This document shows positions 1-64,000 of a DNA stretch of 64,000 bases, piece by piece. The DNA lies in assembly GCF_013373365.1 (NCBI RefSeq), contig NZ_CP035925.1, positions 3,596,001 through 3,660,000 of the forward strand. Direction: 5' to 3'. Below the pieces are notes generated by a model. That model was not told the DNA's origin, ran no database searches, and worked only from the letters and a program-made list of their open reading frames with translations. Both the position numbers and the translations under genes were made by a program. This DNA is from Lentibacillus sp. CBA3610. Lineage in GTDB: Bacteria; Bacillota; Bacilli; Bacillales; Amphibacillaceae. Every line of letters starts with the position of its first letter. Position 1 is the first letter of the stretch.

Positions 1-1
1 G

Positions 2-1675
2 GAACGGATTATGAAAATGGTTGATGGTGTCTTGTTAGTTGTTGATGCTTATGAGGGTTGTATGCCGCAGACGCGTTTTGTTTTGAAGAAAGCATTGGAC
101 CAAAAGCTGACACCGATTGTTGTTTTGAATAAAATAGATCGGCCGAATGCCCGTCCGAATGAAGTGATTGATGAGGTATTGGATTTGTTCATTGAACTTG
201 GAGCGGATGATGAACAATTGGAATTCCCGGTCGTTTATGCATCTGCAATTAACGGGACATCAGGTGAAGAGCCGGATGAGCAGATGGAAACAATGGACCC
301 TGTTTTTAAGCCAATTTTGAGTCATATTCCTGCACCAGATGATACACAGGAGGAGCCGCTGCAATTCCAGGTTACGCTGCTTGATTATAATGACTATGTA
401 GGCCGGATTGGTGTCGGTCGTGTTGTCCGTGGCACCATCAGTGTCGGTCAGCAGGTTGTTGTATTGAAGAAAGACGGGACAGAAAAGCCATTTCGTATCA
501 GTAAATTATTCGGATTCATTGGCTTAAAACGGATTGAAATCCAGGAGGCAAAAGCCGGAGATATTGTAGCGATAGCTGGTATGGATGATATCAATATCGG
601 CGAAACAATCTGCTCACCGGAAAAACCCGAGGGCCTGCCATGGCTCCGTATTGATGAGCCGACGCTGGAGATGACATTTGTGACGAATAATAGCCCATTT
701 GCCGGACGTGAGGGTAAATATATTACATCCAGGCAAATTGAGGAACGCTTGATGAAGCAGCTGGAAACAGATGTCAGTTTGCGTGTGAATCCAACTGAAA
801 CACCGGATGCCTGGACCGTTTCAGGGCGCGGGGAACTCCATCTTTCCATTTTGATTGAAAACATGCGCCGTGAAGGGTTTGAGCTGCAATTGTCGAAACC
901 CCAGGTCATTATTAAAGAAATTGATGGGGTTAAATGTGAACCGGTAGAGCATGTCCAGGTGGATGTACCAGAAGAATATACAGGTCCGGTGATGGAAACC
1001 TTGGGTGAACGAAAAGGCGAAATGCTTGATATGGTAAACCAGGGAAATGGACAGGTGCGTATTGAATTTAAAGTGCCATCCCGTGGGTTGATTGGTTATG
1101 CAACGGAATTTATGTCACTCACACGCGGTTATGGCATGCTGAACCATACGTTTGATAGCTATGAGCCGGTTGCGAAAGGCCAGGTTGGTGAACGTCGTGA
1201 GGGTGTACTTGTTGCCATGGAAAATGGTAAAACGTCGACTTACGGCATTATGCAACTGGAGGACCGCGGTGTGATATTTGTTGAACCAGGAACCGACGTT
1301 TATGCCGGTATGATTGTTGGGGAGCACAACCGTGAGAATGATTTGACGGTCAACATCACGAAAGAAAAACATTTAACCAATGTTCGCTCAGCAACAAAAG
1401 ACCAGACAGCAACTATCAGGAAAACACGTGATATGTCCCTTGAGGAAGCTATTCAATATTTAAATGATGATGAATACTGTGAAGTAACACCTGAAACAAT
1501 CCGCCTTCGCAAAAAGTTATTAAATCAAAATGACGTGAAAAAGCAGCAAAAAAATCGAAATCGGGGTAAAGTGAAACTTCATTCAGTGGGACGCTTTTCT
1601 CCGCTGATGAAAAGGAACAATAATCCGATAGATCCGGCGATGGCATTGGAAGCTGTTGCCGGTTTTTTGCTGTGA
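2..1675 (+). CDS. typA: TypA/BipA ribosome-associated GTPase (5' end outside window)
   Basis: The reading frame is open at the window edge, so the first ATG (position 11) is internal and about the first 10% of the protein is missing. The visible part starts inside the GTPase domain (VVDAYEG, then the G4 motif NKIDRPNARP) and runs through the EF-Tu domain-2-like barrel, the EF-G-like domains (SGRGELHLSILIENMRREG, then SRGLIGYATEF) and the TypA-specific C-terminal domain. TypA is an EF-G-like translational GTPase that binds 70S ribosomes and supports growth under stress and ribosome assembly. Oddity: after residues KKQQ the tail is a 40-residue stretch unlike the family. An extra A in the 7-A run at 1547-1553 would give a lysine-rich end and an immediate TAA, so the tail probably reflects a 1-base deletion. 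Identity is certain; the C-terminus is doubtful. Confidence 0.95.
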   Translation, partial: ERIMKMVDGVLLVVDAYEGCMPQTRFVLKKALDQKLTPIVVLNKIDRPNARPNEVIDEVLDLFIELGADDEQLEFPVVYASAINGTSGEEPDEQMETMDPVFKPILSHIPAPDDTQEEPLQFQVTLLDYNDYVGRIGVGRVVRGTISVGQQVVVLKKDGTEKPFRISKLFGFIGLKRIEIQEAKAGDIVAIAGMDDINIGETICSPEKPEGLPWLRIDEPTLEMTFVTNNSPFAGREGKYITSRQIEERLMKQLETDVSLRVNPTETPDAWTVSGRGELHLSILIENMRREGFELQLSKPQVIIKEIDGVKCEPVEHVQVDVPEEYTGPVMETLGERKGEMLDMVNQGNGQVRIEFKVPSRGLIGYATEFMSLTRGYGMLNHTFDSYEPVAKGQVGERREGVLVAMENGKTSTYGIMQLEDRGVIFVEPGTDVYAGMIVGEHNRENDLTVNITKEKHLTNVRSATKDQTATIRKTRDMSLEEAIQYLNDDEYCEVTPETIRLRKKLLNQNDVKKQQKNRNRGKVKLHSVGRFSPLMKRNNNPIDPAMALEAVAGFLL

Positions 1676-1907
1676 TTGGGTGGTAATCAGCAGAAAGCGG
1701 GAAATATCGTCAGAACAGGAAAATTATCAATCAGTATCGCTTTTGTTAAAATGAAACAAAACCGTTAACGGGGTGAAAATGTTGACTGATTGCTATTCAT
1801 ACCGAACAGCCAATCAGATTGGGAGTATGTATGCTATGCCTATGCGGGTCTTAAACACTAAAGCTGACTATTCCGCTGTGAAGCATTAATTAAAGCAGGT
1901 GATGCAA

Positions 1908-2183
1908 TTGAGAAAGGTTCTAAAACGACTTGGCTTCTTATTAAAATTCCACAAATCAATACCGTTCATAGTGGATTTTTTTCGTTCACACGAGGTAAAG
2001 GGGAAGACGAAATTATTATATGTCGTCGTGATTATCGGCTATATCATATTTCCGTTCGACCTTATTCCGGATTTTTTCTATATATTTGGATTCTTTGATG
2101 ATATAACGGTCGCTGCCTTTCTATTGCAGCAAATGGTAAAAGTTGCACCGGAATCATTGAAGGAAAAACATGATTTTAAATGA
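1908..2183 (+). CDS. DUF1232 (YkvA-like) small membrane protein
   Basis: A protein of about 91 residues with a DUF1232 core: a hydrophobic segment followed by the hallmark IIFPFDLIPDF and a second hydrophobic stretch ending near FDDITVAAFLLQQ. The family is widespread and has no established biochemical role; members are thought to sit at the membrane. Start choice: GTG 1899 and ATG 1902 lie inside the AGGTGATG sequence, so the TTG at 1908 with that sequence as ribosome binding site fits best, but ATG 1902 cannot be excluded. It stands alone, followed directly by a strong hairpin. Family assignment is confident; function is unknown. Confidence 0.8.
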   Translation: MRKVLKRLGFLLKFHKSIPFIVDFFRSHEVKGKTKLLYVVVIIGYIIFPFDLIPDFFYIFGFFDDITVAAFLLQQMVKVAPESLKEKHDFK

Positions 2184-2184
2184 A

Positions 2185-2242
2185 GGGGGTCTGTCCCTCA
2201 TCACGTTAACGCATTAGCGTGATAGGGGACAGTCCCCTTTTT
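2185..2242 (+). terminator. Hairpin with T-run after DUF1232 gene
   Basis: Two 20-base arms (2186-2205 and 2218-2237) pair with few mismatches around a 12-base loop and are followed by TTTTT. The arms contain the GGGGACAGTCCCC type sequence that recurs as a small interspersed hairpin in related genomes, so it may be both a terminator and a repeat. Confidence 0.7.
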
Positions 2243-2261
2243 AGGTTCCGTAAAGAAAATT

Positions 2262-2297
2262 GAGTAAGACGGGGACTACATGATCCCCGTCTTACTC
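2262..2297. terminator. Perfect 14-bp inverted repeat at 3' end of small minus-strand gene
   Basis: Arms GAGTAAGACGGGGA (2262-2275) and its exact complement (2284-2297) flank an 8-base loop. On the minus strand it follows, and slightly overlaps, the stop codon of the 58-residue gene. An AT-rich tract lies beyond it, so it probably acts as that gene's terminator. Confidence 0.55.
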
Positions 2298-2472
2298 ACT
2301 GCTTATCATTATCATTTGGTATATATTTAGTGAAGTATACGGCAAAAATCAAACAAATAAATGCTATCCCCCATGCTGCAATCCCGCTCCAGTACAGGTC
2401 CACACCCAAGCCGATAATGAGCACGATACCACTTATACCGATAAAAATAGCAGTTAAATAACGTTTCATCAT
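2296..2472 (-). CDS. Small two-helix membrane protein (58 aa)
   Basis: On the minus strand an ATG-ATG pair at 2472/2469 is preceded at good spacing by GAGGTG. The 58-residue product has two hydrophobic helices (about residues 6-24 and 29-47), a Gly-rich first helix and a polar Asn/Asp/Lys tail. I do not recognise the family. It lies downstream of the ABC-2 permease in the same direction (78 bases from the permease stop), so it may be an accessory of that exporter or co-transcribed with it; this is inference from position only. The good ribosome binding site and membrane character argue that it is real. Confidence 0.6.
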   Translation of the reverse strand: MMKRYLTAIFIGISGIVLIIGLGVDLYWSGIAAWGIAFICLIFAVYFTKYIPNDNDKQ

Positions 2473-2549
2473 TCCACACCTCGGATATTCGGGTATATAA
2501 TCTTAATTCAATTATAATATATGTTTCAATAATATGCTGGCAAAAACTT

Positions 2550-3509
2550 TTAGTGACCTGCGACATCCCGTTTGGTGAAGAACAACCATGATACGGCAAG
2601 AAAAATCACATAGTAAACAGCTAATACAGTTATGGAAAATCCTAAAGTCATACCCTCAAACATTGGGGATCCATTTACATACTGACCCATGTTGGTATTG
2701 GCAAACAGGATATATTTTGCCCAGTTGTAATCGGCGAAAAAGGTTACAATCGCATTGCCTGAAAGCATAAGGAAAATGGCGATACCGATAGCCAGTGAAC
2801 TTTGCCGGAAAATCGCGGAAATCATGAAGGCAAACGTAGCCATCATCACAAGTGTCACAAGCTGTAATCCATAACCTTCAACGATTTGTCCGATAACGGA
2901 AACATATGCATAGCCTTCACTTTGATTCATAACGATATGCGGATCCATTCCATTAACACCGAAGAATAACGCTCCCGTAATCCATGAAAACAGCAACACA
3001 AATAAAAGCGTAAACAGCGCAAATAAAAGGACTGATAAATATTTGGATGCCAGTATTTTAGTTCGTGTAATCGGACGAATCAATAATAATTTTATGGTAC
3101 CCCACTTAAATTCATTGGCGATAATACCTGCTGCGACAATGATGGTGAACAAGCTTACTAATGAAAGCAGCATTTCATTTTCCATGACAAATTGCCAGGC
3201 GTCGTATGATGCAGGCTGGATGTCATTTTCAAGGTAATAATTATTTCTTTCAATTTGGCTTGTATACACCCCTTGCATCATCTCACCCTGTTCCATTTCC
3301 TGCTGCATTTCCGCGTTATCATCCTGCAATGTCTGCCGCCAATTGTCATCTTCTGCTGCCTGATATAACACCGTATTTCCCGCAGCGAAGTTTGCAAGCA
3401 AAGCCAATCCCAAAATAAGTACGGCGGTTAAAATGTACATAATCCATGTAGACTTTCGTATGTATAATTTAAATTGTTCATTAATTAACAGTTGAAAAAA
3501 ATTACTCAA
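2550..3509 (-). CDS. ABC-2 type transporter permease
   Basis: About 319 residues. An N-terminal cytoplasmic segment and TM1 (about residues 23-42) are followed by an extracellular loop of about 80 residues rich in Gln/Glu/Asn, then five further hydrophobic helices, which is the layout of ABC-2 permeases of the bacitracin/antimicrobial-export and sodium-export types. The TTG start at 3509 overlaps the stop of the ATPase gene and has GGGGAG seven bases upstream, so the two are translationally coupled; a longer TTG start at 3524 is less likely. With the upstream ATPase it forms a complete exporter. The substrate cannot be read from sequence; peptide or drug export is the usual role for such pairs. 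Confidence 0.85.
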   Translation of the reverse strand: MSNFFQLLINEQFKLYIRKSTWIMYILTAVLILGLALLANFAAGNTVLYQAAEDDNWRQTLQDDNAEMQQEMEQGEMMQGVYTSQIERNNYYLENDIQPASYDAWQFVMENEMLLSLVSLFTIIVAAGIIANEFKWGTIKLLLIRPITRTKILASKYLSVLLFALFTLLFVLLFSWITGALFFGVNGMDPHIVMNQSEGYAYVSVIGQIVEGYGLQLVTLVMMATFAFMISAIFRQSSLAIGIAIFLMLSGNAIVTFFADYNWAKYILFANTNMGQYVNGSPMFEGMTLGFSITVLAVYYVIFLAVSWLFFTKRDVAGH

Positions 3510-4422
3510 TCGTATTCTCCCCAATCAAATCAAAGAATTTATCCTCAAGTGATGATTTTGACATGGTCACCTGGTATACCTTTATATCGTGACTGACGAA
3601 TGACTGGATAATGTTTGGTATCATGTCGCGTTCAGCACGAATGGTTACCATTTCCTTGGCAGTTGTTGCATTGAGGTCAAAATCCTCTTTTAAAACCTCA
3701 ATTGCCTGCTGTGTTGGTGTTACGTCCATTTGAATTTCAACGGCAGTTGTTTGTTCGGTTGCTGCGTTGACATCCTGGGTGGCAATAATTTCACCATTTT
3801 TGATCAGACCGATCCGATCACACATTTGCTCGATTTCAGACAGTAAATGACTCGAAATGATAACAGCAACATTCTCTTCCTCAGCTAATTGTCGTATGTA
3901 TTGACGAATTTCGCGAATACCGGCCGGATCCAACCCATTAGTAGGCTCGTCCAAGATAAGCACGGATGGTTTATGCAGGAGTGCCTGGGCGATTCCGAGC
4001 CGCTGCCGCATCCCTAAAGAATATTTTCCGGCCTTTTCGTTAATCGGTTTTTCCAATCCTACAATTTTAATGACTTCCTCAATACGCTCTTGGGTGACGC
4101 CAGGCATCATCCGGGCGTAGTGTCTTAAATTCTGCCTTCCCGTCATGAAGGGGTACATTTCCGGATTTTCAACAATCGCCCCGACTTCCCGGATGGCATC
4201 TTTATACTCTGATTTAATGCTGTTTCCCAGTATCCGAACATCACCGTCTGATAAACCCATCAATCCAACCATCATGCGAATGGTAGTCGTTTTACCGGCA
4301 CCATTGGGCCCGATAAATCCGAATACTTCTCCCTTATGGATTTCAAATGATAATCCCTTAATAATTTCTTTGCTGCCAATTGTCTTTTTGACATCGATTA
4401 ATTCCATGGCTGTTTCAGTCAT
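3502..4422 (-). CDS. ABC transporter ATP-binding protein
   Basis: About 306 residues with all nucleotide-binding motifs in order: Walker A GPNGAGKTT, Q-loop region, signature YSLGMRQRLGIAQAL, Walker B VLILDEPTNGLDP and the H-loop (ISSHLLSEIEQ). The C-terminal ~90 residues are the extra domain seen in DrrA/BcrA-like ATPases. ATG 4422 (MTETAMEL) with a GGGGGAA ribosome site is preferred to the upstream in-frame ATG 4485. It is the first gene of the exporter operon and overlaps the permease start. It energises export through the partner permease at the cytoplasmic face of the membrane. Confidence 0.92.
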   Translation of the reverse strand: MTETAMELIDVKKTIGSKEIIKGLSFEIHKGEVFGFIGPNGAGKTTTIRMMVGLMGLSDGDVRILGNSIKSEYKDAIREVGAIVENPEMYPFMTGRQNLRHYARMMPGVTQERIEEVIKIVGLEKPINEKAGKYSLGMRQRLGIAQALLHKPSVLILDEPTNGLDPAGIREIRQYIRQLAEEENVAVIISSHLLSEIEQMCDRIGLIKNGEIIATQDVNAATEQTTAVEIQMDVTPTQQAIEVLKEDFDLNATTAKEMVTIRAERDMIPNIIQSFVSHDIKVYQVTMSKSSLEDKFFDLIGENTIE

Positions 4423-4523
4423 GTTATATTCCCCCAATTTATGTAACTGTTTTGTAGTACGAAAAAAATCATGGAAAAGTTTCATTGATTTCAGGTACTA
4501 TTTTAATTCCTACTATTTTAATT

Positions 4524-4589
4524 TAGCTAGTAACATAAGATTTGATTGAAAAATAGCTAAAAATATGTACAATATAAGTAAATTAGCTA
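4524..4589 (+). promoter_or_regulatory. Promoter with three TAGCTA palindromes at exact 30-bp spacing
   Basis: A sigma-A promoter is visible: TTGAAA (4546-4551), 16-bp spacer, TG then TACAAT (4568-4573). The palindrome TAGCTA occurs at 4524, 4554 and 4584, 30 bp apart each time, so copies lie upstream of, within and downstream of the promoter. The -10 also overlaps TGTACA (4566-4571), the core reported for YefM operators. I infer autorepression by the Phd-like domain of the next gene. Promoter elements and spacing are seen directly; the operator role is inference. Confidence 0.6.
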
Positions 4590-4609
4590 ACAAGGAGATG
4601 TGTCGAAAA

Positions 4610-5329
4610 ATGAGAGTGTCTTCAACCAAAGCACAAAATAATTTCGGAAAATACTTGAAATTCGTGGAAGCAGGTGAGGAAGTCATTGTAACGAAAAGTG
4701 GAAAAGATGCTGCCAAAATCCTGCCCTGTCATGATGCAGCCGCTGTTAAAGAAGAACAATCAGACTATCAATCGTCGAGTAGTTGGGTGAGTTATGAAGA
4801 ATTTCTGGAACTAACGGAGGAATCGGAACAACGATTTGAATTAATTGACGGTGTCATCTACAACCTTGCTTCCCCTTCTTACAAGCACCAGCATGCGGTT
4901 GGCGAACTCTTCGGTGCATTTTATAACTGGTTTAAAGGGAAAAAATGTGTGCCGCTGACATCCCCGTTTGATGTGACGTTCTTTAAGGAGGAAAATAACA
5001 TCTGTGTGGTCCAGCCGGATATTGTGGTCATCTGTGACAAGGACAATCTGGACGAGAAAGGTAAATATAAAGGGACGCCAACGCTGGTGGTCGAAGTGTT
5101 ATCACCCTCCACGAGAAGTAAAGATATGTTGAAGAAACTCGAGTTATACAAACAATGTGGTGTCAAAGCATACTGGATTGTCGACCCAATCAATGAACAT
5201 ATTTTGATTTACGTGCTGGAGGACAATGACATTGTAAACAGCAAAACCTATTCAAAAAATGCTCACGATGCGGTTCACTCCGAAGTATTTGAAGGATTGG
5301 CAGCAGACTTGCAGGATGTCTTTGCTTGA
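4610..5329 (+). CDS. Fusion of Phd/YefM-type antitoxin domain and Uma2-type (DUF820) nuclease domain
   Basis: A 239-residue protein in two parts. Residues 1-45 look like a Phd/YefM DNA-binding domain (VSSTKAQNNFGKYLKFV, then GEEVIVTKSGKDAAKILP). Residues 60-235 match the Uma2 family, a PD-(D/E)XK-like fold: FELIDG (Glu77), QPDIVV (Asp137), VVEVLSPST (Glu162), a helix with LysLys at 175-176, and YWIVDP. ATG 4610 has AAGGAG 12 bases upstream; an earlier in-frame ATG lies within the promoter. Uma2 proteins are common in cyanobacteria and some Bacillaceae and have no agreed function; a nuclease role is predicted from fold. The fusion would place a DNA-binding autoregulator on the same chain as a nuclease. 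It is monocistronic and ends with a short hairpin. Confidence 0.75.
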   Translation: MRVSSTKAQNNFGKYLKFVEAGEEVIVTKSGKDAAKILPCHDAAAVKEEQSDYQSSSSWVSYEEFLELTEESEQRFELIDGVIYNLASPSYKHQHAVGELFGAFYNWFKGKKCVPLTSPFDVTFFKEENNICVVQPDIVVICDKDNLDEKGKYKGTPTLVVEVLSPSTRSKDMLKKLELYKQCGVKAYWIVDPINEHILIYVLEDNDIVNSKTYSKNAHDAVHSEVFEGLAADLQDVFA

Positions 5330-5383
5330 TTCGTTGATTAGAAGAACGTGGCTTTCGCAGCTGCCTTCAACCCCACTGTATTG

Positions 5384-5420
5384 AAAAAGCCGCATTTGGC
5401 ATCGGAAACATGCGGCTTTG
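5384..5420 (+). terminator. Hairpin after the Phd-Uma2 gene
   Basis: A perfect 10-bp stem (AAAGCCGCAT at 5386-5395 with 5410-5419) around a 14-base loop lies 57 bases after the stop codon. It lacks a long T-run, so termination is likely but not certain. Confidence 0.45.
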
Positions 5421-5522
5421 TAGCGTTAAACTGTAATGGCTCTATTCAGTGCTTTCTATCATTATTTCATGAAAATATACTGCTCTGTCTAAGACTATCC
5501 TGTGCACCGTAAATCCGAAAAC

Positions 5523-5681
5523 CTATCTTTTTAATTCGGGATTCTCACGTTTTGCTTCTCTGACGTTTGGTCCGCGGTATCCGCCCGCAATGTCCGCCTG
5601 CTTAAAACCTTTGGCAAAATGGACTTCCTGGGCATCTGTCAGTTGCTTGTCCTTTGTCGGCTGATATTGTGCTTTTCGCAT
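5523..5681 (-). CDS. Small basic protein (52 aa), possibly YfhE-like
   Basis: On the minus strand ATG 5681 is preceded by AAAGGA with nine-base spacing. The 52-residue product is hydrophilic and rich in Lys, Arg and Gln. A central block DAQEVHFAKGFKQADIAGGY resembles, from memory, the short motifs of the uncharacterised YfhE-like family of Bacillaceae. No signal peptide or membrane segment is present. It is isolated, between the Uma2 gene and the thiolase gene, which face the other way. The good ribosome site and non-random composition support it as a gene; the family name is tentative. Confidence 0.55.
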   Translation of the reverse strand: MRKAQYQPTKDKQLTDAQEVHFAKGFKQADIAGGYRGPNVREAKRENPELKR

Positions 5682-5943
5682 AAACGGATGTCCTTTCTGT
5701 TATAGAGTCTATTACGCTTTTCCCTGTTTGGATCGTGTTAAACATACCATTCCGGATTATTTGCCATCTCTTTCATAACTATAATCGTACCGAACCCTGA
5801 AAAAAGGGGCATTCAAAAATATTTTTTACGGCGCCCCCTTTTTGGCCTTTCGTTTCGATTATTAGGATAGAAGGAAGGGATTCCGATTTTTCAAAAAATC
5901 AGCTATAATAGGGCCAGAAGTTCATGCGAAGGGGGAAGCGTAT

Positions 5944-7092
5944 ATGCGGGAAGTTGTCATCGTGGACGGCTGCCGGACAGCAGTTGGCCGGAGAAAGGGA
6001 AGTTTTAAGGGTTACCGGTCAGATGAATTGGCGGCCGTTGTGCTGGAGGATTTGGTGAATCGTTCAAAAATTGATAAAGAAGCGATTGAAGATGTGATTT
6101 TAGGTTGTGTGACCCAAGTGAGTGAACAAGGCGGGAATATTGCCCGGACCGCAGCATTGATTGCCGGGTTTCCAACGCATGTGCCTGGTGTGACGATTGA
6201 CCGGCAATGCGGCTCGAGTCAGCAGGCGGTCCATTTCGGTGCACAGGCGATTCTCTCCGGTGATATGGACATCGTGATTGCAGGTGGTGTAGAAAACATG
6301 ACCCGGGCGCCAATGTTTTCGAATATGCAGGGCGTGAAGCCGAGTGAAAAACTGACGGCCAATTATGAAATCGTCAATCAGGGGATATCCGCGGAGAAAA
6401 TTGCGCAAAAATGGGCCTTCACACGTGAGGAATTGGATGTGTTTTCATATGAAAGTCACCAGCGCGCATTGGCGGCCATTGAAAAGGGATACTTTGAACA
6501 GGAAATTGTACCAGTCGAAACCCGGGATGAAAATGGGGAATTAAAGATAGTTGAAACAGATGAAGGGCCGCGCGTTGATACGACGATGAACGCACTGGCA
6601 AATTTGAATCCGGTATTTCAGGAAGATGGTAAAATTACAGCCGGCAACGCAAGCCAGATGAGTGACGGGGCGAGTGCAGTGCTGTTGATGTCCCGGGAAA
6701 AAGCTGAAGTGTTAGGGTTACAGCCAAAAGCGAGAATCATAGCCCGGACAGTGGTTGGCTCAGATCCGACATTGATGCTGACAGGCCCGATCGAGGCGAC
6801 AAAACGGGTGCTGGCTAAAGCTGGCCTCGGGATTGAGCAAATCGACCGGTATGAAGTGAATGAAGCATTTGCACCAGTGCCGCTCGCCTGGCTGAGCGAA
6901 ACAAATGCCGATCCGGAAAAACTGAATGTCAACGGCGGCGCAATTGCCCTCGGTCATCCATTGGGCGCAACCGGTACAAAGCTGTTCGTCTCGTTAGTTA
7001 ATGAATTGGAGCGTTCTAACAGCAGGTACGGGCTGTTGGCAATTTGTGAGGGAATGGGCATGGCGAATGCAACGGTGATTGAACGGCTCTAA
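5944..7092 (+). CDS. Thiolase family protein (acetyl-CoA acetyltransferase)
   Basis: A 382-residue thiolase. Catalytic residues are all present: Cys89 in DRQCGSSQQAV, His338 in GHPLGATG and Cys368 in CEGMGMAN, with the NEAFAPVPLAW motif before them. Thiolases condense two acetyl-CoA to acetoacetyl-CoA, or cleave 3-ketoacyl-CoA in fatty acid beta-oxidation; the direction and chain length cannot be read here. The length is about 10 residues short of the family average, the loss falling in the loop region after residue 130. ATG 5944 has GGGGGAAG six bases upstream. No beta-oxidation partners lie beside it, so it seems a stand-alone enzyme. Confidence 0.9.
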   Translation: MREVVIVDGCRTAVGRRKGSFKGYRSDELAAVVLEDLVNRSKIDKEAIEDVILGCVTQVSEQGGNIARTAALIAGFPTHVPGVTIDRQCGSSQQAVHFGAQAILSGDMDIVIAGGVENMTRAPMFSNMQGVKPSEKLTANYEIVNQGISAEKIAQKWAFTREELDVFSYESHQRALAAIEKGYFEQEIVPVETRDENGELKIVETDEGPRVDTTMNALANLNPVFQEDGKITAGNASQMSDGASAVLLMSREKAEVLGLQPKARIIARTVVGSDPTLMLTGPIEATKRVLAKAGLGIEQIDRYEVNEAFAPVPLAWLSETNADPEKLNVNGGAIALGHPLGATGTKLFVSLVNELERSNSRYGLLAICEGMGMANATVIERL

Positions 7093-7140
7093 GATGATTG
7101 GAACGCGGTATTGGGGAACATATTAACAGAGTGGTGCTGG

Positions 7141-7236
7141 GTGACAATGAAGATGTTGAATCCGCCATTTCTGTTATTCAAGAAGGGCCAGATTGTTGAA
7201 CAGTTTCTGGTAGATGTCATTCAAATTCGGGTATAA
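7141..7236 (+). pseudogene. Possible thioredoxin C-terminal remnant
   Basis: A 31-codon open stretch reads PPFLLFKKGQIVEQFL, resembling the cis-proline strand and the following hairpin of thioredoxins. No CxxC part precedes it, so at most it is a decayed fragment. It may also be chance. Confidence 0.25.
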
Positions 7237-7276
7237 ACTGTATAGCAATTGATTATTTATGGGGAGGAAAGATGAC

Positions 7277-8140
7277 ATGATTTTGGTTACAGGAGCCACA
7301 GGGCAAATTGGCAGTAAAGTTGTTCAAAACCTTTTAAAAATGGGTGTACCTGTTCGAGCATTTGTTAGGGACGAGAAAACCTTCGACGATTTTGAGGATT
7401 CATCATTAGAAGTGGTAACAGGAACATTTGAAGATACGCAATCCATTGAAAGAGCAGTTGAGGGAGTGGATCAGCTTTTCTTGGCTGCACGGGATAATCC
7501 TAATCAAGTAGCACAACATGAGAACGTGATAAAGGTAGCGGAACGGTGTGGTGTTAAGCATGCAGTAAAATTATCAGCATTCGGCTCCTCTAAAAATTCA
7601 CCAATCGCTTTGATGCGTTGGCATGCCGAAACAGAAGGGCAATTGAGAAATTCAAAGCTGAGCTGGACATTCCTTCGACCATTTTTATTTATGCAAAATT
7701 TATTGCGATCCGGGAAATCGGTTGCTACAAGGGACACCTTCTCAGCCCCTATGGGTTCAGACAAATTTGCTTTAGTTGATATACGTGATATTGCAGAAGT
7801 AGCCGCAAAAGTTTTAAAAGATGGCAATCATTCTTCAAAAGTGTATACATTAACTGGTCCTAGTGCAGTTTCTTATTACGAAGCCGCGGAATATTTATCG
7901 AGTATTCTTAAACGCTCAATTAAATATAAACCAGTTTCCCAAGAGGAATTTTATCAAAAGCTATTGTCAGAAGGGACACCATCTTGGCGGGCGCATGATC
8001 TCGCTTATATTGTACAGGCTTATCCTGATGATAAGAAAAATCTGGTCACAAATGATATTAACCTTTTACTAAATCGCTCTGCTCGAAGCATTCAAACCTT
8101 TCTAAGTGATTATCAAACGAACTATCAGGGTGAGAATTAA
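7277..8140 (+). CDS. NmrA/SDR-type NAD(P)-binding oxidoreductase
   Basis: A 287-residue protein starting with the dinucleotide-binding motif TGATGQIG directly after a first beta strand (MILV). The order continues with the acidic/Arg region AFVRDE, then GTFEDTQSIERAVEG and a C-terminal NmrA-like substrate region. These atypical SDR proteins bind NAD(P)(H) and act as quinone/azo reductases or redox sensors; the substrate is not evident. An ATG 18 bases upstream would add MGRKDD, but the GGGGAGG ribosome site overlaps it, so ATG 7277 is the better start. It stands alone between the thiolase and a lipoprotein gene. Confidence 0.85.
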   Translation: MILVTGATGQIGSKVVQNLLKMGVPVRAFVRDEKTFDDFEDSSLEVVTGTFEDTQSIERAVEGVDQLFLAARDNPNQVAQHENVIKVAERCGVKHAVKLSAFGSSKNSPIALMRWHAETEGQLRNSKLSWTFLRPFLFMQNLLRSGKSVATRDTFSAPMGSDKFALVDIRDIAEVAAKVLKDGNHSSKVYTLTGPSAVSYYEAAEYLSSILKRSIKYKPVSQEEFYQKLLSEGTPSWRAHDLAYIVQAYPDDKKNLVTNDINLLLNRSARSIQTFLSDYQTNYQGEN

Positions 8141-8315
8141 GCGTATGGGGATATAGCAAAAGTCTTCCGTAATACGATTGGGCGCGATAACCGAATAAAT
8201 ATGTGCCATAATACGATCGGGCCATTTTTTTGAACAATGTATCTTACGAATGGGGGGGCCGAATTAAATTAATTTTTTAATATAATGCACCAATCCAAAA
8301 GGAGAGGGGATTCTT

Positions 8316-8939
8316 ATGAGAAGGATTTTTGTTGGCTTCTTAATTATATTTATATTAAGCGCATGTTCCCAAGGAAAAGATTTTGATACTACTGAAGAGG
8401 AAGATGATGAAATTATTGATACGGAGGATGTAGAGGTTCCTGGTGAAATATTCACATCTGAAAAGCAAAATTATGAAATTGACGAAGAAGAAATGAAATT
8501 AAGCATAAAAACATATCTGGACAGCCATAACGAACTAGATGAGGCTAGTTATCCATTTCAAGATGCTATGTATGAAGAGAAAGAATTAAATAAAAATGAA
8601 TTCGAAAAGTTAGCTAGAATTACCGAACTCACTAAAGAAAATGACGTGAATTTTTCTAACTATATCTCAAATAACACTTTGCCTGAAGGTTATCAAGGCG
8701 AGTCTGAAAGAATTAGCCAGTACATTACAGCCTACAATGCGCTTCTTTATGAGGTAGATGAAATGTTTAATAATCTGATGGATGACGCAAATAAAGGGGA
8801 AGTTCCGAAAATAAACATTAAATCAATAATGAGTAAAACTGACGTGGTGAATGGCAGAGAACAAAACAAAATAGAAGCATTCCTCGATAAGAAAAATATT
8901 AAGACAAAGGCGTTTGGACTGGGAGCTTCAGAAGAATAA
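8316..8939 (+). CDS. NDxxF motif lipoprotein
   Basis: A 207-residue lipoprotein. A short signal peptide ends in the lipobox LSAC (Cys17), followed by a strongly acidic linker rich in Asp/Glu/Thr. The folded part is helical and contains NDVNF near residue 110, matching the NDxxF motif used to name this Bacillaceae lipoprotein family. It would be anchored on the outer face of the cytoplasmic membrane. No enzymatic motif is seen and function is unknown. ATG 8316 has AGGAGAGGGG upstream. Two similar 16-base sequences (8168 and 8207, 39 bp apart) lie upstream and may be regulatory. Confidence 0.75.
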   Translation: MRRIFVGFLIIFILSACSQGKDFDTTEEEDDEIIDTEDVEVPGEIFTSEKQNYEIDEEEMKLSIKTYLDSHNELDEASYPFQDAMYEEKELNKNEFEKLARITELTKENDVNFSNYISNNTLPEGYQGESERISQYITAYNALLYEVDEMFNNLMDDANKGEVPKINIKSIMSKTDVVNGREQNKIEAFLDKKNIKTKAFGLGASEE

Positions 8940-9092
8940 GAATGAATTACTGGAATATCTAATTTTGTTCCAGAACAGGGCGTGAATCCGGAATAAAGGC
9001 AAAAAGAAAAGTGTCATATCTGGAATGAGCAGGATGTTTCGGTGCTTCATTAAGAACTCATATATGGTAATTGAAGGGAGCTGGTTTTCCCA

Positions 9093-10379
9093 GTGAAAAA
9101 AAGACCTGCAATCATTATTCAAAAACTTCATACTTATATCGATGAGGAAATTGATATAAAAGTAATTAACAGTGAGCCAAATGAGATGATTACGCTCAAA
9201 GCGAAAATGAGCGATGATAGTGAAAAAATCTTTGAATCGAAAGCAACTTTTAAAGCAAATAAAGATGGTTTCATTTCACTTTCCCACGTAAAACCAGTAG
9301 AGGGTTCGTACAATGAAATTGACAGTTCTGGATTATTTTGGTCCATGGAAGACTCACAATCGAGACATGGTGATTTTTTTGTCAAAGAAAATTCAAACTC
9401 GGTTACGGTGGATATTTATTTGGAAATATCAGGAGAAACGCTCGATACAGTTACAATAACTCGCCAATTTTATAATGAGGATATTAATAAAGAAGTCGTG
9501 AAATCGAATGAATTCACAGGGGTTTTGTATCATCCGGTGAAAGAAGTTTCATATCCGGGCATATTGCTTTTAGGTGGATCAGATGGCGGTTATTTGGATC
9601 CAGCCGCAGCACTGCTCGCTTCCTATGGATATACGGTATTGGCATTAGCTTATTTTGGTATGGAGAACGTTCCGGATAACTTGGAAAGTATTCCTTTAGA
9701 GTATTTTGAAAAGGCTACCCATTGGTTAAAAGAGCATCCTTCTGTAAATAAACAAGTATCACTTATCGGATTCTCAAGGGGAGGAGAACTAGCCCTCCTG
9801 TTAGGTGCTACTTATAATGACTATACATCTGTGATTGCAGTTTCTCCAAGCAGTTATGTCACATCAGGAATGAAGAATAGCATATTTGCGCCAATACCGT
9901 CCTGGACGTCGGGTGGGCAGGCTTTGCCTTATATGAAGTTTTCTTATCCACCATCTATGATTTTCTCTACGTTTCGCAACTGGATATTCAAGCGTCCGTC
10001 TTCTTTCTTAGCCATTTGGAATCGTACGATGAGGAAAGAAGAGAAAATTGAAAATGCACGGATTCGTGTAGAGAATATCAATGCTCCTGTTATGACAATA
10101 TCCGGAAGTGATGATCAACTGTGGCCATCTAAGAAATTTGTCAAAATGATGGAGAAGTCTTTATCGGATCATCTTTATCAGCATAAACATCTTTTTTACG
10201 AAGGTGCCGGTCATTTCCTGGCTTTTCCATATAGTTTTCCTTCGATTCCAAGTAACATTGTCATGCAGTTGACGGGTGGAATGGCGATGACTTTTGGTGG
10301 CTCAAAATCAGCAAATGCCCGGGCCACAACAGATTCATGGAAAAAAATAAAGGAATTCCTTAATACAGTCCATGCATGA
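9093..10379 (+). CDS. BAAT-family acyl-CoA thioesterase/acyltransferase-like hydrolase
   Basis: A 428-residue two-domain protein. The N-terminal ~130 residues form the immunoglobulin-like domain of acyl-CoA thioester hydrolases (FKANKDGFISL..GSY..GLFWSM). The C-terminal alpha/beta-hydrolase part has a nucleophile elbow (LIGFSRGGELAL), an acid motif (SGSDDQLWPS) and the catalytic His in GAGHFLAFPY. Animal relatives hydrolyse or conjugate acyl-CoA, usually with Cys as nucleophile; Ser appears here, as in many bacterial members. Substrate unknown. The start is GTG 9093, with GAAGGGAG upstream at slightly long spacing. It stands alone. Confidence 0.85.
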   Translation: MKKRPAIIIQKLHTYIDEEIDIKVINSEPNEMITLKAKMSDDSEKIFESKATFKANKDGFISLSHVKPVEGSYNEIDSSGLFWSMEDSQSRHGDFFVKENSNSVTVDIYLEISGETLDTVTITRQFYNEDINKEVVKSNEFTGVLYHPVKEVSYPGILLLGGSDGGYLDPAAALLASYGYTVLALAYFGMENVPDNLESIPLEYFEKATHWLKEHPSVNKQVSLIGFSRGGELALLLGATYNDYTSVIAVSPSSYVTSGMKNSIFAPIPSWTSGGQALPYMKFSYPPSMIFSTFRNWIFKRPSSFLAIWNRTMRKEEKIENARIRVENINAPVMTISGSDDQLWPSKKFVKMMEKSLSDHLYQHKHLFYEGAGHFLAFPYSFPSIPSNIVMQLTGGMAMTFGGSKSANARATTDSWKKIKEFLNTVHA

Positions 10380-10481
10380 GTAAAAGTTTGATTGCAAATA
10401 TCATACATTATTCTATTTTTATGTCGTTATGTGTTCTTCATCATGTTATGCTTGGAACAAAACGATGAAGGAGCAAGATGT

Positions 10482-11663
10482 ATGGAACGGGGTCAATGCG
10501 TCCGGTTAATCGTGGTGCTATTTATGATCGCTGTAATGGCGGCATGTACAAATGAACAGCCGGTACAGGCACCGGCACCGGACAACGAAACAGAGGAGCA
10601 GGAAACGTCGGAAACTGCAGGAGCAGAAGTGCAAGAGCCAGAAGTCGTTGAACAGGAAATTACGGTTTCTGCCATTGGTGATATGCTGATCCATGATACC
10701 GTTTATGAAGATGCACGGACAGCTGATGGTACGTATGATTTCAGACCAATGCTTGAGCGGGTCAAGCCCTTTTTAAATGATACGACAATCACGTTTGCCA
10801 ATCAGGAAACAATGCTCGGTGGTGAAGAGCTGGGCTTGTCAAGCTATCCGGCATTCAACAGTCCGTATGCCGTCGGGGATGCTTTGAAGGATACCGGTGT
10901 TAATGTTGTGTCACTTGCCAATAACCATACATTGGATCGTGGTGAAGATGCGATCATGAATGCAATTAACCATTGGGAAAATATTGACATGATGTACACA
11001 GGGGCCTATAAAAATGAGGCGGACAGCGAGAATATACGTGTTTATGATACGGATGAAGGCATTTCGATAGCATTTTTGGCGTTTACATATGGAACAAATG
11101 GCATTCCGGTCCCGGATGGCAAAGATCATCTGGTGAATTTAATTGATAGAGAGGTTATGGCTGAACGGATTCGAAAAGCAAAACAGCAGGCAGATGCCAT
11201 CGTCTTAAGTCTGCATTACGGGAATGAGTATGAGCGGATGCCAAGTGAGGAACAAAAGGATCTTGTCCAGTTTGCTGCAGATGAGGGCGTTGATGTTGTT
11301 TTGGGCCATCATCCGCATGTGCTGCAGCCGGTTGACTGGGTCCGAGGCCAAGGTGGACACGAGACGCTTGTTGCTTATTCACTGGGGAACTTTTTGTCCG
11401 GCCAGGATGAGTTTTACCGCCGGATCGGTGGTGTTTTTCAATTTGCCATTCAGAAAACGACTGAAGGTGACGAGGAAACGATAGAGGTTAAGGCACCGAA
11501 ATTCATGCCGACATTTGTTAAATTCGAAAATTGGGCGAACTATGAGGTGGCACCAATGTATCAGCTTACGGAAGATGAACTGGCAAATGCTGGGGAACAT
11601 TATCAGGAGATGAAGGAACACATGTCACAGTGGGTTCCGGAATTGGAATTTATCGAGGAGTAA
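10482..11663 (+). CDS. CapA-family lipoprotein (poly-gamma-glutamate/capsule biosynthesis-type metallophosphatase)
   Basis: A 393-residue lipoprotein: signal peptide, lipobox VMAAC, an acidic Pro/Glu linker, then a CapA (PGA_cap) domain. Visible metallophosphatase-like motifs are GDMLIHD, NQE, SLANNHTLDRG, LHYGNEYER, LGHHPHVLQP and YSLGNF. CapA/PgsA proteins take part in poly-gamma-glutamate capsule export or anchoring, but many stand-alone homologues have unknown substrates. No pgsB/pgsC genes are nearby, so capsule synthesis should not be assumed. ATG 10482 with AAGGAG nine bases upstream is chosen over a TTG 90 bases earlier, because it places the signal peptide correctly. Confidence 0.88.
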   Translation: MERGQCVRLIVVLFMIAVMAACTNEQPVQAPAPDNETEEQETSETAGAEVQEPEVVEQEITVSAIGDMLIHDTVYEDARTADGTYDFRPMLERVKPFLNDTTITFANQETMLGGEELGLSSYPAFNSPYAVGDALKDTGVNVVSLANNHTLDRGEDAIMNAINHWENIDMMYTGAYKNEADSENIRVYDTDEGISIAFLAFTYGTNGIPVPDGKDHLVNLIDREVMAERIRKAKQQADAIVLSLHYGNEYERMPSEEQKDLVQFAADEGVDVVLGHHPHVLQPVDWVRGQGGHETLVAYSLGNFLSGQDEFYRRIGGVFQFAIQKTTEGDEETIEVKAPKFMPTFVKFENWANYEVAPMYQLTEDELANAGEHYQEMKEHMSQWVPELEFIEE

Positions 11664-11665
11664 CC

Positions 11666-11692
11666 GGGACAACGGGACAGACCCCGTGTCCC
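11666..11692. terminator. GC-rich hairpin between convergent genes
   Basis: GGGACAACGGG (11666-11676) pairs with CCCCGTGTCCC (11682-11692). It lies between the capA-like and the minus-strand DUF1129 gene, so it could stop transcription from either side. It is of the same GGGACA/TGTCCC type as the 2185-2242 hairpin. Confidence 0.5.
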
Positions 11693-11720
11693 ACTGCAAG
11701 CGGAACAGGACGGTTAATTT

Positions 11721-12413
11721 TTAGCTGATTAGCCGCATCTTTTTGTTCATGACAAACGAAATAATGTAAAGAACAGCCCCGAATAATATAAAAACCGGGA
11801 ACGAAATGTGAAAGACAGAACCAAAATCAGGCATGAATCTTAGTACAATCAATGTCAGACTGATGAAAAGCGTGCATAATAACCACAACTGGAGAAATTC
11901 CACCCATTTTTTGGGCTGCTTTTCTTTGAATGTTGAGCTTTTGATCCATTTAGAAAGGATGAATAGAAACAGCCCCAGCAATAGTAAATCGATAAGTACG
12001 ATCAAAGTTCCGGATACAACAGGAAATGAAATATTCCCGCTGCCGAGGTCGAAAAAATAATACAAGGCAAAACCAACGATTCCGGCCGTTAAACCAACAA
12101 TACTAATGAGCCTCATCATGATAAATAATATAAATGGAAGGCGGTTTGTCTTTTTCTCTGACGGGATTTCCTCGATAATATCTTGGCAGTATGTTTTTGG
12201 ATCCTCCCCAAACACGTCCCTGGCCGTTTTGCCTTCAGCTTGTGCCTGCAGTAGATGCTCCAGCATTTCCAGCAGGACTTCTTCAGTATAGCGTTCGGAT
12301 TTGTTTAAATTCATTCGGATATACACGAGCATATCACCGTAGTATTTCTCATTCTCTTCGGTTAATTGTTCCCGCTTTTCATTGTTAAGCTGAATGAGGT
12401 CTTTTGTGTTCAT
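11721..12413 (-). CDS. DUF1129 membrane protein paired with PadR regulator
   Basis: A 230-residue protein with a soluble helical N-terminal part (residues 1-95, rich in Glu/Lys, YTEEVLLEMLEHLLQAQAEGKTARDVFG) and four hydrophobic helices (about residues 96-118, 127-155, 170-190 and 195-220). The N-terminal helical domain resembles the accessory domain found in proteins encoded next to PadR regulators. Its ATG overlaps the PadR stop by four bases, so expression is coupled. Such pairs are frequent in Firmicutes; the membrane partner may sense envelope stress, but this is not established. Confidence 0.75.
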   Translation of the reverse strand: MNTKDLIQLNNEKREQLTEENEKYYGDMLVYIRMNLNKSERYTEEVLLEMLEHLLQAQAEGKTARDVFGEDPKTYCQDIIEEIPSEKKTNRLPFILFIMMRLISIVGLTAGIVGFALYYFFDLGSGNISFPVVSGTLIVLIDLLLLGLFLFILSKWIKSSTFKEKQPKKWVEFLQLWLLCTLFISLTLIVLRFMPDFGSVFHISFPVFILFGAVLYIISFVMNKKMRLIS

Positions 12414-12745
12414 CTTATTTTGCCCCCTTTGCCGATGATGTTATCCACCGGCTGCTTGATCGTTGTCCAATGATGGATAAATTGCTCTAATGCCTCGTGC
12501 CCTTCATTGGTTAAATAATAATATTTCCGCTTCGGTCCGGAATCAGATTGTTTCATTTCACCCTGGATTAAATTTTCTTTTTGCAGCCGCAACAAAATCG
12601 GATAGATGGACCCTTCGCTGACATTAGCCAGTCCGAATTCCTGCAGTTTTACAGAAAGTTCATAGCCGTATGTCGGTTGCTGCTGGATGATGGATAGAAT
12701 ACAGCCTTCCAGAATACCTTTTAATAATTGACTTCTCAGAGACAT
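12410..12745 (-). CDS. PadR-family transcriptional regulator
   Basis: A 111-residue winged-helix protein of the short PadR (PadR-s1) type: LLKGILEGCILSIIQQQPTYGYEL for helices 1-2, SEGSIYPILLRLQKENLI for the recognition helix and KRKYYYLTNEGHEALEQF for the wing. PadR proteins are dimeric repressors that usually act on their own operon. The gene is first in a two-gene operon with the DUF1129 gene, and a long palindrome lies 44 bases upstream of the start. The ligand is unknown. Confidence 0.9.
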   Translation of the reverse strand: MSLRSQLLKGILEGCILSIIQQQPTYGYELSVKLQEFGLANVSEGSIYPILLRLQKENLIQGEMKQSDSGPKRKYYYLTNEGHEALEQFIHHWTTIKQPVDNIIGKGGKIR

Positions 12746-12788
12746 GCTTTTAACCTGCCTTGTGATACAAGATACTGGGCCTTTAAAT

Positions 12789-12813
12789 AACTATCTTGCA
12801 TTGCAAAATAGTT
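12789..12813. promoter_or_regulatory. 25-bp near-perfect palindrome, probable PadR operator
   Basis: The arms AACTATCTTGCA and TGCAAAATAGTT are complementary except for one central pair of positions and meet at a single base. The position just upstream of padR and the repressor's dimeric nature make autoregulation the simplest reading. Binding is inferred. Confidence 0.6.
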
Positions 12814-12894
12814 ATAATAAAAGTGTATAAAATTTTCAAGTGAATTTCTTATGATTCTTATGAATGATGGAACGGAAGGGAGCTTTTTAATAAA

Positions 12895-13708
12895 TTGGAA
12901 TGGAAAAATATATCTGGCTTGTAATTGGGAGCAAGCAGATAGGATCCCGGAGTGAGCGGGGGAACGATTGCAGTTCTGCTCGGAATCTATGAGCGGTTGA
13001 TTGCAGCCATCAATGGGCTTATGAGTAAGGATTGGAAAAAACAATTAGGCTTTTTGATTCCGCTGGGCATTGGAATTTTAACGGCTATATTTTTACTGGC
13101 AAATGTGATTGATTGGCTGTTTGAGAATTATCCTGGACCGACAAAATTTTTCTTTTTGGGGCTGATTTTAGGTGTGCTGCCCTATTTGTTCCATAAAGCT
13201 GATGCCAAAAATAAATTTAAGGCTAACCATATTGTGGTATTATTAATAGGCGCTGTACTTTGTGGGTTCCATGGCATTTCTGCAGGCCAGTGAGGGACCC
13301 GCTATTGAAAATTTGACGACTTCTACTTATATTCTTCTATTTTTTTCCGGATTCATTGCCAGCAGTGCACTGGTTCTGCCAGGTATCAGCGGCTCACTAA
13401 TGCTTATGATTATGGGTGTGTTCACAACGGTCATCAGCGCAGTCAGTAATCTGCAGCTTGATATTATTGCCGTCGTCGGTGTTGGAATCGTTCTCGGTAT
13501 TGTTTTCATGAGTAAAATTGTTAACTTCTTTTTAAATAACTATTATACCGGAACATTTGCCGTTATTATCGGCATGGTGATCGGTTCTGTTTTCGTTGTC
13601 TTTCCGGGCTGGCCGGCAGAGGGATTGCTGGTGTTAGTGAGCATTGTGACGTTTGCATCGGGGCTGGCTGCAGCTTATTTGCTTGGAAAGGTTGAATATG
13701 AATCGTAA
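12895..13708 (+). pseudogene. DUF368 (PopT-type) membrane protein, frameshifted
   Basis: The conceptual product has a conserved start (LEWKNI from TTG 12895) and the motif PGVSGGTIAVLLGIYERLIAAI. It continues through hydrophobic helices, a second VLPGISGSLMLMIMG repeat and a final helix ending AAAYLLGKVEYES. DUF368 proteins are membrane transporters, some shown to return undecaprenyl phosphate to the inner leaflet (PopT). The frame is broken at least three times. The first codons need small indels around 12915-12945. A single extra T near 13259-13262 separates open frames 12952-13293 and 13262-13708. Either the gene is dead or the sequence carries errors; the breaks are single-base events. 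Confidence 0.8.
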
Positions 13709-13777
13709 GCTAACTAAAAGACATGCGGTTACAAAACAGGTACAATGCAGATAGACATATTAAGGGGGGTTTTTGAA

Positions 13778-14098
13778 ATGAAACATATCGATACAGAAGA
13801 ACAATTCAACGACATCATTCAGTCGGACGAACCGGTTATCGTGAAGTTTTTCGCTGATTGGTGTCCTGACTGCAAACGCATGGATATGTTCATCGGGGAT
13901 GTCATGGATGAATTCAATAACTATGACTGGTATGAAATCAATAGCGATGAAGTCAAAGGTATGGCTGAAAAATATGAAGTGATGGGCATTCCGAGCATTT
14001 TGATTTTTAAAGATGGGGAAAAGCTTGCCCATCAGCACAGCGCTGATACGAAAACACCGGAATCGGTCAGCGAGTTTTTGCATCAGCAATTGGCTTAA
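13778..14098 (+). CDS. Thioredoxin family protein (YtpP-like)
   Basis: A 106-residue single-domain thioredoxin fold protein with the active site FADWCPDC (Cys29, Cys32) and the cis-proline loop MGIPSILIF. The WCPDC variant differs from classic WCGPC thioredoxins and resembles Bacillus YtpP. It is cytosolic, with no signal peptide. It probably reduces disulfides or low-molecular-weight-thiol mixed disulfides; substrates unknown. ATG 13778 follows AAGGGGGG. It ends with a clear terminator. Confidence 0.88.
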   Translation: MKHIDTEEQFNDIIQSDEPVIVKFFADWCPDCKRMDMFIGDVMDEFNNYDWYEINSDEVKGMAEKYEVMGIPSILIFKDGEKLAHQHSADTKTPESVSEFLHQQLA

Positions 14099-14103
14099 GT
14101 ATC

Positions 14104-14136
14104 AATCACCCTTGATTCGAGGGTGATTATTTTTTT
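14104..14136 (+). terminator. Rho-independent terminator of thioredoxin gene
   Basis: AATCACCCT (14104-14112) and AGGGTGATT (14120-14128) form a perfect 9-bp stem with a 7-base loop, followed by ATTTTTTT. It begins six bases after the stop. Confidence 0.9.
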
Positions 14137-14177
14137 GTCTTTAAGGGAAATAAGGATGCCATAAGGGGATATGCATA

Positions 14178-14459
14178 ATGGGAAAAATATTTTCACAGTT
14201 TGTTCAGCCGTATGGCATGATTGGTAAGCTGGTTGGCTGGTTTATCAGGCATTTCAGAGGTTAAACAAACGTTTGATCAATGGGCAGATAAGACTGATAG
14301 AGGGGACTGCAGAGGAACGGCCGGTTTTGCAGTAAAAGATTGATAAGGTGCTTGCGATCAATAATGTGACAATTGACCGCATTGCTGACACGCTGGGTTT
14401 AACGATATCGTGTTTTTTATCAAACCAACATACAGTATGTGCGCTGGGAATAAAGTAAG
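14178..14459 (+). pseudogene. Decayed remnant, possibly a class I SAM methyltransferase
   Basis: The start (MGKIFSQFVQPYGMIGKLVGWF) resembles the N-terminus of small SAM-dependent methyltransferases. A later stretch, DKVLAINNVTI, resembles the family's FDKVFAINSVYFW region. Stops occur in every frame and most of the central domain is missing, so this is a remnant. The assignment rests on two short similarities judged by eye and is tentative. Confidence 0.35.
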
Positions 14460-14480
14460 CTGATCACCCGTGTCGGATGA

Positions 14481-16551
14481 TCAGCTTATTTTCATCAGCC
14501 GTAACGCATTGAGCGTCACCAGCAATGTCGCTCCCATATCAGCAAAAATGGCAATCCAGAGTGTCAACCAGCCGGGGATGACGAGCAAAAGGGCGAGGGC
14601 TTTAATGCCGATTGCAAAGCTGATATTTTGCTTGATAATGCCCAGTGCTTTACGGCTCAGCTTGACAGTGTACGGCAGTTTATTCAAATCGTCCCCCATT
14701 AAGGCAACATCGGCTGTCTCCAGTGCGCTGTCTGTGCCGGCTGAACCCATGGCAATACCAACTTTTGATGCTGCCAGTGCCGGGGTGTCATTGATGCCGT
14801 CACCGATCATGGCTATATTGCCGTGCTCCTGCGCTTTGATGAATTGCAGTTTATCTTCGGGTAAAAGACCTGCTTTAACATCGGTTAGCGCCAAGTCATC
14901 TTTTAATGCTTTTGCTGTCTGTTCATGGTCGCCGGTAAGCATGAATGTCTGCCTGATACCGAGATCATGCAATTTTTGGACGACACTTCTGCTTTCGGTA
15001 CGTGGTTCATCGCGCAGTGCAATGGCCAGAAGCAACTCATCTTCTGTCCCGCATAACATAACCGTTTTGCCGGCTTCCTGGTATTGCGTGATTCGACTGT
15101 CCGGTGTGTTTTTGAAGTAATCCGGTGATCCGGCGTAAACAGTCACACCATCGATTTCACCACGGATGCCTTTTCCGTGAACCGTGGTGAAGGACTGTAC
15201 GTTGGCTGCTTGAATAGCCGGTTGCTCATTGTTCATGTAGTCTACAATCGCTTTGGCCAGCGGGTGGTTTGATTTGACTTCCAATCCTTTCAGGTAACGG
15301 AGTGCCTTATTGCGTTCGTCTGTGAAAAAGTGGATGTCCGTAACCTTAGGTGTGCCGTTAGTCAGTGTCCCTGTTTTGTCAAAAGCAATTTTCCTGATTT
15401 CCCCAATTTGTTCAAGGTGAATGCCGCCTTTAATCAATACGCCATTGCGTGCGGCATTGCCAATTGCCGTTACGATGGCGACCGGGGTTGATACAACAAG
15501 TGCGCATGGACAGCCGACAACGAGTACTGCAAGCCCCTGATAAATCCATGTGCCCCATGCACCGCCAAAGAGGGGTGGAACGATTGCGACTAAAAAGGCA
15601 ATGATTATAATGGCCGGTGTGTAATAGGCGGCAAACCGGTCAACGAATGCTTGAGCCGGTGCCCGTTCCTCTTGCGCTTCTTCAACCATATGAATGATTT
15701 TAGCGATGGTTGTGTCTTCTGCTTTTTTGGTTACTTCGATTTCAAGGAATCCGTCCTGATTAATGGTGCCTGCGAATACGTCATCGTTTGCTGTTTTCTC
15801 GGCAGGTATTGATTCACCAGTAATGGATGCCTGATTAATAGATGAGAATCCATCTAAAATCGTACCATCCATGGCGATCTGTTGACCTGGTTTGACAAGC
15901 ATGACGTCTCCAACAGCAACATCTTCAACGGTTATTGTTTGTTCCTCGCCGTTTCGCCTAATTCGTGCTTCCTCAGGTGAAATGCTCATTAAGGAATGGA
16001 TGGATGAGCGTGCTTTGTCCATCGAATAGGATTCCAACGCTTCACTAATGGCAAATAAAATGACGACTACAGCGGCTTCACGCCATTCACCGATGATGGC
16101 AGCTCCGATAACGGCAATCGTCATCAGTGTTTTCATATCGAAGCGGAATTTTGTCAGATTGATCAGGCCGGCTTTAAAAAGGCTTAAGCCGCCAACCCAG
16201 TGCTCCCAGTCCATAGAGCACATTCGGCAGGTAATGAGAAGTGCCGAATGTGGCATTAGCGATGAAACCAAAAACAATTAGTAACGAAGCGAGCAGGACT
16301 TTATCATGCCGCACCCAGAATGGTTCTTTTTCAGGTTCCGTATTTTCTCGGATGACTTTAATATTTTCAAATGATCCGGCTTTTTCAATATCAGCAATTG
16401 ACGTTTCACCGACAACATCAATTTTTGACGTGGCGAAATGGACGTTTGCATCCTTCACGCCATCGATTTCTTTCACATTGTTTTCAAAGGTCTGGGCACA
16501 ATTGGCACATGATATCCCGTTAAGCCGGTATGTTTGTTGCTCAGCCGACAT
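14481..16551 (-). pseudogene. cadA: Heavy-metal P1B-type ATPase CadA, one frameshift
   Basis: The N-terminal piece (16551 to 16174) holds one HMA metal-binding domain with GISCANCAQ (Cys15, Cys18) and the first membrane helices. The second piece (to 14481) carries the rest: the TGES phosphatase motif, the membrane metal site [13 protein letters not shown], the phosphorylation motif FDKTGTLT, the HP locus (NHPLAKAI) and [11 protein letters not shown]. Together they make a full-length Cd2+/Zn2+/Pb2+ efflux pump. Frames join near 16195-16205, where one base must be gained or lost. The gene starts 10 bases inside the end of cadC. The single lesion in an otherwise fully conserved sequence suggests a sequencing error or very recent inactivation. 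Confidence 0.88.
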
Positions 16552-16909
16552 AGGCGCTCTCCTCCTCTCTATGAAGGAAGCCTTGTTTGATTACTTGTTT
16601 CATATGAGCATCCGACAATGAATAGTAGGCAAGTTTTCCCTCTTTGCGGAACGTGGCAATACCGGCCTTGTGCAGTTTCCGCAAGTGGTGGGATGTTGTG
16701 GCAGTTGTTGCGCCGATAATATTGGCAAGGTCACAGACGCATAGTTCCTTTTCGATTAACAATGCGTACGCTATCTGCAGTCTGTTCCGGTCTGCCAAGA
16801 GCTTATATAAGCTTATCACTTTATCAGTAGGCTGGTTATTGAGTTCCTGTTTAACATGATTGACCTTATCTTCGTTGATACAGGTTACATCACAAACGTC
16901 ATTTGGCAT
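16541..16909 (-). CDS. cadC: CadC, ArsR/SmtB-family metal-responsive repressor
   Basis: A 122-residue winged-helix repressor. Metal site 1 of S. aureus pI258 CadC (Cys7, Cys11, Cys58, Cys60) is matched here by Cys6, Cys10, Cys57 and Cys59 (DVCDVTC and KELCVCD). The DNA-reading helix is ATTATTSHHLRKLHKAGI. Cd, Pb or Zn binding should release it from DNA and allow cadCA transcription. The gene overlaps cadA by 11 bases and has a long perfect inverted repeat just upstream of its start. Confidence 0.93.
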   Translation of the reverse strand: MPNDVCDVTCINEDKVNHVKQELNNQPTDKVISLYKLLADRNRLQIAYALLIEKELCVCDLANIIGATTATTSHHLRKLHKAGIATFRKEGKLAYYSLSDAHMKQVIKQGFLHREEESAYVG

Positions 16910-16920
16910 GGTTTACACCT

Positions 16921-16969
16921 CATTCAAATGAATATTTGATTATATTATATTCAAATATTCATTTGAATG
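16921..16969. promoter_or_regulatory. CadC operator, 19-bp perfect inverted repeat
   Basis: Arm 16921-16939 (CATTCAAATGAATATTTGA) is the exact reverse complement of 16951-16969 around an 11-base AT spacer. TCAAATA-type half sites are typical for CadC. It lies 11 bases upstream of the cadC ATG, where it would cover the start of transcription. Confidence 0.8.
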
Positions 16970-17158
16970 TCAAAAGAAAAAGCTGGCATTTCCCTCATTT
17001 TTGCTGAGTGTAAATGCCGGGATGGGGACGGGACGAAGATAGTATTTGGTGTGAAGTCAAGTAACGGCATGAGTTGGGTATTTCCCGCACAAGTCAGGTT
17101 GCTCTTACACGTGACCAGGTTCCGCATAATTTGGACTTGTTCCTGCCTAATTCAACGT

Positions 17159-17785
17159 TTATTCAATCGAAAAATGTAATTGATCAGAAAGTTTTAATTC
17201 TGCATTTTCCAGCCGGGCCTTCTGACTTGCCATATTCAATTGATAAATGGAGGCGAACTTCTCAGGATCTGTAACGACCATTGAAACTGAATCTATCGCC
17301 TTGTCATTAATCAGTTTGGAATCCTGCGGGGTATTTTTCCCCTCACCCCATTCAATCAAGAAGGGCAGTACTTCCCCTTTTATTTCAGGGAAAAGCATCC
17401 GCCATTCCAAAAGGCTGCTGTCCGGACGTTTCCGGCTGCCGGGTACAGGGCCGGTGAATGGTATGTTAAGTTCCTGGAGATTTTTAATATTATCATCCAT
17501 ATGATTTGTTCTGAGTGCAATTTGAATAGGACCTTCATGACCTTCCGCCAGTTCACGGAAGAGCAGGTGAATGAGCGGGTTACTCGATCTGGCTGCAGTT
17601 GTTTCATCAAAAATGCCAATCCACTCGATATAGCAGTCATTGCGGAAGAAGGCAAGGTAATTGTTTGTACCCCAGCTGGCGTGCTGACCGCCTTTTGTAA
17701 CGGCAACACCATGTTCCTGTCCAAAGTCGTTTGCTGCTTTTTCGGGATTTTTAGCGGCGATGACAATATGGTCGATAGAAAGCAT
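17159..17785 (-). CDS. VOC superfamily (glyoxalase-like domain) protein
   Basis: A 208-residue protein of the long glyoxalase-like type. MLSIDHIVIAAKNPEKAANDF opens the first beta-alpha-beta module with its metal-ligand His6, NYLAFF and YIEWIGIF follow, and a second module near residue 165 reads DSVSMVVTDPEKFA. VOC proteins include lyases, dioxygenases and drug-binding proteins; the substrate here is unknown. ATG 17785 follows AGGAGGGG. It is divergent from the two-component operon downstream. Confidence 0.8.
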   Translation of the reverse strand: MLSIDHIVIAAKNPEKAANDFGQEHGVAVTKGGQHASWGTNNYLAFFRNDCYIEWIGIFDETTAARSSNPLIHLLFRELAEGHEGPIQIALRTNHMDDNIKNLQELNIPFTGPVPGSRKRPDSSLLEWRMLFPEIKGEVLPFLIEWGEGKNTPQDSKLINDKAIDSVSMVVTDPEKFASIYQLNMASQKARLENAELKLSDQLHFSIE

Positions 17786-17863
17786 AATGATCCCCTCCTA
17801 ATGCCATCTTACTTTTTAAAGGCTTGTATGGAAAGCATTTACACTTGTCTGCAAACCGGTTTT

Positions 17864-18047
17864 GGCTTAAGTTATCACAAATTTGGCTTAAATGTTCACA
17901 GTTTTTTGGCCCAAGTTGTCACAAATTCGGCTCAAGTTCACAATTTTCCGGCTTAAGTTGTCACAAAATCGGGTGCGACCACATGGAATATCCCGATGTT
18001 CATCTCAAAAACTCCGAAGTTCACAACGACAACAACGAAATTCACAA
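17864..18047. repeat. Degenerate tandem array with 21-bp period (8 units)
   Basis: A core like GGCTTAAGTTGTCACAA starts at 17864, 17885, 17908, 17929 and 17950. A related core CGAAGTTCACAA starts at 17994, 18015 and 18036. Steps are 21, 23, 21, 21, 44, 21 and 21 bases. The array fills most of the gap before the response-regulator gene. There are no unique spacers, so it is not CRISPR. Role unknown; direct repeats two helical turns apart could be cooperative binding sites. Confidence 0.8.
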
Positions 18048-18133
18048 AATCCCGAGGGTGATCGCTAGCTGTCCACTTTTTCACTAATATTTGATATAGT
18101 AACTTAAAGAGTTAATTGAAGCAGGTGATTAAA

Positions 18134-18826
18134 ATGGATAAACCGAGAATTCTGATTGTTGAAGATGAGGAAAAACTGAGCCGGGTACTGGAGCTTGAGC
18201 TGGGGTATGAGGATTACAGCACGACTGTTGCGGCAGATGGAAGCACAGCGTTGGATCTTTTAACTGACGAGGGATGGGATCTTGTACTTCTCGATATTAT
18301 GCTTCCGGAGCTGAGTGGGATGGAGGTGCTGCGCCGGGTGAGACGGTTTGATGATATGACACCTATTATTCTGCTGACAGCGCGTGATGAGGTTTATGAT
18401 AAGGTGAACGGACTTGATCAGGGTGCCAATGACTATATTACAAAGCCGTTTCAAATTGAGGAACTGCTGGCGCGGATCAGGGCGCAACTCCGCCAGCCGC
18501 GCAAAGCCAAAGCCGAGCAGCATGAAGAATTTGGGGTCGGTGATCTCGTCGTTGATGTCGATGCCCGGGAAGTACGGCGTGCTAAACAGCCAATTGAGCT
18601 TACCCCAAGGGAATTCGATCTACTGGTTTATTTGCTGCAAAATAAAAATGTCGTGCTCACCAGGGATCAATTGATTGAACATGTTTGGGGTTTTGACTAT
18701 TTCGGGGACACCAATGTCGTTGACGTTTACATCCGGTATTTGCGCCAGAAAATTGATAAGCCATTTGATCACCCTTATATTCAGACCGTCCGTGGTGTCG
18801 GTTATACAATAAAGGAACATGACTGA
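18134..18826 (+). CDS. OmpR-family response regulator
   Basis: A 230-residue regulator. The receiver domain has EDE (residues 10-12), the phospho-acceptor Asp54 (LLDIMLP), Thr82 and Lys104 (TKPF). The C-terminal winged helix has LTPREFDLLVYLLQNKNVVLTRDQL and YIRYLRQKI. ATG 18134 with GCAGGTGA upstream is preferred to the upstream in-frame start at 18116. It is followed directly by a histidine kinase (TGATG overlap) and then a PepSY protein, an order I recall from B. subtilis ykoG-ykoH-ykoI. It probably controls envelope functions; the signal is unknown. Confidence 0.93.
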   Translation: MDKPRILIVEDEEKLSRVLELELGYEDYSTTVAADGSTALDLLTDEGWDLVLLDIMLPELSGMEVLRRVRRFDDMTPIILLTARDEVYDKVNGLDQGANDYITKPFQIEELLARIRAQLRQPRKAKAEQHEEFGVGDLVVDVDAREVRRAKQPIELTPREFDLLVYLLQNKNVVLTRDQLIEHVWGFDYFGDTNVVDVYIRYLRQKIDKPFDHPYIQTVRGVGYTIKEHD

Positions 18827-20172
18827 TGAAGCTTGCTGTAAAAATTCGTCTGTTTTCCAGTTTGTTCATGCTTGTCCTGGTTTTGCTGGTTAACATGTCC
18901 ATTTACTATTTGTTTCATACGATGTCGTTGGACAGGGAACTGGATGATTTAAACATGCAAATGAACGAAATGGTCGAAACGCTGAATGACAATCCGAGTA
19001 TTTCACAAAATGAGATGCTGGATGCTTTCTTGCCGACAGAAGGTATGATACGGGTCATCGATGAAGATGGTTCTTATGTTATCCAAGTGATGAACGCTAA
19101 TTATACAGAGCTGCCGGCAAATTATGTGACCTCAGAAACAAGTTCGATTATCGCTCAGAGTGATCAGCCCGACTTTGCTACCGTCGCTAAACCAATCATC
19201 TGGGAAAATGGTGACGTTGTGACGTTGCAGGTTTATAAACAATTGACGAGTCATACATCGACAATGGAAACATTATTTTATGTCCTCGTTGTCGCATCTT
19301 TGATTATGCTGATTCCAACCATTGTGGCAGGTATCTTTTTATCCCGGTTTATCACAAAGCCTGTCCAGGAGCTGACCGCTGCCATGAAAGAAAACACCGC
19401 TTATGGTAACTGGAAGAAAATCAATGCAGCCGATCAATCAAAAGATGAACTGTATGAAATGAAAGTCACGTTTAACCGAATGATTGATTATTTGAGGGAG
19501 AATTTTGAAAAACAGGAGATGTTTGTATCCGATGCTTCCCATGAACTGAAAACACCGATATCCATTGTCAAAAGCTACTCCCAGCTGATGAAACGCCGCG
19601 GAGCTGAAAAGCCGGAACTAATACAGGAATCATCCGAAGCAATTGAATCACAGGCAGACCGGATGCAGAAACTCGTGGAGCAAATGCTGCTTCTCGCCAA
19701 AAACAAAGACAGAGAAGTGTATGAGCCATTTAATATTGTTGAACTTTGCCGGTCTGCAGCGGAAACATTTAAAGGTGCCTATGACAGAGAGATTTTGTTC
19801 AATACAACTGCGGAAATGATCCAAGTTAATGGGAGTTATGACCAACTGCAGCAGGTTGTTTACATTTTGATGGATAATGCTGTTAAATATAGTGAGGACG
19901 CTGTAGCATTGTCTGTTTTGAAAAACGAACGCAGCGTTGAAGTGAAAGTAGCGGACAATGGTCATGGCATCCCTGAGGTGGAACAGGAAAAAATATTCGA
20001 CCGGTTTTACCGGATTGATAAATCGCGAAGCAGGGAAACGGGCGGTACCGGTCTCGGTTTATCCATCGCCAAAGTGATAATTGAAGCACACGGCGGCACC
20101 ATCCATGTATCAAGCACAACGGGAAAAGGTTCCACATTCACGCTCAAACTCCCGATCTCTCAGGAACATTAA
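18826..20172 (+). CDS. HAMP-domain sensor histidine kinase
   Basis: A 448-residue kinase. TM1 (about residues 10-31), an extracellular sensor of about 115 residues, TM2 (150-173) and a HAMP domain (to about 228) come first. HisKA follows with His239 in SDASHELKTPISI, then HATPase_c with DNAVKYSED (N box), ADNGHGIPE (G1), FDRFYRIDKSRS (F box) and GGTGLGLSIAK (G2). It phosphorylates the preceding regulator, whose stop overlaps its start. The sensor region is short and acidic with no recognised ligand domain. Confidence 0.93.
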   Translation: MKLAVKIRLFSSLFMLVLVLLVNMSIYYLFHTMSLDRELDDLNMQMNEMVETLNDNPSISQNEMLDAFLPTEGMIRVIDEDGSYVIQVMNANYTELPANYVTSETSSIIAQSDQPDFATVAKPIIWENGDVVTLQVYKQLTSHTSTMETLFYVLVVASLIMLIPTIVAGIFLSRFITKPVQELTAAMKENTAYGNWKKINAADQSKDELYEMKVTFNRMIDYLRENFEKQEMFVSDASHELKTPISIVKSYSQLMKRRGAEKPELIQESSEAIESQADRMQKLVEQMLLLAKNKDREVYEPFNIVELCRSAAETFKGAYDREILFNTTAEMIQVNGSYDQLQQVVYILMDNAVKYSEDAVALSVLKNERSVEVKVADNGHGIPEVEQEKIFDRFYRIDKSRSRETGGTGLGLSIAKVIIEAHGGTIHVSSTTGKGSTFTLKLPISQEH

Positions 20173-20265
20173 TGTTTTTCTAATCAAATTTTAATCTGGA
20201 GCACAGTGTTCTTTCATTTGCAGGGGATATGATATAGTCAGAAAACAAATGAGGAGGCACTAATA

Positions 20266-21009
20266 ATGAAAAAGAAAATTGGGCTTGTGTTAACGGTGAT
20301 TCTTGGTATTTCGGCACTGGGGCTGGGCATGTTTCAGTCGAGTGCATCTGAGGCTTCACCCAGCATGGATCGGCAGGAAATCGAGGATGTGATTAATGCT
20401 CAGTATCCGGGGGAGATCACGGAGCTGGAATTAGATAAAAAAGGAAGCAGATCAGTATACGAGGCTGAAATTCAAGATGGTAATACAGAATACGAGATAA
20501 AATTGGATGGTAATACAGGTGACGTTTTAGAGCTGGAAGAGAAATTTGTTGCCAAAGACAATCATAAACAGAACGGACAAAGCAGTGCTGACAGTAATGA
20601 CGAAAAGTCCGGCCAAACAGATAATGACCAAAATAAATCGAATCAAAATAACGGTGAAAATGCACGCAATAACGATAATGCTGATGCCAATAACAGTTTA
20701 GACAACGACAATACGGACCGGATGGAATTAAACAGGCAGGGTAACAGTGATGATAACAAAGAGAGCGGTAATCAAGCTGTCATTAGTACAGCAGAGGCAG
20801 AAGAAATTGCACTGAATGAATTTTCCGGAACGATTACTGAAATGGAATTGGATGAAGATGACGGTCGTTTATATTATGAAATCGAAATGAAATCCGAAAA
20901 CAAAGAAGCCGAATTAGAGATTGATGCTTATACAAGTGAGATTCTTGTCATGGAAATCGATAGCGAAGATGATGACGACGATGACGATGATGATCGTTAT
21001 GATGATTAA
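20266..21009 (+). CDS. Secreted double-PepSY protein with Asn-rich linker and poly-Asp tail
   Basis: A 247-residue exported protein. It has a signal peptide (residues 1-28, cleavage near SASEA), a PepSY domain (about 35-90), a 70-residue linker rich in Asn, Asp, Gln and Ser, and a second PepSY domain (about 170-233). The end is a run of nine Asp followed by RYDD. PepSY domains are found in protease propeptides and cell-envelope proteins and are proposed to inhibit proteases or bind ligands. It lies 93 bases after the histidine-kinase gene and may be its target or co-sensor, like YkoI. The acidic tail could bind Ca2+ or cations at the wall; this is inference. Confidence 0.82.
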   Translation: MKKKIGLVLTVILGISALGLGMFQSSASEASPSMDRQEIEDVINAQYPGEITELELDKKGSRSVYEAEIQDGNTEYEIKLDGNTGDVLELEEKFVAKDNHKQNGQSSADSNDEKSGQTDNDQNKSNQNNGENARNNDNADANNSLDNDNTDRMELNRQGNSDDNKESGNQAVISTAEAEEIALNEFSGTITEMELDEDDGRLYYEIEMKSENKEAELEIDAYTSEILVMEIDSEDDDDDDDDDRYDD

Positions 21010-21130
21010 TTAAACCCCCAATATAAAAGGATGAAAAATTCAGCCGATGTGTGACATATATCATAGTGGCATCACATGAAATGCCTTATGATTGGAGTGG
21101 AGGCAGGGGGAGCCTCTGCTCTTTAAATTA

Positions 21131-21175
21131 AAAAAGAAGTAAACCTTTTTGCTGCAGGGTTTGCTTCTTTTTTTA
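21131..21175 (+). terminator. Terminator downstream of PepSY gene
   Basis: AAAAGAAGTAAACC pairs with GGGTTTGCTTCTT across a short loop and is followed by a run of seven T (21168-21175). Confidence 0.85.
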
Positions 21176-21216
21176 TTGGATAGGAAAGTATAAAATTCAG
21201 GGCTGTTTTAATCAAA

Positions 21217-21282
21217 GAAATTGGCTCTCGCGCCGATTTCACCCAATCCGATCCCTTACTTCCGGCTTTTGGAAAGACGAGG
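21217..21282. repeat. About 62-bp dispersed hairpin repeat, copy 1
   Basis: Opens with a hairpin (GAAATTGGC... paired with ...GCCGATTTC, 21217-21240), followed by CCCAATCCGA and a less conserved end. A second copy with the same hairpin lies at 22911-22974. No coding potential. Confidence 0.65.
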
Positions 21283-21386
21283 GTGGGCCTGACTTTTCCT
21301 TATGTAATGGTTTTGTAAAAAACATGTTTAATTTGTTAGATTAGGGGTATACCATTCACGTGTATGCAAAGACGAGGGGGTTCAAA

Positions 21387-21659
21387 ATGAGCGAGCAGGA
21401 AGTAGTTGTCTACATCAGTGAAAATAGTATGCAGTGCGAGAAGCTGCTGGAAAAACTCAATCAATGGGATATCAATTTTAAAAAAAGAAACGTCACACAA
21501 AACCGGGAATACTTGGATGAGCTTCAGGAAGAGGGTATATTTGGTACACCTGCGACATTTGTAGACGAAAAAGTAGTCCTGGGAACGCAAGTCAATAAAA
21601 TTAAATATGCGCTTGGTATGATGGATTCTTATCAATCGCATAATTCGTTTGGCAAATGA
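21387..21659 (+). CDS. Glutaredoxin-like protein
   Basis: A 90-residue thioredoxin-fold protein. The usual CxxC is reduced to a single Cys in SENSMQCEKLLEKL, giving SMQC. The cis-proline region is FGTPATFVDEKVVLG. It may act as a monothiol redox protein or a bacilliredoxin-like de-thiolase, though it is too diverged to name. ATG 21387 follows GAGGGGG. It is a single gene with no clear partner. Confidence 0.72.
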   Translation: MSEQEVVVYISENSMQCEKLLEKLNQWDINFKKRNVTQNREYLDELQEEGIFGTPATFVDEKVVLGTQVNKIKYALGMMDSYQSHNSFGK

Positions 21660-21742
21660 TTATGGCTTGGATGGGCTGTTTCACACATTTTTCCGCTGCT
21701 TTTCATATAATGCTGAAGAACATTTGGAAAGAGGTGTGTGTT

Positions 21743-22084
21743 ATGCGAAGATCCTATCCTTTTTGGCCAGCTGATCGTGATTATCAAGTATACAGCCCCT
21801 ATATAACTAATCCAGTAAATACGAACTATAATACCTATTACCAAACGCCTTTTGAAGCGTTTGCTAAACCGAAACAGCCAATGAACTGGCAGCCGCATCC
21901 TCAGTATGATGAATCATTTTCCCAGTCTGCAAATCCAAATAATCTGCTGTATTACTTTCAGGATAATAATGGTGAACTTGATCTCGATAAGATGTTGTCA
22001 ACAGCCGGGCAGGTAGCAAACACGGTTCAGCAGATTTCGCCGGTGGTCAAACAGGTCGGAAATCTCATGAATCAGATCAGATGA
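21743..22084 (+). CDS. YppG-like protein
   Basis: A 113-residue protein with a Tyr/Pro/Asn/Gln-rich N-terminal half and the conserved C-terminal block LYYFQDNNGELDLDKMLSTA followed by Gln/Val-rich helices ending NLMNQIR. This matches the YppG family of Bacillaceae. Tyr/Pro-rich composition is typical of spore coat or surface proteins, but the role is not established. ATG 21743 has AAGAGGTGTG upstream. Downstream, in the same direction, is an esterase gene with its own ribosome site. Confidence 0.72.
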   Translation: MRRSYPFWPADRDYQVYSPYITNPVNTNYNTYYQTPFEAFAKPKQPMNWQPHPQYDESFSQSANPNNLLYYFQDNNGELDLDKMLSTAGQVANTVQQISPVVKQVGNLMNQIR

Positions 22085-22172
22085 TTTATTAAGATTGTCC
22101 GGTTTCTTTGTTGTGCATGAATAACGCCGGATAAGGGAAAAAGAAGATATATGAATAACAAGGAGAATTCGC

Positions 22173-22883
22173 ATGATAGGATGTTTGATGATACATGGCT
22201 ATACCGGTAGTCCGTATGAAGTTGGCCCATTGGCGGATTATCTGAGGGAACATACAGATTGGTTTGTGGATGTACCAACATTGCCTGGGCATGGCAGCGA
22301 ACTTCATTTGGAAAATGTTTCACATAAAAGTTGGCTGACAGCAGCAGAGAATTCGTTAAAGGAATTAAAGGAGAAAACGGACAAAATTTACCTGATCGGT
22401 TTTTCAATGGGTGGGATGATTGCTGCTTACCTGGCTTCCAAGCATAATATTGATAAGTTAGTGTTACTGGCTCCATCGGGAAAATATTTATCATTCCGGC
22501 AAATTGCAAGGGACTTCAAAGGTGTTATTGCTGACGGATTTAAAGGCAAGCTGAAAGAGAATAATCTGTATTTGCATTATAAACAAAAATGGGGAACTGT
22601 ACCATTTAAAGCCAATATTGAATTTCTTAAATTAGTCAGATTCACCAGACGATACTTAAATAAGGTGAAATCACCTGTTATGATCGCTCACGGGCAACAG
22701 GATATGGTGGTGCCATATAAAACAGGTTATTATCTTGATAAAGAAATGACCTCTGAGCAAAAAGAAGTAGTGTTCTTTGAACGTTCCGGGCATCTGATTT
22801 GCCTGGGGGATGACAATGTAACATTAAACAGGCTGATTTATGAATTTCTAACTGAAGAGAAAGAGGGGAATGCAGTCACGTGA
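22173..22883 (+). CDS. Alpha/beta hydrolase, carboxylesterase-like
   Basis: A 236-residue serine hydrolase close in layout to thermostable carboxylesterase Est30 and monoglyceride lipases. It has an oxyanion segment (MIHGYTGSPYE), the nucleophile elbow IGFSMGGMIA, the acid in GQQDMVVPY and the catalytic His in RSGHLICLG. It is cytosolic. It is likely to hydrolyse short- to medium-chain esters or monoacylglycerols. ATG 22173 follows AAGGAG. A hairpin with T-run follows the stop. Confidence 0.88.
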   Translation: MIGCLMIHGYTGSPYEVGPLADYLREHTDWFVDVPTLPGHGSELHLENVSHKSWLTAAENSLKELKEKTDKIYLIGFSMGGMIAAYLASKHNIDKLVLLAPSGKYLSFRQIARDFKGVIADGFKGKLKENNLYLHYKQKWGTVPFKANIEFLKLVRFTRRYLNKVKSPVMIAHGQQDMVVPYKTGYYLDKEMTSEQKEVVFFERSGHLICLGDDNVTLNRLIYEFLTEEKEGNAVT

Positions 22884-22901
22884 CCATTCGCCTCTTTTTT
22901 T
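22861..22901 (+). terminator. Terminator at end of esterase gene
   Basis: AAGAGGGGAATG (22861-22872) pairs with CATTCGCCTCTT around a short loop, followed by a T-run. It overlaps the 3' end of the coding region. Confidence 0.75.
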
Positions 22902-22910
22902 ACGTACACA

Positions 22911-22974
22911 GAAATCGGCTGTCTCGCCGATTTCATCCAATCCGACCTCTCGAATCCGGTATTTGAAAAGAGCG
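22911..22974. repeat. About 62-bp dispersed hairpin repeat, copy 2
   Basis: Hairpin GAAATCGGC with GCCGATTTC, then TCCAATCCGA and CCGGTATTTGAAAAGAGCG. It matches the copy at 21217 in the same order. It sits between the convergent esterase and DegV genes. Confidence 0.65.
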
Positions 22975-22981
22975 TTTTTTC

Positions 22982-23842
22982 TTATTTGTCTTTGAAAAAG
23001 GAAATGACAAGACCGCCCTCACCGGCATAAGTAGCTATTAACGGTCCCATTTCTGCCAAATAGGCATCTTTGAACGGATATTTATTCTTAATTTCTGAGA
23101 GTACTTTGCTGGCACGGCTTTCCGCATTACAATGAGACATGGCAATGATTTTATCCTCAAAGTCTTTTGTATATTCCCCGATTTGTTCAATAAAGCGTCT
23201 AATGGATTTTTTATCGCCGCGTACCTTTTCCGTTACTTCAATGGTCCCTTCATCACTTCCACGCATAAGCGGCTTAATGTTCAGTGTTTTGGCTATGGTC
23301 CCTTTGACACGGTCAAGACGGCCGCCACGAATCAGATTTTCCAGTGTTTTCAGGACAAACAATGAACTGGTTTGTTCAACACGTTCGTGTAAATGTTCTA
23401 CAAGCTGTTGGTATGAATAATTTTCCTCTATCTTTGATTTAGCTTCGTGTAACAGCAGAGCCAATCCGCATGAAGCAGTTTTTGAGTTGATGACTTCAAT
23501 TTGTCTCTCTGGTTCTTCTTCAAGCACCATGTTTTTCCCGAGTACGGCATTTTCATACGTGACGCTTAAGCCTTCCGATAAGCTCAGCATAATAATCGGC
23601 GTATTCGGATCGACTTGTTTATAGGCATCATAAAAGTCATTCGGGCTCGGGGATGAGGACCGCGGTAATTCATCCGATTCAGTCATTTTTTGATAGAAAG
23701 TTTCCAAATCAATGGTCACGCCAGCTCTGTATTCCTGATTCTGGAAATACAAATAGAGTGGAACGACTTTGACGTTCAATAGATCGCTTAAACGTTTTGG
23801 AATATCCGCACCGCCATCGGTCATTAGTTGTATATGCATCAT
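22982..23842 (-). CDS. DegV family protein
   Basis: A 286-residue protein with the DegV hallmarks: MTDGGADIPKRL at the N-terminus, PRSSSPSPNDF for the Ser-rich lipid-head pocket, MLSLSEGLSVTYENA, and SCGLALLLHEA for the second domain. DegV/FakB proteins bind fatty acids; FakB delivers exogenous fatty acid to the kinase FakA. No fakA is nearby, so a FakB role is possible but not proven. ATG 23842 is chosen over ATG 23875, because the longer form lacks a ribosome site. Confidence 0.88.
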   Translation of the reverse strand: MMHIQLMTDGGADIPKRLSDLLNVKVVPLYLYFQNQEYRAGVTIDLETFYQKMTESDELPRSSSPSPNDFYDAYKQVDPNTPIIMLSLSEGLSVTYENAVLGKNMVLEEEPERQIEVINSKTASCGLALLLHEAKSKIEENYSYQQLVEHLHERVEQTSSLFVLKTLENLIRGGRLDRVKGTIAKTLNIKPLMRGSDEGTIEVTEKVRGDKKSIRRFIEQIGEYTKDFEDKIIAMSHCNAESRASKVLSEIKNKYPFKDAYLAEMGPLIATYAGEGGLVISFFKDK

Positions 23843-23909
23843 TTCACCCAATTCACTTTTGTGTGTTGCTTTCATTATATCAGTTTATGCCGGTCGTTGA
23901 TATGATAAA

Positions 23910-24042
23910 CGCCAAAGTTCAGGGTAAAAAAACGCCAATGTAAAGAGGAATCGCCAAAGTTCAGGGTAAAAACGCCAAACAATAAACAGGAAACGCCAAA
24001 CGTCGACAAGGAATCGCCGAAATTCAGTGCAAAAACGCCCAC
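23910..24042. repeat. Tandem array of CGCC units with 21-bp period (7 units)
   Basis: CGCCAAA or CGCCGAA/CGCCCAC starts at 23910, 23933, 23952, 23973, 23994, 24015 and 24036, steps 23, 19, 21, 21, 21 and 21. The fullest units continue as GTTCAGGGTAAAAA. It occupies the divergent-side gap between degV and the EamA gene. The same period is seen in the array at 17864. Confidence 0.8.
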
Positions 24043-24107
24043 CGCAGCTTGTACCGTGCGTTTTTGCTCATTTCAGCGTCTTCTCTTATGAAACTCCATA
24101 ATGCAAA

Positions 24108-25013
24108 TCATTTCGGCTCCGATATGGTGACTTTGCGTTTCTTGGTCGTACTCATGATGAAGAGGAATAATCCGAACAGAACAACTGAGCCGCCAAGCAA
24201 TTGAGACCATGTGATCATTTCACCCAATATCAAGTAAGCAAGGATGGACGCGCCTATCGGTTCAAACACGATAGCCATCGAAATGGTTGCTGTGCTCAGC
24301 CACTTCAATGCCCAATTAAACAATGTATGGCCGAAGAATGTCGGGAATATCGCCAACGCGAGAAATATGAGCCAGTGATCAGCAGAGTATCCTAAAAAGT
24401 CATTGCCGCCGATCAGGTTATACAAAATCAGTGTTACAGAACTGATGCCATAAACGACGAATGTGTATGTGATTAGTGACAGGCGTTTTCTGACTTGCTG
24501 GCCCATCAGGAAATAGGCTGTTATAAAAATGGCTCCCAGGAGTGCGAGTATATCACCGAACAACGCCATGCCGCTTATTTGAAAGTCGCCCCAGCTAATA
24601 ATCACACTCCCTGACAGAGCGATGATCATGCTGATGATGGCGCCGTATGAAAATCGTTCCTGGAAAAAGAAATAGGTTCCTAAAAAGGCAAAGATCGGCT
24701 GCAGTGTAACAAGGACTACTGAGCTTGCCACCGATGTATAATTTAAAGATTCAAACCAGACAATAAAGTGAAATGCAAGAAAGATACCTGCCAGTGCAGA
24801 TAAGATCCAATCTTTTTTTTGAATGAAACTGAATTCATGCCTCGTTTTTAATAGAACATATGGTGCCATAATCAGGACAGCCAGCAACAGGCGGTAATTA
24901 GCAATGATTGCTGCCGGTGCCTGATCCGCAAGTTTAACCAGCACTGCTGATGTTGAAACGGATAGAACACCAATGACAACCGCAATATATGGATTAAACG
25001 GAGGGATTCGCAT
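24108..25013 (-). CDS. EamA (DMT superfamily) transporter
   Basis: A 301-residue membrane protein with ten hydrophobic helices in two EamA repeats. The first repeat is IAVVIGVLSVSTSAVLVKLA to FLGTYFFFQERF; the second ends in FEPIGASILAYLILGEMITW. The family exports amino acids, sugars or other metabolites; the substrate is unknown. ATG 25013 has GAGGAGG nine bases upstream and is preferred to an in-frame ATG at 25070. Confidence 0.9.
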   Translation of the reverse strand: MRIPPFNPYIAVVIGVLSVSTSAVLVKLADQAPAAIIANYRLLLAVLIMAPYVLLKTRHEFSFIQKKDWILSALAGIFLAFHFIVWFESLNYTSVASSVVLVTLQPIFAFLGTYFFFQERFSYGAIISMIIALSGSVIISWGDFQISGMALFGDILALLGAIFITAYFLMGQQVRKRLSLITYTFVVYGISSVTLILYNLIGGNDFLGYSADHWLIFLALAIFPTFFGHTLFNWALKWLSTATISMAIVFEPIGASILAYLILGEMITWSQLLGGSVVLFGLFLFIMSTTKKRKVTISEPK

Positions 25014-25198
25014 AAACAACAACCTCCTCGTCTTGAATTCTGTAATCGTGAATCTTGTATATTTTATCATGCTGCAAACGAAAAATCATATAGGAAGTAG
25101 TGGATATTAGTCAAAATCCTGTGTTATGATAAAATGACTGTTATTTTGGATGAAAGATTTCATGTGCAGGAGGCCTTTTTCCATTATTGGGAGAAGCC

Positions 25199-25288
25199 TC
25201 TTTTTACAACGTCAGCAAGTATAAAGTATGGTTGACCTTATAAAAACTTCGGCACCCCGCTTTAAGACGGGGCTATGCCTGAGTTTTT
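25199..25288 (+). repeat. About 90-bp dispersed element with built-in hairpin, copy 1
   Basis: Order of parts: AACGTCAGCAA, TATGGTTGACCTTATAA, then AAAACTTCGGCA leading into a hairpin (CCCCGC with GCGGGG-like arm), TGCC and a TTTTT end. The same order recurs in reverse at 43640-43730. Here it lies in the 5' region of cshA, so its hairpin could attenuate that gene. Confidence 0.7.
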
Positions 25289-25345
25289 CAACAGCCATCA
25301 TACGTTAAATACTATGTTGAATTAAAGAAGGAGTAGAGTTATACG

Positions 25346-26833
25346 GTGACAACATTTAATGAACTGAATATTTCACAGCCGATTATGAAAGCTTTGCAGG
25401 AGATGGGCTTTGAAGAAGCAACCCCGATCCAGGCGGAAACGATACCGCTTGCTTTACAGGGAAATGACGTGATCGGACAAGCACAGACAGGAACAGGAAA
25501 GACTGCTGCATTTGGTATTCCAATGATTGAACACATCGATCCGAAACAACGGAAAATTCAAGGACTGGTCGTGGCACCTACCAGAGAATTGGCCATTCAG
25601 GTGGCTGAGGAAGTCAATCGGCTTGGCAAAATAAAAGGCGTACGCGCAATGTCGGTTTACGGCGGGCAGCAAATGGGGCGGCAAATCCGCGCATTGAAAG
25701 ATGGGCCGCATATTGTTGTGGCAACACCGGGAAGGTTACTTGATCACATGCGGCGTAAAACAATCAGAACGTCAGATGTACAGACGACAGTTCTTGATGA
25801 AGCTGATGAAATGCTGAATATGGGATTCATTGAAGATATTCGTGACATTTTGAAAAATATTCCGGAAGAACGGCAGACATTGCTATTTTCCGCAACAATG
25901 CCAAAGGAAATCCGTGATATTGCCACGAACCTGATGAAAAACCCTAAAGAAGTCAAAATGAAAGCAAAAAAAATGACGGTTGAGAATATCGATCAATTTT
26001 TTATTGAGATCCCTGAGAAACAAAAATTCGATACGTTGACAAATCATTTGGATTTTTATGCTCCGGGACTTGCAATCGTCTTCAGCCGGACGAAAAAGCG
26101 GGTGGATGAAATCACCGACGGGCTTCAGGCACGCGGGTTTCGTGCAGAAGGTATTCACGGGGACCTGACTCAAGGGAAGCGGATGTCGGTTCTGAATAAA
26201 TTTAAAAACAATCGTGTTGATGTACTGGTGGCGACTGATGTAGCGGCACGGGGACTTGATATTTCAGGTGTGACACATGTTTATAATTTCGATATACCAC
26301 AGGATCCGGAAAGTTATGTACACCGGATTGGCCGTACAGGAAGAGCAGGACGCACCGGAGAAGCGATATCATTCATTACACCACGGGAGACCGCACATTT
26401 AAATTTGATTGAAAAAGTGACAAAAAGTAAAATGAAGCGGATGGCGCCTCCGACTTATCAGGAAGCGAAACGCGGCCAGCAGCAGGCAGCAGCAGATAAA
26501 CTGCGGAAAAAGATTGATCAGCAGGATTTGCAGGACTATCAGGAAACTGCCAGTGAGCTTCTGGAGGATTATGATTCGATGACAGTTGTTGCAGCTGCCC
26601 TTAAAATGATGACGAAAGAGCGGCGTAATGCACCTGTCAAAATCTCGTCCGTTCAACCGATCAGCGTGAAAAAAGCGCAGGGCGGCAAGAAGCATCATAA
26701 AGGCAGACCGCAAAATAAGAAATTTTACGGAAACCGGGGGCAAAGCGGACGCAAGCAAGGAGGCCGCAATCAAGGCGGACGTAATCGCCAGGGAAATTAT
26801 CAGAAGCGGCGCAACCACAACTCGAATAACTAA
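25346..26833 (+). CDS. cshA: DEAD-box RNA helicase CshA
   Basis: A 495-residue helicase with all motifs in order: Q motif ([13 protein letters not shown]), I (AQTGTGKTA), Ia (PTRELA), II (LDEADEML), III (FSATMP), IV, V ([10 protein letters not shown]) and VI ([10 protein letters not shown]). The C-terminal ~60 residues are a basic Gly/Arg/Asn/Lys-rich tail that binds RNA. CshA takes part in the RNA degradosome, cold growth and ribosome assembly. The start is GTG 25346 with AAGGAG upstream. It opens the conserved cshA-ydbS-ydbT block. A long upstream region (about 330 bp) without genes suits a cold-regulated leader. Confidence 0.95.
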
Positions 26834-26844
26834 ACGATGATGAC

Positions 26845-26873
26845 AGACTCGGGTGGTATTCCGGGTCTTTTTA
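26845..26873 (+). terminator. Terminator after cshA
   Basis: AGACTCGG (26845-26852) pairs with CCGGGTCT (26861-26868), followed by TTTTTAG. Confidence 0.75.
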
Positions 26874-27024
26874 GTTTGTTTTGACGACCTTTACAATGTC
26901 AACGCGCAGAAAAGGCCATGCGTATGATTGCGCGATAAACATTACCTATCAAAAACGCCGAAACTTTGGTAACATAAATTCGTAGATAATAGTATGACTA
27001 TCATTATTTGGAGGAAGTGACATT

Positions 27025-27504
27025 ATGCGACAGCCACCGGTTAACCGGATTGCCCGGGATGCCATCAAAGCATGGAAAATAGCGGCTGCTATTGTGGTCG
27101 GGGTGTTCTGGTTAATAACCATTGCATTTTTAATATTGGCTTATATGTTTGAATTTTCCTATTGGTTTGGAACAGTGGCCATTGTCATCAGCGGGTTAAG
27201 TACATTTTTCTTTGTGTTTTTGCTGCCGAAACTGCGCTGGAGAAGATGGCGCTATGAAGTGTTCGAGCAGGAGATTTATATTCAGCATGGGATATTGATT
27301 GTATCACGTACACTTGTGCCAATGATCCGTGTGCAGCATGTCGATACAAAACAAGGCCCCATTTTGAAAAAATACAAGCTGGCGAGTGTGGAAATTTCCA
27401 CTGCAGCGACCACTCACGAGATCCCTGCTCTCGTCGAGGAAGACGCATCGGATCTGAGAGACAGGATTTCGGCACTGGCAAGGGTGGATGAAGACGATGT
27501 TTGA
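27025..27504 (+). CDS. ydbS: bPH2/DUF304 membrane protein YdbS
   Basis: A 159-residue protein with two N-terminal membrane helices (about residues 18-43 and 49-70) and a bacterial pleckstrin-homology (DUF304) domain (YEVFEQEIYIQHGILIVSRTLVPMIRVQHVDTKQGP). Its position directly after cshA and before ydbT matches B. subtilis ydbS. The YdbS-YdbT pair is associated with resistance to bacteriocin-like peptides, as I recall from work on amylolysin/LCI-type peptides; treat this role as tentative. ATG 27025 follows GGAGGAAG. Confidence 0.9.
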   Translation: MRQPPVNRIARDAIKAWKIAAAIVVGVFWLITIAFLILAYMFEFSYWFGTVAIVISGLSTFFFVFLLPKLRWRRWRYEVFEQEIYIQHGILIVSRTLVPMIRVQHVDTKQGPILKKYKLASVEISTAATTHEIPALVEEDASDLRDRISALARVDEDDV

Positions 27505-28738
27505 AGCAAAACGTTTGCATCCGGCAGCTATTCTATTCAACTTGATTAAAACAGTACGTGAATTTTTATTTGCTATCGTCTTAGGTTTTATTACGTTCCG
27601 GGATGAATCACTGCTGTATTTTGTACTGATTGTAGCAGCTTTATTGATCATTTTCATTGCAGGAAGTGTGCTGACATGGTACCGCTATACTTATCGGATT
27701 GAAGATGATGAACTGCGAATCGAGTATGGCGTATTCATCCGCAAAAAACGCTATATATCCAAAAATCGTATTCAATCAATTGATTTGACATCAGGTGTTA
27801 TTCACCGGATTCTTAAACTCACGAAGGTGCAGATTGAAACGGCAGGAACGGGAACAGGTGCTGAAGCATCGCTTAGTGCGGTTAAACTTGATGAAGGGGA
27901 AGCGTTACGGAAAGAGCTGAAATCGAAGGCAACACAGTCTGCTGATGATGCAGCGGATATGTCAGAAGAACCTGCAGAACAACCGGGTCCATCCCGAAAA
28001 ATCAGTTTTAAACGGTTATTCATTGCAGGTACGACATCAGGTGGTGTAGGTGTTATCCTCGCATTGGCAGTAGCCGCTTTTTCGGAACTGGAGCAATTCA
28101 TACCCGATCGTTTTTTCGATGACACGATTGAATGGGTCGTTGGCTTAAGCGTGCTTATACTGATTGTGATCGGGATTTTCATGCTAATCCTTCTCTGGCT
28201 GCTGGGAATTGCCGGAACAATGATTAAATACGGAAATTTTACCATTACGAAAAATGATGATGAATTATTTATTACCCGTGGCCTGTTGGAAAAGAAACAA
28301 GTGACGATTCCATTGAAACGAATCCAGGCAATCGGCATTCAGGAAAGTATTATCCGTCAGCCGCTCGGATATGTTACGGTGTTCGCGGAGATCGCCGGGG
28401 GTTCAATGGATAAAGGCGAGGATTTTTCATCAATCCTTTTCCCGATTATGAAGCGGTATGAATTGGATAAATTTCTCGAAACATTTCTACCGGATTATGC
28501 CGGAATTCAGCGGGAACTGACCCCTTTGCCCAAACGAGCACTAAAATTTTATATATTGCGTGCTTCGGTGCTGTTTTTGCTGATTTTAGCAGCGGTTGCC
28601 ATTTTCATTCCGACATTTATTTGGATACCATTGATATTGCTGCTTGTCGGCGGTCTGCTCCTGGGATGGCTTTCGGGTATAAAGATGCCGGCTTTAATAT
28701 CCAGGGCAGGCCGATTAACGATACGGCACCGTTTCTGA
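27497..28738 (+). CDS. ydbT: Multi-PH-domain membrane protein YdbT (C-terminus frameshifted)
   Basis: 413 residues of open frame starting at ATG 27497, eight bases before the ydbS stop and with AAGGGTGG at good spacing. Two helices (about residues 10-60) are followed by a first PH domain (YRIEDDELRIEYGVFIRKKRYI), a linker, two more helices, a second PH domain (FTITKNDDELFITRGLLEKKQVTIPLKRIQAIGI) and a last helix pair. The protein should continue: the open frame ends in unrelated residues (ALISRAGRLTIRHRF), while another frame at about 28676 reads GYKDAGFNIQG. A third PH domain is therefore split off by frameshifts into the following sequence. Confidence 0.88.
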   Translation: MFEAKRLHPAAILFNLIKTVREFLFAIVLGFITFRDESLLYFVLIVAALLIIFIAGSVLTWYRYTYRIEDDELRIEYGVFIRKKRYISKNRIQSIDLTSGVIHRILKLTKVQIETAGTGTGAEASLSAVKLDEGEALRKELKSKATQSADDAADMSEEPAEQPGPSRKISFKRLFIAGTTSGGVGVILALAVAAFSELEQFIPDRFFDDTIEWVVGLSVLILIVIGIFMLILLWLLGIAGTMIKYGNFTITKNDDELFITRGLLEKKQVTIPLKRIQAIGIQESIIRQPLGYVTVFAEIAGGSMDKGEDFSSILFPIMKRYELDKFLETFLPDYAGIQRELTPLPKRALKFYILRASVLFLLILAAVAIFIPTFIWIPLILLLVGGLLLGWLSGIKMPALISRAGRLTIRHRF

Positions 28739-29017
28739 GCCGAAATACCATCATGATGTAATCATAAGCGCATCCAGGCATTTGAGAAAAAACAACATAA
28801 AGTCCAGAAACTGCAAAATTTGGCCACTGCCCAATTTTCGATTGTCGGGACCATGGGAGCAGGTAAACATTTCATGATTAAGGATTTGGAAGTCTCCCAT
28901 ACTGATGAAATGTCAGATTGGTATTCACGCAGAAGTGAAGGTCAAAGTGGGGAGAATCAGACAATTTACGGACAGTTTGTCCCAGGGGATTATCTGGAAA
29001 GGAAATCGCGGCGCTAA
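28739..29017 (+). pseudogene. Frameshifted C-terminal remainder of ydbT
   Basis: From 28766 the frame reads KRIQAFEKKQHKVQKLQNLA, followed by TAQFSIVGTMGAGKHFMIKD and EMSDWYSRR, the expected end of YdbT. It is separated from the main open frame by two frame changes, at about 28675 and 28752-28766. The last ~20 codons overlap the rhomboid 3' end on the other strand. Confidence 0.75.
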
Positions 29018-29029
29018 GACCGATTCCTT

Positions 29030-29796
29030 TAAAATATCCGGCTGAAACAAAAGCCGAGTATAATCAGGAACTCCAGGAATATCCATAGGCCGTTTTTTGA
29101 AAATCTTTTTGTTCCGCTGCTTTTTTTTTGCCCAGCGGTTCGGATCAAATTGAATAGAGCCGTCATCAACGGATCGTCGCCTCACCCATGGCATATATGG
29201 GCGTACATTATTCAAGACAAGTGGTGCAAGTGCAAAACCGCCAATGAAGCCAAACACATGGGAATACACATTAATACCCGAGCGCATAAAGGTCATGATC
29301 AGCCCGATAACCAATATAATGGTAATAATCTGTGAGCTTGATTGGTCAATCAGGTGTTTACGGAAGGCAACCATGAATACATAGATCCCAAAGAGTCCGT
29401 AAATAGCACCGGACCGGCCAACATGGCGTAAATGGCCGGCCGAGCAAAAGGGTGGCAAATATTCCCGGCAAGGCCGGCGGCCAAGATAGGCCAGCCGTGA
29501 ACTTTTATTTACCAGCATTTGCTCCAGGGGCCGGACGAATAACAACTAAATGCAAATGATTAAATAATACATGCATGAGATCGGGCATGAAGGAAAAATA
29601 GACGTCAGCAAACGCCAGTATTCCCCTGGCTGATATAGAGGTTAACACCCCTTCCCCAGGAATTCAATAAATGTACCAAGCGGCGTCTGCAAAAATCCCG
29701 GTTAGAAACCAAGTACAAATGGATAATAATCAGCCAGAAGACAACAGGGTAAAGTTCCTGAATTCCTTAATACTGGCGCTCATTTCGTATAAACAT
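29030..29796 (-). pseudogene. Rhomboid family intramembrane serine protease, multiply frameshifted
   Basis: On the minus strand from ATG 29796 (AAGGAGGG upstream) the pieces read MFIRNER, SIKEFRNF, LYISQGEYWRLLTSIF, PLEQML and the active-site motif SGAIYGLFGIYVF. Next come a helix with the catalytic His (GINVYSHVFGFIGGFALAPL), the DPNRW tail and a last helix ending SRIF at 29030. Rhomboids cleave membrane proteins within the bilayer using a Ser-His dyad, both of which are present. At least four single-base frame changes interrupt it. In B. subtilis the same position holds ydcA, a rhomboid. The order is intact, which argues for indel noise over long decay. Confidence 0.82.
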
Positions 29797-30105
29797 TCGT
29801 ACCCTCCTTTTTTTTATTATTATACCCGCCTACGGAAAATTATACTCCGCTAAAGCAGTGTATTGTTCGTCTTAGGAATGGTTATTTTAATTATCTCCTT
29901 GTCTTTAAATTAGAACCAAGAAAAGTATAAGAGACTCCCCCTAATGAAATCACAAGACAGTTTCATTTACATATCATACCTGTTTTCGGCTTTATAGTCA
30001 GATGCAGCCGAGTATGATACATGATAGGATTGTATTATAGTATGATGATTACAATCTTACGAGTCTAATGATATACAATTTCCTGCAGAGAGGAAAGCGA
30101 TTTTT
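29797..30105. other. Gene-free divergent gap before acpS
   Basis: About 300 AT-rich bases between the rhomboid start and acpS. The one structure seen is an inverted repeat GATTGTA (30028-30034)/TACAATC (30050-30056) with a 15-base loop, 50 bases before acpS; it may be an operator or part of a promoter. No small gene was found. Confidence 0.4.
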
Positions 30106-30471
30106 ATGATAAAAGGTATTGGAATTGACATAATTGAACTGAACCGCATTCACGATAGCATACAGCGACATGATAAACGACTGGCTGATAGAATTTTAAC
30201 ACATGCTGAAAAAGCGTGTTTTGAAACGTTAACGAATGAACGGAGAAGGGTTGAATATCTGGCAGGAAGGTTTGCGGCTAAGGAAGCATTTTCCAAGGCA
30301 GCCGGTAGTGGCATTGGCAAATTAAGTTTTAAAAATATGGAAATCATGTCAGATACGTATGGTGCTCCAAAAATGAATGTTGCCGGTTACGAAGACAGAC
30401 GTATTTTTATATCGATTACGCACAGTAAAGATTATGCCGTGGCACAGGTTGTTTTGGAGGAAAAGAACTGA
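30106..30471 (+). CDS. acpS: Holo-[acyl-carrier-protein] synthase
   Basis: A 121-residue 4'-phosphopantetheinyl transferase of the AcpS type: GIGIDIIEL (Mg2+-binding Asp8), EYLAGRFAAKEAFSKA (catalytic Glu/Lys) and the C-terminal SITHSKDYAVAQV. It transfers phosphopantetheine from CoA to the Ser of acyl carrier protein and is normally essential. It is intact, although both neighbours are broken. ATG 30106 follows AGAGGAAAG. The gene order acpS, then nnrE/nnrD, ydcC and alr is conserved in Bacillaceae. Confidence 0.95.
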   Translation: MIKGIGIDIIELNRIHDSIQRHDKRLADRILTHAEKACFETLTNERRRVEYLAGRFAAKEAFSKAAGSGIGKLSFKNMEIMSDTYGAPKMNVAGYEDRRIFISITHSKDYAVAQVVLEEKN

Positions 30472-30535
30472 CGGGTGTTTTTGCATAATTGGATAGGTTG
30501 TCTCATATATTCTAGTGCGGGCAGGAGGGAATAGT

Positions 30536-32054
30536 GTGTATATTGTCACCGCAGAAGAAATGTACGGAATGGAATATGAAGCCATTAATGAAATAGGCAT
30601 TGAAGGAAAGTTATTAATGGAGAATGCAGGGCGAGCCATGTCGGACAGGATTGAAAGGCGTATAAGCAGAAACAGATCGGATTAAAATTTTCGCCGGGAG
30701 CGGTATAATGGCGGCGATGTTTCGTGAATTGCCAGGACATTTGCTTGATAACGGATACGAATGCATCTGTTGTGCAAGTGTCGGATGAAAAAGTGTCAGG
30801 TGATGCATTTTATCAACAATTATTTAATCAAATGTGGCGGGGATGTCCACGTTATGCGGCAAATCCCGGAGATTGAAGTGCTTATCCGGGAGACGGATGT
30901 GATGGTTGATGCTATCTTGGGCATCGGCACGACAGGGATGCTTCGTCAGCCGCTGAACGAGATTGTGACGCGTATCAATCAGGCTGATGCTTATGTCATT
31001 TTCAATTGATATACCCGCCGGTTGCCGGCAAATGAAAGGTGTAAAGCACTTTCAAGCGGTAACAGCCAATGAGACGGTTATTGCAGGTTTCCCAAAAATG
31101 AGCGCGTTTCTGGAACATACAGCATCCTATTATGGAATGTGGGATACCATTTTATTTGGGCTTCCGGCCAACACCTGTAAATCAATGGCGCATTCGGCGT
31201 GTCTGGAACAGAAGAAGATTTTCCGCCAAAAGCATGCCTGAACGGAAGCGTTAATGCCATAGGTGATCATGGACGGGGGTAGTTATCGCGGCATGCGGAA
31301 ATGCCGGGTTCGATTGCGATGACCACGAATGCTGCATTACGACAGGCGCTGGTCTGGTTACGGCTGCCACAGCAAAGACGTCATACCGACAGTCGCGCCA
31401 ACAGTGTACGAAGCAACATACCTGAACCTGGGATGACACAGGACGGGTTATGAATGGGCATACAATCATACCTTTGACCCGTTTATGATGCAGCAGTTCT
31501 TGGTATGGGGAATGGGACGTCAAGTGGAAACCTTTTGAATTGGTCAAGCAAGCAGTGGAGGCTGCGTGTCCGCTGATTGTGGATGCGATGGGTTATACAT
31601 CTGAAACCGGCTGCTCAATGAGCTAAACATCGTACAGAGCCTGCTGTCCTGACACCATCCGGGTGAAAATGGCTATGCTATTGGATATTTTCCCGTTCAG
31701 AAACTGTTGCAATCACCATTTTCCCTATACGAAAGTTCGCCGAAATATCAAGGTATACACGTCATACTTAAAGGGATGTTACAATCATCACAAGCCGGAG
31801 GCAAACAAACAGTCAGCACTGCCGGAAATCAGGGCTTGCTAAAGGCGGAACCGGAGATGTTCTTTATCCGGGAATAACTTTAGCCATGGTTATGCAACAG
31901 CAGCCGCTCACGATGCATTATGCAATGCCTGCTTTGTTCATGGCAAAGCTGCCGATCTCCTGACTGAAACTACGCATTCTGTCTTATGATCTGACGGCTT
32001 CAAGATGTCATCCGGCATCACAAATGTTTACGTACATTTTCAGCCAAAAAGTGA
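30536..32054 (+). pseudogene. Bifunctional NAD(P)H-hydrate epimerase/dehydratase, heavily frameshifted
   Basis: From GTG 30536 (AGGAGGG upstream) the YjeF N-terminal epimerase domain begins intact (MYIVTAEEMYGMEYEAINEI, then LLMENAGRAM), after which frames change repeatedly. Recognisable later pieces are VDAILGIGTTGMLR, SIDIPAGC and ADAVIAFPKM-like sequence. The ADP-dependent dehydratase motif follows as GLAKGGTGDVL near 31835-31860, then ITLAMVMQQ and CFVHGKAADLL. The enzyme repairs hydrated NADH/NADPH. Collinear motifs over the full expected length with more than ten frame changes and in-frame stops are seen. It is probably not functional as written, but the pattern is single-base indels in runs. 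Confidence 0.78.
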
Positions 32055-32123
32055 CAATGACCTTTTCCCTTCGTCAACACGACGGCTCGCAATTGTGTGA
32101 AATGTGACAAGGGAGACATGTCC

Positions 32124-33154
32124 ATGAAAAAATTGTTAGGTACGTGGGTTGTCATCGTTGTGGGCCTTACCCTTAATACTATCTGCCTGGTGTGAACCAG
32201 TCCTCAGGAAGATGTTGTTTGCTGATTTGGACGAATCTCGAATCCATGGATGGGTATATAAAGCCAAATGCCGAAATGACGATGAATACCGGACAGGAAG
32301 ATCAGACGTATAATATAGAACATCTGGCACAAGAAAGAGGATTTACCCGTGTGGAAACTGAGTAATGATCAGGAATGAAGAAGGCAACCAATTATTCTGA
32401 AAAATGAAGATGGCGTATTTGTCCTGTCACCTGAAACTGACAAAAGCTTCAAATTTCAGGAAGAGTGGCCGGAAAACGGCAGTCAGCCATACCTTTACCA
32501 ATCACTTGTCAACGATATCATGAAAGATACGGAAGCTGAATTCGACACAAGTGAAGATCATTACGTTTTTGAAACGAAAACAAATTATCAAAGCAACAAT
32601 AATTTGGCCATAATCAGGATGTTACTTTGATAAAAAACAATTATACACCGGCTATGGTAAAAGTTTCTGGACAAAGACCGGAATGCTTTGGTTGAAGTGA
32701 TTTCTTCTGAATTTAATACAGACCCCACTTTTGAAGACGATTTTACAATGGAGAAAACATGGCAAGTGCAGAATCTGAAGACTGTGTTTCGGGTGAGTGA
32801 AACAGAAGCAGACACGTTCACTGTCATGCATCCGCAACATATGGCAGGATCAGAACTTGTCGAGGAAAACAGAGGTAGACAACAGAAAATGGCAAGCGGG
32901 TCATCATGACTTTTTCCGGCGATAAAGATTTCACCCTGGTTTGAGGAAAAGCAGGACGTGTAACAACCATGTCATCACGCAAAATGGTTGACGTGAAGAT
33001 TGTGAACTGGGCCACTCGATTGGTGCGTGCACTGTCCGATAACACGATTGAGTGGACTAATAACGGGATGAGCTTTGTCCTGGCAAGTGAAGAGCTGACC
33101 AGAGAAGAAATGATTGAAGTTGCACAATCTGTACAAGGTCAAGATGTGAAGTAA
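32124..33154 (+). pseudogene. YdcC-like (LolA-fold) lipoprotein, frameshifted
   Basis: Starts at ATG 32124 with AAGGGAG upstream and a signal-like MKKLLGTWVVIVVGLTL. Collinear pieces follow in different frames: GYIKAKAEMTMNTGQEDQ-like, KLSNDQ, FVLSPETDKSFKFQEEWPEN, YLYQSLVNDIMKDTEAEFD and VEVISSEFNTDPTFEDDFTM. The last is ALSDNTIEWTNNGMSFVLAS, ending EMIEVAQSVQGQDVK. This is the order expected for the outer-membrane-lipoprotein-sorting-like protein found between acpS and alr in Bacillaceae (B. subtilis ydcC). Role unknown; it is thought to be envelope or sporulation related. A terminator follows. Confidence 0.75.
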
Positions 33155-33166
33155 ATGAAGTGCCGC

Positions 33167-33205
33167 AAGCAGACTCATCAGAGAGGGGGTCTGCTTTTTA
33201 TTTTT
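33167..33205 (+). terminator. Terminator after the ydcC-like gene
   Basis: AAGCAGAC (33167-33174) and GTCTGCTT (33189-33196) form a perfect stem, followed by TTTATTTTT. Confidence 0.85.
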
Positions 33206-33255
33206 GGGCATTTTCGGTAAAATTAAGGTAAGAAGGGAAACAAGGAGGATTTTTG

Positions 33256-34381
33256 GTGGACGGAAATATTTATCGCAGTACATGGCCGAAGTGGATCTTA
33301 ACGCAATAGGTCAATAATATTAAACCAATGAAAAAGTAAACTTCCCTGAACAGTGTGAGGTTAATCGCGTGGTCAAAGCAGATGCATATGGTCATGGAGC
33401 GGCCCGAGGTTGCTGAAAAAAGGATTGGAAACTGTGCAAAATGCTGGCGTCGCACTTTTGGAAGAAGCATTAAAGCTGCGTGAGGCGGGTATCACAGCTC
33501 CAATTCTTGTGTTTGGACGGGTTTTGCCGCAGGATGTCCCGGTTGCTGTCCGGCACGATATTACGCTGACCTGCTTTCAAACGGAATGGGTGCATGAAGT
33601 GAACCAGCTTTCGCTTTCATCACCGGTGAATGTACATATGAAATGGGATACTGGTATGGGACGAGTGGGATTGCGGACGGCTGATGAGTTAAAAGAGCTT
33701 ACTGAAGAAATCAATGACAGTTCGGCTATTAATTTAACCGGTATTTATACACATTTTGCCACGGCTGATGATGCTGGATTTGATTATTTTGAAATGCAGC
33801 AGAGCCGGTTTGAATATTTACTGCAAACATTTGAAGCGATCTGGAATAAGCCGGTTTCAGTTCATATCGGCAACAGCGCAGCATCCATTCGCTTTCCTGA
33901 ACGGATGTACGATTACATGCGGTTTGGCATATCGATGTACGGTTTATACCCGTCAGATGTTTTAAAAGAAGAACGTGAGATTGATCTGAAGCCTGCATTC
34001 TCATTGCACAGCAGACTTATCCATGTGAAAAAAGTGGATCCGGGCGAATCAATCAGCTATGGTGCAACGTATACGACGAGAGATCAGGAATATATCGGCA
34101 CCATACCGATAGGATACGCTGATGGCTGGATCCGCAAGCTGCAGGGGATGGACGTATTGATCGATGGCAAACGAATGCCGATTGTCGGAAGAATTACAAT
34201 GGATCAGACGATGATTAGACTTGACAAAGAATATTCTGTTGGGACCAAGGTAACCTTAATTGGGAAACAAGGAAATAGTGAGATTGAAACCGATGAAATT
34301 GCGGCAAAACTGGATACCATCAATTATGAAATACCATGTATGATATCAAGCCGTGTTCCAAGACTGTATCAATCAGATTAA
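33256..34381 (+). pseudogene. alr: Alanine racemase, frameshifted near the N-terminus
   Basis: GTG 33256 follows AAGGAGG. The first 50 codons show the family start in shifting frames: TWAEVDLNAI, NNIKPMKK and VVKADAYGHGAAR, where the PLP-binding Lys lies in VVKADAYGHG near 33370. From 33410 one frame is intact to the stop and holds the rest: MKWDTGMGRVGLR, HIGNSAASIRFPERMYDYMRFGI, ISYGATYTT (catalytic Tyr) and VGRITMDQTMI. The enzyme makes D-alanine for peptidoglycan. The open frame from 33410 alone would lack the PLP lysine. At least three indels are needed to restore it. A strain with this allele would need another racemase, so error is the likelier explanation. Confidence 0.85.
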
Positions 34382-34386
34382 TGGCA

Positions 34387-34538
34387 GAGAAGGTCCGTCA
34401 CGTTCAAAGCGCGCTTCATAAAAGCTGAATTTCATCGAGAGAAGGTCTGTCTCGTTCAAAGCGTGCTTCATAAAAGCTGGATTCCGTCGAGAGAAGGTCT
34501 GTCACGTTTAAAGCGCGCTTTATAAATGCTCCATGAAA
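34387..34538. repeat. Three tandem copies of a 52-bp unit
   Basis: GAGAAGGTC starts at 34387, 34439 and 34491, exactly 52 bases apart. Each unit reads on through GTCACGTT(C/T)AAAGCGCGCTT and ATAAAAGCTG. The array follows the alr stop immediately. The remainder of the gap to 34865 is AT-rich with no gene or terminator that I can defend. Confidence 0.8.
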
Positions 34539-34865
34539 AACTGTTTTATTCTAGTTTGGTGGATCTTTGATTCATGAATGGCTGCCATTTACATGAGGGC
34601 GAAATTAAATTTCTTAATTGTTGTTGGCATAAAATGTCTGTTTCGTAATAATATAGATAGCAGGAGCCCATTTAAAGCCAGGAAAGTGGGTATAAATATT
34701 TTGTATAAGCCTATTTAATATGGTGAAAAATGATGGTTAAAGTAGATTTTTGGGGCCAGGTTTCCAACAATATTTCAATAAGCCTTTGCAAACCATGTCA
34801 TACAATGATATTATTGAAAAAGAATTTAATAATGATCGTTTACAAGTTGTCGGAGGTGCATGGTT

Positions 34866-35153
34866 TTGTCAGAGAGCTCACAAGAAATTTCAGTACGTTT
34901 ACCAAAGAACCTGCTAAACGAGGTGGATGGACTTATGAAGTATGAAAATAGTGATTTAAGTGATTTCATATGTCAGGCGACGCGAAATTACTTGGAACAC
35001 AAAAAAGAGGAGCATATCCAGCAGTTCCGTGAATCGATGCAGCAAGGGTATATGGAAATGGCTAATATTAATCTGACAATCGCTTCAGAAGCTTTTCAGG
35101 CCGAAGAAGAAGCTGAGAAAAATAATTTACAGCGTACAGTGATCGGGGTGTAA
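34866..35153 (+). CDS. ndoAI: EndoAI antitoxin
   Basis: A 95-residue ribbon-helix-helix antitoxin: [20 protein letters not shown] at the N-terminus for DNA binding and the C-terminal [25 protein letters not shown] that wraps the toxin. Start choice: ATG 34860 is only two bases from GGAGGT, while TTG 34866 has eight-base spacing and gives the family's MSESS start, so TTG is preferred. It neutralises the MazF-type toxin EndoA and represses the operon. The position after alr and before ndoA and rsbR matches B. subtilis. Confidence 0.9.
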
Positions 35154-35158
35154 GGCTC

Positions 35159-35443
35159 TTGATCGTTCAAAGAGGCGAAGTATATTTCGCCGACTTATCC
35201 CCTGTAGTGGGATCAGAACAGGGAGGCATACGCCCGGTATTGATCCTGCAGAATGATATCGGAAACCGGTTCAGCCCAACTGTTATTGTTGCTGCTATAA
35301 CTGCTCAGATTCAGAAGGCCAAACTCCCGACACACGTGGAGATCAATGCAAAGCGGTATGGATTTGACCGTAATTCGGTTATATTGCTGGAACAAATCAG
35401 AACGTTGGATAAGCAGCGGTTGACCGATAAATACAAAGCTTGA
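35159..35443 (+). CDS. ndoA: EndoA/MazF-type mRNA interferase, truncated by frameshift
   Basis: 94 residues identical in layout to Endo[58 protein letters not shown] and [18 protein letters not shown]. EndoA cuts single-stranded mRNA at UACAU-type sites. The family length is about 116. Here the frame leaves the family after LTDK, and the missing end ([11 protein letters not shown], then ALESVLD and stop at 35492-35494) is present in two other frames. Two single-base indels in 35425-35475 would restore it. The missing helix helps toxin dimer stability and antitoxin contact. The start is TTG 35159, five bases after the antitoxin stop, with AAGGCTCT upstream. Confidence 0.88.
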
Positions 35444-35515
35444 TAATCATATGATGGAAAAGATTGATAAGCATTGGAATCAGTCTTGGACTAAATGAAA
35501 TGTATGATCAATAGG

Positions 35516-35556
35516 TATGCCCCCCCTTTCAATTTAAGAATAGGGGTATTTTTTAT
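35516..35556 (+). terminator. Terminator after ndoA
   Basis: ATGCCCC (35517-35524) pairs, with one G-T pair, with GGGGTAT (35543-35549), followed by TTTTTTAT. Confidence 0.65.
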
Positions 35557-35639
35557 CCCGTGTGTCATATCAGGCTCAATATCTTTTCAAAGCCGATTTT
35601 ATAAAAAGCCCGTTTTCTAAAAGATTGTTGTTCATGCCA

Positions 35640-36130
35640 CAAAATCCATAAACAGCGACGTAGAGAATATTTTAAGTGCAGTAACACCGCTCCGGAAATA
35701 CGCTCCGCGCACCTTAGGGCGGCTGGTGAGCCACCTCGTGCTCGTCGTGTTGCAAGTGTTTTCGGTGAAGCAGCACTCCTCGCAGAAAAAACTCGCTGAC
35801 GCGCTCCGGGGTCTCACCTATGCCTCTCATCCCGCAGGAGTCTCCGCATATTTCCTCCGCTGTTTTGTGCTTTATAATCATATTATTTATCGTGTAATCA
35901 AACCTCTTTTGTGGTTGTTGATTGGAGTGAAGGCCAGTCGAACTCCTGCGGAAAGCGGGCAGCTGAGACCGCAGGACAAGGAAAGCTTCGACGCGATGCC
36001 ATCGCACGAAAGAAAAAGTGGTTTTCTTTATCGAGGAAGCGGTTTTCTTCCGAGGAGACTGAAGCGTTGTCCTAAGGTGCGCGACTGGCCGGAACGGAAA
36101 TCAACACAGCACTTACGTCGCATTTTTACA
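35640..36130. repeat. Large imperfect inverted-repeat element containing a 54-bp-family copy
   Basis: The left end (35650-35720, ...CGCACCTTAGG) and the right end (36075-36122, CCTAAGGTGCGCG...ACGTCGC) are inverted and share CCTAAGGTGCGCG, GGAA-rich parts and the GACGTAAGTGC-type end. Inner parts CCCGCAGGAGTC and GAACTCCTGCGG are also inverted. The left half carries, in reverse, the CTGCGAGGAGTGC...TTGCAACACGACGAGCA repeat found at 46.4, 47.1 and 53.0 kb. It has no credible gene; long open frames here have no ribosome site. It is a MITE-like non-coding element of a type common in Bacillaceae. Confidence 0.65.
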
Positions 36131-36185
36131 TCTACTACGAAGTTAAAAGCAACAAAATTTACGAAAAGCAGCCTATAAAACGATA

Positions 36186-36227
36186 ATGACTTTCACTGCC
36201 CCCTCTTAGGTGAAAGTCATTTTTTTG
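36186..36227 (+). terminator. Strong terminator upstream of rsbR
   Basis: ATGACTTTCAC (36186-36196) and GTGAAAGTCAT (36210-36220) form a perfect 11-bp stem followed by seven T. It isolates the rsb operon from upstream transcription. Confidence 0.88.
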
Positions 36228-36336
36228 CTATTAATCGAATTTTGACTGATTTTATGATAACATGTGATTAAATATGTAAAAAATAATTTTCGAAAAATAA
36301 TGTATAACGTAACAGGGTGAAAAGTAGGAGGAGAAT

Positions 36337-37206
36337 ATGGATAGAAAGTTTAAAGGCATTGTACTGGAAAATAGTGATATAATTGTGCAAAAGTGGATCG
36401 ATGAGATTGATTCACTGAAAACCTCCAATTATTCTTCGAGTGTTACGGATGAATTGTTGGAAAGTACAAATCGGGAATTTGTCAATATTATTTTCAGCAG
36501 TATTAAAGATGAAGGTGACACGAAACAATTAAAGGAATTTGCTGAAAAGCTGATTAATCTTGGCTGGCAGGTTAGTTACATAACAGACGGTCTGCAGGTT
36601 TCAGGCCGTGTCACGGGTTGACTTTATCCTGGAACCAATCAGATCAAATCGACACAACTAATATTTCTGAATTGCTGCAGATGTGGATAAGTGGGTTTGA
36701 ACCTGTGATCAGACAACTGTTAATGAGTATTCAGGACTGGGAAGAAATATCCTTTCCTGCAGCGGGTTGCACTTCAGGAATATCTGCTCCGCTTATTCGC
36801 GTCATGGATGATATAACCGTAATGCCAATTAGTTGAACGATTGATACCCGAGCGTGCCAAATTAATTATGGAAAATTTGCTTGATGGTGTCATCAAACAT
36901 AATTCGGAAGTTGTTTTAATTGATATTACAGGTGTCCCGGTTGTTGATACAATGGTCGCACACCATATTGTTCAAGCCGCAGATGCAGTTCGTCTGGTTG
37001 GTGCGACATGTATTCTTGTCGGTATACGGCCGGAAATTGCTCAGACCATTGTGAATCTGGGAATTGATTTGGGCAAATTCCCGACCAAGAGCTCACTTAG
37101 AAAAGGATTTCTCAAAGCGCTTGAATTAACCAACCGCAGAATTATTGACACGAAGAAGAAAGATGATACCGTTGCAGACTTGATTGATTCCCTTGGGGGA
37201 GAGTGA
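36337..37206 (+). pseudogene. Stressosome protein RsbR, frameshifted
   Basis: Starts at ATG 36337 with AGGAGGAG upstream. The non-haem globin-like N-terminal sensor domain covers 36337 to about 36760 in three frames (NSDIIVQKWIDEI, LINLGWQVSYITDGLQV, ISELLQMWISGFEPVIRQL). A linker (APLI.VMDDITVMP) follows, then an intact C-terminal STAS domain from 36841 (VLIDITGVPVVDTMVAHHIV and TCILVGIRPEIAQTIVNLGI). The STAS domain has the Thr/Asp-Thr sites phosphorylated by RsbT. RsbR with RsbS builds the stressosome, which holds RsbT until stress. At least three frame changes occur before 36840 and none after. Expected length is about 275-290 residues. Confidence 0.85.
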
Positions 37207-37210
37207 TAAA

Positions 37211-37567
37211 GTGCGGATACCTATTTTAAAATTACATGATTATTTATTGATTTCGATTCAAACGGAAATGGATGATAACACGGCTATACAGTTTCAGGAA
37301 GATTTGCTGGACAAAATCCATACGACCGGAGCCTCAGGTGTTGTGATCGACCTGACATCTGTTGAAATCATTGATTCCTTTATAGCAAAAGTGTTAGGTG
37401 ATGTCGTGACGATGTCAGATCTTATGGGGGCGAAAGTTGTATTGACCGGGATTCAGCCTGCAGTTGCCGTCACATTAATTGATTTAGGCATACATTTAAA
37501 AGATGTCCCAACTGCATTAGACTTGGAGCAAGGGTTGATTAAATTACATCAGGAATTGGGGGAATGA
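37211..37567 (+). CDS. rsbS: Stressosome scaffold RsbS
   Basis: A 118-residue single STAS domain: [41 protein letters not shown] with the phospho-acceptor Ser56 (IIDSF), and [21 protein letters not shown]. It forms the stressosome core with RsbR and is phosphorylated by RsbT under stress. The GTG start at 37211 has GGGGGAGAG upstream and sits four bases after the rsbR stop. The rsbT start overlaps its stop. Confidence 0.93.
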
Positions 37568-37971
37568 GGATGGATCTCCAATCCTGTGTTAAAATTGAAA
37601 AAGAGTGGGATATCGTGAAGGCACGTCAGCTTGGCAGGGACATTTCCCGTGAAATTGGATTCGGTACGGTTGATCAGGCTCGTATTGCTACTGCGATATC
37701 CGAACTTGCCCGCAACGTATATTTATATGCTGATAGCGGTGAGATATGTTTTGAACAAACTGATTCCCTGGAGAAAAAAGGGCTAACCATTATTTCGACT
37801 GATACGGGGCCCGGGATTCAAAACATCAGTCAGATTATGGATGATGGTTACTCAACGTCAGGCGGTCTGGGGGCAGGCCTTCCCGGGGTGAAGCGTTTAG
37901 TCGATCAATTTGACATTCAATCGGAGGAGGGCAAGGGAACCGAAGTCATAGCTTTGAAATGGCTAAGATAA
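37564..37971 (+). CDS. rsbT: Serine/threonine kinase RsbT
   Basis: A 135-residue GHKL-type kinase with the N box ([13 protein letters not shown]), G1 ([11 protein letters not shown]) and G2 ([13 protein letters not shown]). RsbT phosphorylates RsbR and RsbS, leaves the stressosome and then activates phosphatase RsbU. The ATG overlaps the rsbS stop (ATGA); a second ATG six bases on is also possible. It is in the rsb operon with tight coupling. Confidence 0.94.
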
Positions 37972-38057
37972 GCAGATAGGGTAATGTATGGCAAAAGGGG
38001 GAACATGTGTTAGTCCACCCCTTATTTTGCTGTTTCATATTAAGGGGGCGTGCTGGA

Positions 38058-39068
38058 ATGGAAACCCTGAATACAGATATCAGCAACTATCGCAATTTAT
38101 TAAAACATTACATTGAAATACGTGACGAACAGTCGCTTTACGGTGCCGAACAACTTAGTAAAATGTTTATTAAAAATAACGTTCCACCAGAAGAGATTGT
38201 CAATCTTCATATTCAGGCACTGGAAGAACTATACCCGGATGTACCTGAATATTTCCGACATTCAATGAACTTTCTGGTGGAAATTATGATTACGTATGGC
38301 ATTGCCTATCAGGAAAATTATTCATTACGGGAAGAACAATCACAGCTTAAATCAGAGATTGCTGTAGCGGCGAATATGCAGGAAACGCTGCTTGCAACGA
38401 CGAAACCTGAAACGGAAGATCTCGATATTGGTGTCGTCAGCGCTCCGGCAAACCAAATGAGCGGTGATTATTATCATTTTTTAGAGGGTAAAGACAATTC
38501 CATTGGCATAGCTATTGCAGATGTAATTGGAAAAGGGATCCCGGCTGCATTGTGCATGTCGATGATTAAATACTCAATGGACAGCCTGCCGGAAGCAACC
38601 ATGAGTCCTAAAACGATACTAAAAAATTTAAACCGGGTTGTTGAACGAAATGTTGATGCAGGCATGTTTATCACGATGTTTTATATCCAATACCTGCCAG
38701 CCAAAAACAAAATTCGATACGCATCTGCCGGACATGAACCCGGTTTTTACTATAATGCTGAAACGAAAACATTTGAAGAGATCAAAGCGAAAGGGCTGGT
38801 ACTTGGTGTTTCCCCGGACGCAGATTACCGGGAATATGAACGGACAATTAATAAGGGTGATATGGTCGTACTTCTGACAGATGGTGTCACTGAATGTAAG
38901 CAGGGTGACCGGTTTATTGAAACAGAAGAAGTTCTGGAGGTTATCGAGCAATACAGTGATTTACCGGCTCAGGAGATGGTTAATAAGGTCTATAAACATT
39001 TTGAACGGATGCAGAATTTCCAGTTCCGTGATGACTTTACGCTGCTTGTTTTTAAAAAGGAAGTTTAG
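38058..39068 (+). CDS. rsbU: PP2C phosphatase RsbU
   Basis: A 336-residue protein. The N-terminal helical RsbT-binding domain (residues 1-85) is joined by a coiled-coil linker (LREEQSQLKSEIAVAANMQETLL) to a SpoIIE/PP2C domain. Metal-binding residues lie in MSGDYYHF, AIADVIGKGIPAAL, LLTDGVTE and RDDFTLLVF. RsbT binding activates it to dephosphorylate RsbV-P. ATG 38058 follows AAGGGGGC; an upstream in-frame start at 38007 has no site. The rsbU stop overlaps a SigB-type -35. Confidence 0.93.
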   Translation: METLNTDISNYRNLLKHYIEIRDEQSLYGAEQLSKMFIKNNVPPEEIVNLHIQALEELYPDVPEYFRHSMNFLVEIMITYGIAYQENYSLREEQSQLKSEIAVAANMQETLLATTKPETEDLDIGVVSAPANQMSGDYYHFLEGKDNSIGIAIADVIGKGIPAALCMSMIKYSMDSLPEATMSPKTILKNLNRVVERNVDAGMFITMFYIQYLPAKNKIRYASAGHEPGFYYNAETKTFEEIKAKGLVLGVSPDADYREYERTINKGDMVVLLTDGVTECKQGDRFIETEEVLEVIEQYSDLPAQEMVNKVYKHFERMQNFQFRDDFTLLVFKKEV

Positions 39069-39088
39069 CGGCAAGTTAATCGGGGAAT
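39063..39088 (+). promoter_or_regulatory. Candidate sigma-B promoter upstream of rsbV
   Basis: GTTTAG (39063-39068) and GGGAAT (39083-39088) with a 14-base spacer match the sigma-B consensus GTTTAA-N12-15-GGGTAT with one mismatch each. The -35 overlaps the rsbU stop. An internal SigB promoter at this place drives rsbV-rsbW-sigB-rsbX in B. subtilis. Confidence 0.6.
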
Positions 39089-39151
39089 AGAATTTTTGAT
39101 GAACGTTAAACGTAATAGATTAAGTTTCATCCTTAATTTAGGAGGGTAATA

Positions 39152-39484
39152 ATGGATTTGAAAATTGATATTACAGAGGGGATCGGGAAGTCCACTGTAA
39201 AACTGTTCGGTGAAATTGATGCATATACCGCACCACAGCTGAAAGAGAAATTATTACCGCTGACTAAAATCGAGAGGAATCAAGTAGAGGTCAATTTGGA
39301 AAATGTTCATTATATGGACAGTACAGGGTTGGGTGTTTTCATCAGTGCTTTAAAATCAACGAAAGAGAACAATAGTGAATTGCGTTTGGTTGATTTGCAG
39401 GATCGTGTGTTAAGGTTATTCAGGATCACGGGACTTGATGAAATTATAACGATAGATACTGCAATTCGGGGTGGAAATAATTAA
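39152..39484 (+). CDS. rsbV: Anti-anti-sigma factor RsbV
   Basis: A 110-residue STAS protein with the phosphorylatable serine in VHYMDSTGLGVF (Ser57). Unphosphorylated RsbV binds RsbW and frees SigB. ATG 39152 has TAGGAGGG. The rsbW ATG shares a base with its stop. Confidence 0.95.
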   Translation: MDLKIDITEGIGKSTVKLFGEIDAYTAPQLKEKLLPLTKIERNQVEVNLENVHYMDSTGLGVFISALKSTKENNSELRLVDLQDRVLRLFRITGLDEIITIDTAIRGGNN

Positions 39485-39960
39485 TGGAAAATTTTGATTT
39501 TATAGAAATGAAGGTTCCCGCCAAAGCTGAATACGTGAGTGTTGTACGCTTAAGTATTTCCGGGATTGCGACCCGGTTAGGGTTTTCATATGAAGCGATT
39601 GAAGATCTTAAGGTGGCTATTTCCGAGGCGATTACCAATGCAGTCGATCATGCCTATTATGATGGAGACGATGGGGAAGTGACGATTGGATTCGGTGTAT
39701 ATGATGAACGTCTGGAAGTGATGGTGGCGGATCATGGAGGCAGTTTCGATCTGAATGAAGTTAAAGGGGGTATTGGTCCTTACGAGGGCTCTGAGTCTGT
39801 TGAAAATTTGCGTGAAGGTGGCTTTGGCCTTTTCCTTATTGACGCATTAATGGATAAGGTGGAGATTAAAAACGACTATGGTGTTATCGTTTTAATGACT
39901 AAGTACCTTCGTGAAGCCGGGGTGGGTCTTGATGACGACCAAATCTCAACAACACAATAA
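39484..39960 (+). CDS. rsbW: Anti-sigma factor and kinase RsbW
   Basis: A 158-residue GHKL kinase: DLKVAISEAITNAVDHAY (N box), VADHGGSFDL (G1) and REGGFGLFLIDALMDKV (G2). It binds SigB or, alternatively, phosphorylates RsbV on serine. The gene overlaps both rsbV (one base) and sigB (29 bases), as expected for stoichiometric coupling. Confidence 0.95.
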   Translation: MENFDFIEMKVPAKAEYVSVVRLSISGIATRLGFSYEAIEDLKVAISEAITNAVDHAYYDGDDGEVTIGFGVYDERLEVMVADHGGSFDLNEVKGGIGPYEGSESVENLREGGFGLFLIDALMDKVEIKNDYGVIVLMTKYLREAGVGLDDDQISTTQ

Positions 39961-40723
39961 AAACCAGGATGACATATATCAACGCATTGAGGCTCTCCAG
40001 GAAGATCCGGATAATGAAGCGTTACAAGAACAGATCGTTTTAACTTATACGGATTTGGTCGAATCCTTAGCCAGAAAATATTCGAAAAACAGCAGTATTC
40101 ATGAAGACTTAACCCAAGTGGGCATGATTGGTTTGATTGCTGCCGTTAGAAGATATGATGCATCATTTGGCAAATCGTTTGAATCATTCGCCATACCGAC
40201 GATTATCGGGGAGATTAAACGATTTATTCGTGATAAAACATGGAGTGTTCATGTCCCCCGCCGAATCAAGGAATTAGGTCCAAAAATAAGAAAAGCTGTT
40301 GATGAGTTAATGACCGAAAACCAGGATTCCCCATCTGTTCTGGAAATAGCGGATTATCTGAATGTTTCTGAAGAAGAAGTACTGGAAACGATGGAGATGG
40401 GTAAAAGCTATAAAGCACTTTCGGTTGACCGAAAGATTGAAGCGGATTCCGAGGGCAGTACCGTTGCTATATTGGATTTGGTTGGTCATAATGACAGTGG
40501 ATATGACAATGTTGACCAGCGTATGCTGCTGGAGAAAATACTGCCTGTCTTATCTGAACGGGAACAGGAGATTTTACGCTGTACCTACTTTGAATATATG
40601 AGCCAGAAAGAAACCGGTGAGAAACTTGGCATTTCCCAGATGCATGTATCACGCCTGCAGCGCCGTTCGTTGCGAAAACTTCGCGAGGCGCTTCAATCGG
40701 ACAATGCGGAGGCCCTGGATTGA
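39932..40723 (+). CDS. sigB: General stress sigma factor SigB
   Basis: A 263-residue sigma-70 group 3 factor. Region 2 has EDLTQVGMIGLIAAVRRYD and FESFAIPTIIGEIKRFIRDK; region 3 has VHVPRRIKELGPKI; region 4 has LSEREQEILRCTYFEYMSQKETGEKLGISQMHVSRLQRR. ATG 39932 (MTTKSQQ) follows GGGGTGGGTC within the end of rsbW. It directs the general stress regulon. Confidence 0.95.
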   Translation: MTTKSQQHNKNQDDIYQRIEALQEDPDNEALQEQIVLTYTDLVESLARKYSKNSSIHEDLTQVGMIGLIAAVRRYDASFGKSFESFAIPTIIGEIKRFIRDKTWSVHVPRRIKELGPKIRKAVDELMTENQDSPSVLEIADYLNVSEEEVLETMEMGKSYKALSVDRKIEADSEGSTVAILDLVGHNDSGYDNVDQRMLLEKILPVLSEREQEILRCTYFEYMSQKETGEKLGISQMHVSRLQRRSLRKLREALQSDNAEALD

Positions 40724-41322
40724 ATAACCAACGGAATAAAGTTGAAACAGCTGTTTTTCAAAAAGCGAAGCAGAATCAACATTTGTGTGGAGACAGTTAT
40801 TTTTATACAGAAACGGAAGATGAATATATTTGTGCTTTAGCAGACGGTTTGGGAAGTGGCGAGTTTGCAAAAGAATCCTCTGACATTGTCATTCGTATCA
40901 TAGAGAAAAACATTCATGCAACAGTTGAACAGCTGATTAAAAAATGTAACGGGCAGTTGTCAGGAAAACGCGGAGCTGTCATCGGGATCTTAAGAATCGA
41001 TTTTCGGGAAAGCCGTTATACATTCTCTTCAATCGGAAATGTCGGGATTCTGACCATATTTGAGAATGGCGTAAAAAAGCGCAATATACCAAATGCCGGT
41101 TATCTTGCAGGTTATCATAGGCCATTTAAGGTTGTGACGGATACACTTTATCCTTCGATGAGTTTTATTTTGTTTTCCGACGGTGTTACTGATAAAGACT
41201 TATCACAGCGGTTTTTATTAAACAGAGATGTTAATCAGGTCGTTCAAACATATGCCAATTATACAAATGGGGAAATGCGTGAAGATGATACAACATTGAT
41301 TGCCATAAAATACGGTGACTAA
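40720..41322 (+). CDS. rsbX: PP2C phosphatase RsbX
   Basis: A 200-residue compact PP2C: CGDSYF, CALADGLGSGEFA, ILFSDGVTD and REDDTTLIAI are the metal-binding motifs. RsbX dephosphorylates RsbR/RsbS and resets the stressosome. The start is TTG 40720 overlapping the sigB stop (TTGA), with GGAGG eight bases upstream. It is the last gene of the operon. Confidence 0.92.
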   Translation: MNNQRNKVETAVFQKAKQNQHLCGDSYFYTETEDEYICALADGLGSGEFAKESSDIVIRIIEKNIHATVEQLIKKCNGQLSGKRGAVIGILRIDFRESRYTFSSIGNVGILTIFENGVKKRNIPNAGYLAGYHRPFKVVTDTLYPSMSFILFSDGVTDKDLSQRFLLNRDVNQVVQTYANYTNGEMREDDTTLIAIKYGD

Positions 41323-41404
41323 GGTCGGCTTTGAATAGTCGGTCTTTTTTCATTCCGGCCTTTTTTTGGTAGAATTACAATGTAGTATAAAGGAGGAGCG
41401 AATC

Positions 41405-43564
41405 GTGTCAACTCAACTGGAACAATGGGTAGCTGGTGAAACAGAGGTCAAAACAGCTACTGTCAAAAAAGTAATCGAACTGATGGATGAAGGAAACACG
41501 GTGCCATTTATTGCACGGTACCGTAAAGAGGTAACAGGCGGACTTGATGAAGTTCAGATAAAACAGATTCATGATAAATGGCAATATGCCGTGAACCTTG
41601 CTGAACGAAAAGAAGAAGTCATCCGCCTGATTGATGAACAAGGAAAGCTTACGGAAGAATTGAAGCGTGATATCACACAGGCAACACAGCTCCAGCGGGT
41701 GGAAGACTTGTACCGTCCTTACAAACAAAAACGCCGGACACGGGCAACAAAAGCTAAAGAAAAAGGATTGGAACCACTGGCACTGCTTGTGTGGAAACAG
41801 GAGCTAAGCGATGTGACCGGTAAAGCAGAGGAGTTTTTATCGGAAGAATATGCGTTAAAAACAGTGGAAGATGTGCTGAAAGGTGTTAATGACATCATAG
41901 CAGAATGGGTTTCAGATGAGGCGGAATACCGTGAATACATACGCAGCGAAACCTTTAAGCGCGGACAAATCCATGCAGAAGCAAAGGATTCAAATAAGGA
42001 TGAAAAAGGCGTTTATGAAATGTATTATGACTACGATGAAGCTGTCCGTTCGCTGGTTTCGCACCGTATTTTAGCTTTAAATCGCGGGGAAAAAGAGGAA
42101 GTGCTGAAAGTTTCGGTTGAACCACCGACCGAACGTATACTGGAATACCTGAAGCGCAACGTGATTACAAATCAAGCTAATCAGGAAACCGTCAAAATTC
42201 TTCAGGATGCCATTGAAGATAGTTTTAAACGGCTTATTCATCCAGCCGTTGAACGGGAAGTCCGTAACAGCTTAACTGAAAAAGCGGAAGGACAATCAAT
42301 TGAGGTATTCTCCAAAAATCTTAAAAACCTGTTGCTTCAGCCCCCGCTTAAGGGAAAGACTGTACTTGGTGTTGATCCGGCCTACCGGACAGGATGCAAG
42401 CTGGCAGTTGTTGATGAAACCGGAAAAGTGCATGATGTGAGTGTCATGTATCCGACTGCACCAAAACATGATACGGCCGGTGCCGAGAAAATTGTCATGG
42501 ATTTTATCAATCGATTTGATGTTGAACTGATTGCGATTGGAAACGGGACAGCCTCGAGGGAGACCGAACAGTTCATTTCTGATGTGATTAACAAACATAC
42601 ATTGGATATTCCGTATATGATTGTTAACGAAGCAGGGGCAAGTGTGTACTCGGCATCCAAATTGGCACGAGAGGAATTTCCTGACCTGCAGGTTGAAGAG
42701 CGCAGTGCAGCATCAATTGCCAGAAGAGTCCAGGATCCACTTGCTGAACTTGTGAAAATAGACCCAAAATCAATCGGTGTCGGACAGTATCAGCATGATG
42801 TCGCCCAAAAAGCACTTAATGAGTCACTGACATTTGTCGTTGAAACGGCTGTAAACCAGGTGGGTGTCAATGTCAATACAGCTTCACCTGCATTGCTGCA
42901 GTATGTGGCCGGATTAAGCAAGACGGTTGCCAATAATATTGTGACGAAACGTAATGAAGACGGGAAATTTATCAATCGGAACCAGTTGCGACAAATTCCG
43001 CGTCTCGGTGCGAAAACATACGAACAGGGGATAGGTTTTTTACGTGTTCCGGATGGTGAGAACCCGTTTGACAGAACCCCAATCCATCCAGAGAGTTATG
43101 AACAGGCAAAACAGCTTCTCTGGTTGGTTGAATGCGATATGGAAGATGTCGGCACAGAGAAACTGAGTGAAAAGCTGAATAACGTCGATGCAGGGGTTAT
43201 GGCTGAAGAATTGGCTATTGGTGAACCGACGTTAAGAGATATCATATCGGCACTTAAAAAACCTGAGCGCGATCCACGTGATGACTTGCCAAAACCATTA
43301 TTGAAACAAAATGTTTTATCAATGGAAGATTTACAGCAGGGTATGGAAATGCAAGGAACGGTACGCAATGTAGTCGACTTCGGCGTATTTGTGGATATTG
43401 GTGTTAAACAAGATGGTCTGGTCCATATCTCGAAAATGTCCAATAAATTTGTTAAACACCCGATGGATATAACGTCCGTTGGTGATGTGGTGACCGTATG
43501 GGTGGAAAATATTGATATAGACAAAGGGCGGATTGCACTTTCAATGGTTAATGGGAATAAATAG
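41405..43564 (+). CDS. Tex family RNA-binding protein (YdcI-type)
   Basis: A 719-residue protein with the full Tex architecture: an N-terminal helical part, a YqgF/RNase H-like domain (GKTVLGVDPAYRTGCKLAVV, GNGTASRETE and NEAGASVYSAS), helix-hairpin-helix motifs (NVNTASPALLQYVAGLS) and a C-terminal S1 domain (GMEMQGTVRNVVDFGVFVDI). Tex binds RNA/DNA and affects transcription accuracy and toxin expression in some pathogens. GTG 41405 with AAAGGAGGAG upstream is preferred to a start at 41366. It follows rsbX as in B. subtilis. Confidence 0.93.
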   Translation: MSTQLEQWVAGETEVKTATVKKVIELMDEGNTVPFIARYRKEVTGGLDEVQIKQIHDKWQYAVNLAERKEEVIRLIDEQGKLTEELKRDITQATQLQRVEDLYRPYKQKRRTRATKAKEKGLEPLALLVWKQELSDVTGKAEEFLSEEYALKTVEDVLKGVNDIIAEWVSDEAEYREYIRSETFKRGQIHAEAKDSNKDEKGVYEMYYDYDEAVRSLVSHRILALNRGEKEEVLKVSVEPPTERILEYLKRNVITNQANQETVKILQDAIEDSFKRLIHPAVEREVRNSLTEKAEGQSIEVFSKNLKNLLLQPPLKGKTVLGVDPAYRTGCKLAVVDETGKVHDVSVMYPTAPKHDTAGAEKIVMDFINRFDVELIAIGNGTASRETEQFISDVINKHTLDIPYMIVNEAGASVYSASKLAREEFPDLQVEERSAASIARRVQDPLAELVKIDPKSIGVGQYQHDVAQKALNESLTFVVETAVNQVGVNVNTASPALLQYVAGLSKTVANNIVTKRNEDGKFINRNQLRQIPRLGAKTYEQGIGFLRVPDGENPFDRTPIHPESYEQAKQLLWLVECDMEDVGTEKLSEKLNNVDAGVMAEELAIGEPTLRDIISALKKPERDPRDDLPKPLLKQNVLSMEDLQQGMEMQGTVRNVVDFGVFVDIGVKQDGLVHISKMSNKFVKHPMDITSVGDVVTVWVENIDIDKGRIALSMVNGNK

Positions 43565-43639
43565 TTTGCACATTGACTGATTTTCAGTAAGCTCAAAAAA
43601 AGTCTCGTTCTGCATGTCAGATGAGAATGAAAACATTAG

Positions 43640-43730
43640 AAAAACTTCGGCATTCGCCTTACCCTAAGCGAGTACCGAAGTTTTTCTTATAAGGTCAACC
43701 ATAATTTATATTTTTGACGTTATAAAAAAG
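43640..43730 (-). repeat. About 90-bp dispersed element with built-in hairpin, copy 2
   Basis: Read on the minus strand it repeats the parts of the 25199 copy: ATAACGTCAAA, TATGGTTGACCTTATAA, AAAACTTCGG, a hairpin and CCGAAGTTTTT. A fragment (TTTTATAACGTCAGTAAGGT) also occurs at 45416. It lies between convergent tex and katA. Confidence 0.7.
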
Positions 43731-43759
43731 ACTGTCCAACCTGGGGGACAGTCTTTTTT
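43724..43759. terminator. Bidirectional terminator between tex and catalase
   Basis: AAAAAGACTGTCC (43725-43737) and GGACAGTCTTTTT (43746-43758) form a perfect 13-bp stem with A/T flanks on both sides, so it can stop transcription from either direction. Confidence 0.88.
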
Positions 43760-43771
43760 ATTTAGATTAAT

Positions 43772-45274
43772 TTATTCCTTATCACTGACGGCTGCTTCTA
43801 CCTCGCTTAATGGGATGCCTGCAGCTTTTGCGACACCTTCACCGTAGGCAGGGTCAGCTTTATAACAGTTCGTGATATGTCTCAGTTTAACCTCATGGGT
43901 AGCCCCTTCCATATCATTCGCCGTATTGTAGAACAAATCCTCTTGTTCTTCCGGACTCAGGAGGCGGAATAATTTTCCTGGCTGTTCAAAGTACATATCG
44001 TCATCTTCACGGAAGTTATGATAATCAGCCGGTCCATTAATTTCTAATGCTGGTTCTTGATGTTCTTTGCTGTCTTCCCATTCGCCATAACTGTTAGGTG
44101 AATAAGAAATCTCTCCACCCTCTGCTCCGTTCATGACACGCATGGCGCCGTCACGATGGTATGGATGGAAGTCTTTTGCATTTTTAGGGTAGTTAACCGG
44201 AATTTGCCAATGATTGACACCCAGACGGTAACGCTGTGTATCACTATAAGAGAATATACGGCCTTGCAGCATTTTATCCGGTGAGAAACCAATGCCTGGT
44301 ACAATATTCGTCGGCGCAAATGCGGCCTGCTCTACTTCAGTAAAGTAGTTCTCCGGATTACGGTTCAGTTCCAATTCGCCAACTTCAATCAGCGGAAAGT
44401 CTTCTTTATACCAAACTTTAGTTAAATCAAATGGGTTATAAGGCATATTTTTAGCTTCTTCTTCGGTCATGACCTGAATATATAATGTCCATTTTGGATT
44501 ATGACCGTTTGCGATAGCATTATATAAATCTCTTGTGTGGCTTTCAGGATCTTGTCCTCTCAGCTTTTCAGCTTCATCGTCTTTCAGGTTTTTGATGCCT
44601 TGTTGTGTACGGAAGTGGAATTTAACCCATACACGTTCATTATCGGCATTAATCAAGCTGTACGCATGGCTGCTGAATAAGTGCATATTCCTGAAACTTG
44701 CCGGCACACCCCGGTTACTATTGACAATGGTAACCTGATGAAGTGATTCAGGCAGTAAAGACCAGAAATCGTATTTAGCGTCAGGGCTTTTCATATTTGT
44801 TTTAGGGTTACGTTTAACCACGTGGTTCAGGTCTGTAAATCTTTTCGGATCCCGCATGAAGAATACAGGGGTATTATTACCGACAAGATCCCAGTTACCT
44901 TCTTCTGTATAGAATTTCATGGCTGTTCCGCGAATATCACGCTCTGCATCTGGAGCGCCACGTTCACCGGCAACGGTTGAGAAGCGAATGAACATATCCG
45001 TCTTCTTGCCGATTTCAGAGAATATGTCTGCTTTTGTATAGTTTGTAATATCGTGTGTTACTGTAAATGTACCATATGCACCGGCACCTTTTGCGTGCAT
45101 GCGGCGTTCCGGAATGACTTCTCTGTCAAAATGAGCCATTTTTTCCAGGAACCAGTAGTCTTCCATTAACAATGGCCCGCGTTTACCGGCTGTTTTAGAA
45201 TTATCATCATTGGGTACGGGAGCACCGAATGCCGTTGTCATCTTTTTCTTATTATTGTTTTCATGTTCGCTCAT
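43772..45274 (-). CDS. Haem catalase (clade 3 type)
   Basis: A 500-residue monofunctional catalase. The distal haem His60 lies in [13 protein letters not shown], the distal Asn133 in [15 protein letters not shown], and the proximal Tyr in [19 protein letters not shown]-region residues are conserved. It dismutates H2O2 to water and oxygen in the cytosol. ATG 45274 has AGGAGGG at nine bases. The gene sits between tex and the sprT-like gene, where B. subtilis has no catalase, so it is a local insertion relative to that order. Confidence 0.93.
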
Positions 45275-45696
45275 GAAAATATTCCCTCCTGTTTATGATA
45301 ATGACTAAAATATATTAATAGGTTAACGGGTGATTGTACCATAAAATTGCGGAAAAAGCGGATGTTTGCTACTATGATAATAATAGCAAAACGATGTTCA
45401 TAAGTATCAGGATCTTTTATAACGTCAGTAAGGTCCGGTTACAAATATTACACCGCAATTTTAGGTGAGCTCATTATCAGCACCCAAGCTCTATTATAAT
45501 ATAAATTTATTAAAAATCAATATTTATTCATAATAATTTTAAATAGTGATATCAGTATAGTTCTTCCGCGAAAGTATTGTAGATGACTTAATTTGTGAAA
45601 TAACGGTGGCTTTATTTCCCGGATGATTGCTGTCTGATCGGAAAGCTTGCAGAAGTAAGATTCATATCACATTTATATAGTAAGAAGGGTTTGCAA
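45275..45696. other. Divergent gap katA/sprT-like with a possible PerR-type box
   Basis: An AT-rich gap of about 420 bases. GCTACTATGATAATAATAGC (45368-45387) is nearly palindromic and matches about 10 of 14 positions of the PerR consensus; it lies 94 bases upstream of the catalase ATG. A TACAAT -10 on the minus strand is at about 45337. A short fragment of the 90-bp element is at 45416. Regulation by PerR is a guess from the gene and the box. Confidence 0.35.
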
Positions 45697-46164
45697 GTGG
45701 AAAATTTAAATGAGAATGATTTATACAAATTAGTTGAGCAACTTTCCCGCCAATACTTTCACAAGCCTTTTGTGGATGTCGTGGAATTCAATAACCGCCT
45801 TAGAACCACTGGCGGAAGGTATCTGCCGGCAAAAAGAACGATTGAATTAAACCCAAAGTATGTTTTGGAGTGTGATGAAGAAGAGGTTATCGGAATTCTT
45901 AAACATGAGTTATGCCATTATCATCTTCATATAGAAGGAAAGGGATATAAACACGGTGACCGGGATTTCAAGAATCTTTTAAAGGAGACAGGATCACCAC
46001 GGCATTGTTCGCCATTACCATCGGCTCTAAAACGATTCAAATATATTTATCAATGCAGAAAATGCAATCATATTTATAAACGTGTTCGCAGAGTTGATGT
46101 AAAGAAATTCAGATGTGGTAAATGCAAAGGTGAATTGGTAATGAACGGACAGAATAATAGCTGA
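45697..46164 (+). CDS. SprT-like zinc metalloprotein (YdcK-type)
   Basis: A 155-residue SprT-like protein. The zinc-binding motif is KHELCHYH (His70, Glu71, His74), preceded by FNNRLRTTGGRY and LNPKY. A C-terminal zinc ribbon has Cys120, Cys123, Cys140 and Cys143. SprT/Spartan proteins are metalloproteases, and the eukaryotic member cleaves DNA-protein crosslinks; the bacterial role is unproven. GTG 45697 with AAGAAGGG upstream is preferred to TTG 45691. It precedes the tRNA cluster as in B. subtilis. Confidence 0.88.
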   Translation: MENLNENDLYKLVEQLSRQYFHKPFVDVVEFNNRLRTTGGRYLPAKRTIELNPKYVLECDEEEVIGILKHELCHYHLHIEGKGYKHGDRDFKNLLKETGSPRHCSPLPSALKRFKYIYQCRKCNHIYKRVRRVDVKKFRCGKCKGELVMNGQNNS

Positions 46165-46294
46165 AAGCCATTTATGAATTTCACCTTCATATATTATTGA
46201 CGAAAACTATCCAGCATGTTAAATTATACAAGCCTTAAAAAAGTTAGGCGACAGGGCGCTTTTGGGCTCCCCAAAAATTCTCTGTCTAAAGATG

Positions 46295-46323
46295 TTGACA
46301 TTACGAACTATTTATTGTATTAT
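46295..46323 (+). promoter_or_regulatory. Sigma-A promoter of the tRNA cluster
   Basis: Consensus TTGACA (46295-46300), a 17-base spacer and TATTAT (46318-46323). It lies after a long imperfect hairpin (46239-46286) that may terminate the sprT-like transcript, and about 240 bases before tRNA-Asn. Confidence 0.8.
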
Positions 46324-46394
46324 ATTTTTCGTCGCAGCAATTCATGGCGTTTTAATTTTATTTAAGACCAAGGTGCAAAAACAAAAAAACTAAC

Positions 46395-46525
46395 AACACG
46401 ATGAGCAGAGCTTTTCTGCGAGGAGTGCTGCATCACCGAGTCGACTTGCAACACGACGAGCAACACTTTTCTGCGAGGAGTGCTACATCGCTGAGTCTGC
46501 TTACAACACAACGAGCACGACTCTT
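46395..46525. repeat. 54/55-bp dispersed repeat, two tandem units
   Basis: CTGCGAGGAGTGC starts at about 46417 and 46472, 55 bases apart. Each unit is followed by ATC(A/G)C(C/T)GAGT and a CAACACGACGAGCA-like block. It lies between the tRNA promoter and tRNA-Asn. Confidence 0.75.
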
Positions 46526-46561
46526 TAAGTTATAACGCATTGATTGCACATATTAGATTAT

Positions 46562-46636
46562 TCCACAGTAGCTCAGTGGTAGAGCTATCGGCTGTTAACC
46601 GATCGGTCGCAGGTTCGAATCCTGCCTGTGGAGCCA
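46562..46636 (+). tRNA. tRNA-Asn (GTT)
   Basis: Cloverleaf with acceptor TCCACAG/CTGTGGA, anticodon GTT (CTGTTAACC), T-loop GGTTCGAATCC and encoded CCA. First of a five-tRNA run. Confidence 0.95.
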
Positions 46637-46641
46637 TTTAC

Positions 46642-46732
46642 GGAGAAGTACTCAAGTGGCTGAAGAGGCGCCCCTGCTAAGGGTGTAGGCCGTGTAAGCG
46701 GCGCGAGGGTTCAAATCCCTCCTTCTCCGCCA
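46642..46732 (+). tRNA. tRNA-Ser (GCT)
   Basis: 91-base class II tRNA with a long variable arm; acceptor GGAGAAG/CTTCTCC, anticodon GCT (CTGCTAAG), encoded CCA. Confidence 0.95.
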
Positions 46733-46738
46733 TATTAT

Positions 46739-46810
46739 GGCCCGTTGGTCAAGTGGTTAAGACACCGCCCTTTCACGGCGGTAACACGGGTTCGAATCCC
46801 GTACGGGTCA
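46739..46810 (+). tRNA. tRNA-Glu (TTC)
   Basis: Acceptor GGCCCGT/ACGGGTC, anticodon TTC (CTTTCAC), T-loop GGTTCGAATCC. No CCA encoded. Confidence 0.95.
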
Positions 46811-46839
46811 TTGTATATTTTTCATATGTTAATTGGTTG

Positions 46840-46916
46840 GGTCCGGTAGTTCAGCTGGTTAGAATGCCTGCCTGTCACGCAGGAGGTCGCGGGTTCGAGT
46901 CCCGTCCGGACCGCCA
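46840..46916 (+). tRNA. tRNA-Asp (GTC), copy 1
   Basis: Acceptor GGTCCGG/CCGGACC, anticodon GTC (CTGTCACG), encoded CCA. Nearly identical to the copy at 53359 (one difference in the D loop). Confidence 0.95.
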
Positions 46917-46921
46917 TTTGT

Positions 46922-46996
46922 TGGGCTATAGCCAAGCGGTAAGGCATCGGGTTTTGATCCCGTGATTCGCTGGTTCGAATCCAGCTAGCCCAGCCA
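46922..46996 (+). tRNA. tRNA-Gln (TTG)
   Basis: Acceptor TGGGCTA/TAGCCCA, anticodon TTG (TTTTGATC), encoded CCA. Confidence 0.95.
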
Positions 46997-47127
46997 TTTT
47001 TAATGCGAAAATATTGTTGAAAGTATTGAATTATACAACTGACTTATAAAGCATCACGATAAATTAATAGTCGATTGTGATTCAATGAGCCGTTAGCTGG
47101 CCGCAAACATAGCCGAGTACATTTCTG

Positions 47128-47245
47128 TGTGCAGGCCTTTGAGGAGTGTTGCGTCACCGAATTCGCTTGCAATATGACGAGCGATGATTTTCTGTGGGGA
47201 GTGCAACTTCACCGAAATAACATACAACACGACGGGCACATAAAG
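47128..47245. repeat. 54/55-bp dispersed repeat, two degenerate units
   Basis: GAGGAGTGTTGCGTCACCGA at 47141 and GGGGAGTGCAACTTCACCGA at 47196, 55 bases apart, each with an ACGACG(A/G)GC block. The preceding TGTGCAGGC is also found before the array at 53033. It occupies most of the 300-base gap between tRNA-Gln and tRNA-Lys. Confidence 0.7.
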
Positions 47246-47298
47246 CGTTACTATAGAGTAGCATCTTCATAAATCAAAAGCTTACTATAATAGTATAC

Positions 47299-47374
47299 GA
47301 GCCATTAGCTCAGTTGGCAGAGCATCTGACTTTTAATCAGAGGGTCGGAGGTTCGAATCCTCCATGGCTCACCA
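47299..47374 (+). tRNA. tRNA-Lys (TTT)
   Basis: Acceptor GAGCCAT/ATGGCTC, anticodon TTT (CTTTTAATC), encoded CCA. A TATAAT at 47286 is too close to be its promoter, which is not clear. Confidence 0.95.
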
Positions 47375-47378
47375 CTTT

Positions 47379-47460
47379 GCGGATGTGGCGGAATTGGCAG
47401 ACGCGCTAGACCCAGGATCTAGTGTCTTACGACGTGAGGGTTCGAGTCCCTCCATCCGCA
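47379..47460 (+). tRNA. tRNA-Leu (CAG)
   Basis: Class II tRNA with variable arm; acceptor GCGGATG/CATCCGC, anticodon CAG (CCCAGGA). No CCA encoded. Confidence 0.93.
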
Positions 47461-47514
47461 CTTCAATCAGACTTCTATTGTTGTGAAATTCATGCATTTT
47501 ATTTTCATTTATAC

Positions 47515-47597
<83 letters not shown>

Positions 47598-47607
47598 TTT
47601 TGAATTG

Positions 47608-47636
47608 TTGACAACCTTATGTATTTGTGTTATATT
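47608..47636 (+). promoter_or_regulatory. Sigma-A promoter for tRNA-Arg...Ile and the rrn operon
   Basis: TTGACA (47608-47613), a 17-base spacer and TATATT (47631-47636), 20 bases before tRNA-Arg. No other strong promoter was seen before 16S, so tRNA-Arg, Pro, Gly, Ile and the rRNAs may be one transcript. Confidence 0.8.
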
Positions 47637-47655
47637 AAAGGATGTCGCTTTTTAA

Positions 47656-47732
<77 letters not shown>

Positions 47733-47738
47733 TAATAT

Positions 47739-47815
47739 CGGGAAGTAGCTCAGCTTGGCAGAGCACATGGTTTGGGACCATGGGGTCGCAGGTTCAAATC
47801 CTGTCTTCCCGACCA
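47739..47815 (+). tRNA. tRNA-Pro (TGG)
   Basis: Acceptor CGGGAAG/CTTCCCG, anticodon TGG (TTTGGGA), encoded CCA. Confidence 0.95.
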
Positions 47816-47851
47816 CCCGAGAGAATATCAAACTACTTAAATGAACTTTTT

Positions 47852-47925
47852 GCGGGTGTAGTTTAGTGGTAAAACCTCAGCCTTCCAAGCTGATGTCGTG
47901 GGTTCGATTCCCATCACCCGCTCCA
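47852..47925 (+). tRNA. tRNA-Gly (TCC)
   Basis: Acceptor GCGGGTG/CACCCGC, anticodon TCC (CTTCCAA), encoded CCA. Confidence 0.95.
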
Positions 47926-47930
47926 TCTTA

Positions 47931-48004
47931 GGGCCTGTAGCTCAGTCGGTCAGAGCGCACGCCTGATAAGCGTGAGGTCGGTGGTTCGAGTCCACCCAGG
48001 CCCA
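47931..48004 (+). tRNA. tRNA-Ile (GAT)
   Basis: Acceptor GGGCCTG/CAGGCCC, anticodon GAT (CTGATAAG). No CCA encoded. Followed directly by the rRNA leader with a TGAAAACTGAAC-type conserved block at 48016-48030. Confidence 0.95.
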
Positions 48005-48174
48005 TTTTGCTCCTTGAAAACTGAACAAAACAACCTGTATGATAAACAGATGTCAGAGGTAAGAGGTCGGAAGTTGGATTGTTTTAATCCGAATGATGAC
48101 ACTTTAACCCCTGGAATCAATTTTTGAAGCTAAGACATTGATAAGGTTGATCGGTGTCGACCTTATGGCAAACT

Positions 48175-49760
<1,586 letters not shown>

Positions 49761-49913
49761 AGGATTTTTAAGGGAAGTCATGCCATGGTTGTTTGGTTCA
49801 GTTTTGAGGGAGCAAAATCCCTCGTGTGGAAGCGAAGTTTGGACTTGAAAACTATAAGAGCAAGACATTCAACGACATTGATTTAAAAACGTTCGTCAAA
49901 CGAACGCACGTAT

Positions 49914-52835
<2,922 letters not shown>

Positions 52836-52975
52836 AACCATATGTGGTTGAATGGAATTCTTATTTAGTTTTCAGGGTGCAAAGTTAAATCCCTTGCATT
52901 TCTGCAAATAAATCTCTATAATATAACTTGTGTCTGATAATAAATCAGCAGCTAAGAAATGTTATATTTTATTCA

Positions 52976-52999
52976 TATCGTGGGGTGGAGCAAGCTGCA
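52976..52999 (+). pseudogene. Truncated copy of the tRNA-fMet 5' end
   Basis: ATCGTGGGGTGGAGCAAGCT with its AT-rich lead-in matches the start of tRNA-fMet at 53236-53256 (ATCGCGGGGTGGAGCAGTCT) with three mismatches, then stops matching. It sits where a 5S gene would be expected and directly before the 54-bp array. It suggests a duplication event at this site. Confidence 0.55.
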
Positions 53000-53032
53000 A
53001 TCATCATTGGACTTACTTCTATGTGCAGGCTT

Positions 53033-53190
53033 GCGAGGAGTGCGACTTCACCGAACAACTTGCAACACGACGAGCAACGCTTTTTTGCGAGGAGTGCGAC
53101 TCCACCGAACAACTTGCAACACGACGAGCAACGCTTTTTTGCGAGGAGTGCGACTCCACCGAACAACTTGCAACACGACGAGCAGTTTTG
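53033..53190. repeat. 54-bp tandem repeat, three near-identical units
   Basis: GCGAGGAGTGCGACT starts at 53033, 53087 and 53141, exactly 54 bases apart. Each unit continues with CCACCGAACAACTTGCAACA and CGACGAGCA. Units 2 and 3 are almost identical. The period being a multiple of three makes false open frames. It lies between 23S and tRNA-fMet. Confidence 0.9.
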
Positions 53191-53237
53191 GTTAAAGCAC
53201 CTAAAGGATTAGGAACAATTTTATATTTATCTTATAT

Positions 53238-53314
<77 letters not shown>

Positions 53315-53358
53315 AATTAATTCACCTAGTATATATGCAATTGCTGTATTGCCAGCTG

Positions 53359-53435
53359 GGTCCGGTAGTTCAGTTGGTTAGAATGCCTGCCTGTCACGCA
53401 GGAGGTCGCGGGTTCGAGTCCCGTCCGGACCGCCA
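53359..53435 (+). tRNA. tRNA-Asp (GTC), copy 2
   Basis: Acceptor GGTCCGG/CCGGACC, anticodon GTC, encoded CCA. The fMet-Asp pair after an rRNA operon and before thiL matches the B. subtilis trnE arrangement. Confidence 0.95.
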
Positions 53436-53506
53436 TTTTATGTTAATATCAGATTCAGTATAAAGGAAATAAGGTTTTACTTTATTCAATAATACATAGA
53501 CGAGCT

Positions 53507-53545
53507 GACCGTTTCCACGTTAAAGGAAACGGTCTTGTTATATTT
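53507..53545 (+). terminator. Terminator of the rrn/tRNA transcript
   Basis: GACCGTTTCC (53507-53516) and GGAAACGGTC (53525-53534) form a perfect 10-bp stem, then TTGTTATATTTTT. Confidence 0.85.
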
Positions 53546-53672
53546 TTGGCGGATAAACAAAATTTTTCCAGCAAAAAATGTTCAACAGTGTATACTGTCT
53601 TTTCAGTAAATTTCCTTTTTAAGTTGTATTTGCTATCATAAACACAGTCAATAATAAAATTGGTGATAAGAG

Positions 53673-54647
53673 ATGGATGAATTTGCGTTTATTGATACGA
53701 TTAAACAACATACTTATAGACAACCTTCTATTGTAAAAGGTGTCGGGGATGATGCCGCTGTTTTCCGACAATCCTCACTGGATATTGTTACAGCCGTTGA
53801 TACTTTTGTGGAGGATATACATTTTTCCGGGTCGACTATGAATTCATTTCATATCGGGTACCGGACACTTGCCGCTAATATTAGTGATTTGAGCGCCATG
53901 GGAGCAACTCCCGCATTTTATCTTGTGTCAATCGTTATACCGCAAAACTGGAGCGATGACGAATTGGAGAGCCTTTACAAGGGTATGGCAGAATTGGGAG
54001 CAGATTACCATATGGATTTGATTGGCGGTGACACCGTATCCGGCAATAAGTTGACGCTATCTATTACGGTAATTGGCTATGTGCATCGGGATAAAGCAAG
54101 ATACAGGAGTACAGCCGCTAACGATGATATTGTGTTTGTAACAGGAACATTGGGAGATTCTGCGGCAGGCTTTCATATGCTGACAAATCCCAACAACTAT
54201 GCAGATAAGGAGTTTTACTACCGACGGCACCGGATGCCCACGATGAGGGTTGACTTTGCAAGTGAACTCGAAACACTCTCAAACATTACATTGAATGATA
54301 TTAGCGATGGGATTGCAAGTGAAGCAAATGAAATTGCCGAAGCTTCACAAAAAAACTTGACTATTTTTGAAGATAAACTCCCTGTCAGTGCAAATTTCCA
54401 CCAGTTTAACGAGGAACAGCAATATAAATGGAAACTGTATGGTGGGGAAGACTTTGAATTAATGGGAACGGTTTCGAAAAGTGAATGGGAACTATTAAAA
54501 GAAATGGCTGATCGGACAAAAACGCCAGTTACTGAAGTTGGCTATGTCAGCAATAGCATGAATAATGAACATAACGTATGGCTTGTTGATCGTTATAATC
54601 AAAAAAAGCAGCTTGAAAAAAAGGGTTATACCCACCGAAGCGGGTGA
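53673..54647 (+). CDS. thiL: Thiamine-monophosphate kinase
   Basis: A 324-residue ThiL of the PurM/AIR synthase superfamily: VGDDAAVF, AVDTFVEDIHF, LAANISDLSAMGATP (Mg/ATP site) and DLIGGDTVSG. It phosphorylates thiamine monophosphate to the pyrophosphate cofactor. ATG 53673 has a weak GGTGATAAGAG site. It begins the thiL-tsaE-tsaB-rimI-tsaD operon. Confidence 0.93.
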   Translation: MDEFAFIDTIKQHTYRQPSIVKGVGDDAAVFRQSSLDIVTAVDTFVEDIHFSGSTMNSFHIGYRTLAANISDLSAMGATPAFYLVSIVIPQNWSDDELESLYKGMAELGADYHMDLIGGDTVSGNKLTLSITVIGYVHRDKARYRSTAANDDIVFVTGTLGDSAAGFHMLTNPNNYADKEFYYRRHRMPTMRVDFASELETLSNITLNDISDGIASEANEIAEASQKNLTIFEDKLPVSANFHQFNEEQQYKWKLYGGEDFELMGTVSKSEWELLKEMADRTKTPVTEVGYVSNSMNNEHNVWLVDRYNQKKQLEKKGYTHRSG

Positions 54648-54651
54648 CATA

Positions 54652-55107
54652 ATGAGTGAGTATCAAATCGAGACACATTCGGAAACGGAAACTGTACGTA
54701 TAGCAGAAAGTTTGGCATTATTATTGAAACCCGGTGATGTTGTTACATTAGAAGGTGATCTTGGAGCGGGCAAAACAACTTTTACAAAGGGCCTTGCCAA
54801 CGGTCTCGGTATTAAGCGAACCGTGAACAGTCCAACCTTCACCATCATAAAGGAATATCATGGGGAAATGCCACTTTATCATATGGATGTTTATCGACTG
54901 GAAGATTCTGATGAGGATATCGGTTTTGAGGAATATTTCGGTGGAGATGGTATTTGTGTTATCGAATGGGCACATTTCATCCAGGATTATCTTCCGGCTG
55001 AATACTTAAATATAAAGATTTCGTATATTGATGATCGAACGCGTTTATTGGCGTTTTTTCCAAAAGGAGTACATTTTGAATCGGTTGCAGCCGATGTGAT
55101 CGGTTAA
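54652..55107 (+). CDS. tsaE: tRNA t6A synthesis ATPase TsaE
   Basis: A 151-residue P-loop ATPase with GDLGAGKTTFTKGLA (Lys41), SPTFTIIKEY and HMDVYRLED. TsaE binds the TsaB-TsaD dimer and resets it after each t6A transfer. ATG 54652 lies four bases after the thiL stop with GGGTGA upstream. TsaC (SUA5-type) is not in the window. Confidence 0.93.
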   Translation: MSEYQIETHSETETVRIAESLALLLKPGDVVTLEGDLGAGKTTFTKGLANGLGIKRTVNSPTFTIIKEYHGEMPLYHMDVYRLEDSDEDIGFEEYFGGDGICVIEWAHFIQDYLPAEYLNIKISYIDDRTRLLAFFPKGVHFESVAADVIG

Positions 55108-55125
55108 CTGTAAGGAGTCTCTGGA

Positions 55126-55824
55126 ATGAATATACTTGCAATGGATACATCAAACCACGTACTGGGTGTCGCTTTACTGAAAGATGATCAGTTAATTGGG
55201 GAAGTCACCACAAATTTAAAAAAAAATCATTCGGTACGATTGATGCCGGCAATTGATCAATTAATGCGGGCAGTCGATATGACGCCGCAGCAGCTGGATA
55301 GAATTGTGGTTGCCAAGGGGCCTGGTTCTTATACCGGGGTGCGGATTGGCCTCACAACAGCTAAATCGATGGCATGGGCACTGGATATTCCTGTAGTCGG
55401 CGTATCCAGTCTTGAGGTGCTTGCCTGGCAGGGACGGTTTTACAACGCTTATATTTGCCCCTTTTTTGATGCGCGGCGGGGGCTTGTTTATACCGGATTG
55501 TATCAAATGCAGCATAACCACCTCGAATTAGTGAGTGGCGAAAAAAATGTGTTGATGGAAGACTGGCTGAAAGAATTAGCCCATACACAAAAAGAAGTGC
55601 TGTTTTTAAGTCCGGATATTCACCTGCACCAAGAAATGATTCATACGCACTTGGGGGATCGGGCGATTATGCCGGATGGGCCGTTTCAGCTGGCGAGTCC
55701 GTCTCATTTAGCATATGCCGGATCAGATAAACGGCCTGACAGTACACATACGTTGGTTCCCAATTACTTGCGGCTTGCTGAGGCGGAAGCAAATTGGCTC
55801 AGGGAAGGAACAAGGGAAAAATGA
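55126..55824 (+). CDS. tsaB: tRNA t6A synthesis scaffold TsaB
   Basis: A 232-residue ASKHA-fold protein: MNILAMDTSNHVLGVALLKD, VAKGPGSYTGVRIGLTTAKS and FFDARRGLVYTGLY. It is an inactive paralogue of TsaD that binds it. ATG 55126 follows AAGGAG. The rimI start overlaps its end (ATGA). Confidence 0.93.
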   Translation: MNILAMDTSNHVLGVALLKDDQLIGEVTTNLKKNHSVRLMPAIDQLMRAVDMTPQQLDRIVVAKGPGSYTGVRIGLTTAKSMAWALDIPVVGVSSLEVLAWQGRFYNAYICPFFDARRGLVYTGLYQMQHNHLELVSGEKNVLMEDWLKELAHTQKEVLFLSPDIHLHQEMIHTHLGDRAIMPDGPFQLASPSHLAYAGSDKRPDSTHTLVPNYLRLAEAEANWLREGTREK

Positions 55825-56270
55825 CTGATGTTGTCTTACGGCCGATGGAACTGTCCGATGTTGATGGTGTGATGGAAGTCGAGGCAGAATCATTCACGAA
55901 TCCCTGGCCAAGGGATGTTATATTGCATGAACTGACTGATAACCAGTTTGCGCATTATTATGTCATCCTGAGAGGTGAGCAATTAGTCGGCTATGCTGGT
56001 ATGTGGCATGTGATTGATGATGCTCAAATTACCAATATTGCAATTATCCCTGGCTTTCGCGGACAAAAATTAGGTGAATCACTATTTTTATATACATTGG
56101 AACAGGCCATGCGGATGGGTGCAAAACGGCTTTCGCTTGAAGTGCGTGTTTCCAATACGATTGCACAGCGGATGTACCGAAAATTTGGCCTTGTTCCTGG
56201 TGGTATCCGTAAAAATTATTATACGGATAATCAGGAGGATGCTATTGTTATGTGGGTGAATTTATCATGA
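55821..56270 (+). CDS. rimI: Ribosomal protein S18-alanine N-acetyltransferase
   Basis: A 149-residue GNAT acetyltransferase with the acetyl-CoA loop [12 protein letters not shown] and the C-terminal [18 protein letters not shown]. RimI acetylates the N-terminal alanine of protein S18. It overlaps tsaB and tsaD by four bases on each side, which shows tight coupling. Confidence 0.92.
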
Positions 56271-57277
56271 AAACAAATCATTATATCGTTGGCATTGAAA
56301 CAAGCTGTGATGAAACGGCGGTGGCAATCGTCAAAAATGGCAAGGAGATCATTTCCAATGTGGTAGCCTCCCAAATCGACAGTCATAAGCGGTTTGGCGG
56401 GGTTGTTCCGGAAGTTGCATCCCGGCATCATGTGGAACAAATCACAATCGTTCTGGAAGAAGCTTTTAAAGAAGCCAGCCTGACATGGGAAGATATTGAT
56501 GCGATTGCTGTTACAGAAGGGCCGGGGCTGGTAGGTGCACTTCTGGTTGGCGTTAACACGGGAAAAGCGCTTGCCTTCGCTAAACAGAAACCATTGATTG
56601 GTGTGCACCATATTGCCGGTCATATTTATGCCAATCGGTTTGAACGTGAATTCGACTTTCCGCTGCTTGCGCTGATTGTTTCCGGTGGTCATACAGAGCT
56701 TGTGTTGATGAATGATCATGGCACATACGAATTAATTGGTGAGACCCGTGATGACGCAGCAGGTGAGGCTTATGATAAAGTTGCCCGGATGCTGGAATTG
56801 CCGTATCCGGGCGGGCCACAGATTGATTCTTTGGCTGCTCGTGGAGCAGAATCAATTAATTTCCCGCGGGCATGGCTGGAAGAAGATAGTTTTGATTTCA
56901 GTTTCAGTGGCTTGAAATCATCTGTTATCAACACAATCCACAACGCGAGACAGCGTGGTGAAACACTAAGTAAAGAAGATATTGCTGCCAGTTTTCAGGC
57001 GAGTGTCGTGGACGTTTTGATAACAAAAACATTGAAAGCTGCACAGACATATAACGTCAGACAAGTGATTGTTGCTGGCGGGGTTGCCGCTAATCAAGGG
57101 TTACGCCAATCACTGGAAGAAAAATTCAGCCAAGCGGATATTCCTTTGTTAATCCCGCCATTAAGGCTTTGTACTGATAATGCGGCTATGATTGCTGCAG
57201 CCGGTTTCGTTGCATATGAACAGGGGAAGCGCTCAGGCTGGGACTTAAATGCGAATCCTTCACTCGTCTTAAAATAA
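56267..57277 (+). CDS. tsaD: tRNA N6-adenosine threonylcarbamoyltransferase TsaD
   Basis: A 336-residue ASKHA protein: [12 protein letters not shown], the metal-binding HHIAGH (His115, His119), [22 protein letters not shown] and [12 protein letters not shown]. TsaD transfers threonylcarbamoyl to A37 of ANN-decoding tRNAs. ATG 56267 overlaps the rimI stop. It is the last gene of the operon. Confidence 0.95.
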
Positions 57278-57488
57278 AGTTCTTTTCGTGATCTTTGTTG
57301 CTTTGCTTTTTAACCTCCTAGTCGATATAAAATGACACAGTGAAAAATTTGAGTGCAGTGATACCGCTGCGGAAATACGCTCCGTTTTCCGCAGCGACGA
57401 CCGAGCACCCAACCTCGATAGAATTGGAGTTAGACATTCCAAAAGTAGTGTCACAGTTTATGGGGTTTTTGACAAAAAAATTTTAATT

Positions 57489-57530
57489 AATATCCACAGC
57501 CTTATCCACTGGGTTGTGGATATTTTTTAT
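57489..57530 (+). terminator. Terminator of thiL-tsaD operon, rich in DnaA-box-like sequence
   Basis: AATATCCACA (57489-57498) and TGTGGATATT (57515-57524) form a perfect stem followed by TTTTT. The loop holds TTATCCACT. Confidence 0.75.
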
Positions 57531-57708
57531 GACATAAGGCACAATAGTCTTTTCTATGTGGACTAAAACTGGGGATAAGTCAGGATCTGTTTGTGTAAAA
57601 TGTGTATAAAGATCTTGAGATTCGGCAGAGACAATGTTGATTTGTGTATAAGCCTGTGGATTAGTTCGGTGGGGATTTTGGATAGTAAAACATTTATCAT
57701 AGCTAAAA

Positions 57709-57742
57709 TACCCCCACGTGAATTCAAACGCGGGGGTTTCGT
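57709..57742. terminator. Hairpin with CCCCC/GGGGG stem
   Basis: AATACCCCCACG pairs with CGCGGGGGTTT around an AT loop, with A-rich and T-rich flanks. It may terminate the minus-strand ABC-F transcript. Confidence 0.55.
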
Positions 57743-57868
57743 ATAGTTTCGGGCCAGTTTCAGAAAATATTTGGTGCGCTTATTTTCTTCAATCTGATTA
57801 CCGATGACATTTTGTTTGTGTTTAACAATCATCAGTGGTGAAATAACGCCTCACTGATTGAAGTTTCC

Positions 57869-59785
57869 TTATTCCTGCAGCGCGGTCCATTCTTCCATTA
57901 ATTGCTCAATTTTTTGCTTTATTTCGCTTGTTTGTTTGGTAAGCTCCAGTGACTTTTCATGGTCTTCATATACTTCCGGTTCGGTCATTTTTTGTTCGAG
58001 GGCTGCCAATTCAGTTTCAAGCTGATCAATCGTTTCTTCAAGCTCGGTAATTTTCCGTTCTTTCTTTCGTCGCTCACGCTGCAGTTGCTTGTCTTCCTGA
58101 AATTTCGTCTTTTGCTGATCCTCTGTATGCACGGTTTCTTTCGGCTGCTGCAGTTTTTTAATTTCAGCCTCTTCTTGCTTTTTCTCGATGTAGTAGTCAT
58201 AATCCCCGAGATAGGTAGTCGTTCCATTGCGTTGCATTTCGACAACTTTATCGGCAATTTTATTGATGAAATAACGGTCGTGAGATACAAAAATAATGGT
58301 TCCCGGAAAGTCCATCAAAGCCGTTTCGAGGACTTCTTTACTGTCAATATCCAAATGGTTTGTCGGTTCGTCCAGTACAAGCAAATTGGCTTTTTGCATC
58401 ATCAGTTTGGACAACGACAGGCGTGCCTTCTCGCCGCCGCTGAGTGAATGAACGTTTTTCAGGACATCTTCACCTGAAAATAAAAAATTCCCCAATACAG
58501 TACGGATGTCTTTCTCATCCACTTCAGGGTATTCGTCCCAAAGTTCATCCAGAACGGTCTTGGTTGATGTTAACCGTTGCTGTTCCTGATCATAATAGCC
58601 GATTTCGACATTCGTGCCGGTATTGATGGATCCTGCTTCCGGCTGCAGGCGACCAAGAATCACTTTCAATAACGTTGTTTTCCCAACACCGTTAGGACCA
58701 ACCAGGGCAATGCGTTCACCGCGGCTCACATCCAGTTTGACATTGGAAAACACAGGATCCCCGGTTTCATAGTGAAAGGCAAGCTGATCAATTTTCAAGA
58801 CATCATTTCCGCTTGATCGGTTAATCCGGAATGTAAAGTTTGCCGATTTTTCATCGCCTTTAGGCTTATCCATCTTCTCCATTTTTTCCAATTGTTTCCG
58901 CCGGCTTTGGGCACGTTTTGACGTTGACGCACGGGCAATGTTGCGTTGGATGAAGTCTTCCATTCGTTTAATCTCGGTCTGCTGTTTTTCGAACGCCTTC
59001 AATTCCCGTTCATAATCCAATGCGCGTTGTTTTAAATAATAGCTGTAGTTGCCGTTATATTTTTTGGAATGATGCCAGGATATTTCATAAACGGTTGAGA
59101 TCGTTTTGTCGAGAAAATACCGGTCATGGGAAACGATGATAACGGCACCCGGGTAATTGCTCAAATAATTTTCCAGCCAACCCATTGTGTCGATATCCAG
59201 ATGGTTTGTCGGTTCATCCAGGATTAAAAGGGCCGGTTTTTTGAGTAATAACTTGCCAAGCGCAAGCCGTGTTTTTTGCCCGCCGCTCAGTTCGTTGATT
59301 GGGGTATGATAATCATTATCCGGAAAATTCAAGCCGGTCAGGACAGCTTTAATATCCGCCTCATACCGATAACCGCCGGCTGCATCGAATGCCTGCTGTT
59401 TTTTGTCATACTCCAAAAGCAGTTGTTCATAATCAGCGTCGGAAAGCGAATCCGTCTGTTTCATTTTATCCTCCAGCCGTCGCAATTCCTGCTGCTGAAG
59501 AAGCAAATGATCAAATACGTCCACCATCTCATCCCAAATCGATTTATCCGATTCAAGACTGCTGTGCTGGGTCAGATAACCAATGGACAGGTCTTTCGGC
59601 TTGAACAATTCCCCTTCATCATAGGAAAGTTCACCAGCCATAATCTTTAACAGTGTTGATTTCCCTGAACCATTTCTTCCGACAATTGCGATCCGATCGT
59701 TTTCTTGTATTTCAAATTTAATATTGGTTAGAATTTCCTCGGCCCCGAATGATTTTGATAAATCATTGAGCTGCATTAATATCAT
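57869..59785 (-). CDS. ydiF: ABC-F family ATPase (YdiF-type)
   Basis: A 638-residue soluble protein with two ABC domains. The first has GRNGSGKST, LSGGQKTRLALGKLL and LDEPTNHLD; the second has GPNGVGKTT, LSGGEKARLSLSKLM and LDEPTNHLD. A charged linker (about residues 240-320) and a C-terminal coiled coil rich in Glu/Lys/Gln follow. There are no membrane helices. ABC-F proteins act on the ribosome as translation factors or antibiotic-protection proteins; this Uup/YdiF-type is probably housekeeping. Start ATG 59785 has GGAGTGAA; ATG 59776 is also possible. Confidence 0.92.
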   Translation of the reverse strand: MILMQLNDLSKSFGAEEILTNIKFEIQENDRIAIVGRNGSGKSTLLKIMAGELSYDEGELFKPKDLSIGYLTQHSSLESDKSIWDEMVDVFDHLLLQQQELRRLEDKMKQTDSLSDADYEQLLLEYDKKQQAFDAAGGYRYEADIKAVLTGLNFPDNDYHTPINELSGGQKTRLALGKLLLKKPALLILDEPTNHLDIDTMGWLENYLSNYPGAVIIVSHDRYFLDKTISTVYEISWHHSKKYNGNYSYYLKQRALDYERELKAFEKQQTEIKRMEDFIQRNIARASTSKRAQSRRKQLEKMEKMDKPKGDEKSANFTFRINRSSGNDVLKIDQLAFHYETGDPVFSNVKLDVSRGERIALVGPNGVGKTTLLKVILGRLQPEAGSINTGTNVEIGYYDQEQQRLTSTKTVLDELWDEYPEVDEKDIRTVLGNFLFSGEDVLKNVHSLSGGEKARLSLSKLMMQKANLLVLDEPTNHLDIDSKEVLETALMDFPGTIIFVSHDRYFINKIADKVVEMQRNGTTTYLGDYDYYIEKKQEEAEIKKLQQPKETVHTEDQQKTKFQEDKQLQRERRKKERKITELEETIDQLETELAALEQKMTEPEVYEDHEKSLELTKQTSEIKQKIEQLMEEWTALQE

Positions 59786-60000
59786 GTCTGTTCACTCCAT
59801 TCCATCCAAGTGTATCGTATTACGGTTTGGAAGGGCAATCATATTGTGAAATTAACCCGCATGTAACAGACACTTAATCCGCCAAAGTGCGGCGGCTGAC
59901 TGTCCGTAAATGTCCGATAAGGTCCATTTTATCACGACTTATTTATATATTTCTGATAGAATAGGGGTGAGGTTACACGCGTTTGAATGGAGTTGAGCAA

Positions 60001-60495
60001 ATGTCTGATTTCACACATTTCAATGAACAAGGCCGGGCCAGAATGGTTGATATCAGTGATAAACAAGAAACAGAGCGGACAGCATCCGCTGTGACCAGCA
60101 TACATGTGACAAAAGAGATCTACGATAATATAACTGCCAATACCATGAAAAAGGGCGATGTGCTGGCAGTTGCGCAAGTGGCAGGAATTATGGCTGCCAA
60201 AAATACATCTGATTGGATCCCGATGTGCCACCCGCTGCAATTAAAAGGCACGGACATTGCATTTGACTGGAAAATAGATGATGAGCGATATGAGCTGGAA
60301 ATAACAGCTTCCGTAAAAACAAAAGGGTCAACAGGTGTTGAAATGGAAGCTCTGACAGCGGCCTCGGCAACAGCACTGACGGTTTATGATATGTGCAAAG
60401 CGCTTGATAAAGGGATGGTTATCGGGCAAACCTATTTAGCTGCCAAAACGGGCGGTAATTCAGGCGAATACCACCGGGACGCTAAGGAGGACTGA
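60001..60495 (+). CDS. moaC: Cyclic pyranopterin monophosphate synthase MoaC
   Basis: A 164-residue Moa[35 protein letters not shown] (active site), [23 protein letters not shown] and DKGMVIG. It converts the MoaA product to cPMP in molybdenum-cofactor synthesis. ATG 60001 follows GGAG. Other moa genes are not in the window. It is two bases from rex and probably co-transcribed. Confidence 0.95.
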
Positions 60496-60497
60496 CA

Positions 60498-61142
60498 GTG
60501 GACCAGAATAAGATACCACAGGCTACTGCGAAACGCCTGCCATTATATTATCGATTTTTAAATAATTTGAATTACCAGGGCAAAAAACGTGTGTCTTCAA
60601 AGGAATTAAGTGATGCGATTAAGGTTGATTCAGCAACCATCAGAAGAGATTTTTCCTATTTTGGCGCATTAGGTAAAAAAGGATACGGCTACAATGTTGA
60701 ATATTTACTCGGATTTTTCCGGAAAACGCTGGATCAGGATGAAATAACCGAAGTTGCCCTGATTGGTGTAGGCAATCTCGGGACGGCTTTTTTGCATTAT
60801 AATTTTCTTAAAAATAACAACACTAAAATCGTTATGGCGTTTGATGCTGATATGGACAAAGTTGGCTCGGATATAGGTGGTGTCCCGGTTTATCACATTA
60901 ATGATCTGGAAGAAAAAATGGCGGATGTGTCAGTTGCCATCTTAACCGTTCCATCCGATGAGGCTCAGCCCATGACGGATCGGCTCGTTGATTTTGGAAT
61001 TTCCGGTCTGCTTAATTTCACGCCGGCCAGGATCACCGTTCCATCCGATATTCGTGTGCACCATATTGATTTAGCTGTCGAGCTTCAGGCACTGGTCTAT
61101 TTTTTGAAGCATTATCCGTTGAATCAACAATCGCCGCTCTAA
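60498..61142 (+). CDS. rex: Redox-sensing repressor Rex
   Basis: A 214-residue protein: N-terminal winged helix ([20 protein letters not shown], then [19 protein letters not shown]) and a Rossmann domain with [14 protein letters not shown]. It binds NADH or NAD+ and represses fermentation and anaerobic respiration genes when NADH is low. GTG 60498 has AAGGAGG. Compared with B. subtilis, tatAY-tatCY is absent downstream. Confidence 0.95.
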
Positions 61143-61236
61143 GCTGAATTTTTGTGAACGATGATGTCATCTATCATTCTAAAGGGTAGGCGATGAATAG
61201 GCTTAGTCAAAAAAGAAGCAGTGCTCATAAATTGCA

Positions 61237-61440
61237 CTACTTCTTTTTCTTTTGCTTTTTGATTTTGAAGTGGATGATGAACATCCGTATACTGACACCG
61301 AAATCAAGTGTAGCAAAAAAGGCAAGCAGCAGGGTGAGAAAGTTCCAGATCGTTTCGTCTGCGCTGAGAATAGCAACATAGGTGAACAGTATCCCAAGCA
61401 GAAAATAGACAATCCCGAATGTTCTCGGTGATAATTTCAT
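61237..61440 (-). CDS. ydiK: YdiK-type small membrane protein (DUF4305)
   Basis: A 67-residue protein with two helices (about residues 8-26 and 33-55) and a Lys-rich tail (KIKKQKKKK). The family and place between rex and ydiL match B. subtilis YdiK. Function unknown. ATG 61440 has GGAGG nine bases upstream and lies 16 bases after the ydiL stop, so the two form an operon. Confidence 0.85.
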   Translation of the reverse strand: MKLSPRTFGIVYFLLGILFTYVAILSADETIWNFLTLLLAFFATLDFGVSIRMFIIHFKIKKQKKKK

Positions 61441-61456
61441 ATGACATAAGCCTCCG

Positions 61457-62158
61457 TTAAAGAATCATCTGCATTTCTTCCAATTGTCTCATCATATTTT
61501 CGAGATCTTTCGGGTCCAGTGACAATTGGACAATAACCGATATGGAATTCATAGCCATATGGACGATAATCGGCACAATAATACGTTTCGTCTTCACATA
61601 AAGGAAGGCAAAAACAAAGGCGATGGCAGCATAGATTAAGATATGCACAAGACCGTCATGAATAATGCCAAAAATGAACGAGGAAAGTGCAGCAGCCCAG
61701 AAAAAGTTCAACCGTTTATACAGTTCGCCAAAGATTATTTTACGGAAGACAAGCTCTTCCAATATCGGTGCAATGACAGTTGTAATCACGATAAAAGCAG
61801 GTACTGTCCGTGTAATATCCATAATCATTTGTGTGTTTTCTGATCCGGGTGCAATTCCCATTAAGGTTTCAATCACTGTTGCCAGGTAATTGGCGGCATA
61901 AGTCATAAACAAACCTGCAATTGACCACAGCACGACTTCGCCAGTTCCTGCTGCGTTCCGGTGGGGCTCCATTTTCATATCCGGACGCATGAGCAGCAGA
62001 ACGATGACAAGTGCAGCAATGAAACTGAATATCGACCAATAAATCGATGCCTCGGTAAGTCCGAGCGGTGTTAGAAAATATATAACCGGCGCAAACAACA
62101 ACCCGGAAAATTGCATGATGATATACGTCAAAATGACATACCAGTAACGTCTGGGCAA
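61457..62158 (-). CDS. ydiL: CPBP intramembrane metalloprotease (YdiL-type)
   Basis: A 233-residue membrane protein with about seven helices and the Abi/CPBP motifs: APILEELVFRK (EExxxR), FIFGIIHDG and IIVHMAMNS. Relatives process CAAX-like proteins or give immunity to bacteriocins. The start is TTG 62158 with AAGGAG ten bases upstream. It is divergent from groESL. Confidence 0.88.
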   Translation of the reverse strand: MPRRYWYVILTYIIMQFSGLLFAPVIYFLTPLGLTEASIYWSIFSFIAALVIVLLLMRPDMKMEPHRNAAGTGEVVLWSIAGLFMTYAANYLATVIETLMGIAPGSENTQMIMDITRTVPAFIVITTVIAPILEELVFRKIIFGELYKRLNFFWAAALSSFIFGIIHDGLVHILIYAAIAFVFAFLYVKTKRIIVPIIVHMAMNSISVIVQLSLDPKDLENMMRQLEEMQMIL

Positions 62159-62321
62159 AACAAAACGACTCCTTTATTCAGCAACTGATATACAGTATAT
62201 GTTTCCATATTGATTTTAATTAAAAACATCATGATTTATTTTAGCATAAATTGTACAAGCATTATAATAGAATGGGTTGTTCAGCCTGAAATCTCAAATT
62301 TAACAGATTAATGATAAATAC

Positions 62322-62719
<398 letters not shown>

Positions 62720-62773
62720 TTTATAGCCGAATCATTGTCAGCACATATATGAAATCTCAAGGAGGCGTTTTAA

Positions 62774-64000
<1,227 letters not shown>

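Follow-up and report, generated by a model that had tools for sequence, protein, structure and literature searches.

The Uma2 proteins (DUF820/COG4636; PF05685; structures 1wdj, 3ot2, 6okh and 9y1l) are putative endonucleases that are numerous, often present in multiple copies per genome, and without an assigned job. In excerpts of the literature they are described as selfish elements with an active-site set of D, E, a shifted K and a conserved H (PMC551604), and Makarova and co-workers consider Uma2 a probable solo toxin that is seldom found together with known antitoxins (PMC2701414, in excerpt). The Phd/YefM antitoxins (PF02604; P1 Phd, YefM, Axe) have an N-terminal DNA-binding domain and short repeated palindromes over their own promoter; for YefM, R10 and R31 are given as essential for DNA binding in the available part of PMC4803016. 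The same excerpt covers EzeT, a single-chain toxin-antitoxin in which a regulatory N-terminal and an effector-like C-terminal part lie in one polypeptide. The fusion proteins described here share the fold, the PD-EXX-K residues and the multi-copy genomes of Uma2, the N-terminal domain and promoter palindromes of Phd/YefM, and the one-chain layout of EzeT.

The window, i.e. the whole stretch of 64,000 nucleotides of Lentibacillus sp. CBA3610 that was analysed, contains a gene with the following features.

4524–4529, no strand: putative operator site 1, TAGCTA, 5′ of the −35 element, at about −56 from the predicted transcription start
4546–4573, + strand: predicted sigma-70 type promoter TTGAAA-16-TACAAT (consensus match only)
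4554–4559, no strand: putative operator site 2, TAGCTA, between −35 and −10
4584–4589, no strand: putative operator site 3, TAGCTA, at about +4, just 5′ of the ribosome-binding site
4592–4597, + strand: ribosome-binding site AAGGAG (direct reading)
4610–5329, + strand: Phd-Uma2 fusion gene, 239 aa plus stop, ATG at 4610 (ORF translation and profiles)
4610–4753, + strand: Phd/YefM-type DNA-binding head, residues 1–48 (PF02604, TIGR01552; folds of P1 Phd and VapB46)
4754–4780, + strand: linker, residues 49–57 (pLDDT below 50 at 46–54; conserved Glu48 and Tyr53 at or within it)
4781–5326, + strand: Uma2 PD-(D/E)XK domain, residues 58–239 (PF05685; folds of 6okh, 9y1l, 1wdj and 3ot2; E77, H93, D137, E162, K176)
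5386–5419, + strand: inverted repeat ending in TTT, 3′ of the gene, a possible terminator (direct reading; its 14-nt loop is beyond the loop limit of the hairpin scan, which therefore did not list it)

The sequence-only reading had proposed a 239-residue fusion of a Phd/YefM-like N-terminus to a Uma2-like domain, and profile searches of 4610–5329 matched both domains. PF02604 matched residues 3–48 (E 5.5e-9; 36.1 bits against a curated cut-off of 29.8) and TIGR01552 residues 3–43 (E 1.1e-9; 37.4 bits against 20.8), so the profile match on which the proposed N-terminus hinged is present. The PF02604 match spans profile positions 4–50 of 74 and ends at residue 48, covering the DNA-binding part of Phd (about 48 residues). 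That the nuclease domain took the place of a toxin partner, as the first reading proposed, is a candidate reading. PF05685 matched residues 63–234 above its curated cut-off (E 3.6e-33). The PADLOC family PDC-S03, a code which we take to denote a candidate single-gene defence family, matched residues 57–238 only (E 4.6e-59).

The structure predicted from a 60-sequence alignment (mean pLDDT 88, pTM 0.72) has a modelled strand-helix-helix-strand-strand head, a low-confidence link at 46–54 and a nuclease-like domain; the relative packing of head and nuclease in it is tentative. The modelled Uma2 part resembled 6okh_B most clearly (Z 24.0, rmsd 1.6, 171 residues aligned), and 1wdj, 9y1l and 3ot2 were also retrieved. 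The modelled head matched VapB46 (6jqy_B: Z 6.8, rmsd 1.5, 42 residues) and P1 Phd (4zlx_A: Z 5.9, rmsd 3.5, 44 residues), and Z scores of 5–7 are middling for so short a domain. A profile built from 20 heads had no hit among PDB sequences at E 0.01; P1 Phd was recovered in the sequence search at E 0.03.

We consider it likely, at a rough probability of 0.82, that the gene encodes a solitary self-repressing nuclease, in which a dimer of the Phd head would bind TAGCTA over its own promoter and hold the Uma2 nuclease low. The head, probably a dimer like Phd and YefM, would bind TAGCTA repeated over the promoter (three times here), and the bound head would block RNA polymerase and shut the promoter. 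The potentially harmful nuclease would then stay scarce, and all of it would come with the repressor attached. This reading is built on the domains, the promoter palindromes, the joint change of head and site in a sister clade, the active-site residues, the lack of an operon partner and the absence of the gene from this place in relatives; from these we infer that the protein itself binds and represses the promoter, that it cleaves DNA, and that it acts as a solo toxin or a defence nuclease whose level has to be kept down.

TAGCTA stands exactly at 4524, 4554 and 4584, as first read. The promoter is the single promoter-like match in 4400–5500 (TTGAAA 4546, TACAAT 4573); shuffled sequences gave a mean of 2.7, so this match alone carries little weight. 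Single TAGCTA hexamers were not enriched in the window either (9 against 6.25 expected; 20 of 100 shuffles reached 9), and the significance of the motif therefore lies in its conservation in homologues rather than in its count in the window. A TTAGCTA pair within 30 bp occurred once in the own genome, at this promoter, but the reversed control pattern gave 4 and 4, so that the pair number is itself no evidence.

Samples of 159 family, 397 order, 398 class and 398 phylum genomes were searched; these samples overlap, and the loci taken are best matches, up to 30 per search. In the 159 family genomes TAGCTA was found upstream in 14 of the 15 fusion genes. Among distinct 150-bp upstreams of the best matches across the phylum, it was present in 59 of 61, with at least two copies in 54 and at least three in 21. 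These 61 upstreams held 134 copies, against an average of 6.5 and a maximum of 14 in 200 dinucleotide shuffles, and when all 64 palindromic hexamers were ranked on them the runner-up was TAATTA (21/61). In named genomes (the 80 best out of 482 relatives, overlapping in part with the genes of the other counts) TAGCTA stood at 78 of 79 usable loci, L152 being left out as it has no upstream. The sole exception is L145, whose match starts only at residue 42. Uma2 matches without a Phd head carried TAGCTA in 1 of 53 cases, as a single copy.

The largest set comprised 191 distinct fusion proteins, which are best matches rather than a census. For the preceding comparison of 61 upstreams with 53 headless matches, a fusion was defined by a match from residue ≤6 to ≥200, which excludes the frame-broken L013, and a headless protein by a match starting at residue ≥28 (53 rows in 52 loci, at least two of which bear another DNA-binding head). 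For the set of 191, genes with less than 60 bp of upstream or fewer than 180 aa were dropped, and identical proteins were merged (242 to 191). In a group of 151 of these fusions, TAGCTA occurred within 180 bp upstream in 147, so the homologous loci have kept the palindromes, while each of nine other palindromic hexamers was found in at most 7 of the 151 upstreams. A scorable promoter was available for 144 of the 147 TAGCTA genes, promoters being best consensus matches of which some are surely misplaced. On this basis the site lay between 10 bp 5′ of −35 and +20 in 139 of 144, a count that stands without a shuffled control. The usual places are −56, −26 and +4 in the window's lineage, and about −1 and +8 in a lineage with 9-bp spacing. 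By conservation and position, the gene would thus share with the Phd/YefM family the trait of a palindromic operator over its own promoter.

Two details of the first reading held for the window and failed as rules. The 30-bp spacing is true here and usual in this lineage, but neighbouring sites in the 61 upstreams were 9 bp apart in 36 cases, 15–18 bp in 11, 20–22 bp in 10, 30–33 bp in 15 and 61–64 bp in 3, which rules out an exact 30-bp spacing in general. TGTACA does overlap the −10 element in the window, but with 3 occurrences in the 151 upstreams of the TAGCTA group it is ruled out as operator and as part of the system.

A wider TAGCTA regulon was also considered and rejected, pair numbers exceeding the reversed control in only 2 of 12 genomes. 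In these 12 genomes (9 with and 3 without a fusion) TTAGCTA pairs within 30 bp were seen at 11 positions distant from any fusion. The only symmetrical one, present on both strands, is in G154; it lies inside a reading frame, presumably of an alanine-dehydrogenase-like protein, and was put down to chance. Those in G152 and G059 were scanned for sites only. Two frame-broken fusions, L013 (G051) and L014 (G153), each still have two TAGCTA upstream, which suggests recent decay.

In a tree of the Uma2 part only, the 191 fusions were set apart, at a support of 0.974, from 50 Uma2 sequences that have no Phd head. Within the fusions, 40 form a clade (support 0.999) and the remaining 151 lie outside it; as rooted here, these 151 are supported as a clade at only 0.286 and could instead represent a grade. 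Both groups are defined on the Uma2 part alone and are blind to head and operator. An earlier grouping had used the absence of TAGCTA in its definition and was partly circular, and its tree took in only 62 of the 151, but the group sizes are equal (151 and 40). The CGTACG-type palindrome was found in none of the 151 upstreams. In the sister clade the picture is reversed, with TAGCTA in 0 of 40 and a CGTACG-type palindrome in 30 of 40 (26/26 in one subclade and 4/14 in the other). The head changes with the site: Asn10 is present in all 147 TAGCTA genes against 3 of the 44 others. It is found in two CGTACG-type genes as well, and four TAGCTA genes whose heads are of the sister-clade-like A5/K9 kind keep it. 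The essential R10 of YefM corresponds, by our assignment, to residue 9 of the fusion head. Retention of TAGCTA at homologues and the joint difference of head and site in the sister clade both favour the one-gene self-regulated module of the first reading, and they argue strongly that the fusion protein would bind and repress its own promoter.

TAGCTA is missing from four members of the group of 151: L219, L302, L233 and the second gene of a tandem pair in G059. In the G059 pair (L011/L039; L039 = G059:C29:241000-244500) the downstream copy has lost TAGCTA and has changed Asn10 to Glu and Gly13 to Glu, and this tandem duplicate is a natural control for the coupling of head and operator. L219 keeps Asn10 without TAGCTA. 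Both the G059 second copy and L219 lie directly behind another Uma2 gene; these two exceptions could be driven from the preceding gene, which would fit a relaxed need for an operator of their own. L302 has Asn10 changed to Lys, and the reading of L233 is out of register where the head begins.

Among 40 paralogue loci from multi-fusion genomes, TAGCTA was present in 22 and absent in 18, and most of these 18 had a second head type, often with TCGTACGA-like palindromes upstream. The comparison of 22 with 18 illustrates that best-match samples favour query-like heads. Four genomes (G1101, G930, G1217 and G958) carry four or five fusions each and have both head and palindrome types, so that a single cell contains copies with different wiring. 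A search for further L071-type copies found none in its family, which holds only 3 genomes. The own genome has 11 Uma2 places (one with an internal stop and one short), of which 2 are Phd fusions. The second of these (G000:C1:2343839-2344570) has one exact TAGCTA and one near copy upstream; as TAGCTA precedes both, the two fusions may repress each other.

The surroundings of the gene point to a solitary unit. The flanking ABC-transporter gene was found in 11 of 12 same-genus genomes, and none of the 10 other same-genus genomes with that gene has a fusion within 1.5 kb of it. In four of them (G045, G049, G052 and G053) nothing but a small reading frame separates the flanking gene from the thiolase gene, and G045 carries its two fusions on another contig. 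In the best comparison (L206 of G050) similarity stops near 4492 and resumes near 5524; the relative has about 260 unrelated bases there, and this is therefore not a clean empty site. We infer a gain of the gene at this place, as opposed to its loss in the relatives. A 52-aa reading frame at 5523–5681 on the − strand, between fusion and thiolase, is conserved in the same genus, and in L211 (G045) the small reading frame beside the thiolase gene runs in the opposite direction.

At 67 named loci the next reading frame of at least 80 aa shared the gene's strand in 31 cases and lay within 60 bp on that strand in 11. The layout found is thus not the two-gene operon of type II toxin-antitoxin systems, a same-strand frame within 60 bp following at 11 of the 67 loci. 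The next frames held 111 Pfam families, none in more than three loci, so there is no constant partner, and with one neighbour considered per locus no PADLOC family occurred in more than two. Stand-alone Phd proteins with the same head were not found in the 159 family genomes, where each of the 15 matches at E ≤0.001 belonged to a fusion gene, frame-broken in two cases. Carriage by phages or plasmids was not seen: among 50,697 phage records and 72,556 plasmid records none had a match over 80% of the query, and no fusion was confirmed in the viral contigs scanned.

Glu77, Asp137 and Glu162 had been singled out from the beginning, and these positions proved invariant in the 60-sequence alignment and in 191/191 fusions, as are H93, Q94, D172 and K176. 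D137, E162 and K176 together with H93 make up the PD-EXX-K residues of the Uma2 family, and the correspondence to the COG4636 set was assigned in this analysis. Invariance of these residues speaks for what is probably a working nuclease. In the linker, Glu48 is present in 183 of 191 and Tyr53 in 181 of 191 fusions, and the E-x4-Y motif occurs in 178 of 191 against 11 of 53 Uma2 rows without a Phd head, which speaks for a contact of some kind by the linker. Two Uma2 genes located 3′ of Phd-Uma2 genes (L096:2964-3722, + strand; L108:286-1035, − strand) have an excisionase-like HTH_17 head, unrelated to the Phd head, and E-x4-Y. The HTH_17 match was just under the cut-off of 27 bits in L096 (26.8 bits, E 6.2e-6) and above it in L108 (29.2 bits, E 1.1e-6). 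With this head and motif joined to Uma2 in both genes, Uma2 seems to have acquired DNA-binding heads at least twice.

The linker is also where a single-chain toxin-antitoxin would have its best evidence. In such a system head and linker would restrain the nuclease in cis, and proteolysis of the head under stress would both derepress the gene and free the nuclease; this is compatible with self-repression, and we regard it as possible but doubtful. The linker is of low confidence in the model (46–54) yet near-invariant at Glu48 and Tyr53, so it may be a binding element. Precedents are the likely solo-toxin status given to Uma2 (PMC2701414, in excerpt) and the cis antitoxin within one chain known for EzeT (PMC4803016, available part). 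The space for a restraining element is small, however. P1 Phd has a toxin-binding tail, whereas here the Phd match ends at residue 48 and the Uma2 match starts at 63, which leaves little room for one. Headless Uma2 genes persist in the same genomes (2 of the 11 places in the own genome are fused), and E-x4-Y occurs as well between Uma2 and another kind of DNA-binding head, which means that the motif is not necessarily tied to an antitoxin function. A broader scheme, which we hold to be rather doubtful, would make the fusions a monophyletic family of one-gene switches, spread through the phylum sample, each a repressor plus a nuclease. Removal of the head, e.g. by proteolysis at the linker, would derepress the gene and free the nuclease, and the operator specificity of the heads would have diverged among paralogues to give parallel switches per cell.

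If the Uma2 part were a sensor or dimer domain without catalysis, the protein would be a plain transcription regulator, and the operator is indeed the clearest conserved feature outside the protein. The full conservation of E77, H93, D137, E162 and K176 (191/191), with D, E, K and H being the family set (PMC551604, in excerpt), makes this improbable. We find it quite improbable that the protein has a restriction-like activity, the Phd head directing the nuclease to TAGCTA on invading DNA. The DNA-binding head, the intact active-site residues and the coverage of the Uma2 part by the PADLOC candidate PDC-S03 (E 4.6e-59) would agree with such targeting, but the host window shows no shortage of TAGCTA (9 against 6.25 expected), the motif sits in the gene's own promoter, and a recurring partner such as a methylase is absent, no Pfam family occurring in more than 3 of the 67 loci. 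TAGCTA might also be the site of another host regulator, given that its operator role is deduced from conservation and position, but it tracks the fusion across the phylum sample (1 of 53 headless Uma2 matches) and differs where the head differs, so this is very improbable. The solitary self-repressing nuclease remains our preferred reading.

The titles and abstract openings of the papers retrieved contained no description of a Phd-Uma2 fusion, its operator or the pairing of head and operator, and a prior mention may exist; domain databases, we assume, may list the Phd-Uma2 architecture. Uma2 and Phd are known families, and the apparently new part is the fusion with its operator and the head-operator pairing. 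The clade would have a built-in repressor and a defined operator and so offers a handle on these proteins: the operator can be read from sequence and the inducing condition found by a reporter. How the Phd fold reads DNA could be worked out on a natural set of head-operator pairs, TAGCTA going with Asn10 and the CGTACG type with other residues.

Compared with Uma2/DUF820/COG4636 proteins, the fusions add an N-terminal Phd head and a conserved operator, and they split off at a support of 0.974. The PADLOC family PDC-S03 matches the Uma2 part, its match (E 4.6e-59) being limited to residues 57–238. Phd/YefM antitoxins have TGTACA cores 12 bp apart (PMC7730913, as excerpted), whereas the fusions have sites of the TAGCTA or CGTACG type; they are without a recurring separate toxin gene, and the nuclease domain follows after a short linker. 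EzeT is built from different domains, and the cis neutralisation reported for it (available part of PMC4803016) is only a candidate in the fusions. Set against these systems, the Phd-Uma2 clade would represent solo effectors supplied with a repressor of their own.
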